Notes under the pieces: generated by a model
What the model was told of the DNA's origin: nothing
Seen by the model: the letters and a program-made list of their open reading frames with translations, nothing else
Databases searched by the model: none
Assembly (NCBI GenBank): GCA_947629245.1
Contig: CANRDC010000012.1
Span: forward strand, 1 to 42,597
Direction of reading: 5' to 3'
DNA from: an uncultured Oscillospiraceae bacterium
GTDB lineage: Bacteria > Bacillota > Clostridia > Oscillospirales > Oscillospiraceae
Length of the DNA: 42,597 bases
Part shown: one piece after another, positions 1-42,597 of the stretch
Numbering within the stretch: position 1 is the first letter of the stretch
Layout: every line of letters starts with the position of its first letter
Position numbers and translations under genes: made by a program

Positions 1-989
1 CCCTTCTGCCCGTTACGAATCACGATCTTGTCGCCAAGTACAATCGGTGCTTTTGCACTTACTACAACCTTAGCATTTTTCTTCCCATTGACCGAATCCG
101 TCACCACGCCGGGGTAGTCATGCTCCCACACTTCGGAGGCATCGGAGCGTATCGAGCGGAACACCTTGCCCAATTTGCCCAAGTGGGCGGCATTCGAGTA
201 CACAGGCTTCGGGCGAGTAGCGAGAATCATCGGGTCCCCCTTGTGTAGCACCGTGCCAGGCTTAACGACACCATTTTCGTCCAGTGTGTCCAGCTGGTCC
301 ACGGTGAACTTGGTGGGGAATAGGGAAGAATAATGAGTCTTGCCGAACTTCGTGTCCTTGTCCTTCTCCATATCGTGCTCGTACGAGTGCTCGGAGGCCA
401 TACGGTCAGCGAAAGATTGAGACACCACGATAGCATCGTCCATCGAAAAGCCTTTGTATGGTACCAAGGCCACGCGCGCGTTGATTCCCATGGATTGTGT
501 ACCCGCGTCGTCCGTATAATTGGATGAGGCCAGTATCTGCCCCTTCTTCACCCGGTCTCCGGGCTTTACGAGAGGCTTATTTACGATCGCCGTCTTGCGG
601 TTAAAGGGGAAATTGTGGTAGATGCCGACGGATCGCTTCTCCCCATTGGGTAGCTTGATGTTGATTGCATCTTCCGTCACACTCTCTACTACCCCGTCGT
701 CGTCGTGGAAGAACTTTGCCCCCACTCTTTCGCCGAATTTCTCTTCAAACGATTTCCCATCTGGGTCCTCGGGGTCAAGCGCCTGCACCAATGGAGCTTC
801 CCGGTTGACCATGGGCATTTCCTGGTTTACGAAGCGGGCGGCGTAGAAAAGGCGGGCGGATTGTGCATTGGAGGAGAGGGGTACCACATTCGCGTGCGTC
901 CCTACCAGGCGGGAAGGAGATTGCAATTCCACATCCACCTCGTTATCCGGGGCCTCTTCGATGCTGTCATGGCGAAGTACGTTCGGCAT
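1..989 (-). CDS. rpoB: Phage RNA polymerase beta subunit, C-terminal-half fragment (partial)
   Basis: Reads leftward and runs off the window edge, so its C-terminus is missing. The visible 329 residues match the second half of bacterial RpoB. An early stretch (SRLVGTHANVVPLSSNAQ ... VNREAPLVQ) corresponds to the RpoB region ending in RxEAPLVGT. Around residues 175-200, GINARVALVPYKGFSMDDA corresponds to the GRNVLVAYMPWNGYNYEDA motif. Near the edge, GDKIVIRNGQKG corresponds to GDKxxxRHGNKG, with His replaced by Asn. The N-terminal half of beta is absent, so the subunit is split, as in phiKZ-like phage polymerases. The start ATGCC at 989 was chosen because a -10 TATACT lies exactly 6 nt upstream, giving a leaderless mRNA. 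It is divergent from the beta-prime gene at 3023, which has the same promoter type. Family assignment is confident; the split is inferred from the start position. Confidence 0.88.
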   Translation of the reverse strand, partial: MPNVLRHDSIEEAPDNEVDVELQSPSRLVGTHANVVPLSSNAQSARLFYAARFVNQEMPMVNREAPLVQALDPEDPDGKSFEEKFGERVGAKFFHDDDGVVESVTEDAINIKLPNGEKRSVGIYHNFPFNRKTAIVNKPLVKPGDRVKKGQILASSNYTDDAGTQSMGINARVALVPYKGFSMDDAIVVSQSFADRMASEHSYEHDMEKDKDTKFGKTHYSSLFPTKFTVDQLDTLDENGVVKPGTVLHKGDPMILATRPKPVYSNAAHLGKLGKVFRSIRSDASEVWEHDYPGVVTDSVNGKKNAKVVVSAKAPIVLGDKIVIRNGQK

Positions 990-995
990 ACGGAG

Positions 996-1024
996 AGTAT
1001 AGCACAGGGCGAGTTGAGGGGAAA
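996..1024 (-). promoter_or_regulatory. Leaderless promoter of beta-subunit gene
   Basis: On the minus strand: -35-like TTTCCC (1019-1024), 17-bp spacer, extended -10 TGC-TATACT (996-1001), then 6 nt to the ATG. The block GACTTTCCC...CTGTGCTATACT recurs almost unchanged before the genes at 2179 and 3023, which defines an RNA-polymerase-gene promoter class distinct from the TTGC-type promoters nearby. Transcription should begin at or next to the A of ATG. Confidence 0.7.
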
Positions 1025-1042
1025 GTCTGAAGGTAGAAAGAG

Positions 1043-1071
1043 TTGAATTATACAAGGGTACTGTGTATAAT
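1043..1071 (+). promoter_or_regulatory. Leaderless promoter of 152-aa small gene
   Basis: -35 TTGAAT (1043-1048), 17-bp spacer, -10 TATAAT (1066-1071) preceded by TGTG, then 6 nt to the ATG at 1078. The distance places +1 on the start codon. Confidence 0.75.
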
Positions 1072-1077
1072 TGTCCT

Positions 1078-1536
1078 ATGCGTACAGCAAATCTTCTAGA
1101 TTGGGCAAATGGAATAACCAAGGAAGCTGGCGGGGCTAAGACTCTCAGCAAAATTAAAAGTTTGGTGTCTGCCACCCATTACAATCCTGAAGGTTTACTT
1201 GCAGGGCTTTTGTACCCTCAGCGTGGGACGGTAAAGAATATGGATGCTCTGGTGAATACGCTTGCTTCCACGGAAAATGGAATGCAGCGCGTGTATAACT
1301 GGGCAGCTAGGAAAGCTAAGGCAGGGAAGATGAGTCCTGAGGGCTTTGAGAAGGTCAAACAGGCATTGCTTAGCAGGGCGGATGATGTAGTGGCTACTAC
1401 TTTTGACACAGCTCGTCCATCTCAGCTTTCTACGGCCTTGCGTGAGCGTTTACCTGATTCCAAGATTTTTGGGAATAGTCCTCTAGTCAACGGTACGGCA
1501 AATTCCATAAAGGCCTTAATTGGGGAGTTTGTTTAG
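1078..1536 (+). CDS. LLDWANGITK-signature small protein (152 aa)
   Basis: Function not recognised. Residues 1-17 (MRTANLLDWANGITKEA) carry the N-terminal signature shared by several genes in this arm. The remainder is mostly helical-looking and basic, with no membrane segment or enzyme motif that I recognise (QRVYNWAARKAKAGKMSPE in the middle). An in-frame ATG 15 nt upstream (1063) overlaps the -10 hexamer. The start at 1078 is preferred because it keeps the signature at the N-terminus and leaves exactly 6 nt between TATAAT and ATG. It stands alone between the divergent beta gene and another family member at 1581, and no clear terminator follows. By inference it belongs to the group of individually transcribed accessory proteins, possibly packaged in the virion. 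Confidence 0.75.
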   Translation: MRTANLLDWANGITKEAGGAKTLSKIKSLVSATHYNPEGLLAGLLYPQRGTVKNMDALVNTLASTENGMQRVYNWAARKAKAGKMSPEGFEKVKQALLSRADDVVATTFDTARPSQLSTALRERLPDSKIFGNSPLVNGTANSIKALIGEFV

Positions 1537-1538
1537 TC

Positions 1539-1574
1539 TTGCATATGGGGGGGTGGGGGGGGTATTGATATAAT
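1539..1574 (+). promoter_or_regulatory. Leaderless promoter with G7-T-G8 tract, over-long spacer
   Basis: -10 TATAAT (1569-1574) lies 6 nt before the ATG at 1581. The nearest -35-like hexamer, TTGCAT (1539-1544), is 24 bp away because the spacer contains seven Gs, a T and eight Gs (1547-1562). A sister promoter at 2097-2125 has the same parts with a 17-bp spacer. Loss of about seven Gs would restore the usual distance, so this copy may be in an OFF state. Confidence 0.55.
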
Positions 1575-1580
1575 GAGGTT

Positions 1581-1721
1581 ATGAATACTACAAATCTCTT
1601 AGATTGGGCTAATTGGTATCATAATGGAGAAGAGCTTGGAAAAACTCTACTCAATGCAACCAAAGAGCGTACCAACAATAAAGTAAACGATATTCTCACA
1701 GGACTTCAGCAATATCTCTGA
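1581..1721 (+). CDS. LLDWAN-signature micro-protein (46 aa)
   Basis: A 46-residue gene starting MNTTNLLDWANWYHNGEELG. It keeps the first eleven residues of the family signature but then diverges, lacking the usual K-x-A at positions 15-17. The tail is short, polar and helical-looking (LLNATKERTNNKVNDILTGL). The start is fixed by the signature and by a TATAAT hexamer ending 6 nt upstream. Its promoter spacer holds two long G runs. A hairpin at 1747-1776 follows. It could be an intact micro-protein or a truncated family member. Function unknown. Confidence 0.6.
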   Translation: MNTTNLLDWANWYHNGEELGKTLLNATKERTNNKVNDILTGLQQYL

Positions 1722-1746
1722 TTCAGCACATAACAGCATACATAAA

Positions 1747-1776
1747 CACCCGGTTTGGATAAGTCCTAGCCGGGCG
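1747..1776. terminator. Hairpin between convergent small genes
   Basis: CACCCGG and CCGGGCG arms enclose a ~16-nt loop. The plus-strand side continues TTTCGTTTAT; the minus-strand side continues TTTATG. It lies between the convergent ends of the genes at 1581 and 1803 and could act as a modest bidirectional terminator. Confidence 0.5.
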
Positions 1777-1802
1777 TTTCGTTTATACAATTTGTGTTAA
1801 GC

Positions 1803-2090
1803 TTAAATCTTATCCGCTAGATCGGAGCCAAGCTTGTATCCTTTAATACCTCCGTATAGTGTACCGGCCGTACCCAGTCCGATAGCAGATAGTGCCGCAA
1901 GAAGCTCACCTTTACTTGTCAACTTTTTGTCACCAAGAAGCATAATAGGCGTAACACTTCCCAGCGTTCCTAGTAGTCCGCCACCGGCAAGTCCGCCAAG
2001 AACACCTCCAGCAACGTTAGCCCCGGATTCTTCCTTAGCCGCCTGCTTCGTTATGCCATTAGCCCAGTTTAAGAGGTTATTTGTATTCAT
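1803..2090 (-). CDS. LLNWANGITK-signature glycine-rich membrane-type protein (95 aa)
   Basis: Function not recognised. The signature MNTNNLLNWANGITKQAA occupies residues 1-18. A glycine-rich hydrophobic stretch (GGVLGGLAGGGLLGTLG) leads into a second hydrophobic run around LLAALSAIGLGTAGTLYGG, with GxxxG spacing typical of packed membrane helices. This suggests a small membrane-inserting protein behind a conserved N-terminal segment. The ATG at 2090 is supported by the signature and by a -10 TAGAAT 6 nt upstream on the minus strand, preceded by a 17-bp spacer containing a G7-T-G3 tract. It is convergent with the gene at 1581. Membrane insertion is inferred from composition only. Confidence 0.75.
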   Translation of the reverse strand: MNTNNLLNWANGITKQAAKEESGANVAGGVLGGLAGGGLLGTLGSVTPIMLLGDKKLTSKGELLAALSAIGLGTAGTLYGGIKGYKLGSDLADKI

Positions 2091-2096
2091 AGGATA

Positions 2097-2125
2097 ATTC
2101 TACCCACCCCCCCATAAAAACGCAA
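2097..2125 (-). promoter_or_regulatory. Leaderless promoter with G7 tract, 17-bp spacer
   Basis: Minus strand: -35 TTGCGT (2120-2125), spacer of 17 bp containing G7-T-G3 (2103-2113), -10 TAGAAT (2097-2102), then 6 nt to ATG. The spacing is optimal, so this copy is predicted to be active. The homopolymer sits between the two hexamers and would alter the spacing if it slipped. Confidence 0.7.
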
Positions 2126-2143
2126 GCCTAAACACCTTCAGAC

Positions 2144-2172
2144 TTTCCCCTCACATTCCGCTGTGCTATACT
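2144..2172 (+). promoter_or_regulatory. RNA-polymerase-gene-type leaderless promoter
   Basis: TTTCCC (2144-2149), 17-bp spacer, TGC-TATACT (2167-2172), 6 nt to ATG at 2179. The block is nearly the same as those before the beta fragment (996-1024) and beta-prime fragment (2988-3016), including the following ATGCCGGA. It may be a duplicated promoter. Confidence 0.65.
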
Positions 2173-2178
2173 TTCCTT

Positions 2179-2391
2179 ATGCCGGAACTAAGGGAGGGTA
2201 TGCGACAATACGAGAGGGAAATCCATGACTTCATACAGAGATGCGCCATAGGCGGCAATTCGTCTCCTACCCACAGCCCGGTAACAAGAAGGAAGTCATC
2301 ATCTGGCATCGGAAAGCATTATACCATACGCGCGGGCAATCGCAATAGTGTATATTTGTCTTGCTCTTTGTGGGAGTATGGTAGAATATAG
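2179..2391 (+). CDS. Short ORF behind a duplicated polymerase-type promoter (70 aa)
   Basis: No family recognised. It starts MPELREGMRQYEREIHDF, sharing only the first few residues with the beta-prime fragment (MPEE), and then becomes Ser/Arg-rich with no clear fold. The strong point is the promoter, with TATACT exactly 6 nt before the ATG. The body has weak coding character. On the opposite strand a 47-codon reading frame starts at 2309 behind another TATAAT-like hexamer, so part of this stretch may instead encode that or be decayed. It could be a remnant left after duplication of the polymerase-gene 5' region. Confidence 0.35.
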   Translation: MPELREGMRQYEREIHDFIQRCAIGGNSSPTHSPVTRRKSSSGIGKHYTIRAGNRNSVYLSCSLWEYGRI

Positions 2392-2404
2392 CGCATCATA
2401 GTAC

Positions 2405-2444
2405 ACAAAAAATGCCCGACTTGGATTTCTCCAGCCGGGCATTT
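2405..2444 (-). terminator. Rho-independent terminator for the gene at 2472-2936
   Basis: The minus strand reads AAATGCCCG, a ~16-nt loop, CGGGCATTT and continues into TTTT followed by TGTG. The stem is GC-rich with a U-run directly downstream of the minus-strand stop codon at 2472. Confidence 0.75.
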
Positions 2445-2471
2445 GTATGTAGGATTTATTTATTAATGTAG

Positions 2472-2936
2472 TCATTTAGGAACGCTTCGAAGTGCATCTG
2501 CTATGTAATTTTTTATGAACGCATCACCCTTTCTACGCCCAGTCACTTCTAGTAAATGACCTGCGAGCTCATTACCACCTAAACCGGAGTAATCAAAGTG
2601 TGAACCTCCACGTCCATTGGGATATATAAAATGCCTTGCGTCTGTGACTGCATCCCATCGAAATGGGTGAGTTTTCGTTAATCGGCGTAACGCGCGTTGC
2701 CCAATTTCATTTTCAGGCTCAAGAATATACTTCCTAGAGCTTGATGGACGCCAATCTATCTTGTCAAGAATACGATCAATCCTGCGGCCATTATGGTATG
2801 ATAGTGCGAGGTCAAGTTCTACTGGATTTTTACCTAGCGCTTTAAGTTTAGCGATACCTTCGGTTAATGCCTTTGACGTGGCGTCAGCCCGTTTCGTTAT
2901 ACCATTAGCCCAGTCTAAAAGATTATTTGTGCTCAT
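2472..2936 (-). CDS. LLDWANGITK-signature protein (154 aa)
   Basis: Begins MSTNNLLDWANGITKRADA, a clear member of the N-terminal signature family with Lys15 and Ala17 conserved. The body is soluble-looking: a charged helical stretch (LTEGIAKLKALGKNPVELDL) and a Tyr/His/Gly-rich C-terminal half (YPNGRGGSHFDYSGLGGNE), ending in a helical tail. I recognise no enzyme family. An upstream in-frame ATG exists (3005), but 2936 is preferred because the signature begins there and TATAAT ends 6 nt before it. The promoter spacer contains G9 and is 15 bp. It lies convergent to the 2179 gene and divergent from the beta-prime gene. Confidence 0.75.
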   Translation of the reverse strand: MSTNNLLDWANGITKRADATSKALTEGIAKLKALGKNPVELDLALSYHNGRRIDRILDKIDWRPSSSRKYILEPENEIGQRALRRLTKTHPFRWDAVTDARHFIYPNGRGGSHFDYSGLGGNELAGHLLEVTGRRKGDAFIKNYIADALRSVPK

Positions 2937-2942
2937 ACCCTT

Positions 2943-2969
2943 ATTATACATATCCCCCCCCCTGTGCAA
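2943..2969 (-). promoter_or_regulatory. Leaderless promoter with G9 tract, 15-bp spacer
   Basis: Minus strand: -35 TTGCAC (2964-2969), 15-bp spacer containing nine consecutive Gs (2954-2962), -10 TATAAT (2943-2948), 6 nt to ATG. The spacer is two bases short of the 17 bp seen in the non-G-tract promoters here, which would predict reduced activity until the tract lengthens. Confidence 0.65.
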
Positions 2970-2987
2970 CTCTTTTTGTCTTCGGAC

Positions 2988-3016
2988 TTTCCCACCTCTT
3001 CCCACTGTGCTATACT
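2988..3016 (+). promoter_or_regulatory. Leaderless promoter of beta-prime fragment gene
   Basis: TTTCCC (2988-2993), 17-bp spacer, TGC-TATACT (3011-3016), 6 nt to ATG at 3023. Same promoter class as the beta-fragment gene. Confidence 0.7.
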
Positions 3017-3022
3017 TTCTTC

Positions 3023-6000
3023 ATGCCGGAAGAACCTCAGACAGGCCCAGAAGCCATTGAATACGCACTCTCTCAATTAACCGCAGAAGAGATTAACAAC
3101 CGGGGAAAGAAGGTACTCGCCACAGGAAGCCGCTCCAAGCGCTCCTATGGGGTAAAGCTGCTCAATATCGCCCGCGGACTTGAGCGCAACAATCTCAAGC
3201 CCTCTGACTACATGATCTCCTCTGTCCCGGTGATCCCTCCCAAGTACCGCCCCTTTGCCGCCCAGGGAGACACCCTCATCCCCGGGGATGCGAATGTGCT
3301 CTACAAAGACCTCATTGACGTGCGGGATGCGCATGATGAGGAAGAAAAGATGTTTGGCAAGCAGAATGCAGGAGCGTCCAGATTGGCCCTGTACGACGCC
3401 GTGAAGAGCGTGTATGGGTATGGTGAGGCAGTGAAGCCAAAGACGCGTGCAAAGGGCGTAGAGGGCTTTCTGAAGAAGATTACGGGCAGTACGAGCAAGT
3501 TCTCCTACGTGCAGAGCAAGATGATGGCAAAAACCCAAGACAATGTGGGGAGGAGTACCATTATTGCCGACCCGGATCTTTCTATCGACGAGATTGGGGT
3601 ACCGAAGGATATGGCGATGACGATGTATGCCCCATATGTGCAACGTAGGTTGAAGGGGATGGGGTACAAAGACGCAGAGGCTTTACAAGCGATTAAGAAC
3701 CGTACGGACGACGCCTGGAGGGCATTGAAGCAGGAGTGTGAGGTACGCCCTGTCATTTACAGCCGTGCTCCTGCTTGGTATAGGTTTAACATTGTGTCGG
3801 GGAAAGTGAAGTTGACCGATGGGAAGGCAATTTCCACAAATCCCATCACAATCGGTGCCGCAGGGGGTGATTTTGACGGTAACTGTATAGTATTCAATAC
3901 ATTACTACGATTTCGGTTATTGAAAAATAGCCAGACAATAGCTGCAACCGGTGGAGACTTTGAACGATTTAAATCAAAAACTATTAAAATCCCTCTTGAC
4001 ATAGACGGAGAAACAGTGTATGCTGACGTCGTTATGAAAATTACAGCAAACACCAAAGTCGTCTATCGTGATGAGAACTACATTGAACTTGTAGCGCCCA
4101 TTGAATCGATACCCTATTTACCAGAAACAAAACGTTATGACTCCCACGGGGCAGCTGTGTACAATGTGCCGGAAGGTGTTGAAATACTATCTACTCATGT
4201 GGATGGGCAAGGGACACGCTGGTGCCCTGTAGAAACACTTACTATTGAAGAGGGATGTCCGTTGCGTAAGGTAACTACTCGTAAGGGACGAGAGGTTACA
4301 GTATCCGCTAACGAATCTCTTGCTGTTTTCGATCCGGAGAAGGGGCTTACAAAGATTAGACCGGATGATGCTATGCAGGGACAACTTGTTCCTTATATCA
4401 AGCAGCGACCTGTTACAGGAACAGCAGGAACCTTTGACTTGGGTTGGGTGCTTGGACTCTTCCTATCGGATGGAACTTTTGACGGGCACAATCTTACCTT
4501 AAGTAAGCGATCAGAGACTATCAGAGTCTCGTTCTTACATCGAATCAAAGCCATAGGCGGCAATGCTGAGGCCATTGATAGTTATGTACGCGTGTACCAT
4601 GAAATGCATGATGCTGAGAAGAATAGCGGCATCGGAGGGGAAAGCATTAAGCTTGCCATTAATGCTTCAGTATTACCTACAGCGCTAAAGGAACTCATGT
4701 CAGATTGTTACCCGGAAGATTTGAAACGGGAGGAATGCAATTCAGCTAATAGATCCTGCCTGTATAAGAAACTTCCTACTGCTGTAAAAAACTGGAATAG
4801 TGACGCATTGTTGGGGCTTTTATGCGGACTTCTTGTTGGAGATGGGTCTGTCAGCATTAACACATGCAAAGCGAAAGCACAACTACTGGTTGCATTTAGT
4901 ACATCTTCTCAGACATTACGGGATGACATTCTTTGGTTGGGGCAGACATTAGGCATTGGAATGGGTTATTCCGTGACTAAGCCAAAGATCGGGCGCGTGC
5001 AGGTGCACGACAATTATACCATTACCATTTCAACCCCTGACCTTAAGCGGTACGCGGATGACTTGAAGCTGGATCCCCAGTACGATGAAGCTATTAAACT
5101 ACTCCACGATGTAACTGATAATCCGCATGATGTCGTACCTGTCCCCACAGTGGTATTGGAGCAGGCAACAAAGCTCAGCAAGGACGATATGGATATATTC
5201 GGTCTAGCGATGGGCGGAGTACGGACGGCTGTGCAGAAGAGTCGCAAGAATCCTCTACAATACACAGGAGTTATGCGTGGGAAGGCCCTGGCTTATGTGG
5301 CTGCTTGCACTTACTATTTGCAGAACTACAAATCCGCGCAATCTATGGCTCCTGAGCAGAGGAGCAAGCTCGTAACCGCCCTCCTCTATGCCCGGAATGT
5401 CGTAGCGGATAAAACGACAGGCTGGGAATATGTGGTGGATGTAAAGGAGGTACCCACAGAAACGGTCTATGACGTAGCCGTTCCGGAAACGAAGGTATTT
5501 GCTATCGAGAATGGGCTGGTGATTTATGACACCATCAACCTCCACGTCCCCGCTTCTGATGAAGCCGTAAAAGAGGCCTACGAAAAGCTCATGCCCTCCT
5601 CTGACCCCTTCTCCGACCGCGACACGGACAAAATCGTCCTCCTCCCCAAGCAGGAGCAGATCCTCGGCAATTACACGGCCGCTACCTCCCCCAATACGGC
5701 GACCTATGACTTCGACACGGAGGAAGAGGCGCTCAAGGCCATCAAGCAGGGGCAGATCCCTCTGTCCGCGAATGTACAGATACGCGGAGGGGTGAAGATG
5801 GCCTCCCAGAAAGAGAATGAGGAGGTGATGCAGGTGAAAGGACCTGTGCGCGACCCCAAGACCGGGAAATGGATGCCAACGAAGAACAAGAATGAGACGG
5901 AGGTGCAGCCGGATGTGGCGCCGGTGGAGAAGAAAGCCTCAACTAACCAGGAGCAGCAGCTAAAAGCTATCCTGTCGACACAATTTGGAATAGCCCCTAA

Positions 6001-6391
6001 TGCCATTACTCCGGCAACCAATCTCAGAAACGATCTGAATGCAGATTCATTAGACGAGATCGAGATTCTCCAGAACATGGAGGATACCTTTAACAATGGT
6101 ACGCCGTACGAGGAGGCCAATGTTACCAAGCTGAAAACCTACGCGGATCTACTGAACCTCATCCAGACTAATGCTGCTGCACAGGTAGAGAAGACAGCCG
6201 CAAAACGGCATTGGTTTGACGTATGGAAGAGCTGGGACGTGACCAAGCGCCGGGAGGTTATGAAGGCGACTCTTGGCGAGGAGCGTATATACAATATAAA
6301 CTTCAATGCCGAGACCCCTGAAGAACTAGGCCCCATGGCCCGCCCGGTTGGAAGCGCTATGATGATGTATAGGCGACATCATGATGTGTAA
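3023..6391 (+). CDS. rpoC: Phage RNA polymerase beta-prime fragment with intein and ACP-like domain (1122 aa)
   Basis: Residues ~60-110 (SSVPVIPPKYRPF ... NVLYKDLIDVRD) match the RpoC segment LPVxPPDLRPxV...SDLNDLYRRVI. Residues ~248-287 (VIYSRAPAWYRF ... GGDFDGN) match NRAPTLHRLG...NADFDGD, the active-site loop. An intein (residues 288-836) interrupts the loop. The C-extein resumes TINLHVPASDEAV ... LPKQEQILGNY, matching QMAVHVPL...PSQDVVLGLYY. After an ~80-residue linker comes an acyl-carrier-protein-like domain (~971-1055, DSL Ser near 1009), then a ~60-residue unique tail. The rest of beta-prime is missing, so the subunit is split. Start at 3023 is set by the leaderless promoter; an ATG further upstream would require translating the promoter itself. 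Odd points are the intein ends, which leave DFDGN rather than DFDGD on simple splicing, and the ACP fusion. Confidence 0.9.
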   Translation: MPEEPQTGPEAIEYALSQLTAEEINNRGKKVLATGSRSKRSYGVKLLNIARGLERNNLKPSDYMISSVPVIPPKYRPFAAQGDTLIPGDANVLYKDLIDVRDAHDEEEKMFGKQNAGASRLALYDAVKSVYGYGEAVKPKTRAKGVEGFLKKITGSTSKFSYVQSKMMAKTQDNVGRSTIIADPDLSIDEIGVPKDMAMTMYAPYVQRRLKGMGYKDAEALQAIKNRTDDAWRALKQECEVRPVIYSRAPAWYRFNIVSGKVKLTDGKAISTNPITIGAAGGDFDGNCIVFNTLLRFRLLKNSQTIAATGGDFERFKSKTIKIPLDIDGETVYADVVMKITANTKVVYRDENYIELVAPIESIPYLPETKRYDSHGAAVYNVPEGVEILSTHVDGQGTRWCPVETLTIEEGCPLRKVTTRKGREVTVSANESLAVFDPEKGLTKIRPDDAMQGQLVPYIKQRPVTGTAGTFDLGWVLGLFLSDGTFDGHNLTLSKRSETIRVSFLHRIKAIGGNAEAIDSYVRVYHEMHDAEKNSGIGGESIKLAINASVLPTALKELMSDCYPEDLKREECNSANRSCLYKKLPTAVKNWNSDALLGLLCGLLVGDGSVSINTCKAKAQLLVAFSTSSQTLRDDILWLGQTLGIGMGYSVTKPKIGRVQVHDNYTITISTPDLKRYADDLKLDPQYDEAIKLLHDVTDNPHDVVPVPTVVLEQATKLSKDDMDIFGLAMGGVRTAVQKSRKNPLQYTGVMRGKALAYVAACTYYLQNYKSAQSMAPEQRSKLVTALLYARNVVADKTTGWEYVVDVKEVPTETVYDVAVPETKVFAIENGLVIYDTINLHVPASDEAVKEAYEKLMPSSDPFSDRDTDKIVLLPKQEQILGNYTAATSPNTATYDFDTEEEALKAIKQGQIPLSANVQIRGGVKMASQKENEEVMQVKGPVRDPKTGKWMPTKNKNETEVQPDVAPVEKKASTNQEQQLKAILSTQFGIAPNAITPATNLRNDLNADSLDEIEILQNMEDTFNNGTPYEEANVTKLKTYADLLNLIQTNAAAQVEKTAAKRHWFDVWKSWDVTKRREVMKATLGEERIYNINFNAETPEELGPMARPVGSAMMMYRRHHDV
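3884..5530 (+). other. LAGLIDADG intein within beta-prime DFDGD motif (549 aa)
   Basis: It starts at Cys (TGT, 3884) directly after DFDGN and ends at Asp (GAC, 5528-5530) before TINLHVP. Block B-like sequence is VTTRKGREVTVSANESLAVF, with Glu where a His is common. LAGLIDADG-type motifs are LGWVLGLFLSDG (~4438-4475) and LLGLLCGLLVGDG (~4810-4850), both with the acidic residue intact, so the homing endonuclease looks active. The C-terminal block is VYDVAVPETKVFAIENGLVI followed by YD, with Tyr-Asp instead of the usual His-Asn. The +1 residue is Thr. Base composition is more AT-rich than the flanking exteins, consistent with later insertion. Confidence 0.9.
5938..6190 (+). other. Acyl-carrier-protein-like domain in beta-prime fragment
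   Basis: This coding segment matches the ACP fold pattern: LKAILSTQFGIAPNAITPAT, then LRNDLNADSLDEIEILQNME, then a hydrophobic helix (TYADLLNLI). The DSL tripeptide that carries the phosphopantetheine Ser in ACPs is present. The domain is bracketed by the similar short motifs VEKKAS and VEKTAA. ACP homology is a family-pattern call. Attachment of a prosthetic group is inference. Confidence 0.72.
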
Positions 6392-6422
6392 GAAAACGAA
6401 ACGGGCCCAATAATGAGCCCGT
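6389..6422 (-). terminator. Terminator for minus-strand gene at 6453
   Basis: Minus strand reads ACGGGCTC, an AT loop, GGGCCCGT, then TTCGTTTTCTT. It lies just beyond the stop of the 6453-6839 gene and also immediately after the beta-prime stop. The U-rich tail favours the leftward direction. Confidence 0.55.
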
Positions 6423-6452
6423 CCGTTGAAACACTATGCTAATTTGCAAGGA

Positions 6453-6839
6453 TTAGGATTCCTCTTCTTCGCCTTCGCCTCGCAGTTGCTTACGAAGCTG
6501 CTCACGTTCGAGTTCTGCTTCCACAGCCAGCTTAGACGCATAGGAGTTCATATGGTCTGCAGCAGCAGATCCTCCCCAGGCACCAAGACCTCCACCCAAT
6601 GCAGCACCTATGAGTGCGGACAGCGCCTGGTTCTTAGCAGAGGCATCTAATTGGTGTGCAATAAGCCCACCAGCGACAGTACCTATCCCGGCACCTCCTG
6701 TACCGCCAAGAATTGCTCCGAGAAGTTTATCCTTGAAGCGGTCACGGTATTGTGTGGGATTGTTCAAATAAACATCACTTACGTCTGCCTGTTTCGTAAG
6801 AGCGTCTGTGAGTCCAAGAAGTTCTACTGTCGTGTACAT
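6453..6839 (-). CDS. Signature-family glycine-zipper protein (128 aa)
   Basis: N-terminus MYTTVELLGLTDALTKQAD is a variant of the family signature with Lys16 and Ala18. Two glycine-rich hydrophobic blocks follow (LLGAILGGTGGAGIGTVAGG and LIGAALGGGLGAWGGSAAA), separated by a polar linker, and the protein ends in a strongly charged helix rich in Glu, Arg and Lys. The glycine zippers suggest membrane-inserting or pore-like helices, but this is from composition only. The ATG at 6839 has TATACT 6 nt upstream and a 17-bp spacer to TTGCTA. The promoter overlaps the 3' end of the upstream gene at 6866. Function unknown. Confidence 0.78.
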   Translation of the reverse strand: MYTTVELLGLTDALTKQADVSDVYLNNPTQYRDRFKDKLLGAILGGTGGAGIGTVAGGLIAHQLDASAKNQALSALIGAALGGGLGAWGGSAAADHMNSYASKLAVEAELEREQLRKQLRGEGEEEES

Positions 6840-6845
6840 AGGTGT

Positions 6846-6874
6846 AGTATATAGGAAATTTCAGGTTATAGCAA
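6846..6874 (-). promoter_or_regulatory. Leaderless promoter of 128-aa glycine-zipper gene
   Basis: Minus strand: TTGCTA (6869-6874), 17 bp, TATACT (6846-6851), 6 nt to ATG. No G tract. The -35 begins inside the final codons of the neighbouring gene. Confidence 0.7.
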
Positions 6875-7261
6875 CTGGGATTGTAGATTATTTAACTTCG
6901 GTTCCAGATAACGATTGAGAGCTACAGTCCCGGTCCCGCCGAGAAGGCCGCCAAGAATGGCAGGAGCATAGGCTAAGCCTTTGGTAAGTCTTGGATGCTC
7001 TGCGGCAGCATTAAGTAGCTTCATGAATTTATCAGGATTCTTTTCTGCCATTCTTATTGCAGCTTTTTCTGCTATTTTGCCAGCAACGTGATTTCCAAGC
7101 AGGCCACCAGCTGTTGCACCGAGACCGCCGCCAATCACATCTTTCGCAGTGATCCCGTCATCAGATGCTTGTTTGCGCATAAGTTGGGCCATAGTGTATT
7201 GTGCTGATGCCTGTTTTTCAAGCACGTCCGCCATTTGCAATAACGTAGAGTTTGTGTTCAT
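6866..7261 (-). CDS. Signature-family protein with duplicated KQAS motif (131 aa)
   Basis: The first ~35 residues (MNTNSTLLQMADVLEKQASA, then QYTMAQLMRKQASDD) are very similar to the N-terminus of the plus-strand gene at 7578, while the remainders differ. The K-Q-A-S element occurs twice, about 15 residues apart. The body has a glycine-rich hydrophobic block (GGGLGATAGGLLGNHVAG) and a second one (LAYAPAILGGLLGGTGTVAL), again a glycine-zipper layout. Start at 7261 is set by the signature and by TATAAT 7 nt upstream. The promoter spacer holds G10. Function unknown. Conserved head plus divergent body suggests domain shuffling. Confidence 0.78.
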   Translation of the reverse strand: MNTNSTLLQMADVLEKQASAQYTMAQLMRKQASDDGITAKDVIGGGLGATAGGLLGNHVAGKIAEKAAIRMAEKNPDKFMKLLNAAAEHPRLTKGLAYAPAILGGLLGGTGTVALNRYLEPKLNNLQSQLL

Positions 7262-7268
7262 GTCTTAT

Positions 7269-7296
7269 ATTATATCAGCCCCCCCCCCATACGCAA
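7269..7296 (-). promoter_or_regulatory. Leaderless promoter with G10 tract, 16-bp spacer
   Basis: Minus strand: -35 TTGCGT (7291-7296), 16-bp spacer containing ten consecutive Gs (7279-7288), -10 TATAAT (7269-7274), 7 nt to ATG. Confidence 0.68.
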
Positions 7297-7305
7297 GTTT
7301 AATAA

Positions 7306-7509
7306 GCCAAAGCCACGGCCGGTCTTAATGACGTCGCCAAGAATATCAATCAACGCGCGGATGCTATGGTAAATGATGTACGGCGCGCCGGACAAGCTGC
7401 TGGACAAGCAGTAGATAATACAGGGAGGAATCTTCTTATAGGAGGAGGGGCATTAGCAGGTGCCGGACTTGGCGCTTATGGGCTGTCTCAATTACATAGC
7501 AATCAATAA
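7306..7509 (+). pseudogene. Decayed remnant of a glycine-rich family gene
   Basis: An open frame of 67 codons follows an in-frame TAA (7303-7305) and has no early ATG. The first Met is at 7366, which would leave 47 aa. The C-terminal sequence NTGRNLLIGGGALAGAGLGA resembles the glycine-zipper segments of the neighbouring genes. No promoter with the 6-nt rule precedes it and the N-terminal signature is absent. It is read as a 5'-truncated family member in the otherwise gene-free stretch 7262-7577. A short translated product from 7366 cannot be excluded. Confidence 0.5.
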
Positions 7510-7512
7510 TTA

Positions 7513-7522
7513 CCCCCCCCCC
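7513..7522. repeat. Isolated C10 homopolymer tract
   Basis: Ten Cs directly after the remnant gene. On the minus strand it reads as G10 followed by TAATTA, similar in arrangement to the G-tract promoters, but no gene starts downstream. Probably a relic of a lost promoter. Confidence 0.5.
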
Positions 7523-7542
7523 ATCCAGGTGCATAATTGTAC

Positions 7543-7571
7543 TTGCTATTGGTGAAGATTTTTAATATCAT
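7543..7571 (+). promoter_or_regulatory. Leaderless promoter of 162-aa gene
   Basis: -35 TTGCTA (7543-7548), 17-bp spacer, -10 TATCAT (7566-7571), 6 nt to ATG at 7578. No homopolymer in the spacer. Confidence 0.68.
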
Positions 7572-7577
7572 AACCGT

Positions 7578-8066
7578 ATGAATACTCAATATACACTTAA
7601 CCTCATGGCGGACGCTATGGAGAAGCAGGCTGCAGATCAGTATACGCTTGCCCAGATTATGCGCAAGCAAGCTTCCGACTCTATCGACATCCCCGGCTTC
7701 AGCATCAAAGCTGATGAACCTGGGCTGACAGAAGGTCTTGTCGGAGCTGGTACTGGTGGTACGCTTGCCGCTCTGCTTGCTGCTGCTACTCGTGGCAAGG
7801 TCAAAGTTCCCGGTGGTACGTCCAACCTTGGCTCCGGTCTTCTCAAGATGCTGAAACGCGCTCCGAAGAACCTCTACGGTGCTGCTGCTAAGACGTCGAG
7901 AGATACCTCGAATGCTCTGCTCAAAGAGCTTGCAATTCGTGCCGGTATTGGTGCGGGTGGCGCTGGTGTTGGTGCGGCTCTGCCGTTTGCTGGTGCTGCT
8001 ATTCAGCGCTCTGCGATCAACGACATCAACAACGCCAAGGACAAGATCAACGATTGGATTGGTTAA
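7578..8066 (+). CDS. Signature-family protein with KQA motifs and hydrophobic C-terminus (162 aa)
   Basis: The head (MNTQYTLNLMADAMEKQAAD, then QYTLAQIMRKQASDS) is nearly the same as that of the opposite-strand gene at 6866. The body holds a hydrophobic Gly/Ala block (GTGGTLAALLAAATRG), a basic middle (LLKMLKRAPKNLYGAAAK), and a second long hydrophobic block (AGIGAGGAGVGAALPFAGAA), ending in a charged amphipathic tail. It could be a small membrane-active or virion protein; no named family is recognised. Codon choice is more GC-rich and regular than in its neighbours. A strong terminator follows at 8089. Confidence 0.8.
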   Translation: MNTQYTLNLMADAMEKQAADQYTLAQIMRKQASDSIDIPGFSIKADEPGLTEGLVGAGTGGTLAALLAAATRGKVKVPGGTSNLGSGLLKMLKRAPKNLYGAAAKTSRDTSNALLKELAIRAGIGAGGAGVGAALPFAGAAIQRSAINDINNAKDKINDWIG

Positions 8067-8088
8067 TCCTGGCGCCTATGCGCTTAAC

Positions 8089-8122
8089 ATACGCACGGTA
8101 TCACTACCGTGCGTATTTTTTT
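8089..8122 (+). terminator. Rho-independent terminator after 162-aa gene
   Basis: ATACGCACGGT and ACCGTGCGTAT form a perfect stem around a 5-nt loop, followed by TTTTTTT. The next gene's promoter begins immediately after. Confidence 0.9.
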
Positions 8123-8126
8123 GCCC

Positions 8127-8154
8127 TTGTGTAACTCTCAGGTTCCTTTATAAT
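8127..8154 (+). promoter_or_regulatory. Leaderless promoter of 108-aa gene
   Basis: -35 TTGTGT (8127-8132), 16-bp spacer, -10 TATAAT (8149-8154), 7 nt to ATG at 8162. Confidence 0.65.
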
Positions 8155-8161
8155 AGAATAC

Positions 8162-8488
8162 ATGAACACGACAAACCTTTTAAGCTGGGCAAATACCATG
8201 ACAAAACAGGCAGCCTTACCTGATCCCGGACAGGATGTGTTAATTAGCAACAGCCCGCTTATTGATACGCTACGTGGAGCTGCTTCAGGCGGTACATTAG
8301 GTTTAGGCGTACCTTTGGCCCAGCAGGTATTCAGATTTATCGGGGGAGCCCCTGTATTATCCTCAAAAGAGGTTCTAAAGGCTATGGGACGCCAAGGTGC
8401 CATAGGTGCAGGCATAGGCGCAGGAGCACTTGGGCTCAGCTCGCTGGTAGCCAATCTTTTCACAAGCAAAGATGAAACCGAGAAATAG
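8162..8488 (+). CDS. LLSWANTMTK-signature glycine-rich protein (108 aa)
   Basis: Starts MNTTNLLSWANTMTKQAALP, another version of the family signature with Lys15-Gln-Ala17. Downstream there are two hydrophobic regions: RGAASGGTLGLGVPLAQQVF and QGAIGAGIGAGALGLSSLVA, the second with GxxxG-like repeats. It ends in a short charged tail. Start is supported by the signature and by the -10 hexamer 7 nt upstream. It is isolated between a terminator (8089) and a 21-bp inverted repeat (8512). Function unknown; a small membrane-inserting protein is the best guess. Confidence 0.78.
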   Translation: MNTTNLLSWANTMTKQAALPDPGQDVLISNSPLIDTLRGAASGGTLGLGVPLAQQVFRFIGGAPVLSSKEVLKAMGRQGAIGAGIGAGALGLSSLVANLFTSKDETEK

Positions 8489-8511
8489 CGGCAAAGATCG
8501 CTATATATAAT

Positions 8512-8576
8512 GGCTCTGTCCTACCACAGTGTTGATTTTTCGTAGAACTATGGTTACACTGTGGTAGGACAGAGCC
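8512..8576. repeat. Perfect 21-bp inverted repeat between convergent genes
   Basis: Left arm 8512-8532 and right arm 8556-8576 are exact reverse complements (beginning GGCTCTGTCC), separated by a 23-nt AT-rich loop. There is no U-run on either side; TATATAATGG precedes and CCTATAATTA follows. It lies between the convergent ends of the 108-aa and HU-like genes. It could end transcription from both sides, be an RNase III-type processing site, or be a protein-binding or packaging-related site. Confidence 0.85.
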
Positions 8577-8596
8577 TATAATTACGACGCATTTAG

Positions 8597-8977
8597 CTAC
8601 CACTTCCGGCACTTAATCCACGCCGGATTGATCTTCTTGATGATACCTGGGGCAGCGACGAATGTGACACGCCTAGCAGGCCCTAATTGCAACTGCTCCC
8701 CGGTCTTGGGATTTCTTGCCAGCCGGGGAGCCATGTCCTGGATCTTGAATGTGCCGAAGTTCGTGATAGTAATGGACATACCTTGACTGAGGAGGGTCCC
8801 CATCACCTTGAATACTCCGTTGACGAGTTTGCTACATTTGCGCAGTGACATGTCAGGGAACACCATGAAATGAACATTGCGTATAACGTGCTCTTTTTTA
8901 AGTCTTAAAGGTTGTTGATCCTTCGGAAATCGTTTATGAGCAGGGATGTACTTCTTTCGCTTGGGCTTCTCGGGCAT
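8597..8977 (-). CDS. HU/IHF-family DNA-binding protein (126 aa)
   Basis: Residues ~30-120 fit the bacterial HU/IHF fold. The core ITNFGTFKIQDMAPRLARNP followed by KTGEQLQL and FVAAPGIIKKIN corresponds to LTGFGTFEVRxRxARxGRNP, QTGEEI and FKPGKxLKxxV. The RNP motif of the DNA-binding arm is intact. A basic 28-residue N-terminal extension (KPKRKKYIPAHKRFPKDQQ) exceeds the usual ~90-residue HU length and may add DNA contacts. The start at 8977 has TAGACT 6 nt upstream, and its -35 lies in the end of the terminase fragment gene. It probably bends or compacts phage DNA, possibly at packaging or in the capsid. Confidence 0.9.
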   Translation of the reverse strand: MPEKPKRKKYIPAHKRFPKDQQPLRLKKEHVIRNVHFMVFPDMSLRKCSKLVNGVFKVMGTLLSQGMSITITNFGTFKIQDMAPRLARNPKTGEQLQLGPARRVTFVAAPGIIKKINPAWIKCRKW

Positions 8978-8983
8978 GTCATT

Positions 8984-9012
8984 AGTCTACTCACTTATTT
9001 TCGTGAGTGCAA
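8984..9012 (-). promoter_or_regulatory. Leaderless promoter of HU-like gene
   Basis: Minus strand: TTGCAC (9007-9012), 17 bp, TAGACT (8984-8989), 6 nt to ATG. The -35 overlaps the last codons of the terminase fragment. Confidence 0.68.
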
Positions 9013-9113
9013 GCAATTTTTTTGCGCGCCATGGAAAACAGCTCCTTACAGGTCGTCTTTTTTGGCTCTTCCTCCTCTATACAAACTGTCACCTTCGTAT
9101 CCCCGGATATGCA
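8991..9113 (-). other. Split-intein N-terminal half (40 aa)
   Basis: Starts at Cys directly after RQIGK and contains block A (CISGDTKVTV), an acidic patch (IEEEEPKK) and a short helix (CKELFSMARKK), then a stop. Block B and everything beyond it are absent, so it cannot splice in cis. Two further cysteines (CIEEEE, TTCKEL) are unusual for so short a segment. Confidence 0.8.
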
Positions 9114-9431
9114 CTTACCAATCTGACGCGAAGCAGCTATGGTGATGCTTCCGTTAGGCACCAGAGCCATCATAGCGAACGCGTGCGGACGGCTCCACAG
9201 GGTCATAGGCTGTCCATCCTGGAAATTAGGGAAAAAGTGCTGCAGAGCCAGAGATGGGTTGAAACCACACGCCATAATGAGCTGTCCCAGGAGTTTATCG
9301 GATAATAGGCTATCTCCTATGTTGTCTGCTGCCTCGATAGAGTTCATAAGCTGGATTGTACGCTCGCAGAAGTCCGCATCAGTCACTAATTTGTGCTGAA
9401 GGTCCAAAAACATGGGATATTCATTATCCAT
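8991..9431 (-). CDS. terL: Large terminase N-terminal fragment fused to split-intein N-half (146 aa)
   Basis: Residues 1-106 look like the start of a phage large terminase: a helical N-terminus, then LWSRPHAFAMMALVPNGSIT and the ATPase Walker-A-type sequence IAASRQIGK, cut just before the expected Ser/Thr. Residues 107-146 begin CISGDTKVTV, a typical intein block A, and end with a stop after 40 residues. This is the arrangement of atypically split TerL inteins such as AceL-TerL, whose N-half is only about 25 residues. The partner gene (intein C-half plus the rest of TerL, starting Ser/Thr) is not in the window. Start at 9431 is chosen because TATACT ends 6 nt upstream; an upstream in-frame ATG would place the promoter in coding sequence. 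Functional ATPase/nuclease needs trans-splicing. Confidence 0.82.
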   Translation of the reverse strand: MDNEYPMFLDLQHKLVTDADFCERTIQLMNSIEAADNIGDSLLSDKLLGQLIMACGFNPSLALQHFFPNFQDGQPMTLWSRPHAFAMMALVPNGSITIAASRQIGKCISGDTKVTVCIEEEEPKKTTCKELFSMARKKIACTHENK

Positions 9432-9437
9432 ACGCGC

Positions 9438-9465
9438 AGTATACCATACATCCCGGGAGAGGCAA
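9438..9465 (-). promoter_or_regulatory. Leaderless promoter of terminase fragment
   Basis: Minus strand: TTGCCT (9460-9465), 16 bp, extended -10 TGG-TATACT (9438-9443), 6 nt to ATG at 9431. It abuts, back to back, the plus-strand repeat element at 9460-9520. Confidence 0.72.
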
Positions 9466-9520
9466 GAAATAGGTGAAAAATAGTCCATTTTTGGGCTATA
9501 TATACATGTAGGGAGTAATT
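9460..9520 (+). promoter_or_regulatory. Promoter-like repeat, copy 1
   Basis: About 60 bp starting AGGCAAGAAATAGGTGAAAA and ending near TACATGTAGGGAGT, repeated at 10301-10360. It includes a stem (ATAGTCC / GGGCTAT) overlapping a TATATATA block (9497-9504) that could serve as -10, with GTGAAA (9473-9478) as a poor -35. It heads the rightward gene block, so an early promoter and/or operator is the likely role. Confidence 0.6.
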
Positions 9521-9716
9521 ACCTCCTACGTTCTGTGAAGTCATTGTATGGAAAAGAATTCATTTGTGTGGCTTTCCCCACACAGGTGTTGATAATAGGT
9601 GTATCCCTAACTAGCCCTGGCAGACGGCGTTTAATAGTCTGCCAATTTTCTATACATGATACCACATCAACCAATCAATCATAATAACCCAACCAATTAG
9701 AAAGGAAACTAAAACA
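9521..9716 (+). other. Long structured 5' leader before the gene at 9717
   Basis: It contains a possible 14-codon peptide (ATG 9548, stop 9590-9592) overlapping a GTGTGG/CCACAC hairpin, and a second hairpin TGGCAGAC/GTCTGCCA (9618-9644) followed by ATTTTCT that could act as an attenuator. The layout resembles leader-peptide attenuation. No amino-acid run in the peptide supports a particular signal. Confidence 0.4.
9618..9651 (+). terminator. Possible attenuator hairpin in leader
   Basis: 8-bp stem TGGCAGAC/GTCTGCCA with a 11-nt loop followed by ATTTTCT. It is weaker than the terminators at 10219 and 10868 and lies upstream of, not after, a gene. Confidence 0.45.
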
Positions 9717-10208
9717 ATGAAAACTGATCGTTACAATTTGTCCGGTGTTACAACAACTGAAGAAGGCTGCAAAAATGCTTTGCAGAATGTTGACGTCTTA
9801 TGGCGGCATACACAGAAAGTGTGCATTGTTGAGACTCTTAATGCTTGTGCTGCAAGATACTTAACATTTGCTTGCCATGGGACATGGCATGAGAAATACA
9901 TTTGCACTTACAGCGAGTTTGTCAATGACGGTATCTTCGTGACGCTTACGGCTCGTAGACATTGCAAAGACCAACTCGAAGTGAGTGTGTTCCAAATTGT
10001 GGTAGATGCTCCTAACAAGTGTCTGTACGTGCAGCGCCAACTGCATGGTACCAGCGACGTCGAACGCATCACAATTTCTTTCAAGGAAATCGTCACAACT
10101 ATGTTTGGTGATGGTCCTGAAGATATTGATAAAGACAAGTTCCAAACACTTCAAGACTGGTTCTGGAGCGTCGGCCGACTTGTCAGTGAAAAGGAACAGG
10201 CTGCGTAA
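9717..10208 (+). CDS. Unrecognised cysteine-rich protein (163 aa)
   Basis: First gene of the rightward block. No family recognised. It has nine cysteines, scattered without a CxxC pair, a beta-strand-rich middle (DGIFVTLTARRHCKDQLEVS) and an acidic C-terminal third with aromatic residues (LQDWFWSVGRL). No signal peptide or membrane segment. It is a single unit: preceded by the repeat promoter at 9460 and a 200-nt leader, and closed by a strong terminator at 10219. The same promoter repeat drives the next gene, so both are probably expressed together early in infection. GAAAGGA lies about 10 nt before the ATG. Confidence 0.75.
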   Translation: MKTDRYNLSGVTTTEEGCKNALQNVDVLWRHTQKVCIVETLNACAARYLTFACHGTWHEKYICTYSEFVNDGIFVTLTARRHCKDQLEVSVFQIVVDAPNKCLYVQRQLHGTSDVERITISFKEIVTTMFGDGPEDIDKDKFQTLQDWFWSVGRLVSEKEQAA

Positions 10209-10218
10209 CAGCAGCCTC

Positions 10219-10249
10219 GCGGTAGAAGTTATACTTCTACCGCTTTTTT
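10219..10249 (+). terminator. Rho-independent terminator
   Basis: GCGGTAGAAG/CTTCTACCGC perfect 10-bp stem, short loop, then TTTTTTA. It directly follows the 163-aa gene. Confidence 0.92.
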
Positions 10250-10300
10250 AGCTCCTGCCTCTTTTGTCCATACGCACCAGTGTAACACAGGTTTTTAGAT

Positions 10301-10360
10301 AGGCAAGAAATAGGTGAAAAAATAGCCTATTTTGGGCTATATATACATGTAGGGAGTGAT
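10301..10360 (+). promoter_or_regulatory. Promoter-like repeat, copy 2
   Basis: Second copy of the 9460-9520 element (AGGCAAGAAATAGGTGAAAA ... TACATGTAGGGAGT). The internal stem is kept but with different base pairs (ATAGCC/GGCTAT versus ATAGTCC/GGGCTAT), suggesting that the structure or dyad itself is selected. It lies about 50 nt upstream of the gene at 10412. Confidence 0.62.
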
Positions 10361-10411
10361 TATATTTCACTGACCCTATGTTTAAAAACCATAACCAATC
10401 ATATTCATACC

Positions 10412-10858
10412 ATGAAAAACTATACTGCTAATCTGTTGGAATCCGCTGCTTGGAAGAACACTCGTCGTAACATCAACGACAAGCAACTGACTGTGGAAGA
10501 TCGTAAGCGTGAGTTCGTCGAAGACCTTCGTCGTATGCTCACGTTCTACGGCGATGCCGATCATGTAAAGCGTGTCCGTGACACGTATGATCTCGAGATC
10601 GAAAACTTCCACAGTTTCAAAGCTACGGAGAAAGAAGGAACGAAGCCCATGATCAAGGGTATCGAAGTCGTCAACCTTGAAGATGGTGTTCTTGTCCGCC
10701 ATAACAGCGGCAATGCCATTAAGGTTACGAATCGGTATTTCGAGACCGGGACGTTCGATGAGAACGAGCGTTGCTTCTGGGCACCGGCGTTCACCACGAT
10801 TGCTTTCGCGTTGGTAAACGCGGGGCTGACGTGGAAAGAGTTCAGTGCGGCTGCGTAA
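10412..10858 (+). CDS. Unrecognised protein (148 aa)
   Basis: No family recognised. The N-terminal half is charged and helical (INDKQLTVEDRKREFVEDLR); the middle looks like beta strands (IKGIEVVNLEDGVLVRHNSG), and the tail is hydrophobic (WAPAFTTIAFALVNAGLTWK). No zinc motif, signal peptide or clear membrane span. It is a single-gene unit between the repeat promoter at 10301 and a strong terminator at 10868, mirroring the gene at 9717. There is no Shine-Dalgarno sequence before the ATG; the upstream stretch is A/C-rich (CATAACCAATCATATTCATACC). Confidence 0.75.
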   Translation: MKNYTANLLESAAWKNTRRNINDKQLTVEDRKREFVEDLRRMLTFYGDADHVKRVRDTYDLEIENFHSFKATEKEGTKPMIKGIEVVNLEDGVLVRHNSGNAIKVTNRYFETGTFDENERCFWAPAFTTIAFALVNAGLTWKEFSAAA

Positions 10859-10867
10859 TGCAGCCAC

Positions 10868-10896
10868 CGGCGCACAGCAATGTGCGCCGCTTTTTT
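10868..10896 (+). terminator. Rho-independent terminator
   Basis: CGGCGCAC/GTGCGCCG 8-bp stem with 6-nt loop followed by CTTTTTT, directly after the 148-aa gene. Confidence 0.92.
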
Positions 10897-10916
10897 AACT
10901 CCTGTTTCTTTCCGAC

Positions 10917-10945
10917 TTGCCTAAACCGTAAGGGCGTGTTAAATT
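10917..10945 (+). promoter_or_regulatory. Promoter for the gene at 11069
   Basis: -35 TTGCCT (10917-10922), 17-bp spacer, -10 TAAATT (10940-10945). The predicted start would give a ~115-nt leader before the ATG at 11069. A 77-codon frame from 10957 lies in this leader but overlaps the gene and is not called. Confidence 0.55.
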
Positions 10946-11068
10946 AGCCGTACGCCATGGCTGAATGTAGACAGAGCCGCTCCCCCAACAAACAAGTGTT
11001 CTGGAGAGCTAATCAATTTCCATCCGCTCGAGTAAGTGGATCCATTGTATCAAATGTGAAGAGACAAC

Positions 11069-11488
11069 ATGCCGAACCAGAAACAGACCTCCCAGAGTCA
11101 GACAGAGATAAACTCGACTACCTCAGAAATCGATTTAAATCAACTGACACTTCAGGAGTTGATGGACCTCAGGGACCGTGTGACCGCTAAACTGGCGTCC
11201 GCCTACCTGTGCAGAATGTCGAAATACGATATTACCATAGAATACGAGATAAAAGCTCGTACCATCGACAGCGTTGTCCATGAATCCGGCGGTCTTATCC
11301 AGCTCCCGGCTATTCTCAATCCGAATCTGCTTCCTAACGCTACTTCCAAATTGGAATTAGCTGTTACGAACAACATCATGGAGCCATTGGCTGCCGATCT
11401 CTATACTGTATTTAACAATGTGAATGCCGAAGCACCAAACGTGCTTGGCGTAACACAGCAGCCTGGGCAAATCCCTGCGCCGGTCTAA
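11069..11488 (+). CDS. Unrecognised protein (139 aa)
   Basis: No family recognised. The first ~35 residues are Gln/Ser/Thr-rich and probably disordered (KQTSQSQTEINSTTSEID). A helical segment follows (LQELMDLRDRVTAKLASAY), then a mixed alpha/beta region (KYDITIEYEIKARTIDSVVH) and a Pro/Gln-rich end. No catalytic or metal-binding pattern. It has its own promoter (10917-10945) and a terminator (11517), so it is a monocistronic unit like its two predecessors. The start is uncertain because no ribosome-binding site is evident. Confidence 0.7.
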   Translation: MPNQKQTSQSQTEINSTTSEIDLNQLTLQELMDLRDRVTAKLASAYLCRMSKYDITIEYEIKARTIDSVVHESGGLIQLPAILNPNLLPNATSKLELAVTNNIMEPLAADLYTVFNNVNAEAPNVLGVTQQPGQIPAPV

Positions 11489-11516
11489 AATAACCTGGTC
11501 CTTAATTTTAACTCAC

Positions 11517-11547
11517 GCCAGTTTCCTGAAGCAGGAACTGGCTTTTT
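11517..11547 (+). terminator. Rho-independent terminator
   Basis: GCCAGTTTCCTG and CAGGAACTGGC arms with a short loop (one mismatch pair), followed by TTTTTCTTT. It closes the 11069 gene and lies just before the ATG at 11561. Confidence 0.88.
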
Positions 11548-11560
11548 CTTTATTGTACCT

Positions 11561-11968
11561 ATGAAGATTGATGTAAACACAGTCGTATCTATTACTGAAT
11601 CATCTACGGAGATCAACTTCCGTGAATTCTGGAAACTCCTCGTCAGAAACAACCAATCCTTCACTGTCTCCCTCATTGCCCGGCAAGAGAACCAGACATT
11701 GTTTGACAGCATCCCCATTGCCGTCTACAAAGCCAAGGCGAAAACTCCACGAAATGTGGACGGAATTGCGGAGGAAATCTACGTAGCTATTAAGAACACA
11801 CTGCGCAAGGAGGCTCTAATGGAACGTAAGGTAAGCATCGTGTTCTACGAAGCCATCAGCAATAGCTTCCGGAACAAGATCGAATCTTTTGTCGCCAGTC
11901 ATTCTGCCATGGAGGCAAGAATCAAAGTAAGCGAAGCAACATCCGGGATGAAGTATAAAGTGTTATGA
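11561..11968 (+). CDS. Unrecognised protein (135 aa)
   Basis: No family recognised. Alternating strand-like and helix-like segments (INFREFWKLLVRNNQSFTVS, VDGIAEEIYVAIKNTLRKE), basic overall, no cysteine pairs or membrane span. It is the first gene of a three-gene run: its TGA overlaps the ATG of the next gene by ATGA. It begins 14 nt after a terminator U-run, so its message either reads through that terminator or starts at a promoter that I cannot define. Function unknown. Confidence 0.72.
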   Translation: MKIDVNTVVSITESSTEINFREFWKLLVRNNQSFTVSLIARQENQTLFDSIPIAVYKAKAKTPRNVDGIAEEIYVAIKNTLRKEALMERKVSIVFYEAISNSFRNKIESFVASHSAMEARIKVSEATSGMKYKVL

Positions 11969-12510
11969 AAACGAAACGTTTACCGTCCGCCTGGGAGACA
12001 CGACTTGCTACTGAGCTCAAGAACCTGAAAGCTTGGTATGTCTCTCAGAATACAACAATGCATTCCAGGCTCTGGCAATCCCTCTACAAGGAGATCTTCT
12101 ACCTGTGGAGAAAACACGCGCCGGATCCTGACTACGGCATTCATGACTTCTTCTATGTACTGCATGCCTCCGATGATGGTGTGTGGAACATGGATCTATA
12201 CACGCCCGGTACCACGGACACATCATTCCAAGTGTGTAAGGATTACTGTGGTGTACTGCCGATTAATGAATTGGACAGCCACAAGTTCTACAGATACGAA
12301 CGCGTGGGGGCCTGTCCCTTCCAGCTGGCAAGCAAACACCATCACAATTTGATGGGTAAGCTTCTCAAGCTGGAAAACAAAGATAGAACATTCGCTATGG
12401 TATTGCGCATTCCTAAGTCCAAACCTTACGAACGTGCTTTTAAGAATGGAGCAGTCCCAGAAGGCTACTTCGAACTTATTCCATTTATTTGTGCAATTAA
12501 ACCTTGGTAA
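11965..12510 (+). CDS. Unrecognised protein (181 aa)
   Basis: No family recognised. Rich in aromatic residues (LWQSLYKEIFYLWRKHAPDP; HDFFYVLHASDDGVWNMDLY), with a basic helical N-terminus and a mostly beta C-terminal half. No metal-binding or nucleotide-binding motif seen. It is translationally coupled to the preceding gene through an ATGA overlap and followed 9 nt later by the HEIAH-containing gene. Expression as one operon is likely. Function unknown. Confidence 0.75.
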   Translation: MKTKRLPSAWETRLATELKNLKAWYVSQNTTMHSRLWQSLYKEIFYLWRKHAPDPDYGIHDFFYVLHASDDGVWNMDLYTPGTTDTSFQVCKDYCGVLPINELDSHKFYRYERVGACPFQLASKHHHNLMGKLLKLENKDRTFAMVLRIPKSKPYERAFKNGAVPEGYFELIPFICAIKPW

Positions 12511-12519
12511 TTAGACAAT

Positions 12520-13527
12520 ATGAAAACGTTAACATACTCAAATAATATGCCTGAGGCATTCTCAGGTTATGACATTCGCGGCATTGACCACAGAGACTCA
12601 TGGCTCTCCTGCGTGGCATTGCAGAAAATGGACCCGACCACAGCGCGCCGGGTATTCGTCAACTGGGGCATCGGCAATTTGTCTATGGCTATTGCCCGCA
12701 GCCAGAAGTACCTGGAAAAGCAAAAGAACGCCAAGCTTAAGCCAGCTTTCCTTGAGGAGCAGGTGATGAGCTACGAAAAGGTGCGTCTGTGCGTCCAGGT
12801 GTACGAGGACGAAGATTTCCGAAAAGAACGTTTCCTGCGCCTCTATTTCCTCCCTGTGTTGGAAGGAGACGACGATGAGAAATGCGGCATCGATGAGATC
12901 GCTCTGCGTCGCATTGGAAGCGAGGACGCATTCGAAAAGCTCGACAGTCGCTACAAGTTCATTGAGACCCGCATCGACACGCAGTGGATGTGGATGTTCA
13001 AATCACTAACAGGGCCGGTAGACAAGGATTGCGAGAACGTACCTTTCCTTCTTGTTCCGGAGAACGGAAACACATCCACACAGCTGGAACGCAGGATGCA
13101 GGAACGCCTTGATATCTTATTTGACAAGCTCTGCCAGGATGTGATCTGCAAGATTACACTGAATGAAAAATGGGACTCTTACGAAGATGAAGAGAAGCCT
13201 GTTGTTCTCGATACCGTTGATGTCGTGGACAAAATCTTCTTCACCGATATGGACTATCGTAAGACTGGGGCGATCGAGTTCCATCTCTACAATTCCGTCG
13301 TGGCCATTCCATTCGCCATCGATGGAGGTGAGCTGAAGTTGTCGGAAACCCCTTACATCAGCCCGGATTTCAACGTGGACATTCATGTGACACCTGAGCT
13401 CATCTATTACCTTTTGTGTAAATTCATTCACGAAATTGCACACTATGGTCCCGCGGAAACATTGAGTACGACTATATGGCTGGCGCGCATGCCTAGCGGC
13501 GAGCTCGTTGCCCAGGAGCGAATCTGA
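12520..13527 (+). CDS. Putative zincin-like protein with HEIAH motif (335 aa)
   Basis: The only recognisable element is HEIAH near residues 303-307 (LLCKFIHEIAHYGPAET), which matches the HExxH zinc-binding signature of metallopeptidases. It lies very close to the C-terminus, leaving about 28 residues for a third zinc ligand; a Glu in GPAETL is a candidate. The N-terminal 290 residues are acidic, with helical and strand segments and no named domain. Two other proteins here (32695, 33871) also have HExxH but no other visible similarity. Protease activity is not established. It is third in the 11561 operon and followed by a promoter region. Confidence 0.7.
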   Translation: MKTLTYSNNMPEAFSGYDIRGIDHRDSWLSCVALQKMDPTTARRVFVNWGIGNLSMAIARSQKYLEKQKNAKLKPAFLEEQVMSYEKVRLCVQVYEDEDFRKERFLRLYFLPVLEGDDDEKCGIDEIALRRIGSEDAFEKLDSRYKFIETRIDTQWMWMFKSLTGPVDKDCENVPFLLVPENGNTSTQLERRMQERLDILFDKLCQDVICKITLNEKWDSYEDEEKPVVLDTVDVVDKIFFTDMDYRKTGAIEFHLYNSVVAIPFAIDGGELKLSETPYISPDFNVDIHVTPELIYYLLCKFIHEIAHYGPAETLSTTIWLARMPSGELVAQERI

Positions 13528-13546
13528 CCTATGCAAGAAATTTTAC

Positions 13547-13575
13547 TTGCAGGGGATCTGGCGCTCTGATAAAGT
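13547..13575 (+). promoter_or_regulatory. Promoter for the helicase operon
   Basis: -35 TTGCAG (13547-13552), 17-bp spacer, -10 TAAAGT (13570-13575). It predicts an ~80-nt leader holding the hairpin at 13618-13646 before the ATG at 13663. Confidence 0.58.
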
Positions 13576-13617
13576 GACGCTCGTCTACGAGAGATGCGCA
13601 GACACATGGAGTAACGC

Positions 13618-13646
13618 GCGGCGGCGTCTTGTGGGGACGCCGCCGC
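13618..13646 (+). promoter_or_regulatory. 11-bp GC hairpin in the helicase-operon leader
   Basis: GCGGCGGCGTC/GACGCCGCCGC with a 7-nt loop, perfect stem, ending 16 nt before the ATG at 13663 and lacking a U-run. It is too close to the start codon to be ignored: it could block ribosome access, protect the 5' end, or be a binding site for a phage protein. Confidence 0.7.
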
Positions 13647-13662
13647 ATCTCACCTATGGAAC

Positions 13663-14313
13663 ATGACGCTGGATGCAACAGATTTCGACGATGCTGAGCT
13701 TCAAGAATTAGCTCAGGCGTTGTTCAATGAATACGCGCGACAGGCATCCTCCAGGAAGCGCCCCTATCCAAAGAAAATGGACCAAAAAATCTGGCTTAGA
13801 ATGGCCAAATTGGTCCAGAAGCTCAAGGCAACACCAGAGAACTTCATTCTCGCTCAATTTGAATGCTCGAAGGGCCATCTGTTTGCTAACGCATTAGCCG
13901 GACAGGTAGCTGAAGGGAGGTACAAGCGCTGGTGGCAGCAGAAGGCCGCTACCTATGAAGAAACATTTGTAGAAGGGCAGGAAGAACAAGAACCGGATGA
14001 GGGCAAGGATATTGACCTCTATGATTTGCAGGGGCGGATCATGAGCACGTACGCCAGCATGAACTACTACTGCGGCAGTACGGACTTCTTCGACCCGGCT
14101 GTGATCACGAAGGTGATGAATATCCAGTTGCACTGGGATCCTGTCGTTATGATGCTGCTCAACCCGACACCTATGTTCAAGCAGGTGTTCGGCAAGCGGG
14201 CGAAGCAACAGATAGAAGAAAGCAAGGGATTACGCGAAGCAATCCGTAAGTTAGGTTTTGATATGGTCTTGGATTACCTTGACGAAGAAGATGGAGAGGA
14301 GGTGCAGTCATGA
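13663..14313 (+). CDS. Unrecognised protein upstream of helicase (216 aa)
   Basis: No family recognised. Helical N-terminal half with basic patches (ASSRKRPYPKKMDQKIWLRM), an acidic linker (EGQEEQEPDEGKDIDLYD) and a helical C-terminal half ending in an acidic tail. Its TGA overlaps the helicase ATG in ATGA form, so the two are coupled. Position directly before a DnaB-type helicase suggests a helicase loader or other replisome partner, but no AAA+ or loader motif is visible, so this is context only. Confidence 0.72.
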   Translation: MTLDATDFDDAELQELAQALFNEYARQASSRKRPYPKKMDQKIWLRMAKLVQKLKATPENFILAQFECSKGHLFANALAGQVAEGRYKRWWQQKAATYEETFVEGQEEQEPDEGKDIDLYDLQGRIMSTYASMNYYCGSTDFFDPAVITKVMNIQLHWDPVVMMLLNPTPMFKQVFGKRAKQQIEESKGLREAIRKLGFDMVLDYLDEEDGEEVQS

Positions 14314-15740
14314 TGATCAACGAACAGTCACCTCAGACAATCCTCATGAAGGACATGCCGGAAGTCTATGAGCGCTATATATTATTAGCCCTCGATTCGA
14401 ACAAGGACTTCTGGTTCAAGTTATCCAAGAACTTGTGCTTTACGAATAACCGTGAGTTTGCCAATGACTTCTCCTTCACCAAGTACTACGCCATCTACCG
14501 GGCGATGTACGCGTGGAGGGAGTTGACGGCAGGAGCTCCATTTTCCCCGATAACGGAGGGTGGACTCATCACGCAGCTGCACCAGTTATCCATTCAAACC
14601 CCGCCGCTCATCAGCCTTGACATGGCGATGGAGTGCGCAACTGAATTCCTCTCGTGGAGAGAGCAATACTCTCCGGAGGAAGCCTATGCCGCCGTCAAGA
14701 GCAACTGGATTCAATGGCTGTCGTACAAGAAGTCATCCAAGATTCTGGACAACTTCAAACGCAGCGGGTCCACAGACATAGGCAAGTCGCTGGAAAAGAT
14801 CACCACAGCGGTCACAGAGTTGAAGAATACGACCGATGTCATGGACTCGGCCGCGTGGACGATGGATATGTTGGCAAACCAGACAGACGAGATCATCGAA
14901 CGTATGCCATTCTCCCGGGACTTCGCCAATATAGGCGCAGCTTTGGGCGGAGGTTTAGGCAAACGTGAACACATCATATTCCTTGCCCCAACCGGCGGAG
15001 GAAAGACAGTGTTCGCCTGCCAATTAGCCGTAGAGCTGGCACTAGCCGGAAGAGGAGTCATCCTCGTGACGACGGAGCAGCATCCTCGTGAGCTATTCCC
15101 ACGATTCATCACGAATGTGTCCTACAAGCTGGGAACACCGGTGAGATTCGACTACATAAAGGATGGACTCACGGAAGCTACCAAGGAGCAGCTTACGACA
15201 TCTCAGCTCGAAATGTGTCAGACGGCTGTGGACAGGCTCAAGGATTCTCTGATCGTCGGTAACTGGACCTCCAACCGGAACCTCAATGATCTTCCATCAT
15301 TCATCGAGGAAACCAAACAGAAGTTCGAGGCTGCCGGGAAGACGTTGGACTGTGTAATCCTGGACTGGATTGGCGGAGCGTTGACCGAGAGTACGAAAGA
15401 CTCAGCCAAGCTACGCCTTCTGATGGTGGAAGCCGCCAACATCATGAAGAACTTGGCGCAACAGTACAACATCGCTACTGTATCGATGGCTCAGACATCG
15501 AAGGACGGTATTGACAGGAGTAAGGTGAGCGAGCAGTATTTCTCGGAATGCAAAACGCTTCACTATCAGGCTACTGCAGCATTCGGTATCTCCGCCATGC
15601 GCATCAAGACAGAGAATGATGAAGACGGAGACGTGTACGACATCCGGCAGCATGTCTATTGCTTCAAGTCAAGAAAGAGCAAGGGCAAATTCTGGACAAT
15701 GAAGAGGAATTTTGACTATCAACGGTTTGAAGGCCTGTGA
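14310..15740 (+). CDS. dnaB: DnaB-type replicative DNA helicase (476 aa)
   Basis: RecA-fold helicase of superfamily 4. Walker A is IIFLAPTGGGKTVFACQLAV (~residues 224-243). A catalytic Glu follows in LVTTEQHPRELF, Walker B is CVILDWIGG (~349-357), and SMAQTSKDGIDRSK contains the conserved Gln of motif H3. The N-terminal ~190 residues are helical, like the DnaB N-terminal domain, and are linked by a helix to the ATPase. Length matches phage DnaB/gp41 proteins (450-480). Expected to form a hexamer that unwinds the fork with the primase encoded next. Coupled by ATGA to the preceding gene and separated by 58 nt and a promoter from the primase gene. Confidence 0.93.
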   Translation: MMINEQSPQTILMKDMPEVYERYILLALDSNKDFWFKLSKNLCFTNNREFANDFSFTKYYAIYRAMYAWRELTAGAPFSPITEGGLITQLHQLSIQTPPLISLDMAMECATEFLSWREQYSPEEAYAAVKSNWIQWLSYKKSSKILDNFKRSGSTDIGKSLEKITTAVTELKNTTDVMDSAAWTMDMLANQTDEIIERMPFSRDFANIGAALGGGLGKREHIIFLAPTGGGKTVFACQLAVELALAGRGVILVTTEQHPRELFPRFITNVSYKLGTPVRFDYIKDGLTEATKEQLTTSQLEMCQTAVDRLKDSLIVGNWTSNRNLNDLPSFIEETKQKFEAAGKTLDCVILDWIGGALTESTKDSAKLRLLMVEAANIMKNLAQQYNIATVSMAQTSKDGIDRSKVSEQYFSECKTLHYQATAAFGISAMRIKTENDEDGDVYDIRQHVYCFKSRKSKGKFWTMKRNFDYQRFEGL

Positions 15741-15762
15741 CAAAAAATTCCTGATTTTGTCC

Positions 15763-15790
15763 TTGCAGGGTAAGAAAAAAGTAGTATGAT
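15763..15790 (+). promoter_or_regulatory. Near-leaderless promoter of primase gene
   Basis: -35 TTGCAG (15763-15768), 16-bp spacer, -10 TATGAT (15785-15790), then 8 nt to ATG. The predicted leader is 0-2 nt. Confidence 0.62.
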
Positions 15791-15798
15791 CCTGAGCC

Positions 15799-17994
15799 AT
15801 GGACTCCCGTGTTCGCAGTAAATGCAAGGTCACATTTACCAAGCTGAGAGAGCTTGGGATGAAAGACGGCCTGAATGCTGCGAACATCAACTATCTCAAC
15901 AACTACCTGATACGAAAAAGCCCCTTTGCACCGTTCTTACAGTCATTGGGGCTTTCTCGTGGGCACCAGTTGAAGCGCGCATTCTACGACAAGCGCACAC
16001 ATGGAAGGCTGGAAGACATCGTCAAATTATCCTACCTCTTCCATGCACAACACGTTGACGAACATCTTGTATCGTTCCCACAAATTGAGCGACCTGACGA
16101 GTTATGGCAGATGTCGCAGACAGGATGGGAAGTCATCCACCAGTTTCTCCGGGAAGAGTTCTGGCCGCTCATACGAGGAGTACGAAAAGCCAAACTCATC
16201 AGCCAAGGCCGGGCCGAAGAATACAGAAGGTCCAAGTGGGAGGATAAAGAGCTGCTCAAGCGCATCCTTGCCATGCCTGACGAAAAGCTGCTGGATCAAA
16301 TCGCATTTGCGCATAGGTTGGAATGCCCGGCCTATGCGCTTTGCCTACTGGCAAGAAAGCTGCACCTGACACCCGGCGCCCAGGAGTTCCTGGAAAGACG
16401 CAGGGAGGACATCGTGCAGGGATTCATTTCCAATGCCGCCTGGAGGTATTATCTCGCTCTCTTCCACAATGCGGACGTGTTCCTCACGGATGAGACAGGT
16501 GAGAAACTCTCCTCCTACTACGTCAATGACGGTTGGGTGGAGCAGATAACAGGCGGAATCTCACACAAGGAATTACATGCCATGGCCCAGACCTATCAGT
16601 ACCGTCTGGGTAGCATCCTGCGCAGTCTCTATAATTGGGATCCTGTGCCGGACTTCACCATGGGAGAGGAATATGCCGCTGTCAGACAGAAACTGGCGGA
16701 GCATCGTAAATTATGCAGTACAGCTACTATGATAGACGACGACCTTTCTATTGCAGGAGACATCACCGTGGCTGACATACCCGACGAGATCAAGGCATTA
16801 GCCCAGCGCTTGTCCCACATTCACGGACAAGTTCTCGTCACCTCTGAATCGAGCGGACGTCACCTCTACATCCCGGATCCGGAGCTCATCACCAAGGATG
16901 GTGAAAAAGAGCTCTACTCGAAGCACATGGCAATCAACGCCGACAAGTACTTCGGGCTTGGGAAGTGGAACGTGGACGAGAATCCGACCAAGGAGAATCA
17001 AGAACTCTACAGAAAGTATCGCTCCAAGGGATTTGAAGTGCCCTGTGCCATGTCGATGAAAACAGGCCACCGCACAACAGTCCATGATCTGCTGCACATC
17101 CTGCCCATTGAACAACGCCTCAACATGGTGCGACCGATCCAGAAGAAGGTCATCACCGGGGATAGTACGACAGACAAGCACCTGGTCTACGACGAGCACG
17201 GGAACCTCGTGCCGGAAGGACCAGGACACACAATACCACTGTCGAAACTCCCCGAGACCCACCCTGCCAGAGAATACCTGCGCCAGCGTGGGTACGACCC
17301 GGACCTGCTCGAGAAGCAGTACGGGGTGGCGTATTGTGATGAGGCATTGCCAGAGGATCGATCCGTAGGCAGATTCTGGAGCAAGCTTCCGGGAGGGTAC
17401 AAGAACAGTCCGCAGGGGAGAATCATCTTCCCCATCATCGACGCCAAGGGCGTGAAACGAGGATGGCAGGCACGGGCTATCGACTACTCGGACGGAAGAG
17501 GAAACAGGTGGTTCTGGACGGACAAGCAAACTTGGGTCCAGATTGAGCGAGATGGAGTTGATCTCTTCGTCACGGACGAGGATCCGCAAGGATTCAAGAA
17601 ACTCCGCAAATACCTGAATGCCCGCGGGTTCAACAGGAACCAGGCAGCATTCGGAATATGGCAGGCTGTACAGCTTGCGAAAAATATCCCCTATGAGCAG
17701 CGAGTATGCTACGTCATGGAGGGAGCTATGGACGCCGCTAAAGGCGGTCCTCCTTGTATTGCCCTGTTGGGTAAATCCATGAGCGATGATCAAGCACTGG
17801 TCGTACGCTCGCATTTTGCCAAGGTCGTTCTAGTCGCGGATCAAGATCGTGCAGGGAAGGACTTTGTGCGTTGTATCTCAAAGAAGTTGGAGGATATGCC
17901 AATCCTGCAGGCGACACTACCCGAAGGTAAGAAAGACCTTGGGGACTGTTCGTATACAGAAGCAGAAGCAATTCTGCACCAGGCATTGGCGTAA
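15799..17994 (+). CDS. DNA primase with TOPRIM domain (731 aa)
   Basis: The C-terminal third carries the TOPRIM fold: CYVMEGAMDAAKGG (~residues 636-649) provides the catalytic Glu and VVLVADQDRAGKDFV (~674-688) the DxD-like acidic motif. Before it, FPIIDAKGVKRGWQARAID resembles the strand region that precedes TOPRIM in DnaG-type and Twinkle-type primases. YLRQRGYDPDLLEKQYGVAY (~493-512) resembles the linker preceding it. I do not see a CHC2 zinc-binding domain in the long N-terminal part, which is unusual and mostly unrecognised. It would make RNA primers for the fork, with the helicase encoded just upstream. Start is supported by a TATGAT -10 8 nt before the ATG. Confidence 0.85.
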   Translation: MDSRVRSKCKVTFTKLRELGMKDGLNAANINYLNNYLIRKSPFAPFLQSLGLSRGHQLKRAFYDKRTHGRLEDIVKLSYLFHAQHVDEHLVSFPQIERPDELWQMSQTGWEVIHQFLREEFWPLIRGVRKAKLISQGRAEEYRRSKWEDKELLKRILAMPDEKLLDQIAFAHRLECPAYALCLLARKLHLTPGAQEFLERRREDIVQGFISNAAWRYYLALFHNADVFLTDETGEKLSSYYVNDGWVEQITGGISHKELHAMAQTYQYRLGSILRSLYNWDPVPDFTMGEEYAAVRQKLAEHRKLCSTATMIDDDLSIAGDITVADIPDEIKALAQRLSHIHGQVLVTSESSGRHLYIPDPELITKDGEKELYSKHMAINADKYFGLGKWNVDENPTKENQELYRKYRSKGFEVPCAMSMKTGHRTTVHDLLHILPIEQRLNMVRPIQKKVITGDSTTDKHLVYDEHGNLVPEGPGHTIPLSKLPETHPAREYLRQRGYDPDLLEKQYGVAYCDEALPEDRSVGRFWSKLPGGYKNSPQGRIIFPIIDAKGVKRGWQARAIDYSDGRGNRWFWTDKQTWVQIERDGVDLFVTDEDPQGFKKLRKYLNARGFNRNQAAFGIWQAVQLAKNIPYEQRVCYVMEGAMDAAKGGPPCIALLGKSMSDDQALVVRSHFAKVVLVADQDRAGKDFVRCISKKLEDMPILQATLPEGKKDLGDCSYTEAEAILHQALA

Positions 17995-18010
17995 TCCTAT
18001 TTTACATTTT

Positions 18011-18030
18011 GGAGGAATTCCTCCGTTTTA
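18011..18030 (+). terminator. Short palindrome with U-run after primase
   Basis: GGAGGAATTCCTCC is a perfect 14-nt palindrome followed by GTTTTAG. Outer CTATTTT/AAAATAG can extend the stem. Possible weak terminator or processing site between the primase and the 18053 gene. Confidence 0.45.
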
Positions 18031-18052
18031 GAAAATAGCAATTTCTATCACT

Positions 18053-18868
18053 ATGTCTAAAGTACAACCAAAAATCATTGATCCTGAATCACTTAACGAT
18101 GCACAGCTCACCAAGTTCACCAAGGACTTTATCGCTGTGCCCTGGTTTCTCAAAATCAATTACGAGGTCATCCCGGCATTCGTTACTCCGAAAGATGATG
18201 ATCCGGATGGTGAAATCATCCCCTACCGCGTCGACCGGGAGAACTATTGTTCCGAGCAGGTGGACGACTATATTGTCGCCCATGGCGATGAGCTTATGTG
18301 CGGAACAGATCCAGCAGACGCTGTTGCTAACATGCAGCCTAATCGTCGCATGTTAGTCCAGATATCTCATCTTGGCCGGGAGACCGCCGAAGGCGACAAA
18401 AATGACGGCTGGGATGGGGTTAGCACCATGCTGGACATCCAGAGCATGTGGCCGGTAGGCATGGATGTATGGTCCGTACGATTCCAACCGATAGCCCGGC
18501 ACTTCATCGCACCGCTCGCCATGCTTGTCCCTGAGATCAACCAATGCTATGGTCTCTCTGTAGACAAGGATACTGGTGTTGTTATGTGTGATGTAGGTGG
18601 AACAGGCCGCAGCTCAGTTGCGACCATATGGACAGCCCTGGGAGGAATTATCCCGCAAGAGCTCAGCTCTTTCCCGGAATCTGCATGTATTATCACGTTA
18701 GAGTACTGGGGATGGGAGAGCCGTGACTTCCAGAAAGCTCTGGAACAAGCAGCTAACTCTACATTCAAGCTCGCCAAGAAACGTCTTGGTGAAAAGAAGT
18801 ATAACCAGCTCCGGAACCAATGCTTCGCGGATCTGGACGATTATCGATTGAAATCCACTAGCTTATGA
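18053..18868 (+). CDS. Unrecognised protein, paralogue of the 19038 gene (271 aa)
   Basis: No named family. It aligns over much of its length with the 288-aa product at 19038: shared are the N-terminal LxxxQLxxFxxxFxxVPxxxxI pattern, a DDYxxxH segment, and the central IQSMWPVGMDVWSVRFQPIA versus IQEYGPFGMDIWSARFDDVY, followed by YIAPxAxL and a WxxxGG element. The conserved Trp/Gly/Met-Asp core suggests a common fold. No catalytic motif known to me. It overlaps the next gene by ATGA. The presence of two diverged copies flanking a membrane micro-protein points to tandem duplication. Confidence 0.78.
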   Translation: MSKVQPKIIDPESLNDAQLTKFTKDFIAVPWFLKINYEVIPAFVTPKDDDPDGEIIPYRVDRENYCSEQVDDYIVAHGDELMCGTDPADAVANMQPNRRMLVQISHLGRETAEGDKNDGWDGVSTMLDIQSMWPVGMDVWSVRFQPIARHFIAPLAMLVPEINQCYGLSVDKDTGVVMCDVGGTGRSSVATIWTALGGIIPQELSSFPESACIITLEYWGWESRDFQKALEQAANSTFKLAKKRLGEKKYNQLRNQCFADLDDYRLKSTSL

Positions 18869-19041
18869 ATTTCTTAGTACGTATCGCACAAGCAGTCATC
18901 GTCAGTAGCGTAGTTACACTGGCGCAATATGTCATCCTGCGCTGGACGACAAACAGTATCTCCTCTATCCCTGAATTTAAAACAGACGATGAGGAGAAGC
19001 CTAAGAAGAAACCTAGGAAAAGAACTAGCAAGAAGAAATGA
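18865..19041 (+). CDS. Single-pass membrane micro-protein (58 aa)
   Basis: ATGA overlaps on both sides (with 18053 and 19038 genes) make this small gene credible. Residues ~3-24 form one hydrophobic span (FLVRIAQAVIVSSVVTLAQY), followed by a short linker and a very Lys/Arg-rich tail (EKPKKKPRKRTSKKK). The topology is predicted N-out/C-in by the positive-inside rule. The tail could bind nucleic acid or acidic membrane lipids. It lies between two paralogous acidic proteins, so an electrostatic partner role is possible but not shown. Confidence 0.75.
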   Translation: MNFLVRIAQAVIVSSVVTLAQYVILRWTTNSISSIPEFKTDDEEKPKKKPRKRTSKKK

Positions 19042-19904
19042 GTGAGCATCAACACAAGCCTGCCCACCTGAGCGAAGAACAGCTCAGGTGGTTTGTTACG
19101 CATTTCTCCGGGGTGCCCATCCGCTTCTCGATCACTAGCGAGAGCATCCCCGTAGTGACCCGGCAGAACAATAATGGCGACGATATTATCTGTCGTTATG
19201 CTCCGGGAGAAGGTATCGATGACGTGGACGATTACCTCCACTACCACAGTGAGGAAGTCACCGGTCTGTTGTACAATGACGAGCATCTGGACATCAGTCG
19301 TCGTATGATCATCTACATGGTCACCAATAGCCTGCCCTGGTACGAGAATGAGAGATTTGAGGTACCAGGGCGTGATGGTGTTACGATCGACATCCAGGAA
19401 TACGGCCCGTTCGGCATGGACATTTGGAGCGCCCGCTTCGACGATGTTTACGAATACTACATCGCCCCGGTAGCACTCCTGTCCACCGATACCTGGGACA
19501 CCTACGGGATGAACATCGCTAAGAACGGCGAACGCCAAGGCAGGATCCCCGATAGCTGCTATGGTAAAGGTCGAGAGGCCGTTGCCGAGGTCTGGAAGTG
19601 GATGGGTGGAGAGGAGACGAAGATGGAAGGCGAGGCAGAATCTGCCTGTTCCCCGACCATCGAGTCTTGGAAACTCAGTGTCGAAAGTCTGCACTGGTTC
19701 AACGACAAGGCTCGTGAGACCCTGCTCTATGCTCGTGACATCCTCGGAGAAGAGGAGTACAAGAAGCTGAGAGCTGAGTGGAAGAAAAACCGCCACAAGG
19801 CGCTCTGGTACTACGAAGACGAGGATGAGGAAGATGAGGAAGATGAGGACGAAGAGGAGGAAGATGAAGGCCTCGTCGCCGAAGAAAACGACATGAATGA
19901 ATAG
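19038..19904 (+). CDS. Unrecognised protein with acidic tail, paralogue of the 18053 gene (288 aa)
   Basis: Paralogue of the 271-aa product at 18053 (shared FGMDIWSARF core, IAPVAL, W-x-x-x-GG). It differs in a C-terminal tail of about 35 residues made almost wholly of Asp and Glu (DEDEEDEEDEDEEEEDEG), which resembles DNA-mimic or histone-chaperone-like acidic tails. It overlaps the 58-aa basic membrane protein upstream and the 103-aa gene downstream. Function unknown. The acidic tail and the basic tail of the neighbour invite a pairing hypothesis. Confidence 0.78.
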   Translation: MSEHQHKPAHLSEEQLRWFVTHFSGVPIRFSITSESIPVVTRQNNNGDDIICRYAPGEGIDDVDDYLHYHSEEVTGLLYNDEHLDISRRMIIYMVTNSLPWYENERFEVPGRDGVTIDIQEYGPFGMDIWSARFDDVYEYYIAPVALLSTDTWDTYGMNIAKNGERQGRIPDSCYGKGREAVAEVWKWMGGEETKMEGEAESACSPTIESWKLSVESLHWFNDKARETLLYARDILGEEEYKKLRAEWKKNRHKALWYYEDEDEEDEEDEDEEEEDEGLVAEENDMNE

Positions 19905-20208
19905 GAACTCCTACGCAGCTATCTGGGAGACAGAAGATGGAAGAGTGCTCGTCATGACGGCGAGCACTCCCATCTCGCTCATGGTTTGGCTCAACGACCA
20001 TGAACAGCGGTCTCTCAAGGATGGCGTCATTGTAGAGGACGTCGAAGTAGACTCCAAAGGAATACCTGTCTCAGGCGAACCTTATGGACGAATCACACGC
20101 CCTGTGTACGGTTCGGACATACTGAGCATCGATCTAAGTGACGACCTCATGGAGCTCTACATGAAGACATCTGAATTATTGAGTAATCCGGAACTAATTA
20201 AGTACTAA
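19897..20208 (+). CDS. Unrecognised small protein (103 aa)
   Basis: No family recognised. It starts MNRNSYAAIWETEDGRVLVM, beta-rich, with a conserved-looking VWLNDHEQRSLKDGVIVEDV segment and a helical C-terminus (LSDDLMELYMKTSELL). No metal-binding residues. The ATG overlaps the end of the 19038 gene by 8 nt, in another frame, and the next gene begins 1 nt after its stop, so it belongs to the same tight operon. Function unknown. Confidence 0.7.
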   Translation: MNRNSYAAIWETEDGRVLVMTASTPISLMVWLNDHEQRSLKDGVIVEDVEVDSKGIPVSGEPYGRITRPVYGSDILSIDLSDDLMELYMKTSELLSNPELIKY

Positions 20209-20209
20209 C

Positions 20210-20722
20210 ATGGAACACCAGTATTTCTTTTATTACTCACCGTGCGACAAGCACAGGCTCTCTGGCAAAGGGTACCTGACCTACAAGAACAACAAGGGGC
20301 CTACTGCCAAGGAAGCCAAAGACAAGTGCACGGTTGATCATGATGAATACGACTTCGCCACGTCGTGCATGGCTATACTTCACTTCAACGAGCTATTTAC
20401 CGTAGAAGGACGTAAATGGCCGGACGATGTGAAGAACATTCCATTTCTGACGAAAGCATGGATGCCGAAGTCATTCCTGCCGCGTCCGAAGAGCAAGCGC
20501 AATATACGCTACCGCTATTTTAAGCTCAAGGCGATGCTAGGCATGGCATTCCACGCCCTCCAAGATGAATTCAACGAGGGCGAGGATACCCTGTATGGAA
20601 ACGTCATCGAGATCATCGTTTCGTGGAATGATGAGACCGAAGACACAGGACATGTAGACATGGGCGCCCAGATCGTGAGAAAAGGGAAGCCTGTAACCCT
20701 GGAATTTAATTACTTAACATGA
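20210..20722 (+). CDS. Unrecognised protein (170 aa)
   Basis: No family recognised. Aromatic N-terminus (MEHQYFFYYSPCDKHRLSGK) with Cys/His residues, a basic middle (KSFLPRPKSKRNIRYRYFKL) and a helical segment rich in Met and Ala. A final strand region (GNVIEIIVSWNDETEDTG) follows. Its TGA overlaps the ATG of the first zinc-ribbon gene (ATGA). No signal peptide or membrane span. Function unknown. Confidence 0.72.
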   Translation: MEHQYFFYYSPCDKHRLSGKGYLTYKNNKGPTAKEAKDKCTVDHDEYDFATSCMAILHFNELFTVEGRKWPDDVKNIPFLTKAWMPKSFLPRPKSKRNIRYRYFKLKAMLGMAFHALQDEFNEGEDTLYGNVIEIIVSWNDETEDTGHVDMGAQIVRKGKPVTLEFNYLT

Positions 20723-20982
20723 TTGAAAGTAAACCAATAAGAACAAAGAAGCACAAGGTGACCTGCGACCACTGCGGCAACACAGCAGTAGGCTACGCGG
20801 ACATCGACGACTTCATGTCTGAATTGGACATCGCCGGGTGGGAGTTCTATTACTATTACCCAGAAAAGAACATGGCGGTCCAGAATGTCATCAATCTCAA
20901 AGCCTCCGACAAGCAGTTCTGCAGCCGCGAGTGCTTTGTGCAATGGTGCCAGAAAAACAACATTGAACACGCGCGTCTATGA
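20719..20982 (+). CDS. Small zinc-ribbon protein, family member 1 (87 aa)
   Basis: Two Cys pairs typical of a zinc ribbon: CDHCGN (residues ~15-20) and FCSRECF (~72-78), separated by about 50 residues that include the conserved Gly-Trp (AGWEFYYYY). It belongs to a five-member set in this window (20719, 20979, 21750, 26437, 28816) sharing CDxCG ... GW ... FCxxxC. It overlaps both neighbours by ATGA. Zinc binding follows from the motif; the partner (DNA, RNA or protein) is unknown. Such small ribbons often modify host transcription or act as adaptors, but nothing here shows which. Confidence 0.8.
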   Translation: MIESKPIRTKKHKVTCDHCGNTAVGYADIDDFMSELDIAGWEFYYYYPEKNMAVQNVINLKASDKQFCSRECFVQWCQKNNIEHARL

Positions 20983-21254
20983 GTAAATTCGAAGAGACAG
21001 TAACCGCTGATTTCGCACGGATCACTTGCGATCATTGCGGGAATCAGATTACGAGCTACGACGGCATGTATGAACTGGAGAAAGACGCCGCCATTTGCGG
21101 GTGGGAGTTCTGTCACCACGACGAAGACGCGAACGAACTTGAAATCCTGCAAGACGACTACCGTCAGGCAGACCTGCACTTCTGCAGCCCGGAGTGCCTG
21201 GAGAAGTGGATTGTCGAGAATGACTGCAAACATGCAATAACACATGGATCCTGA
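20979..21254 (+). CDS. Small zinc-ribbon protein, family member 2 (91 aa)
   Basis: CDHCGN near residue 13 and HFCSPECLEKW near residue 70 give the same paired-Cys layout as the preceding gene, with CGWEFCHHDED in the centre. The central region is acidic. It sits immediately after member 1 with an ATGA overlap, so the two are a tandem duplication that has diverged outside the metal sites. It overlaps the following 169-aa gene by 11 nt. Function unknown. Confidence 0.8.
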   Translation: MSKFEETVTADFARITCDHCGNQITSYDGMYELEKDAAICGWEFCHHDEDANELEILQDDYRQADLHFCSPECLEKWIVENDCKHAITHGS

Positions 21255-21753
21255 AGATAAAGTAGCAGAGTATTATGAGAAGTGGGGACCGTATCAGCCT
21301 GGGGACACGGAGGATGACCACCGGCTGGTCGCCCATATATGCATGGACCTCGAGCACGAGTGCCCGGACATCAATTTGTTCCATGATTTCAGCTGGAGGT
21401 TCTACTATGAGAGAGGCTACGGGAAGCATCTGGATGATGCGGTGAAGGACTTTGGTATCAAGGTAAAGCAGGAGGATGAGATTTCCATTCTGGAAGCCAT
21501 CAAGAAGCTGAAGCCCTATGCCAAAATCTACAAGACGGAGGATGACGACTATGGTGCCACTTGGTGCGTCGTCTGGCCGGATGATCCAGCCCTGCGAAAG
21601 GAGGACATGACTCTCTACTACAAGGAGGCGGTCACTCCTGACACCAAGGAATGGATCTTCCTGCCTGTGGTGCATTGTGAGCCTAAGAACCCTCTGCCAC
21701 AACACCCGGAACATCCTCGTGAGAACAAGCGAACACTAATCATTGTTAAATGA
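21244..21753 (+). CDS. Unrecognised protein (169 aa)
   Basis: No family recognised. Acidic N-terminal half with His and aromatic residues (VAHICMDLEHECPDINLFHD), a helical Lys/Glu segment (DEISILEAIKKLKPYAKIYK), and a Pro-rich C-terminus (HCEPKNPLPQHPEHPRENK). It is lodged between zinc-ribbon genes, overlapping one by 11 nt and the next by ATGA. No enzyme motif noticed. Confidence 0.72.
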   Translation: MDPEDKVAEYYEKWGPYQPGDTEDDHRLVAHICMDLEHECPDINLFHDFSWRFYYERGYGKHLDDAVKDFGIKVKQEDEISILEAIKKLKPYAKIYKTEDDDYGATWCVVWPDDPALRKEDMTLYYKEAVTPDTKEWIFLPVVHCEPKNPLPQHPEHPRENKRTLIIVK

Positions 21754-22034
21754 AGACAACTAAGAAAGTAGAAGCCACGGAGACTACACTCAAGTGTGAC
21801 AACTGTGGCGACAGCTATGCCAGCTGTGACGAAGAAAACATGAATCGCTTCCTTCTGGAAGAGGGTTGGCAATTCGTCGAAAAGAAAGGCGAGAACGTAA
21901 CCATTATCAACTCCTACCCGGAAGATGCAACGCATCATTTCTGTTGTTGGTCGTGCTTCGAATCATGGAAGATCGACAACGACATTGATAATGCGAATGT
22001 CACGGATCTGGATGATGAACTGATGAACAACTGA
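21750..22034 (+). CDS. Small zinc-ribbon protein, family member 3 (94 aa)
   Basis: CDNCGD (residues ~16-21) and HHFCCWSCFESW (~69-80) form the metal site, with EEGWQFVEKKG in the middle. The second half-site has an extra Cys (FCCWSC). An acidic C-terminal tail (DIDNANVTDLDDELMNN) sets it apart from the other members. ATGA overlap with the preceding gene. The extra Cys may be a copy-specific change. Confidence 0.8.
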   Translation: MKTTKKVEATETTLKCDNCGDSYASCDEENMNRFLLEEGWQFVEKKGENVTIINSYPEDATHHFCCWSCFESWKIDNDIDNANVTDLDDELMNN

Positions 22035-22039
22035 TTGCT

Positions 22040-22369
22040 ATGACAAAGACAGACTATACTGATTTTTTCTACAATCTGCATCGCCACCTCATGGATTCGC
22101 AGAAGGACTATCGATTGATAGCCAATTATTCCAATGAAGATGGCGCCCACAAGTGCTGGGAATATAACGCCCACCATGATGACGAGGACGGCAAAATACT
22201 CCGGCTCTACCTCGTGAATGATTTCCGGGTAGACAGCATCAATGTGCGAGGAGAAGATATTGTCGATGTGGCACCCGATGATTGGGGCTACACGATCAAG
22301 CTCAAGAATGGCTACACGCTTGAGCTTGAGATTTACCAACGCATTAATCCTAACGATTTTGAAGCATGA
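22040..22369 (+). CDS. Unrecognised acidic protein (109 aa)
   Basis: No family recognised. Helical N-terminus (DFFYNLHRHLMDSQKDYRLI), His/Asp-rich centre (WEYNAHHDDEDGKILRLYLV) and a beta-rich end that pairs short strands (WGYTIKLKNGYTLELEIYQR). The beta C-terminus looks like a small barrel or sandwich but I cannot name it. Its stop overlaps the ATG of the next gene (ATGA). Confidence 0.7.
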   Translation: MTKTDYTDFFYNLHRHLMDSQKDYRLIANYSNEDGAHKCWEYNAHHDDEDGKILRLYLVNDFRVDSINVRGEDIVDVAPDDWGYTIKLKNGYTLELEIYQRINPNDFEA

Positions 22370-22761
22370 CAACTCGCGAAATAGAACTCGTCAAGGATAT
22401 CGCTGTTTCTCTGAGACGGATCGCTGAGGCACTCGAAGATCTAACGAATAAGCGTAAGGACGATCCGGAGGTAAAACGTCTCATGGCTACGGTCATGGGA
22501 CTAGATAACCCGGATCCACCCAAGAAGAAACGCACCAAGGCTGAAGCCATACTCCCGTGGAAAAAGATCGCTACGGTACATCTTCTGAAGCTCTTTGAGC
22601 TCAGTCCAACGTATGGGATCTACGATGAGATCAAGACTCGCCAGATGGACGGCAAGCTGACGAAGGATCAGGTCAAGCTGTTTAAGCACCTGGTCAGCGA
22701 GCTTGGAACCGGGGGAGCGTATGTATGCGATGAGCCGGTGTCTAAGCAACAAGATGAATAA
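22366..22761 (+). CDS. Unrecognised protein before DNA polymerase (131 aa)
   Basis: No family recognised. The N-terminal helix (LVKDIAVSLRRIAEALEDLT) has a heptad-like pattern and may oligomerise; a basic linker (DPPKKKRTKAEAILPW) leads to a helical C-terminal half. It ends 3 nt before the polymerase start, so the two are probably co-translated. A replisome-accessory role is possible from context alone. Confidence 0.7.
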   Translation: MTTREIELVKDIAVSLRRIAEALEDLTNKRKDDPEVKRLMATVMGLDNPDPPKKKRTKAEAILPWKKIATVHLLKLFELSPTYGIYDEIKTRQMDGKLTKDQVKLFKHLVSELGTGGAYVCDEPVSKQQDE

Positions 22762-22764
22762 CTT

Positions 22765-25700
22765 ATGACAGAATTAATAACAAAACCAACCGAGATCGAC
22801 GGGAAGCTCTGGCTGCCGGGAACCGGGAAGCGCAACAAGAAGGCACGCATTATGTTTGTGACCCCCTGCGTTCTCCCGGAGGAGGCGGTTACCGAGCAAG
22901 ATGTCGGCTTCGGTAAGAAGATAAAACGAACACCACGAATGTTGGATTGTGCACACGGGGTTTACCTAAAAGATGTGGCTCTGAAGAATGGGATTGATGT
23001 CAACGACCATTATTGGACGTCCATTATCAAATACCTCCCGGAGAACCGGAACCACCAGTCTAAACCATTGAAAACGATGATCGACGCCGCATGGCCCTAT
23101 CTCGGGGCTGAGATCGCTGCCGTGCAACCGGAAATCATCGTCTGCGTGGGGAAGCTGGTGTTTGACCAGTTTGCCGAGTTCAGGGCCCGGGAAAGTGAGG
23201 TTATCGGTGCGTGGTTCCGTAATTCCAAATACGGGGCCCGCATCTTCATGATCCCTCATATCACTCAGATCCTCAAAGCCGAGAAGCACGAAGCCTTCGC
23301 CCTCGCCTTCCGCTCCATCCGCCAGATGCTGGACAGCATCGACGGCGTGAAGGTAGCATCCATTCCCATACACGGTTCTGTCATCCACAACTCAACAGAA
23401 CTCCGGGAATGGGTGCAGAAAATGAAAGACGAGAGTAACTTCGTCTTCTCGGTAGACTGCGAATGGCACGGGCACCAACACGTTGATGGTAAACTCCGTT
23501 CGTTACAAATTGCATGGTCCGAATCGGATGTGACCTACATCCGCTTCATGGACGACAAGCTCAATTACGTCTTCGACGTCTCCTACAAGGAGGCCGGGGC
23601 AATACTGGGGGAGTGGCTTAATAACCCGCTCTGCAAGTACGTCGGCCACCACCTCTCGGTGGACCTCACGTGGATGGCCTATTGGCTGGGATTGGAGTGG
23701 TACGAAAAAGGCATTTTTGACACAGAATTTGCGCAACAGTGTGTCGATGAATCAATCGGCCTTGGCTTGGATGAATTGGCTCTAAGGTACACAGACTTCG
23801 GCAAATATGACTGGGAGCTCATCGAATGGAAAAAAGCACACTCCGACCTGTGCAAGGAAGGATACGGCTACATTCCTGACGAGATCCTCATTCCGTATGG
23901 GTGGAAGGATGTATTAACCGTCTATCGCTCCTGGGGGATCCTGGAGAAGAAACTAAAGGACCAGGATCTGATGAAGTATTATACCGAGGTCTTTAACCCC
24001 AACGTCACGGATGTATTCACCTCATATAGCCTACTAGGTCTACCCATTGACCGGGAGAAGATTGACGAGATGCGCGAGCTCTATAACTGGTGCAAGCGTG
24101 AACTCCAGATCGACTTCCAGCGAGTCATGACCGAGGAGGCGGACAGGATCCTCGAAGAAAGGATAGGCGATAAGGGCCTCTACGAGACCGTACACGAGCT
24201 TGCAATGGAGGGTAAGGTCCAGGAATCCAGGAACACACTCAAGGCGCGTCTAGGGGCTGATAAATGGCCCGAGATCGAGCCTGTGTTCGAGCACTTCCTC
24301 AATGCCCCCAATTTCAACGACCGAAGCAAGCCGCAGATGATGCGCTGGCTCTTCGACGTAAAACAGTACACCCCGGTGAAGAGTACGCCGGACCGGGCGA
24401 ACGGTACCCCGGCTGTCCAGTGGGAGAAGGTCCTCACCTACCCGCCGGAAGCCCAAGCACGCTTTACCCCGGCTACGGATACGCAGACACTGGAGATCCT
24501 CGCCTCCCAGCATTCAGATGAAACGATTAGACTATTGCTCAAGCTGAATGCTGTGGGGAATATCTGCAAGAGCTTCCTCAAGCCAGCGGAGGTAGAGGAC
24601 GATGGTACAGTTGTAGAAAAAGGGCTACACTACTGGATTGCATCAGATGACTGCATCCATGGGCAAACGTCAACGACTGAGACGGGCCGTAATAGAGCAT
24701 GGTCACCTAACATTCTGAATTGGCCATCATACATTAACAAGAAATTAGGTAGTGGTCTTTCGAGCATAATTAAGGACAGAAAAGAGAAAGAACAACTACC
24801 TCAGAAGTTCGATAAGTATGTAAGCTATGAAAGTAGCGAATTCCCGACAATACGCTCTACCTGCATGGCAAGACCCGGGTGGTGCATTGTAGAGGCAGAT
24901 TATCAAACGGCGGAAATGCGAGGGCTTGCATTTATTGCAGAAGACCGAGCATTAAAAAAGATGATCCTGGAACCTGACGAATGCTTTGCATGCGTGAAGC
25001 CAGAATGCCTGCCTGAAGGAGTAGACGCAGAAGACTGCGTTGTTCGCCTGTCCTTCCCGAAGTACATTACGTTACCAACGGACAAGGACAAGTTCCTGAT
25101 GACCTATTCAGGAGACAACAAGATTAAAGCTAGGTTCACAGAGGATCAACTCCTGAGGGACAAGGACGGTAATATCGTCCACCCGAGATTCGACATGCAT
25201 TGGGCCTGTATTGAGCTAGCTCGCCATGTTCCCCGTGAAATCCTCAATAAGAAGAAAGATAGGGGAGCTGCAAAAGTAGTAAATTTCAGTAGCAGTTATG
25301 GCGGAACAGCTACATCTATAGCTAGAAAGATCGAGGCAGACACAGGGAACAAGGTAACCATCGATGAGGCACAAGCCCTACTGGACGCAGTGGAAGCTCG
25401 CCAACCACGAGCCACCATCTTCTTCCACGAGCTGGAGAAAGCCCCACTGGAAAAACCATTCTTGACGGCAGCATCCGGGAGAAAGCGGCATCTGCTTACC
25501 CTCTCGAAGATGGATAGCAGGCAAGGCAATAAAGCCCGCGAGGACTCTATCGTAGCCCTTGGACGAGAGTGCAGAAATTACTACATGCAGGAATCCGTTG
25601 GAGCCTCAGCAGCAATAGCTTGCAAAAGATTACTCGACTTTTCTATGCGCTATTCGAAGCAGTGTGGGCTCAAGGGAAACCTCATCACCTGCCTCTACGA

Positions 25701-25992
25701 CTCCTGCGTCGTGCACTGCCCGGTCAATGAACGACACATCTGGCAAAAGGCACTAGACCTATACATGAATTGGAGCAATGGCTGGAGATATGGGGACGAC
25801 ATCCTGCGTTATCCGACCGATTGCGAATTAAACGCCGGGTGGAGCACCAAGGCCAAGGGGGAGTTCAAGGAGCACCTGCACGACCCCGACTGGGAGCCCA
25901 CACCGGAAAACCTGAAACCTGTCGAGGAATACCTGGACGCGGCCATTGCTACGTTCAAGGAATTCCCGGAATTATCCGTGTACAATAAATAA
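22765..25992 (+). CDS. polA: UDG-like domain fused to family A DNA polymerase (1075 aa)
   Basis: Residues ~1-190 resemble the uracil-DNA-glycosylase superfamily: a KARIMFVTPCV start, YWTSIIKYLPENRN, and IAAVQPEIIVCVGKLVFDQF, as in family 4/5 enzymes. A 3'-5' exonuclease follows: FSVDCEWHG (Asp ~229, Glu ~231), VGHHLSVDLTWM (~293) and YGWKDVLTVY (~378). The polymerase domain has TSTTETGRNRAWSPNILNWP, motif A IVEADYQTAEMRGLAF (~706), motif B RGAAKVVNFSSSYGG (~832) and motif C CLYDSCVVH (~975). Motif C normally reads HDE; here it is YDS, with the catalytic Asp kept but His and Glu replaced. A cysteine-rich insertion sits between motifs A and B (FACVKPECLPEG). Main replicative polymerase by context. 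Confidence 0.92.
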   Translation: MTELITKPTEIDGKLWLPGTGKRNKKARIMFVTPCVLPEEAVTEQDVGFGKKIKRTPRMLDCAHGVYLKDVALKNGIDVNDHYWTSIIKYLPENRNHQSKPLKTMIDAAWPYLGAEIAAVQPEIIVCVGKLVFDQFAEFRARESEVIGAWFRNSKYGARIFMIPHITQILKAEKHEAFALAFRSIRQMLDSIDGVKVASIPIHGSVIHNSTELREWVQKMKDESNFVFSVDCEWHGHQHVDGKLRSLQIAWSESDVTYIRFMDDKLNYVFDVSYKEAGAILGEWLNNPLCKYVGHHLSVDLTWMAYWLGLEWYEKGIFDTEFAQQCVDESIGLGLDELALRYTDFGKYDWELIEWKKAHSDLCKEGYGYIPDEILIPYGWKDVLTVYRSWGILEKKLKDQDLMKYYTEVFNPNVTDVFTSYSLLGLPIDREKIDEMRELYNWCKRELQIDFQRVMTEEADRILEERIGDKGLYETVHELAMEGKVQESRNTLKARLGADKWPEIEPVFEHFLNAPNFNDRSKPQMMRWLFDVKQYTPVKSTPDRANGTPAVQWEKVLTYPPEAQARFTPATDTQTLEILASQHSDETIRLLLKLNAVGNICKSFLKPAEVEDDGTVVEKGLHYWIASDDCIHGQTSTTETGRNRAWSPNILNWPSYINKKLGSGLSSIIKDRKEKEQLPQKFDKYVSYESSEFPTIRSTCMARPGWCIVEADYQTAEMRGLAFIAEDRALKKMILEPDECFACVKPECLPEGVDAEDCVVRLSFPKYITLPTDKDKFLMTYSGDNKIKARFTEDQLLRDKDGNIVHPRFDMHWACIELARHVPREILNKKKDRGAAKVVNFSSSYGGTATSIARKIEADTGNKVTIDEAQALLDAVEARQPRATIFFHELEKAPLEKPFLTAASGRKRHLLTLSKMDSRQGNKAREDSIVALGRECRNYYMQESVGASAAIACKRLLDFSMRYSKQCGLKGNLITCLYDSCVVHCPVNERHIWQKALDLYMNWSNGWRYGDDILRYPTDCELNAGWSTKAKGEFKEHLHDPDWEPTPENLKPVEEYLDAAIATFKEFPELSVYNK

Positions 25993-26426
25993 TGGACCCT
26001 ATAAACTACACGTTCACCTGCGGCGTTGGAAGAAACGAGGTAGGTGATTACTGCATGACGGTCACCAACCGCAAGCCGAGTGGCGACATCTTCATGGCCA
26101 CTATCGACATGGTAGGTATCTGCACAATCCTTCGATGGATTGAGGCGCAGCTCATCGAGATGAACTATACGCACACCATGCTTATGGCTATGCAAGGGAA
26201 AATCCCCAAGCAGCAGTGGAGAGGTCTCCGGGCATCCCCGGACTATATCATCATTCATTCCGTCATGCGTAAGATCAAGAAGTTCCTGCGTGATACATTC
26301 CTGAAGGAATTCGAGGAGGCTGATGATAAGCAATCCTACCTGGGGCGTGTCTACGACATTGACGGCATTATCCCGTATACCGGGAAAGCGAAGGACTACA
26401 AGGTAACAGTCACACCAATCAACTGA
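25992..26426 (+). CDS. Unrecognised protein, paralogue of the 29593 gene (144 aa)
   Basis: No named family. It shares two signatures with the 249-aa product at 29593: the N-terminus M(D/E)PxxYTFT and the C-terminal TGKAKDYKVTV. Both have a central basic helix (RKIKKFLRDTFLKEFEEADD here; RKALTDYVLFKYENH there). The longer paralogue continues with an extra domain. It starts inside the polymerase stop codon (TAATG). Function unknown. Confidence 0.75.
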   Translation: MDPINYTFTCGVGRNEVGDYCMTVTNRKPSGDIFMATIDMVGICTILRWIEAQLIEMNYTHTMLMAMQGKIPKQQWRGLRASPDYIIIHSVMRKIKKFLRDTFLKEFEEADDKQSYLGRVYDIDGIIPYTGKAKDYKVTVTPIN

Positions 26427-26436
26427 TTGATATAAA

Positions 26437-26709
26437 ATGATCAAAGACAGTCAAATGACCGTGTACTCGCTCTTCTGCGATCAATGCGGAAAGCAGTACG
26501 AGAATGACGAAGGTAATACCTTCGCCGACACGTACGACCTCACCACCTACGCCAGCGAAGACGGCTGGCTGGAGGATGGGGTCGACGAGGACGACGACGG
26601 GCCTATGTACCTGTCGGAGCAATCGGAGCATCACTTCTGCTCGGAGAAATGCCGGGAGGAGTGGTTAGCCAAAAAAGAGCATGAGCAGTCTAAGAGATCG
26701 TGCGAATAA
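26437..26709 (+). CDS. Small zinc-ribbon protein, family member 4 (90 aa)
   Basis: CDQCGKQY (residues ~12-19) and HHFCSEKCREEW (~65-76) form the zinc site. The stretch between is the longest and most acidic of the family (EDGWLEDGVDEDDDGP), again containing GW. It is separated from members 1-3 by the polymerase gene, so the family is dispersed rather than a simple tandem array. The end overlaps the next gene. Confidence 0.8.
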   Translation: MIKDSQMTVYSLFCDQCGKQYENDEGNTFADTYDLTTYASEDGWLEDGVDEDDDGPMYLSEQSEHHFCSEKCREEWLAKKEHEQSKRSCE

Positions 26710-27172
26710 GCACTGGGAGGATCGTATGATCTTCCCCGCCGACAGCGTGCGCTATCTCTGGCAGCCATTCGCAGACCTCACGCTAAGCGAGCAGAAGGGC
26801 GAGCTAGAATCGCAGATAGAAAGCGGGGAGATCGATTCTCCCGACAAGAAACGGACGGCGATTGAGTTTTACAATTACGATCACTGGAAAGACTTCATGA
26901 TCGAACTGAACGCCGCCTGCCCGGATACAGTGACAGGGTGGCAAGTGTTCCGTCTCAAGGCGGATCACGCCACTGGGACTATTGCCGACCTCATCAACGG
27001 CATGTCCAACATCCTCAACTGCTATCCGGTCGTGTTGGAAGGTAAGACGACGTCACACACGTATGTCTGTGCCTTTAACCCCAAGAGTAAAGTAGGTCCT
27101 ACCTGCTTCATCGAGTTCCTCAACCTCGACCCGGCAGGAGCCTTTATCAACCCGTACGACGATGGAAATTAA
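26681..27172 (+). CDS. Unrecognised protein (163 aa, start uncertain)
   Basis: No family recognised. A central acidic helix (EQKGELESQIESGEIDSPDK) precedes an alpha/beta region (GWQVFRLKADHATGTIADLI). Two starts are possible. ATG 26681 overlaps the zinc-ribbon gene by 29 nt. ATG 26726 (MIFPADSVRYLW) gives 148 aa and is preceded by GGGAGG at 5-nt spacing, one of the few good Shine-Dalgarno sites here. I lean slightly towards 26726 but report the longer frame. The end overlaps the next gene by 11 nt. Confidence 0.68.
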   Translation: MSSLRDRANKHWEDRMIFPADSVRYLWQPFADLTLSEQKGELESQIESGEIDSPDKKRTAIEFYNYDHWKDFMIELNAACPDTVTGWQVFRLKADHATGTIADLINGMSNILNCYPVVLEGKTTSHTYVCAFNPKSKVGPTCFIEFLNLDPAGAFINPYDDGN

Positions 27173-27827
27173 TGATGAAGGAATACCGCCTGTTCCCAAG
27201 GAGGAGCAGGCGAAAGTCATCGACGCCATGATTCAAGCATTCGGGCGTAAGTTGACAAAGTATGAGCAGGAATTCCTGCCCTATGCCTCCGTGTATATGC
27301 ACGAGACCAGGATGGACTTCATGGAGTGCTACGACATGGCGGAGGACATCCAGGACCCCGAGCACGTCAGTGCGAAGGAACTGGCTAACATGCTCTTTTA
27401 TTACCCGAAGCACTCACTCGTGCTCCGGGGAGAGAGGGTGTACTACGTGCACCCGGGAGGGCAGGTTCGCTTCCAGAACATCGTGGTTGAAGTAGACGAG
27501 GACTGGAGTAATCCCCGCCTCATAGGAAGACCGGCTCCGAAGGTTGCTCCGCCCAAAAAAGGCTATAAGCCCGACGCGGCGGAATTGGCGATCATCTTGT
27601 GTCAGCTTCTTGACTACGTGAAGGACCACAATGGCACCTACATGCATCTACCATACGACTTCGCGTATTTCCTGAATACACGGGTCTCATCGTATGCTGT
27701 GCGTGATTTCGTCATGCATATCCAGCATCTCATGTATAGTGACCGCAATACAGGCGGTCATGATTTGCATAAATTCCTGAAGACATTGGAAAATACTAAG
27801 ACTAAACAATCAACAACCAAACACTAA
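27162..27827 (+). CDS. Unrecognised two-domain protein (221 aa)
   Basis: No named family. The C-terminal ~80 residues (KPDAAELAIILCQLLDYVKD ... SYAVRDFVMHIQHLMY ... DLHKFLKTLEN) align with the whole 83-aa product of the next gene (PDACELSVIIAKFLDYIEKM ... ETRDFLVHVYDTMVHD ... ELQKFFDSVK). The N-terminal ~130 residues are a separate helical region followed by a short beta region and a Pro/Lys linker (APKVAPPKKG). It looks like domain duplication followed by separation into two genes. Function unknown. Confidence 0.75.
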   Translation: MEINDEGIPPVPKEEQAKVIDAMIQAFGRKLTKYEQEFLPYASVYMHETRMDFMECYDMAEDIQDPEHVSAKELANMLFYYPKHSLVLRGERVYYVHPGGQVRFQNIVVEVDEDWSNPRLIGRPAPKVAPPKKGYKPDAAELAIILCQLLDYVKDHNGTYMHLPYDFAYFLNTRVSSYAVRDFVMHIQHLMYSDRNTGGHDLHKFLKTLENTKTKQSTTKH

Positions 27828-27832
27828 GCATT

Positions 27833-28084
27833 ATGAAAAATAAAGTAACTATACCTGACGCATGTGAATTGTCCGTGATTATCGCTAAGTTCCTCGATTA
27901 CATCGAAAAGATGGACTTCGGCAATCACTTTATGGAAATCTGGCAAGAGCCGCGTGTGTTCCTTGAGGACTTAGGTGCAGACAAAGAAACACGTGACTTC
28001 CTTGTCCACGTCTACGACACCATGGTCCACGACAAAGACAACGACACGAATGAGCTCCAGAAATTCTTTGATTCTGTAAAATGA
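27833..28084 (+). CDS. Stand-alone paralogue of the 27162 C-terminal domain (83 aa)
   Basis: An all-helical, acidic protein aligned end to end with residues ~140-210 of the preceding product; Asp-Ala-(C/E)-Glu-Leu at the start, LDY in the first helix and RDF in the third are shared. ATGA overlap with the following gene. The A-rich sequence before the ATG lacks a Shine-Dalgarno site. It may compete or assemble with the larger protein, but that is inference from similarity. Confidence 0.75.
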   Translation: MKNKVTIPDACELSVIIAKFLDYIEKMDFGNHFMEIWQEPRVFLEDLGADKETRDFLVHVYDTMVHDKDNDTNELQKFFDSVK

Positions 28085-28698
28085 AGACGACACCAAGATT
28101 CGAGATCGTTATCAAGATGCATAAGGTCGAGGACAACATCGACCTGTTCGACGAGATCCAGGAGAACGGGCCTGACACATTTGTCCCCTACACGGCGAGT
28201 GTGGCGTCATTCGACGAACCTATCCAAGATGACATGGCCTACCGTGTACGGTTGGCTCATGGCAGCGCCAACATCAAGCACGAGCATCTCGCTAAAGAGA
28301 AGGTGGCAAACCTCATCGTCAACACGATGAAGTGCAACCTGTGGCTGTTCGATTTGGATCACAGCCATAAGGACAAGCCTACTCTCCAGGAGGTCTACGA
28401 CAACCTCGACATCACCACCGTGCTGACCAGGAATGCTCTCAGCGTCCTGGCAGCTATGCGACGCCACCTGAGCATGTCGGTGTACTACGGGCGCATGGAC
28501 TTCATGTTCAATGCCGCCAACAACGTCATGCTCCCGGTACTAGGCGTAACGTATGGAAATGATCCCCAGCACCTCGTGAGCATTGTTGTCTACTTCAAAG
28601 AGAACAACATGAGCACGCAGAGCCTGGAGATGGTAAATGAGAGAATCGTGGACGATTTCATCGCCACTGTACCCATTGCGAATCATGGACAGCAGTGA
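28081..28698 (+). CDS. Unrecognised protein (205 aa)
   Basis: No named family. The C-terminal half (NVMLPVLGVTYGNDPQHLVS ... VYFKENN) resembles the C-terminal part of the 29593 product (PQLTVAFTNNNDPEKNMN...LDFATFSSKK), so the two may share a domain. The N-terminal half is alpha/beta with an acidic patch (IDLFDEIQENGPDTFVPYTA). ATGA overlap with the previous gene and 14-nt overlap with the next. The similarity is weak and is a reading by eye. Confidence 0.7.
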   Translation: MKTTPRFEIVIKMHKVEDNIDLFDEIQENGPDTFVPYTASVASFDEPIQDDMAYRVRLAHGSANIKHEHLAKEKVANLIVNTMKCNLWLFDLDHSHKDKPTLQEVYDNLDITTVLTRNALSVLAAMRRHLSMSVYYGRMDFMFNAANNVMLPVLGVTYGNDPQHLVSIVVYFKENNMSTQSLEMVNERIVDDFIATVPIANHGQQ

Positions 28699-28909
28699 TA
28701 AATGGTCTATTGACAACTACGCCCTCATGCTCCTGATGGGAGCTGAGGGCTTCACCGTGGAAGGACTTCAACAACTCGAAGCCCGATACCGCGAGAAACA
28801 AAAGGAGGAAGCAACATGCTCAAAGTTGACCAAGATAGATACCAGTACGTCCTCATCTGTGACAGATGCGGAAAAGAGTACCGAGACACAGGCGAGCTGT
28901 GTCTCCTAG
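28685..28909 (+). CDS. Unrecognised small protein, 3' end overlapping a zinc-ribbon gene (74 aa)
   Basis: ATG 28685 (MDSSDKWSIDNYALMLLMGA) was chosen over the in-frame ATG at 28637, which would overlap the previous gene much further. The first ~44 residues look like a compact helical protein (FTVEGLQQLEARYREKQKEE). The last ~30 (Ser/Thr-rich) overlap the start of the zinc-ribbon gene at 28816 by 94 nt in another frame. This large overlap is unusual here, and the tail may be an extension created by loss of an earlier stop codon. Confidence 0.58.
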   Translation: MDSSDKWSIDNYALMLLMGAEGFTVEGLQQLEARYREKQKEEATCSKLTKIDTSTSSSVTDAEKSTETQASCVS

Positions 28910-29040
28910 AGAACGCCGCCAAACGAGGCTGGATCGGCTACTACCCGGAAGACCCTCACAACCACGTGAAATTCCACGGGAGGCAGCCTATCCATTTCTG
29001 CAGTATAGAATGCGAAGAAAAAGCACTAAAACTCAAATAA
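28816..29040 (+). CDS. Small zinc-ribbon protein, family member 5 (74 aa)
   Basis: CDRCGKEY (residues ~14-21) and HFCSIECEEKA (~60-70) form the metal site, with GWIGYYPEDPHNH between. It is the shortest member. It has a strong Shine-Dalgarno sequence, AAGGAGG, 7 nt before the ATG, unlike most genes here, perhaps because the start lies inside another reading frame. The dUTPase gene follows 4 nt after its stop. Confidence 0.82.
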   Translation: MLKVDQDRYQYVLICDRCGKEYRDTGELCLLENAAKRGWIGYYPEDPHNHVKFHGRQPIHFCSIECEEKALKLK

Positions 29041-29044
29041 ACAA

Positions 29045-29590
29045 ATGAAACTCAAGTATTATAGTGAAGGAGGCATGGAACTCACCAAGGCCTATACGCA
29101 TGCAGTCGGATTCGATGTGAAGCCCATGGTCATCGCCGTCCAGTTCGAGGACGACGAGACCCTCTACATCGATTGCCGATATGTCGTCCCGCGTGATGCA
29201 CTCCTTGACGAGATGCGGAAACGCGAAGGACGCGGCCAGACGAATAAGATCGTGAAGGTGCAATGCGACTCCGGCGTCCACATCGAGCCGGAGGACGCTA
29301 AGTTCTGGGTGATGGCATGTGCCAACAGCCGAATTGTCCGCACTAATCTCGTTCTCCAGAACGGAGTAGGCATCATTGACCCGGACTACAGGGGATCCGT
29401 ACGCTTCTGCTACGCAAACCTAGAACCGTCCGATGATATCATGTTCATGAATATCCTGCATCCCATTTGCGGACAGCTCGTACCGGTTACCGGGGAAGCG
29501 GGGAGCATAAAAGCAGAACAAGTATCAACCATCGAAGATCTTTCTTCTACGAAGCGTGGTGAGAAAGGCTTCGGCAGCAGCTCAAAATAA
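29045..29590 (+). CDS. dut: dUTP diphosphatase, dUTPase family (181 aa)
   Basis: Trimeric dUTPase motifs are visible in order: motif 1 AYTHAVGFDVK (~residues 16-26, as AxxxxAGxDL), motif 2 region NSRIVRTNLVLQNGVG (~94-109), motif 3 IIDPDYRGSVRF (~110-121, as GVIDxDYRGEV), motif 4 region ICGQLVPV, and motif 5 RGEKGFGSSSK (~171-181, as RGxxGFGSTG). Length and the glycine-rich C-terminal arm fit the family. It hydrolyses dUTP to dUMP, keeping uracil out of DNA. That complements the glycosylase-like domain on the polymerase, so the phage appears to guard against uracil in two ways. Confidence 0.87.
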   Translation: MKLKYYSEGGMELTKAYTHAVGFDVKPMVIAVQFEDDETLYIDCRYVVPRDALLDEMRKREGRGQTNKIVKVQCDSGVHIEPEDAKFWVMACANSRIVRTNLVLQNGVGIIDPDYRGSVRFCYANLEPSDDIMFMNILHPICGQLVPVTGEAGSIKAEQVSTIEDLSSTKRGEKGFGSSSK

Positions 29591-29592
29591 TC

Positions 29593-30342
29593 ATGGAACC
29601 AGTAAGCTACACATTCACAGTTACTTACAAAGATGTATCGAAGAAAAAATGTGCTTTTGTAGGCGAGCACATCCCATGCGACAAACGCTATGAGAGGTGG
29701 CTCGATGAAGTAGGCGTCAGCGAGATGGCGATGTGGATTATCGACCAGGTCTTCAATTCAGAGAAGAAGCGCCTGAACGAGAACGTAGCCATCCCGTCCT
29801 CTCTGGCTCCCGTCAAGGGATCGAAGCGGAACAAACAGCACATCATGAACTGCATGTTCCGCGCCGTACGTAAGGCCCTGACCGACTACGTGTTGTTCAA
29901 ATACGAGAACCACGTGAAGGCAGGATGGGATCCGGACGATATCAAAACAGCCGGGTTCACACTCACTGTCGATGTGCCCGGTACCGGGAAAGCGAAGGAC
30001 TATAAGGTGGATATCGTGTCGCAGACCGGTAGCACCATGCGGGCTATCCAGGCGCTGCTCAATTCCACCCATGACGTATTCGTGGACCATCGGCAGTACA
30101 TGCAGGAGCAGAGCAGGTACACGGTCGCTCAGACCCATCTGACAGCCGTGAGACCCAACATGCCCCAGCTCACCGTAGCGTTCACTAACAACAACGACCC
30201 GGAAAAGAATATGAATTGCGCGGTGCTCGATTTCGCGACATTTAGCAGCAAGAAGAAGTGGGAGCACATTAATGCGACCATGTATCGTGTTCCCAGGGGC
30301 TGGGTGCCTGATGAAAAATCGGATTCGCAAGAGTCCCTATAA
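29593..30342 (+). CDS. Unrecognised protein interrupted near its stop by an IStron (249 aa unspliced)
   Basis: No named family. It shares MEPVSYTFT and GTGKAKDYKV with the 144-aa product at 25992; the extra C-terminal domain (residues ~155-249) resembles that of the 28081 product. Unspliced, it ends at TAA made of exon T (30340) and intron AA. If the intron is removed at 30340/31880, the frame reads CTA TAC AGA TGA, adding Tyr-Arg and restoring an ATGA overlap with the gene at 31884, the spacing used throughout this operon. The insertion is therefore close to harmless to the protein either way. Confidence 0.78.
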   Translation: MEPVSYTFTVTYKDVSKKKCAFVGEHIPCDKRYERWLDEVGVSEMAMWIIDQVFNSEKKRLNENVAIPSSLAPVKGSKRNKQHIMNCMFRAVRKALTDYVLFKYENHVKAGWDPDDIKTAGFTLTVDVPGTGKAKDYKVDIVSQTGSTMRAIQALLNSTHDVFVDHRQYMQEQSRYTVAQTHLTAVRPNMPQLTVAFTNNNDPEKNMNCAVLDFATFSSKKKWEHINATMYRVPRGWVPDEKSDSQESL

Positions 30343-30600
30343 GGAGTAATCCTTGTAGCAAAGAAAGTGAATTGCTGGAACACCTAAGGGAGATCTAACG
30401 ATCTCCTATGGCAATCAGCAGCCGAGCCTACAGAATTCCTAATAGGTAAAGCTAAGGAAACTGTAGGAAGGTTCAACGACTATTCCTAACGGAAGTAGGG
30501 GAGAAGCCTTCCCGAAGTACTCCTGCCTAGTAATAGGTAGATGATATAGTCTGTGCTGTATGGAAACATACAGGAAGCCCTGGTACGACACAACCAGATA
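30337..30600 (+). ncRNA. Group I intron catalytic core (td-like)
   Basis: P1 is a 9-bp helix: CTATAAGGA (30337-30345), GTAA loop, TCCTTGTAG (30350-30358), with the diagnostic U.G pair at U30340 that marks the 5' splice site. Further core elements: a P5-type hairpin GGAGATC-TAAC-GATCTCC, GCAATCAGCAGCC, and a P6-type CCTACAG/CTGTAGG stem. P7 is GACTAT (30478-30483) with ATAGTC (30546-30551), and the GATATAGTC consensus is present. P9 is CTGTATG-GAAA-CATACAG (30556-30573). The order and sequences closely follow the T4 td intron. Confidence 0.88.
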
Positions 30601-30678
30601 AGCCTGCTCAATTTAGCGAATTGAGTAGAACAAGAACCATGTTAAGTGTATAGCACGAATGTGAGAAAGAATTTGTGT

Positions 30679-30707
30679 TTGACAAGAGCTGCATAAGCCA
30701 TTATAAT
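30679..30707 (+). promoter_or_regulatory. Consensus promoter of tnpB
   Basis: Perfect -35 TTGACA (30679-30684), 17-bp spacer, perfect -10 TATAAT (30702-30707), 8 nt to the ATG at 30716. It is the only full-consensus sigma70 promoter that I see in the window. Confidence 0.8.
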
Positions 30708-30715
30708 ATCCATAA

Positions 30716-31801
30716 ATGGACCGGACCCATAAAATCAAGCTATACCCAACTAAACAGCAAGAGCAAATTCTTGCCGGGTGGGTAGGTGCAGCTAGATTTG
30801 TCTATAATTGGGGTCTGGAACGTTGGACTACTGAGTACAAGGACTACAAGGAAGGCAAGCGGGAGAAAGCTCCAAACTGGGTCCCTCTCAGTAGAGAATG
30901 GACACAGGATCGCCCGGAATGGGCTAAGTATATTCCTAGGTCCATTGTAGCCTATGCTCTCAAGAATTTGAATAATGCCTTTCTTCGTGTAATTAAGAAG
31001 ACAGGCGGTTATCCTAAATTCAAGAAAAGAGGGCATTGCCGAGAATCGTTTTGGCTGAAAAATGAGGCTGCACATTTTATCGATGGAAAGCGCATTAAGC
31101 TTCCGTATAAAATGCGTATGCGTACAGCTGAGGAATTACGATTGCAAGGCAAAATCCAAAAGTATTCAATAGTTCATGAAGCTGGTAACTGGTTCGTCTA
31201 TGCATCTGTTTCCATGGATGAACCAGAACGAGTATTAACAGGTTCTACCTGTGGAGTAGACGTAGGAATGAAAACTCCTGCTGTTTGCTCTGATGGTACC
31301 AAGTTAGTATTGCCAGAAGTGAAGCTGCGTAAGCTTGAGAAAGCTAGACGTAGGCAACAGAAAGCCGTCTCCAGGAGGAAGAAAGCTTCTAAGAGATGGC
31401 AAAAAGCTCTTCTCAGGGTACAGAAAATCCAGGTCAGTATCAATAACATTCGTTGTGATGCAATCCATAAATTCACAACGTCGGTATGCAAGAATCACGA
31501 TACCGTAGTTATCGAGGATCTTAATCTGCAAGGACTACACCAAGTACCGATCAAAAATATAAGATCGGGAATGGTCCGTAGTTGCATGAGTGAGATCAGA
31601 AGACAACTGGAATACAAGGCCTATTACATAGTGATAGCTGACAAATGGTACCCATCAACACAATTATGCAGTAATTGTGGTTCCCGACAAAAACTAACTC
31701 TCAAACAAAGGACATACCATTGTCCTCATTGCGGGTTAGAACTAGATCGAGACCTCAATGCTGCCATAAATCTTTCTCACTACCCGGGGTCACCGGGTTA
31801 A
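30716..31801 (+). CDS. tnpB: TnpB RNA-guided nuclease of the IStron (361 aa)
   Basis: Typical IS200/IS605 OrfB. N-terminal HKIKLYPTKQQEQILAGWVG and RFVYNWGLERW belong to the helix-turn-helix region; the RuvC-like triad is in GVDVGMKTPAVCSDG (Asp), VVIEDLNLQGL (Glu) and LELDRDLNAAINL (Asp). Between the last two lies a zinc finger with two Cys pairs, CSNCGSRQK and CPHCGLE. All catalytic residues are intact and the length is normal (360-400). TnpB cuts DNA guided by an RNA from the element's right end, favouring retention of the element. Its own consensus promoter makes it independent of phage regulation. Confidence 0.95.
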   Translation: MDRTHKIKLYPTKQQEQILAGWVGAARFVYNWGLERWTTEYKDYKEGKREKAPNWVPLSREWTQDRPEWAKYIPRSIVAYALKNLNNAFLRVIKKTGGYPKFKKRGHCRESFWLKNEAAHFIDGKRIKLPYKMRMRTAEELRLQGKIQKYSIVHEAGNWFVYASVSMDEPERVLTGSTCGVDVGMKTPAVCSDGTKLVLPEVKLRKLEKARRRQQKAVSRRKKASKRWQKALLRVQKIQVSINNIRCDAIHKFTTSVCKNHDTVVIEDLNLQGLHQVPIKNIRSGMVRSCMSEIRRQLEYKAYYIVIADKWYPSTQLCSNCGSRQKLTLKQRTYHCPHCGLELDRDLNAAINLSHYPGSPG

Positions 31802-31883
31802 TGCTCGTGGAGGGGGCGTGACAGGTAGCTTCGGCTACTGGTGGTCCCCTGTGAAACGAGAAGTGCTATATAGCACATGACAG
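31760..31883 (+). ncRNA. Predicted omega (guide) RNA at the TnpB 3' end
   Basis: In TnpB elements the guide RNA comes from the 3' end of tnpB and the right end, with the adjacent flank as guide. Here a CCCGGGGTCACCGGG segment, a GTAGC-TTCG-GCTAC hairpin and a CCCCTGTGAAACGAGAAG segment could provide the scaffold. The guide would start beyond the right boundary near 31880. Only the location is supported; the ends are not. Confidence 0.5.
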
Positions 31884-32477
31884 ATGAATGCCATCGTCAA
31901 GCAGACCCACCTGGACCTTGAATCTCTCTCCTACATCCTGTCGGCCATCTACGACGAGAAACTCGCTGTGGGTGACCTGCCGGTAGGCGGATGCGCTAAT
32001 GTGGCTCCGTTCTCCACGGACACGCAAAGAGGATCAAACGCCATAGAAATCGGCGATAGGATCTACATCGGCGACCCGTGCTACACCATCGACGACCCGG
32101 GATGCGTCGGATATATCGGCAATGCTTTGCCGGGTTGGTGGAACTTCTATGCGCCTCTGGATAAGAACATCAGGCGCCCGAAGCAGTTGGAAGTGCGTCA
32201 CAGCTCGACCATCGGCAAGAAGGTAGACTACAAGCCCTTTGGGTTTGTCGGGGTCGATTCCGGCCAGATGGGAGTGTATGACGGCTCTCTCCGTGAGTTG
32301 CTCGGCACTGATCGGGAGTTTTATCCTGTCGTCTGCCGTGGTACACTCGAGAAGGACGTGTTCAATTATCGCGGACGCGGCGTAGTATGCGCAACCCTGT
32401 ACGGTGATGGACAGTACAACACGTATATCGCTGAACAGGACGGGAAGGTCGTAGCAGTCAAAATTGACTTCAAGTAA
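31884..32477 (+). CDS. Phage protein with IGDPCY motif, DUF4241-like (197 aa)
   Basis: The central part (IGDRIYIGDPCYTIDDPG) and the repeated glycine-rich strands (GFVGVDSGQMGVYDG, CATLYGDGQYNTYIAEQDGK, VVAVKIDF) match a pattern common in phage and bacterial hypothetical proteins similar to DUF4241. I know no biochemical function for these. It is mostly beta. It is the 3' neighbour of the IStron: after splicing, its ATG would overlap the preceding stop (ATGA). In the unspliced RNA it would be preceded by the element's right end. Confidence 0.72.
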   Translation: MNAIVKQTHLDLESLSYILSAIYDEKLAVGDLPVGGCANVAPFSTDTQRGSNAIEIGDRIYIGDPCYTIDDPGCVGYIGNALPGWWNFYAPLDKNIRRPKQLEVRHSSTIGKKVDYKPFGFVGVDSGQMGVYDGSLRELLGTDREFYPVVCRGTLEKDVFNYRGRGVVCATLYGDGQYNTYIAEQDGKVVAVKIDFK

Positions 32478-32698
32478 TGTACGTACAAGTCATCAGAGAG
32501 ATCGCGACGCTTACGGATCTCGTGAAGGAATTTGAACCCTATGATGTTGATGTCGACGTCGCAGATTACTGCTACAACCTGATAGGAAGTAAGGAAGGCC
32601 TTGAACTCATGAAGAAGCTCGAAAAACGCTGGCATGAGGGAGAGGTCGTCACCATCCCTGCAGTAGCAGCCTACATAAGGAGAGAAATTATGCCGTGA
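32477..32698 (+). CDS. Unrecognised small acidic protein (73 aa)
   Basis: Starts within the preceding stop (TAATG) and ends in a GTGA overlap with the next gene, so it is tightly coupled on both sides. Helical, acidic N-terminal half (TLTDLVKEFEPYDVDVDVAD) and a more basic C-terminus (MKKLEKRWHEGEVVTIPAVA). No family recognised; too short for fold assignment by eye. Confidence 0.68.
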   Translation: MYVQVIREIATLTDLVKEFEPYDVDVDVADYCYNLIGSKEGLELMKKLEKRWHEGEVVTIPAVAAYIRREIMP

Positions 32699-33405
32699 AG
32701 CCAAAGCGACACAGCTTTGCCATTCCGCACCATTGGAAGATCGCCAAAGTCATCACCCATGACTTTATCCAGGTGATCTGGCAACACGTCAGTTACGGAG
32801 CGTTGTGCGCGATGGAGTATGGGACAACCCACGACTTCTATCACGACGTCACTGAACTGGACGGGACAGAAAGCTGCATCTTCGTGCGCCTGTATCGTCT
32901 ACGGGAACTGGAGGATCACAATGCTGCCACCTGCTCTCGGAACTTCAACTCCGTAATTGACATCTACATCTCTGATGAACTCATCGAAAAGGGCTTCCGG
33001 GCTATCAAGAAATGGACCCGGCAAGCCCTCTTTCATGAGGTGACTCATGCGCTCCAAAGGCGGCTCTTGCTTATGTACAAGTTGCCGCTTGCGGAGCAGT
33101 GGGACATCGGAGTCAATGTGCTGGATGGAGAAGACGTGCATGATACGCAGCGAACCTATGAGTTTCTACATCTGACAACCTGGCACGAGATGGACGCGAA
33201 TCTGAGCGAGTATTGGTGCATGCATGGACATGTGCCAAGATCTCGCAAGGAGATGTACGAAGGAGTATACTCCCAGTACGACTTCGATGATTCTGTCCTC
33301 AAGAAGGTTGCTCGGTTTGTCTGGAATTATTGGTTCGCCGGGAAAAAGGAAGCGATGCTTCAAAGAAGGTTAGATATTTACCACGGGAGTATACAATTAT
33401 GGTAG
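32695..33405 (+). CDS. Putative zinc metallopeptidase-like protein, HEVTH (236 aa, GTG start)
   Basis: HEVTH at about residues 113-117 (RQALFHEVTHALQRR) is an HExxH zinc site in a helix. About 45 residues later TTWHEMDANLSEYW offers a Glu as third ligand, a spacing seen in several small zincin families. The N-terminal part is alpha/beta. The start is GTG at 32695, overlapping the previous stop as GTGA. There is no signal peptide, so it acts inside the cell or virion. Peptidase activity is a prediction from the motif only. Next-but-one upstream of another HExxH gene. Confidence 0.75.
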   Translation: MKPKRHSFAIPHHWKIAKVITHDFIQVIWQHVSYGALCAMEYGTTHDFYHDVTELDGTESCIFVRLYRLRELEDHNAATCSRNFNSVIDIYISDELIEKGFRAIKKWTRQALFHEVTHALQRRLLLMYKLPLAEQWDIGVNVLDGEDVHDTQRTYEFLHLTTWHEMDANLSEYWCMHGHVPRSRKEMYEGVYSQYDFDDSVLKKVARFVWNYWFAGKKEAMLQRRLDIYHGSIQLW

Positions 33406-33917
33406 TATTACACGATGTACAATACATGGTCGCCGATGAGCGGCCGAGAACCTATGAATATGAGCCTGAGTACTTTGCATTGGTGTTCCGACGGGACGAA
33501 AAACCAGAAGTCATCATTGCCCGCTCAGACTGCATGATCGAGAAGATCTGGAGGAAAACCATCCAGGATCTCTTGCCGGAAGAGTACTGCCAACGAGGCA
33601 TGGTCAACAGTCGCATCTCCATCTGCCCGGTCAACCGGGATGGTGAGATCAATGAACGTGCTATTGGCTATCTCTACATTTACGATGGACGAGTACTTGG
33701 TCCGAGCTACACGAATGGAATGTCGGAGGCGCAGATAGCTGAAGCCTCGAAGATATTGTTTGAATGGTTGGAGGGAGCCGCAACTTACACCTTCGTGGAT
33801 TACACGATGGAGGAGATTGCGGACTCGATGAAGAAAGGAATTGAAGATTATTATAAAGAAGTAAATATCAATGTCGTACGAAACTTGGACACAGAAGCAG
33901 CTGGAGAGGCACACTGA
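33399..33917 (+). CDS. Unrecognised protein (172 aa)
   Basis: ATG 33399 (MVVLHDVQYMVADERPRTYE) overlaps the previous stop as ATGGTAG; longer in-frame starts would lie deep in the preceding gene. Alpha/beta with a conserved-looking EPEYFALVFRRDEKPEVIIA strand pair and an acidic helical C-terminus (YTMEEIADSMKKGIEDYYKE). No motif recognised. Its last 47 nt overlap the start of the next gene in a different frame. Confidence 0.7.
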   Translation: MVVLHDVQYMVADERPRTYEYEPEYFALVFRRDEKPEVIIARSDCMIEKIWRKTIQDLLPEEYCQRGMVNSRISICPVNRDGEINERAIGYLYIYDGRVLGPSYTNGMSEAQIAEASKILFEWLEGAATYTFVDYTMEEIADSMKKGIEDYYKEVNINVVRNLDTEAAGEAH

Positions 33918-34803
33918 ATTGTATGGGCCGGAGGCAACGATCCGTCTGATGGCAACAACCGGTAGACTGGCGGTCGTCTTCCTGAAACACCCGGAGAAGC
34001 TTGATACAATAGCGATTCACGGGATGTTGCATAACGAGGCATGCGATGAGATTGGGCGTATTAATGAGGTCGATCTCGACAGCGACGCCCGCATGGTAGC
34101 TGCTATTAACAAGGCGGTCAACATCGACGGATATAGCATCAAGAAGGGCGTCCGTGTGTTCTACAATGATGGAACCATCAGCGCCCGTCACTTCGGAGCC
34201 ATCAGCTGGGACAGCGTCAACAAGACGGTGATCAAGAAGCCGGATAACTGGAGTGCACACAGGAGCCTCAACTGCTTCTGGAGCAACATTACGGTAGAGA
34301 TACCAAAGGATGACACCAATGTGAGGGATATACACTATTACCCCTTCATGGAGCATCGCATTGTCTACCCGAAGCAGGCAACCATCCCTGTCACCAGGAA
34401 GGTGCTGCGGCAGAAGGACATCAATAATTACATGAAGCTCCACCGGAAGAACATCGTCGTCATTTGGAAGGAAGCAAATCGACGTGAGGACTTCGCCACC
34501 CAGGACTACATCCTGCGTGTCCATGCAACAGTCTTCAAGGACTACACCATGGCGCTGAAGTTCCTGAAGCACGAACTGGTGCACGCTGTATCGCCCTGCG
34601 GCATCTGGAAGTTCTCCTCTGCCCTGGGTAAAGGCAGCATCATGCTGACCGACAGCGCTATCCATTACCGGGCAAAGGATGGTGATTATTTCGTGAGCGG
34701 TATCTACATGTCCGCGGACAAAGATCTCCTGCTGGGAGACTACGCCGAATACCAACGGCAGCTTAGTCTTGGGCTGACTAAACCTTATGAAGTCATACAA
34801 TGA
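33871..34803 (+). CDS. Putative zincin-like protein, HELVH (310 aa)
   Basis: HELVH near residues 233-237 (ALKFLKHELVHAVSPCG) matches HExxH. Candidate third ligands are a His or Glu in the following 40 residues (YRAKDGDYF, GDYAEYQ). The long N-terminal part is mainly alpha/beta, with no named domain. The start overlaps the previous gene by 47 nt, more than usual. A shorter start at 33946 would remove most of the overlap but lose the Tyr/Trp-rich head. ATGA overlap with the next gene. Function unresolved; a phage zincin acting on host protein is one option. Confidence 0.72.
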   Translation: MSYETWTQKQLERHTELYGPEATIRLMATTGRLAVVFLKHPEKLDTIAIHGMLHNEACDEIGRINEVDLDSDARMVAAINKAVNIDGYSIKKGVRVFYNDGTISARHFGAISWDSVNKTVIKKPDNWSAHRSLNCFWSNITVEIPKDDTNVRDIHYYPFMEHRIVYPKQATIPVTRKVLRQKDINNYMKLHRKNIVVIWKEANRREDFATQDYILRVHATVFKDYTMALKFLKHELVHAVSPCGIWKFSSALGKGSIMLTDSAIHYRAKDGDYFVSGIYMSADKDLLLGDYAEYQRQLSLGLTKPYEVIQ

Positions 34804-35477
34804 GTGAGGAGAATGAAGAACCTACAGAAAACGAAGAGGTGCTCAATCCGGCTGCATTGAAGCTGGAGGAGCTGGCCGAGAAAGTGAATGACGTCAGAAC
34901 CATGGCCGCCACAATGGCCATGGTGATGACGACTGAGGGCGAATATCCGGGTATCCATTTCCTGGATGTCGAGGAAATCGCCCACCAGGCATGGGTGATA
35001 TTGGTCCTCATGAGTGAGGAGGATGTGCTTAAGAACGGGCAGCTTGCCTTGAGATCTTGCTTTGACGCCTTGGAGGCGAATCTGGCATTCCTGAAGAACT
35101 CCCTCGTGCCGCAAGTCGTTGCAGCCGGGGAGGATCTTTTCAAGATGCCTATTGCCAACATATTGACGGATGTTTGGGAAGATCTAACCAAGGAAAAAGC
35201 CGACCGACGTGTCGCCGTGCTCGACCCGGACAGTGGAGTTGTTCATTTGATGGATAGTCCTGATAATGTGCAGGATGGCTTATTGCCGATGGCGCCTCTC
35301 TACACAGGTGTGCCTATGTATCTCCGAAGTGTCGAAGCGTTATGCGCGAAACACGAGAATGACAAGTGGAGCTTCTGCAAGAAGGGAGCTCCTAACAAAA
35401 AGGTTATTGATCTGAAAATTAAAAACTTGCATTTGTCCCTACAAGCTGGTATTGTTATGCATATGGTTGAAGATTGA
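34800..35477 (+). CDS. Unrecognised protein with acidic N-terminus (225 aa)
   Basis: No family recognised. Residues 1-14 are almost all Glu/Asn/Pro. A long helical region follows (ALKLEELAEKVNDVRTMAAT, then IAHQAWVILVLMSEEDVLKN), with one moderately hydrophobic helix that is probably buried rather than membrane-spanning. The C-terminal quarter is basic and Lys-rich. It begins in an ATGA overlap with the zincin-like gene. Followed by a short gene with a strong ribosome-binding site. Confidence 0.7.
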   Translation: MSEENEEPTENEEVLNPAALKLEELAEKVNDVRTMAATMAMVMTTEGEYPGIHFLDVEEIAHQAWVILVLMSEEDVLKNGQLALRSCFDALEANLAFLKNSLVPQVVAAGEDLFKMPIANILTDVWEDLTKEKADRRVAVLDPDSGVVHLMDSPDNVQDGLLPMAPLYTGVPMYLRSVEALCAKHENDKWSFCKKGAPNKKVIDLKIKNLHLSLQAGIVMHMVED

Positions 35478-35504
35478 TAACAAATAGTTAGAAAGGAGGC
35501 TACC

Positions 35505-35603
35505 ATGGGACTCAAATCAGACGAGTTTTTTGAGGATGGCAAGCTCGACAGTTTCGACAAATTGATCGAGTTCGTCAACTCCCCAGTAGTAATTGTGAAG
35601 TAG
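35505..35603 (+). CDS. Micro-protein with strong Shine-Dalgarno site (32 aa)
   Basis: MGLKSDEFFEDGKLDSFDKL and twelve further residues. AAAGGAGG lies 6 nt before the ATG, among the best ribosome-binding sites in the window, which argues for translation despite the small size. Acidic, amphipathic, with two Asp/Phe repeats (DEFFEDGKLDSFD). It precedes the promoter at 35607, so it ends its transcription unit. Function unknown; it may be a regulatory or anti-host peptide. Confidence 0.6.
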   Translation: MGLKSDEFFEDGKLDSFDKLIEFVNSPVVIVK

Positions 35604-35606
35604 TGC

Positions 35607-35635
35607 TTGCGTTCTGTCTTTGCAAATTGTACAAT
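35607..35635 (+). promoter_or_regulatory. Promoter of the gene at 35647
   Basis: -35 TTGCGT (35607-35612), 17-bp spacer, -10 TACAAT (35630-35635), 11 nt to ATG 35647, giving a leader of about 4-5 nt. Confidence 0.6.
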
Positions 35636-35646
35636 GTGTGAATCAC

Positions 35647-36390
35647 ATGCATCGCAAAGACAGAGTTCGAGTTATCAACTTCCTCCAGGAAAGGATAGGA
35701 CGTTGGTTAGAGGGTATTTACGAAGCCTCTAACAGATGGAGCAGACCGGTAAAAGGCAAAAAGCCGTATACACTTGGTGTTATCAATTATGACCGAATAC
35801 GACGTCAGAAGTACTTTGGCAAAAAGATCACCATGGATGTCAAAAAGCCGGACACCATCTATATCAAGAATTATGGGACGGACCACTTTATTATCGTCCG
35901 TCACCGAGACCGCATTCTCACAGCTGTCTTATGCTGGAACAAAAGCATCCAAAAGTACGAGCTCTATATTGCGCAGGATTGTCTGACCGAGACCAGAGGC
36001 TACACCAATAAGTCAAATTGGCTCTTCCTCATCTCCCGGCGCGTCCTGATCAACCAGCTCACCCAGCTGGCATTGAAGATCGACAATGGCTACACCAAGG
36101 AGTCAGATGCGGATGATAACATCTGTGTCACTTATCTTGGACTTCCCACCTACTACACACTCATCGGACTAACTACGCCGCGCTACGATGTAGAGCGCGG
36201 AGATGTCCCTTACTACTCTCAGAGACGCTGGATCGGACTTAACCGGGCAGCGTGGATGAAGCATGTAGGGAGTGCAGCGGGTAGAGATTGGGGAGAAAAG
36301 AGAGCTGACAAAACAAACAGGCAGCTGAAACACGAGAAGCGGGTACGGGCAGCCATGACTGTGCTGCAGCACCGAAGAACCCAACAATAA
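35647..36390 (+). CDS. Unrecognised basic protein (247 aa)
   Basis: ATG 35647 (MHRKDRVRVINFLQERIGRW) was chosen because it follows the promoter at 35607; an upstream TTG in frame would lie in the promoter. Very basic, especially at the C-terminus (DKTNRQLKHEKRVRAAMTVL), suggesting nucleic-acid binding. The middle is beta-rich (TDHFIIVRHRDRILTAVLCW). It ends 1 nt before the SbcD gene, so the three genes form an operon. No family recognised. Confidence 0.74.
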   Translation: MHRKDRVRVINFLQERIGRWLEGIYEASNRWSRPVKGKKPYTLGVINYDRIRRQKYFGKKITMDVKKPDTIYIKNYGTDHFIIVRHRDRILTAVLCWNKSIQKYELYIAQDCLTETRGYTNKSNWLFLISRRVLINQLTQLALKIDNGYTKESDADDNICVTYLGLPTYYTLIGLTTPRYDVERGDVPYYSQRRWIGLNRAAWMKHVGSAAGRDWGEKRADKTNRQLKHEKRVRAAMTVLQHRRTQQ

Positions 36391-36391
36391 C

Positions 36392-37588
36392 ATGGAAAAG
36401 AAAATCGCGTTGATCGCGGACGTGCATTTAACACGTTCGCAATATGGGCGCGTTGTCCGAGGGGAACAGATATTCCACTCTCTGAGACGCGCCATTTCTA
36501 ACTTGAATGCATTTGGAATTACGGACATCATCTGTGCCGGGGATCTGCTGGACAATAACAACCCAGGTCCTGATGTGATTATCAATTACTTAGGTAGAAT
36601 CCACCGGCTGCTCAAGAAGAACGGCATGCGAATGTGGTGCACCAAGGGTAACCATGATAATGCCGAGCAAAGCTGGTGGTGGGCCTATGAGAATGAAGAT
36701 TCCGACTATGGGATCAAGTCACTCACTGAAGACACCGACATCGGCGGCATCAAAGTCCGCGGCCTTGATTTCGGCCGTAACGTCATCCAGCAGGCATTTG
36801 AAGCAAAGGACTTCAAGGAAGTCGACCTGCTGGCCTGCCACGGAGAGATCAGTGAACTGACCGGCTATCCGTCCGACGACTCCATCCCCGTAGAGGGCTT
36901 CTTCAACGAGGAGGAGTTCAAGGTAGGTAACTGGCCAAGCTGCATTGTGGTGGGGCATATCCACATCGCCAACAACTGGATCTTTGAGACCGACGACAAA
37001 TGCCGCATGGGACTTGTCTCCCCAGGCTCCACCGACTTCACCGTTTATCCCGGCAAGATCCGGGATGAGAAGGGGAAAGTGCCGGTGGCGGTCTTTGATG
37101 TGGAAGAAGGCAAGAAAGCCGTCTTCAAGGAATTCGAGTTCGTGGAGTACTCCCGCACCTTCGCCGATTCCTTCGTTATCAAGACGGAAGCAGAGCTGGA
37201 CGAAGCGTGTGAGGCGATTGCCACAGACCATGATCTCTGGGCTAGTACCGGGGCGGTGTATTACATCCATTACGCTACAAGTGTGAAGGACATCATCCCG
37301 AAGCTGCAACGCATGCTTGACAATAAGAACTATAACAGCCTAGTGACCCTGGTGACCAAGCAGGTGATTGAGGACGAGCAGTTGAAGACCCTGGAGAACG
37401 TACAGTCGGCACGGGCTATTAAGACCAGCCCTGCCCAGTACTTCCTGGACCACACGGACACATTCCTGCCCCAGACGGCAGGCAATGATCTGAAGGAACT
37501 CTGCCTCAAGATCCTCACACCCGGACTTGACGCTAAGGCAGATCTGGACACCTACGTAGAAAAGCAAATTGGAGGAACAGTACTATGA
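36392..37588 (+). CDS. sbcD: SbcD/Mre11-type nuclease subunit (398 aa)
   Basis: Calcineurin-like phosphoesterase motifs in order: DVHLT (residues ~10-14), GDLLDN (~49-54), KGNHDNAE (~84-91), CHGEIS (~149-154) and VVGHIHIANN (~186-195). These match SbcD/Mre11 and phage gp47 proteins. The C-terminal part would bind the SbcC coiled-coil base. Together with the next gene it forms a complex that opens hairpins and processes DNA ends for recombination-dependent replication or degrades host DNA. ATGA overlap with sbcC. Confidence 0.92.
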   Translation: MEKKIALIADVHLTRSQYGRVVRGEQIFHSLRRAISNLNAFGITDIICAGDLLDNNNPGPDVIINYLGRIHRLLKKNGMRMWCTKGNHDNAEQSWWWAYENEDSDYGIKSLTEDTDIGGIKVRGLDFGRNVIQQAFEAKDFKEVDLLACHGEISELTGYPSDDSIPVEGFFNEEEFKVGNWPSCIVVGHIHIANNWIFETDDKCRMGLVSPGSTDFTVYPGKIRDEKGKVPVAVFDVEEGKKAVFKEFEFVEYSRTFADSFVIKTEAELDEACEAIATDHDLWASTGAVYYIHYATSVKDIIPKLQRMLDNKNYNSLVTLVTKQVIEDEQLKTLENVQSARAIKTSPAQYFLDHTDTFLPQTAGNDLKELCLKILTPGLDAKADLDTYVEKQIGGTVL

Positions 37589-40158
37589 GATTAAAAGAAC
37601 TCCATGTAGAGAACTGGGGACCGCATGAGAAGCTTACATGCGACCTTGATTCCCCGATGACAGGTATCATAGGAGCGAATGGTAAGGGAAAGAGCTGTCT
37701 GCTGACAGCGATCTCCTACGCCGTCACCGGCGTGCTGCCATTCGCCAAGGAGAGGTATATCCGCGAGTACGACCCCGAGAACCCCGAAAGGAGCACCAAA
37801 GCGTACAAGGCAGTTGTACGTCTCAAATTCGAGGTCAATGGGCAGGAAGGGGAAATCACCCGTACCATCTGGGATGCAGGTACCTCCCGATCCCTGAAGT
37901 ACGCCGGGTGTACCCACACTAAGCAAGCGGATGTGGACGGGCTTATGGAAGAGCTCATGGGCGCTGATAAGGCAGCCCTGCAGAACGCCGTGTTCATTAA
38001 ACAAGGCGAGCTCACCGAACTCATCCAGGGGACCCCTGCTACCCGGCAGGAGATATTCCGCAGGCTGATGAATTTGAACTTTCTCTCAATCCGGGCGGAT
38101 GATGTGAAGTCCAAGCTTCGTCTCCTGGACGCGCGAGGAGCTGTCGACAATTCTGAGCTCATCGATTCTCTCAAATCTTCCCTGAAGGAGAACGAGAAGA
38201 AGCAGAAGGAGACAGCCGACAAGGTAGCGCCTCTGGAGAAGGTGATGGCTGAGAAGGACAAGGTGGAGGAACTCGACCGGCAGTTGCAGGAATTCAACAA
38301 CCTGCGTACCAGGAGGGACACGCTGCAGGAATTGGCCTACAAGAATAAGGAAGCTATAGCCAAGATCAATGCCGAGTGGGGAGACGAGAAATCCATTGAG
38401 GAGAAACGGAGTGAGGCAGCTCATGCCGAGGTGAAGTGGAGCGGAGTTACCATGGCTCACATGAAGCTGGAAGGACTACAACGTACACTCACTACAGGCC
38501 CGGAGAAGCGTCTGAAGGATCACTCGGATGCTGTGGAGAAACTCTCCGCTACGTATTCCATGGATGTACTCGATGCTTGGATCAAGGTATTGCTCCTTGT
38601 CGACGGGTTCGATGACGTCACTGACGAGATCACGCGGCTTAATCTCGAGATTGACGAAAAGAAAGCGGAGCTTGAGAACGTGACCGCAGACCGGAAGGGG
38701 CTTCATGATCAGCACAACGAAGCTGTGGAGCACCTTCGGAACATGAAGGACGCGATTGCATCCAATGAGATCCAGCAACGTGTGATGCAAGGCAATCATG
38801 GCGAGGTGGTATGCCCCACCTGCGGCAACCTGTTATCCAAAGAGCACCTGATCAAGGAACTCCATGTGGATGACGAGGGATCAGCCATGGTCAAATTGCA
38901 AGAGATTGCTGACTCCTTGAGCAAGGAAGAGACAGCCTCTGTCCTCAGCATTGAAAACCTGAAGCTAGCTGTCTATGAGAAAGACAAGGAGGTCACAGCT
39001 ATCAATAACCGCATTGCCATCATCAATTCTGAGCTTGATCGCTACCAGAAGTTGATGGCGGACGACATGGCCGAGGTGACCAAATGTAAGCCGGACACGC
39101 CTATCGTTGTCAACGGAATGCGTGTACTAGACCCCTATGGTATCACCCATGCAGATCGAGCTGTCGCGATCAAGGAACTCTCTGACAAGCGAGACGCGCT
39201 GCGTATGGTTGAGCGCAACATACTCACCGATGCTGAGCTCTCCAACGTGAAGGAGGAGATCCAGAAACTCCGTGACGAGATCGACCTGCAAGAGAAGGTA
39301 GCCGGTGACACACCTGCACCCGAAGCCACAGAGAAAGCGCAGCAGGCCAGAGAAAGCATGCTCACACTTACCCGGAAGCTGAATGAACTCACCCAATGCC
39401 AAGAGAGCCTTGAGAAGACAAACAAGGAGATTGCGGAATTGGCGGAGAAGATCAGTGTAGCCGGGCAGGAGAGCATGAACATGAGCGATTACCTGAACAG
39501 GCTTATGGCAGGACTGCCATGCTTACAAGGTAACCTACAGGTTGAGACGAGTGGTGCTGTACGTAAGTTCGCCGTAGTACGCGACGAGTATGTGCGCCTC
39601 ATGGCTGACCTGAAGATGTATACTGAACTTACTACTAAGGACCGAGAACGCCTGGCAGCTGCTGAGGCAGACCGGGACAAGGTGAAGAAGATCAACGAGA
39701 CGGCGAAGAACCTGCGCCTGATTGCCGACATGCTCTCCCGTGAGGGATTGCCTGCCGCCTTCATGCAGGAGGTGTTCTCGCAGCTCACCCTCATGGTGCA
39801 GTACTTCCTCTCCCAGATGGAAGCCAACTTCACAGTACGAGTGGATGAGACGCGTCCGTGCTCCTTCCTCTTCCAGAATGAGGACGGCTATGAATTGCCA
39901 CAGGAGAGTCTCTCCGGCGGCCAAGCGGTGCGTCTGGCACTGGCTATGCTGCTCTCTGCCCAACGACTGATCCTGCCTGAGGTAGGCCTGCTTATCCTCG
40001 ATGAGCCGACCTCTCACGTGGATGCCGATGGAGTGGAGAACATGCGTATGCTCTTCCAGAACATCGCTACGGTACTTCAGAATGCCGGGATGCAGCTCAT
40101 CGTGGTGGATCACAACCCTGCACTCCAATCTGGCTTTGTGAAGTCGATTATGTTGTGA
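37585..40158 (+). CDS. sbcC: SbcC/Rad50-type ATPase subunit (857 aa)
   Basis: Walker A IIGANGKGKSCLLTAIS (~residues 27-43), Q-loop region AVFIKQGELTELI, long coiled coils, and a zinc hook CPTCGN (~409-414) at the centre. The signature ESLSGGQAVRLALAMLLSAQ lies at ~774-793 and Walker B LLILDEPTSHVDADG at ~801-815. His in VDHNP completes the ATPase site. Domain order and hook placement match SbcC and T4 gp46. It works with SbcD in DNA end processing. No defect seen. Followed by a hairpin terminator and a new promoter. Confidence 0.94.
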   Translation: MRLKELHVENWGPHEKLTCDLDSPMTGIIGANGKGKSCLLTAISYAVTGVLPFAKERYIREYDPENPERSTKAYKAVVRLKFEVNGQEGEITRTIWDAGTSRSLKYAGCTHTKQADVDGLMEELMGADKAALQNAVFIKQGELTELIQGTPATRQEIFRRLMNLNFLSIRADDVKSKLRLLDARGAVDNSELIDSLKSSLKENEKKQKETADKVAPLEKVMAEKDKVEELDRQLQEFNNLRTRRDTLQELAYKNKEAIAKINAEWGDEKSIEEKRSEAAHAEVKWSGVTMAHMKLEGLQRTLTTGPEKRLKDHSDAVEKLSATYSMDVLDAWIKVLLLVDGFDDVTDEITRLNLEIDEKKAELENVTADRKGLHDQHNEAVEHLRNMKDAIASNEIQQRVMQGNHGEVVCPTCGNLLSKEHLIKELHVDDEGSAMVKLQEIADSLSKEETASVLSIENLKLAVYEKDKEVTAINNRIAIINSELDRYQKLMADDMAEVTKCKPDTPIVVNGMRVLDPYGITHADRAVAIKELSDKRDALRMVERNILTDAELSNVKEEIQKLRDEIDLQEKVAGDTPAPEATEKAQQARESMLTLTRKLNELTQCQESLEKTNKEIAELAEKISVAGQESMNMSDYLNRLMAGLPCLQGNLQVETSGAVRKFAVVRDEYVRLMADLKMYTELTTKDRERLAAAEADRDKVKKINETAKNLRLIADMLSREGLPAAFMQEVFSQLTLMVQYFLSQMEANFTVRVDETRPCSFLFQNEDGYELPQESLSGGQAVRLALAMLLSAQRLILPEVGLLILDEPTSHVDADGVENMRMLFQNIATVLQNAGMQLIVVDHNPALQSGFVKSIML

Positions 40159-40165
40159 CGCAAGA

Positions 40166-40209
40166 AAATTAGGCTGGGTGTTCATTCATCTGGACACCCG
40201 GCTAATTTC
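40166..40209 (+). terminator. Terminator after sbcC
   Basis: Arms AAATTAGGCTGGGTGTTC and GACACCCGGCTAATTT pair with one bulge each, followed by CTGC rather than a full U-run. The right arm overlaps the next promoter. Confidence 0.65.
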
Positions 40210-40218
40210 TGCTATACT
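40191..40218 (+). promoter_or_regulatory. Leaderless promoter in the right arm
   Basis: -35 TGGACA (40191-40196), 16-bp spacer, extended -10 TGC-TATACT (40213-40218), 6 nt to ATG at 40225. The same 6-nt geometry as the left-arm genes; the -10 core CTGC-TATACT resembles the RNA-polymerase-gene class. Confidence 0.65.
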
Positions 40219-40224
40219 ACTGCC

Positions 40225-40749
40225 ATGATCCTTAAGCCGGAAACTCCATCTCTCAGCTACAAAGCGACGTTGAAGATCAAGCTGCTATCCCCCATGCTCG
40301 GAAGTATCCGAACCAAGGGGTGCAGAAGATTCAACATCAAGGAGACGGACGGTAAGAGCAACTGGGAAATCAAAAACGATCAATGGATGTGGGCCATTAC
40401 CGAGGCTATGGATTCCATGGGGTTGTTGAAGAAATCGAGTGCAGACTTCATCCGCCTGCCATTCACCATACCTGCCCCCAAGGTCAACTACTACGTGAGG
40501 CAGTGGCACGACAAGACCGGGAAGGTCTGTGAGGAGAAGTTTGAGTGCTTCTCGGCAGGCACGGTCATATCGTTTGATGTATTTGTAACGGGTACGCTGG
40601 AGGAAGAAGGAAATCCGCTGACGGAGCACCTTGTCCCGCCCACGCGTACGGAACTACGAAAGATATTCTCCCGAATCGGCTATCATATTGGGCTGTCCCC
40701 ATGGGGGAGCAAGTTCAATTTCGGCCGGTTCCAGTTGCTAGCGCATTGA
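40225..40749 (+). CDS. Unrecognised protein with leaderless mRNA (174 aa)
   Basis: No family recognised. Mostly beta with basic patches (SYKATLKIKLLSPMLGSIRT; VNYYVRQWHDKTGKVCEEKF) and a C-terminal Gly/Phe-rich end (SPWGSKFNFGRFQLLAH). It is one of the few right-arm genes with the left-arm promoter geometry, so it may be expressed at the same time as the virion module. The stop overlaps the next ATG as TGATG. Function unknown. Confidence 0.73.
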   Translation: MILKPETPSLSYKATLKIKLLSPMLGSIRTKGCRRFNIKETDGKSNWEIKNDQWMWAITEAMDSMGLLKKSSADFIRLPFTIPAPKVNYYVRQWHDKTGKVCEEKFECFSAGTVISFDVFVTGTLEEEGNPLTEHLVPPTRTELRKIFSRIGYHIGLSPWGSKFNFGRFQLLAH

Positions 40750-41030
40750 TGAGCAGTACACGACCAAGAAATACACACATCCCGCTAAACATTTCGGTAG
40801 CAGTACCGCAAGAGCTCAAGGAGACAGGAGATCTCCTGGAGCTTTCTTGTTTAAGCGAGAAAGCACGAAAAATTGTATATGACTTCCTGGAGGCAGGATT
40901 TGGCGAAGAGCTAGCCTCATTCCTCCGGGACATGACCGAGGACTATTATCCTCGCATCACTGATAATGAATTAACGGTACTTCTCGAAGAAGAAGGCATA
41001 GATTACTTGAAAGAATTGAAAGGAAATTAA
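40749..41030 (+). CDS. Unrecognised protein (93 aa)
   Basis: ATG 40749 (MSSTRPRNTHIPLNISVAVP) is preferred because it overlaps the preceding stop as TGATG; the in-frame ATG at 40701 would overlap that gene by 49 nt. After a basic, Pro-containing head the protein is helical and acidic (LEAGFGEELASFLRDMTEDY; ELTVLLEEEGIDYLKELKG). The strand-then-helix pattern at the start (NISVAVPQELKETGD) is faintly like ribbon-helix-helix regulators, but that is not convincing. Followed 2 nt later by the next gene. Confidence 0.66.
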   Translation: MSSTRPRNTHIPLNISVAVPQELKETGDLLELSCLSEKARKIVYDFLEAGFGEELASFLRDMTEDYYPRITDNELTVLLEEEGIDYLKELKGN

Positions 41031-41032
41031 TT

Positions 41033-42001
41033 ATGAGCCAAATGAAAATCAAAGAACCGAATAAGGACACACGCGTCAAGTTCCTGGACACGTATTATTG
41101 GGGCGAGAAAGCCCCGTTCATGGTCGTGGATAGTGAGAACGTACTTTGGAAGGTACGCATCCGCTATGATGAATTTCCATTGGATCCTCGTGAGGACATG
41201 AGCAACCTTGGCACGATGTATTGTGCACATCGCCGCTATGACGCCCTGGGCGACAAGAAGCTCGACGACGACCTCCACGAGGAATTCAAGGAGAAGTATA
41301 ATAATGATGACCCGGATGTAGCCATCTGGCCGCTGTATCTCCTTGATCACAGTGGGCTCCACATCAGCACCGGGAGCTTCAATGATCCGTGGGACTCCGG
41401 GTTCGTAGGATGGATTGTAGCCACCAAAGAAGACTGGGCTGAGTTCTATGGAAAGGACCGTCCGTGGGACAGAAAGGCAGCCTTACAGCGGCTCGATGAT
41501 GAAGTAGAGGAATACGAACATTACGTTGCAGGAGAGTACTTTATCGTTGACATCGACAAGTGGCAGCCACACACATTCAACCAGATCCCTAACACCAAGG
41601 ACGACTCCCAATGGGACTCCATGGATGGGAATTCCTATGGCTCTCTCCACGGAGCAGAGGCATTCCACTCGGCGATCCAGGATCAATGTGGGAATGACTA
41701 CAAGCTCTTCGAGTTTGACAACGAAGAAATCTGGGACAAAGTCCTCGACAAGGAAGGCAACGAAGAGTTCAAAGCTAAACTCGACGCTGCCCTTGCCCCG
41801 ATCTATGCTGCCATGAAGCCCAAAGTTGTCTATTGTGACTGCGGAATCTGTGGCGGGAAGCAGACCATTCCTCTCTTTGAGGTGGATGGGAACCGCGAGG
41901 GTAAATGCCTTGAATGTGGCACATTTATCCGCGTCACAGACCTGAAAAAGTTGAGCCAACACTTGACAAAAACGCACAGTAGTGCTACGACCACCGGCTG
42001 A
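41033..42001 (+). CDS. Phage protein with DHSG/PWDSG motif and C-terminal zinc ribbon (322 aa)
   Basis: The segment LYLLDHSGLHISTGSFNDPW, continued by DSGFVGWIVATKEDW, is a pattern I know from many uncharacterised phage proteins. A C-terminal zinc-ribbon-like part (~residues 262-300) has CDCGICGG and GKCLECGTFIR, about 20 residues apart. Between them lie acidic beta/alpha regions and a His-containing SLHGAEAFH. The zinc part is unlike the five small ribbons in this window. The function of the conserved region is not known to me. It precedes a small lipoprotein gene by 17 nt. Confidence 0.74.
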   Translation: MSQMKIKEPNKDTRVKFLDTYYWGEKAPFMVVDSENVLWKVRIRYDEFPLDPREDMSNLGTMYCAHRRYDALGDKKLDDDLHEEFKEKYNNDDPDVAIWPLYLLDHSGLHISTGSFNDPWDSGFVGWIVATKEDWAEFYGKDRPWDRKAALQRLDDEVEEYEHYVAGEYFIVDIDKWQPHTFNQIPNTKDDSQWDSMDGNSYGSLHGAEAFHSAIQDQCGNDYKLFEFDNEEIWDKVLDKEGNEEFKAKLDAALAPIYAAMKPKVVYCDCGICGGKQTIPLFEVDGNREGKCLECGTFIRVTDLKKLSQHLTKTHSSATTTG

Positions 42002-42018
42002 AAGGAAAAGTAAAGAAA

Positions 42019-42162
42019 TTGAAGACGTTAACCATAACAGCATTAATTATCGTTGCACTCCTTGCCGGATGCACAGAGGAAGAACCATTAAAGTTCCCGG
42101 GAGCGACAGCAAACTCGTTGCCACCGTCTGAGAGCTGGGAATCTCAGAGAACTCTTGTCTGA
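42019..42162 (+). CDS. Small lipoprotein (47 aa, TTG start)
   Basis: The TTG start gives MKTLTITALIIVALLAGCTE, a short signal peptide ending in the lipobox LAGC (Cys at residue 18), followed by a 29-residue Glu/Pro/Ser-rich mature part. This is a textbook type II (Lsp) signal, so the product should be lipidated and membrane-anchored after export. Phage-encoded lipoproteins of this size often exclude superinfecting phage or serve as outer-membrane spanins; the absence of a nearby holin/endolysin makes exclusion slightly more attractive, but this is inference. No ATG start is available. A strong hairpin follows. Confidence 0.72.
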   Translation: MKTLTITALIIVALLAGCTEEEPLKFPGATANSLPPSESWESQRTLV

Positions 42163-42182
42163 CGAGAGATCATAAGAACACC

Positions 42183-42217
42183 GCCCCGTCCGGGAAACCG
42201 GGCGGGGCAAACTTTTT
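42183..42217 (+). terminator. Terminator after lipoprotein gene
   Basis: GCCCCG-T-CCGG and CCGG-G-CGGGGC pair around a GAAA-type loop with one mismatch, followed by AAAC and TTTTT. A very stable stem; the U-run is offset by 4 nt. Confidence 0.82.
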
Positions 42218-42223
42218 CAATGT

Positions 42224-42597
42224 ATGCAAGAAGCTGAGATTTATTGGTATGACAACTTACTATTGTTTTACCCGGTAACTGAAGGAATAGCTAAAGACCT
42301 CTCTATCTGGGAGAGGGCGATTATCAAAGGCGAGATCAAAAGCCAAACAAGACAGTGCTTCGCTATCCAGCGCCGGGGAGGTAAAGATGTAGGTGTCACT
42401 TATCAAGGGTTCTGGCAGCGCGTCCTCAAGCAATACGTGAAGGAGGGCTACCTGCCGACCATCCATGATGCGAGAAACGCCAACACCGAGAAGGGATACC
42501 CGGAACCTGCCTTGGACAAGATGTATGGATTCAGGTTCTCGCAAGAAGACCTATTAATCAAAGGTATGAATGCCAACAGGAGCGGATTATTGGGAGC
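42224..42597 (+). CDS. Unrecognised protein, truncated by the window edge
   Basis: ATG 42224 starts MQEAEIYWYDNLLLFYPVTE; 124 codons are visible with no stop. The visible part is alpha/beta with a basic, aromatic middle (GEIKSQTRQCFAIQRRGGKD; TYQGFWQRVLKQYVKEGY) and a helical end. No family recognised. It starts 7 nt after a terminator U-run, and I see no clear promoter or ribosome-binding site, so the start is tentative. Confidence 0.6.
   Translation, partial: MQEAEIYWYDNLLLFYPVTEGIAKDLSIWERAIIKGEIKSQTRQCFAIQRRGGKDVGVTYQGFWQRVLKQYVKEGYLPTIHDARNANTEKGYPEPALDKMYGFRFSQEDLLIKGMNANRSGLLG

What the first reader, a model, noticed from the sequence alone, without database searches (positions are those of the whole stretch)
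3023..6391. Intein in the RNA polymerase active-site motif whose ends leave DFDGN, not DFDGD
The intein sits inside the universally conserved beta-prime catalytic loop. The N-extein ends DFDGN and the intein begins with Cys; the intein ends ...IYD and the C-extein starts TINLHVP. Canonical splicing (Cys1 to last residue before Thr+1) gives DFDGN-TINLHVP, replacing the third metal-binding Asp with Asn. The intein's last residue is itself Asp, the residue that the enzyme needs. Its penultimate residue is Tyr rather than His and its block-B His position looks like Glu. Either the junction residues are processed in an unusual way, the spliced enzyme is altered, or the protein has adapted to an Asn there. 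Inteins ending in Asp are known but rare.
Basis: partly seen in the sequence, partly recalled or inferred. Interest (0 to 1): 0.9.

Follow-up and report, generated by a model that had tools for sequence, protein, structure and literature searches.

The report
Intein that masks a catalytic aspartate
In every copy found, a predicted self-splicing insert (intein) in the catalytic centre of virus (phage) RNA polymerases comes with an asparagine where the enzyme needs an aspartate, and this would leave a crippled enzyme unless, as seems likely but is untested, splicing or a later step turns that asparagine into aspartate.

Summary
The window's RNA polymerase beta' fragment reads DFDG-N|C...IYD|T; 173 of 173 intein-free rows have D at that place. 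Of inteins picked without regard to residue -1 (by their Tyr/Phe-Asp end or block B), 21 of 21 have Asn(-1), while 43 of 43 other inteins at the site have Asp. On the intein tree these inteins are one branch (19 rows, 100/98); on the extein tree they sit in at least 12 separate places, and Asn(-1) follows in 12 of 12 independent pairs. Near-identical polymerases have D when empty or holding another intein, N with this one (P0002/P0120, P0011/P0141, P0012/P0032, P0010/P0031). So it is no sequencing error, and the resident intein, not the polymerase lineage, goes with the residue. Canonical splicing would give DFDGN. Asn in this triad abolished function in two other polymerases. I think Asn is converted to Asp during or after splicing (0.42); the main rival is that DFDGN works as it is (0.30). 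No splice product was observed. Two other intein lineages here carry Asn at the second Asp (DFNGD).

The parts
3023..3883 (+). N-extein: RNA polymerase beta' fragment ending in the metal-binding loop GGDFDGN
   Evidence: PF00623; class A profile aligns with beta' of solved RNA polymerases
3881..3883 (+). AAC, Asn at -1, where intein-free relatives have Asp (third metal-binding Asp)
3884..5530 (+). Intein, 549 aa, canonical reading Cys1...Asp549
3884..3886 (+). TGT, Cys1 (predicted N-terminal nucleophile)
   Evidence: C in 21 of 21 class A members picked without regard to the N side
4304..4318 (+). Block B SANES: Glu (4313-4315) where canonical inteins have His
   Evidence: Glu in 24 of 24 complete class A members
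4808..5059 (+). LAGLIDADG_3 homing-endonuclease match
5471..5473 (+). Asp at block F position 4 (D530)
5492..5494 (+). Lys 537 of block F, nearly invariant in class A (23 of 24; P0009 has Asn)
5525..5530 (+). Intein end Tyr-Asp (Asp549, GAC)
5531..6391 (+). C-extein starting Thr+1 (TINLHVP) and stop codon
3881..5527 (+). Alternative one-codon-shifted reading of the insertion (Asn...Tyr); without it the junction would read as in empty alleles
   Evidence: comparison of P0002 with P0120
5954..6154 (+). Acyl-carrier-protein-like domain near the end of the C-extein
   Evidence: present in P0120, absent from P0002

Best explanation
This is a mobile clade of class-1-like inteins in the DFDGD metal-binding loop of phage RNA polymerases that in every copy found comes with its own Asn at position -1; it is predicted to splice through Cys1 and Thr+1 with a terminal Asp, and that Asn is likely converted to Asp during or after splicing, so that the mature enzyme would regain its metal triad. 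Shown by sequence: the junction residues, the single origin of the intein clade, its presence in many unrelated polymerases, and that Asn(-1) goes with the intein and not with the polymerase lineage. Inferred: that it splices, where it is cut, and that Asn becomes Asp. The route I think most likely is deamidation helped by the intein's own (thio)ester: an Asn activated at its alpha-carbonyl can cyclise to an isoimide, lose ammonia by way of an anhydride, and pass to Thr+1 as Asp. Cys1, the Glu that class A has at the block-B His position and the conserved Lys of block F are the candidate helpers. That chemistry is recalled from peptide synthesis and was not tested here.
For: (1) Inteins picked by their C end or block B, not by -1: 19 of 19 with a YD or FD end and the two further records that a block-B/C-end pattern scan found (L042, L044; the scan's other two loci are records already counted) have N(-1), C1 and T+1, so 21 of 21. 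Eight more (L061, L062, L067, L065, P0109, P0122, P0149, P0198) also have N(-1), but I picked them by that Asn, so they test only the rest: the three complete ones have the same Glu, Lys and Asp-Thr end. (2) D at -1 in 173 of 173 intein-free rows and 43 of 43 other inteins at the site. (3) Intein tree of 62: class A (19 rows) is one side of a branch, 100/98, in all 200 bootstrap trees. Extein tree of 220: class A needs 15 changes, at least 12 on supported branches; N(-1) follows in 12 of 12 independent pairs, p=0.0005. (4) Near-identical hosts differ at -1 with the resident: P0002(A,N)/P0120(empty,D) 355/359; P0011/P0141(empty,D) 354/359; P0012/P0032(class B intein,D) 357/359; P0010/P0031(class B,D) 341/344; window/P0212(class B fragment,D) 247/249 N-side residues. 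So few other changes suggest equivalent mature enzymes. (5) Asn in the triad is reported to abolish activity or function: YonO with all three Asp changed, Pol V single D451N. (6) PF00623 shows no spare phage copy in G000, G005, G010, G011. (7) No reversion, one transition away, although intein identity is only 0.41-0.44 between P0001-P0005 and P0006.
Against: No product or activity was observed. Asn before Thr deamidates slowly in peptides (recalled). The reports on YonO 3D>3N and Pol V D451N give no hint of self-repair (passages). D(-1) is compatible with Cys1 at this very site (L012, P0224, P0062) and with Glu at the block-B position (P0226), so the need for Asn is unexplained. Asn at the second Asp in seven other intein alleles lies two residues before the junction residue and could mean that one Asn is simply tolerated. 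N(-1) arose once in class A, so its link with Glu or terminal Asp is a single event.
Confidence: 0.42

Rival explanations
1. Canonical splicing leaves DFDGN for good and the polymerase works well enough with Asn as the third metal ligand; Asn is kept because this intein splices better with it.
For: It is the simplest reading of the junctions. Other intein lineages here carry Asn at the second Asp, as if one Asn is bearable when an intein profits from it. An intein can spread by homing in spite of a cost.
Against: No Asn at -1 in 173 of 173 intein-free rows. Near-identical pairs differ at few other places; the beta metal-B variant MDD of the window is also in intein-free P0072 and P0073, while class A P0037, P0045 and P0219 keep ED. 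Asn abolished activity or function in YonO (triple change) and Pol V (single, second Asp). No reversion among the 21 members picked without regard to -1.
Confidence: 0.3
2. The protein does not give an active polymerase: the intein only cleaves, splices poorly, or the gene is a crippled allele that relies on other polymerases.
For: Block-B His, penultimate His and terminal Asn are all replaced; Intein_splicing scores under its cut-off in the window.
Against: 24 complete members keep Cys1, Thr+1, the block F Asp and frames open across both junctions; no second phage beta' copy by PF00623 in four records; three members are mini-inteins of 248-266 aa without a LAGLIDADG match (P0030, P0219, L044), so they persist without an evident endonuclease.
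Confidence: 0.12
3. One-residue-shifted splicing: Asn...Tyr (3881-5527) is removed and Gly is joined to the Asp at 5528, so the intein's last Asp is in fact the polymerase's third Asp.
For: Without Asn...Tyr the junction of P0002 would read as in the near-identical empty P0120. A class A profile searched against solved polymerases places DFDG and then this Asp-Thr on the catalytic loop.
Against: Cys1 and Asp549 line up with residue 1 and the terminal Asn of the other inteins. I know of no chemistry that cuts before Asn or after Tyr. Class C inteins end in Asp and still have D(-1).
Confidence: 0.08
4. Amide exchange: the terminal Asp takes the amide of Asn(-1) in the precursor, giving Asp(-1) and a terminal Asn, after which splicing is ordinary.
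For: Class A (N at -1, D last) is the mirror image of class B (D at -1, N last).
Against: No precedent known to me. Class C has D at both ends, so a terminal Asp does not need N(-1).
Confidence: 0.04

Closest known systems
Class 1 inteins with terminal Gln or Asp (review PMC4031507, which cites Amitai 2004)
   Same: Cys1 and Thr+1; a terminal residue other than Asn is known and is thought to splice by the class 1 route (passages read)
   Different: Here Glu replaces the block-B His, and the -1 residue is an Asn in place of a host catalytic Asp
PolB inteins at YGD|TDS, e.g. Mimivirus (PMC549080)
   Same: Inserted straight after an Asp and before Thr in a catalytically important motif (passages read)
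   Different: By that description the Asp is kept at -1; here it is Asn
PolD DP2 catalytic-loop inteins of archaea (PMC4996933)
   Same: Intein insertion site in the catalytic loop of a two-barrel polymerase (passages read); Pol II inteins with terminal Gln are known (passages)
   Different: Different gene; nothing in the passages read tells of a catalytic Asp being replaced
Known RNA polymerase inteins (Mja rPol A', A'', eukaryotic second-largest subunits; PMC1635734)
   Same: Inteins in multisubunit RNA polymerases (passages read); an NCBIfam archaeal A'' model matches the window intein weakly, far under its cut-off
   Different: Other subunits or organisms; I did not check whether Mja rPol A' lies at DFDGD
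Ssp DnaB M86 intein with block-B His removed (PMC6333167)
   Same: The -1 residue can make up for a missing block-B His (passages read)
   Different: Engineered; rests on bulk at -1, not on Asn for Asp

Membership tests
Intein (Hint splicing domain) | Match to the curated splicing-domain model | tested here: inconclusive
   PF14890 at 24.8-26.5 bits in the window, under the cut-off of 35.8; 14 of 19 class A members match at E <= 0.01; the L044 protein has no Pfam match at all
Intein (Hint splicing domain) | In-frame insertion absent from close homologues | tested here: met
   Empty P0120 shares 333/359 extein residues with the window and 355/359 with P0002; empty P0141 354/359 with P0011
Class 1 intein | Cys/Ser/Thr at position 1 and at +1 | tested here: met
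   Cys1, Thr+1 in 24 of 24 complete members (Cys was part of the pattern for three of them)
Class 1 intein | Block B Thr-x-x-His | tested here: not met
   Ser/Thr-x-x-Glu in 24 of 24
Class 1 intein | Terminal Asn (Gln or Asp in rare variants) | tested here: inconclusive
   Asp in 24 of 24; a known rare variant
Class 1 intein | Penultimate His | tested here: not met
   Tyr, Phe or Trp; about 5% of functional inteins differ here (passages)
Class 1 intein | Splices and joins the exteins | not testable with these tools
   needs expression
Class 3 intein | Cys at block F position 4 | tested here: not met
   Asp
Class 2 intein | Ala1 and Cys+1 | tested here: not met
   Cys1 and Thr+1
Multisubunit RNA polymerase beta' | Rpb1 domain 2 | tested here: met
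   PF00623 44.1 bits, cut-off 25.3
Multisubunit RNA polymerase beta' | Three Asp in DxDGD | tested here: not met
   Encoded as DFDGN before the intein; Asp follows only as the intein's last residue

The most novel reading that the evidence does not exclude
An intein that edits its host protein: it carries an Asn in place of the polymerase's catalytic Asp and turns it into Asp only in the act of splicing, so that precise loss of the intein gene would leave a dead polymerase. The element would thus be an addictive mobile intein with a built-in protein-level residue edit. Other intein lineages at the same loop that carry DFNGD would do something similar two residues upstream.
Probability: 0.2. 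Interest if true: 0.96.

Novelty: new variant of a known kind. Interest (0 to 1): 0.82.

Why it matters
The DxDGD triad is among the most conserved motifs in biology. A mobile intein that sits in it and replaces one of its metal ligands in every copy found, in host proteins that are otherwise almost unchanged, is a natural contradiction. Either RNA polymerase can run with an Asn ligand, or a protein residue is changed after translation as part of, or after, splicing. Both are testable with one junction peptide. If the second is true, splicing may rewrite as well as join, and an intein could make its host depend on it.

Tried and rejected
Sequencing or assembly error: rejected, 23 other distinct complete relatives share the pattern, with AAC and AAT codons. 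Polymerase lineage that generally uses DFDGN: rejected, D in 173 of 173 intein-free rows and in near-identical partners. A spare intact beta' copy: none found by PF00623 in G000 (only the gene on C1, 2761-aa frame, taken as the host's), G005, G010 or G011; records may be fragments, and G012 (L044) gave no PF00623 match at all, so it says nothing. Compensation in beta: the MDD variant does not track the intein. An extein association scan gave hits that I could not separate from ancestry. N(-1) as a need of the endonuclease: unlikely, three mini-inteins without LAGLIDADG match keep it. N(-1) forced by terminal Asp, by Cys1 or by Glu in block B alone: each has a counter-example with D(-1) (L006/L012; L012/P0224/P0062; P0226). 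Viral scans with the window N-extein and with P0031 found no relative, and one with the L044 N side found only its own record; PDB sequence searches with the intein alone and with part of the L044 N side found nothing; the L044 C-extein found no phage record. Sosunov 2005 on the Asp triad is not held, so I do not know what it says of single D-to-N changes. Paper searches for inteins at this site (listings read, plus passages of PMC7886860 and PMC12363816) showed none described, but most subscription papers are not in that library. Correction made on checking: class A was first sorted by N(-1) itself and the DNA pattern contained the Asn codon; the counts that test N(-1) are now only those sorted by the C end or block B.
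Full report
What is there. The window carries one open frame, 3023-6391 on the + strand. Its first part is RNA polymerase beta' domain 2 (PF00623) and ends GGDFDGN. A 549-residue intein with a LAGLIDADG domain follows, from Cys (3884) to Asp (5530). The polymerase then goes on with TINLHVP and holds an acyl-carrier-protein-like domain near its end. A beta fragment lies at 3-1175 on the other strand (PF00562). The window is contig C12 of a 3.08-Mb genome bin. A family-A DNA polymerase, a DnaB-like helicase, a Toprim protein, a calcineurin-type phosphoesterase and an SMC-like ATPase suggest a large phage; that is my inference.

How far it goes. A protein search gave 91 relatives; two more gave 329 and 126, of which the best 120 each were listed; viral scans added loci. 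I built anchors from intein-free DxDGD rows for both sides and placed the junctions in 255 rows (240 proteins, 15 locus translations). 17 lacked an anchor, three were dropped, and of the other 235, 173 are intein-free and 62 carry an insertion. Intein-free: D at -1 in 173 of 173 (172 distinct sequences). Insertions fall into classes. Class A: 19 ending YD or FD; 19 of 19 have N(-1) and C1. Class B: 32, D(-1), neither Cys nor Ser at position 1 in 30 of 32, SN|T. Class C: 9, D(-1), Ser1 (7) or Cys1 (2), QD|T. P0020: D(-1), Ser1, HN|T. P0062: D(-1), Cys1, HQ|T. All 62 have Thr at +1.

More class A members. A scan with patterns from the C end and block B found four loci, all with N(-1); two are records already counted and two are new, L042 and L044. 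L044 is a 266-residue mini-intein in a polymerase whose N side matches 294 phage records and PHROG 'RNA polymerase beta subunit'; the phiKZ-like label is recalled. The three of those records that I read (L050-L052) show D at this place and no intein. A DNA pattern for ADFDGN-Cys in viral contigs gave seven stretches, four distinct sequences by their translations (L061 = L063, and L066 by its visible start; L062 = L064; L065; L067); all four match PF00623. Three could be followed to WD|T, with Glu in block B and Lys in block F; their Asn and Cys are in the pattern, so they do not test N(-1). The same pattern with an Asp codon gave seven stretches: L072 and L073 continue as intein-free beta', L071 and L074 are a 128-residue frame, and L068, L069 and L070 I did not identify; none showed an NES motif, but one class A member (L067, NET) lacks it too. 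In all there are 24 distinct complete class A inteins and five N-side-only members (P0109, P0122, P0149, P0198, L065). Glu in block B, terminal Asp and Thr+1 are in 24 of 24, Lys in 23 of 24.

Who decides the residue. On the intein tree the 19 class A rows are one branch (100/98). On the extein tree class A, sorted by its C end, needs 15 changes, at least 12 on supported branches, and N(-1) follows in 12 of 12 independent pairs. Six of the 19 class A rows have a partner with at least 93% identical extein stretches (up to 250 residues before and 110 after, without -1): P0001/P0120 333/359, P0002/P0120 355/359, P0007/P0125 321/338, P0010/P0031 341/344, P0011/P0141 354/359, P0012/P0032 357/359. 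The partner is empty or holds a class B intein, and in each case it has D. The other 13 have more distant best partners, also with D at -1. In P0002 against P0120 the N-exteins differ at five of 287 places, one of them N for D at -1.

The one-codon ambiguity. Because the intein ends in Asp and is followed by Thr, the empty reading DFDG-D-T is reached either with Asp for Asn at the junction or by taking Asn...Tyr out. A class A profile searched against solved polymerases aligns DFDG and then the intein's Asp-Thr with the catalytic loop. But Cys1 and the terminal Asp stand where other inteins at this site have residue 1 and terminal Asn, so I keep the canonical boundaries.

Why DFDGN is a problem. 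The three Asp are described as invariant (PMC4666361, passages; PMC2605557, passages). YonO with all three changed to Asn is inactive (PMC5467207, passages), and a single D451N in Pol V disrupts function; that one is the second Asp, not the third. A direct study of single changes in E. coli was not held. PF00623 finds one phage beta' place in each of the class A records G000, G005, G010 and G011; records may be fragments.

Mechanism. I commit to class-1-like splicing with conversion of Asn to Asp during or after it. The near-identity of hosts with N and with D, the lack of any reversion, and the reported effect of Asn speak for it. Shown: the anatomy and its distribution. Inferred: splicing, boundaries, conversion. 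The isoimide route is from recalled peptide chemistry.

Evidence that pulls the other way. Seven insertion alleles (six in one class B subclade, and P0020) have Asn at the second Asp, DFNGD or DHNGD. Two of the seven have near-identical partners with Asp there: P0039/P0183 (empty) 0.99, P0020/P0021 (class B) 0.98; the best partners of the other five are at 0.53-0.74. On the extein tree this needs seven changes; the link of this Asn with carrying any intein did not reach significance in independent pairs (median p 0.125). So Asn also enters the triad away from the junction residue. Either a more general repair exists or one Asn is tolerated. This is why the rival stands at 0.30.

Novelty. Inteins with terminal Asp, without block-B His (engineered), and in polymerase active sites are each known. 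The fixed replacement of a host catalytic residue by the intein's flank was not found in the papers searched (listings, with passages where cited), in a library that lacks most subscription journals.

Noticed in passing
P0038, P0039, P0049, P0050, P0051, P0060, P0020 (protein ids): Intein-bearing relatives with Asn at the second metal-binding Asp (DFNGD/DHNGD); six form one intein subclade and P0020 is separate. P0039 and P0020 have near-identical partners with Asp.
   Followed up: partly
class B inteins, e.g. P0015, P0024, P0031, L014:4001-7015: A clade of 32 inteins at the same site, 30 without Cys or Ser at position 1, with Asp (not Cys) at block F position 4, Asp at the block-B His position and SN|T ends. 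They fit none of the three described classes; Asp(-1) itself may be the nucleophile.
   Followed up: partly
window 5954-6154: Acyl-carrier-protein-like domain (PF00550, DSLD motif) inside an RNA polymerase subunit; present in P0120, missing as a clean block from the otherwise near-identical P0002.
   Followed up: partly
window 8991-9488 (-): By eye a terminase-like N-terminal fragment (no Pfam or PHROG match) whose GK motif runs into CISGDTKVTV and stops 40 residues later: looks like the N part of a split or broken intein; PF17289 found no terminase C-terminal domain in the bin.
   Followed up: partly
P0109, P0122, P0149, P0198, P0114, P0143, P0144, P0177, P0212: Polymerase N-fragments of 312-339 residues that stop about 25-51 residues into a class A or class B intein, on contigs of 1.3-51 kb: possible split inteins, inserted introns or contig ends.
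   Followed up: no
L044:1306-3774: Class A mini-intein (266 aa) in a polymerase related to those of known jumbo phages (235-kb record).
   Followed up: partly
window 3-1175 (-): Beta metal-B motif reads MDD where most rows with beta have E-D; also in intein-free P0072 and P0073.
   Followed up: yes
window 22765-25992: Family A DNA polymerase with an N-terminal uracil-DNA-glycosylase-like domain in one protein.
   Followed up: no
window 30716-31801: TnpB-like (IS605 OrfB) gene inside the phage-like contig.
   Followed up: no
L058 and L060 (start of contig C2, 136 kb, of the same bin): By eye a helicase-like protein with an ordinary THN|T intein end; C2 may be another part of the same phage genome.
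   Followed up: no
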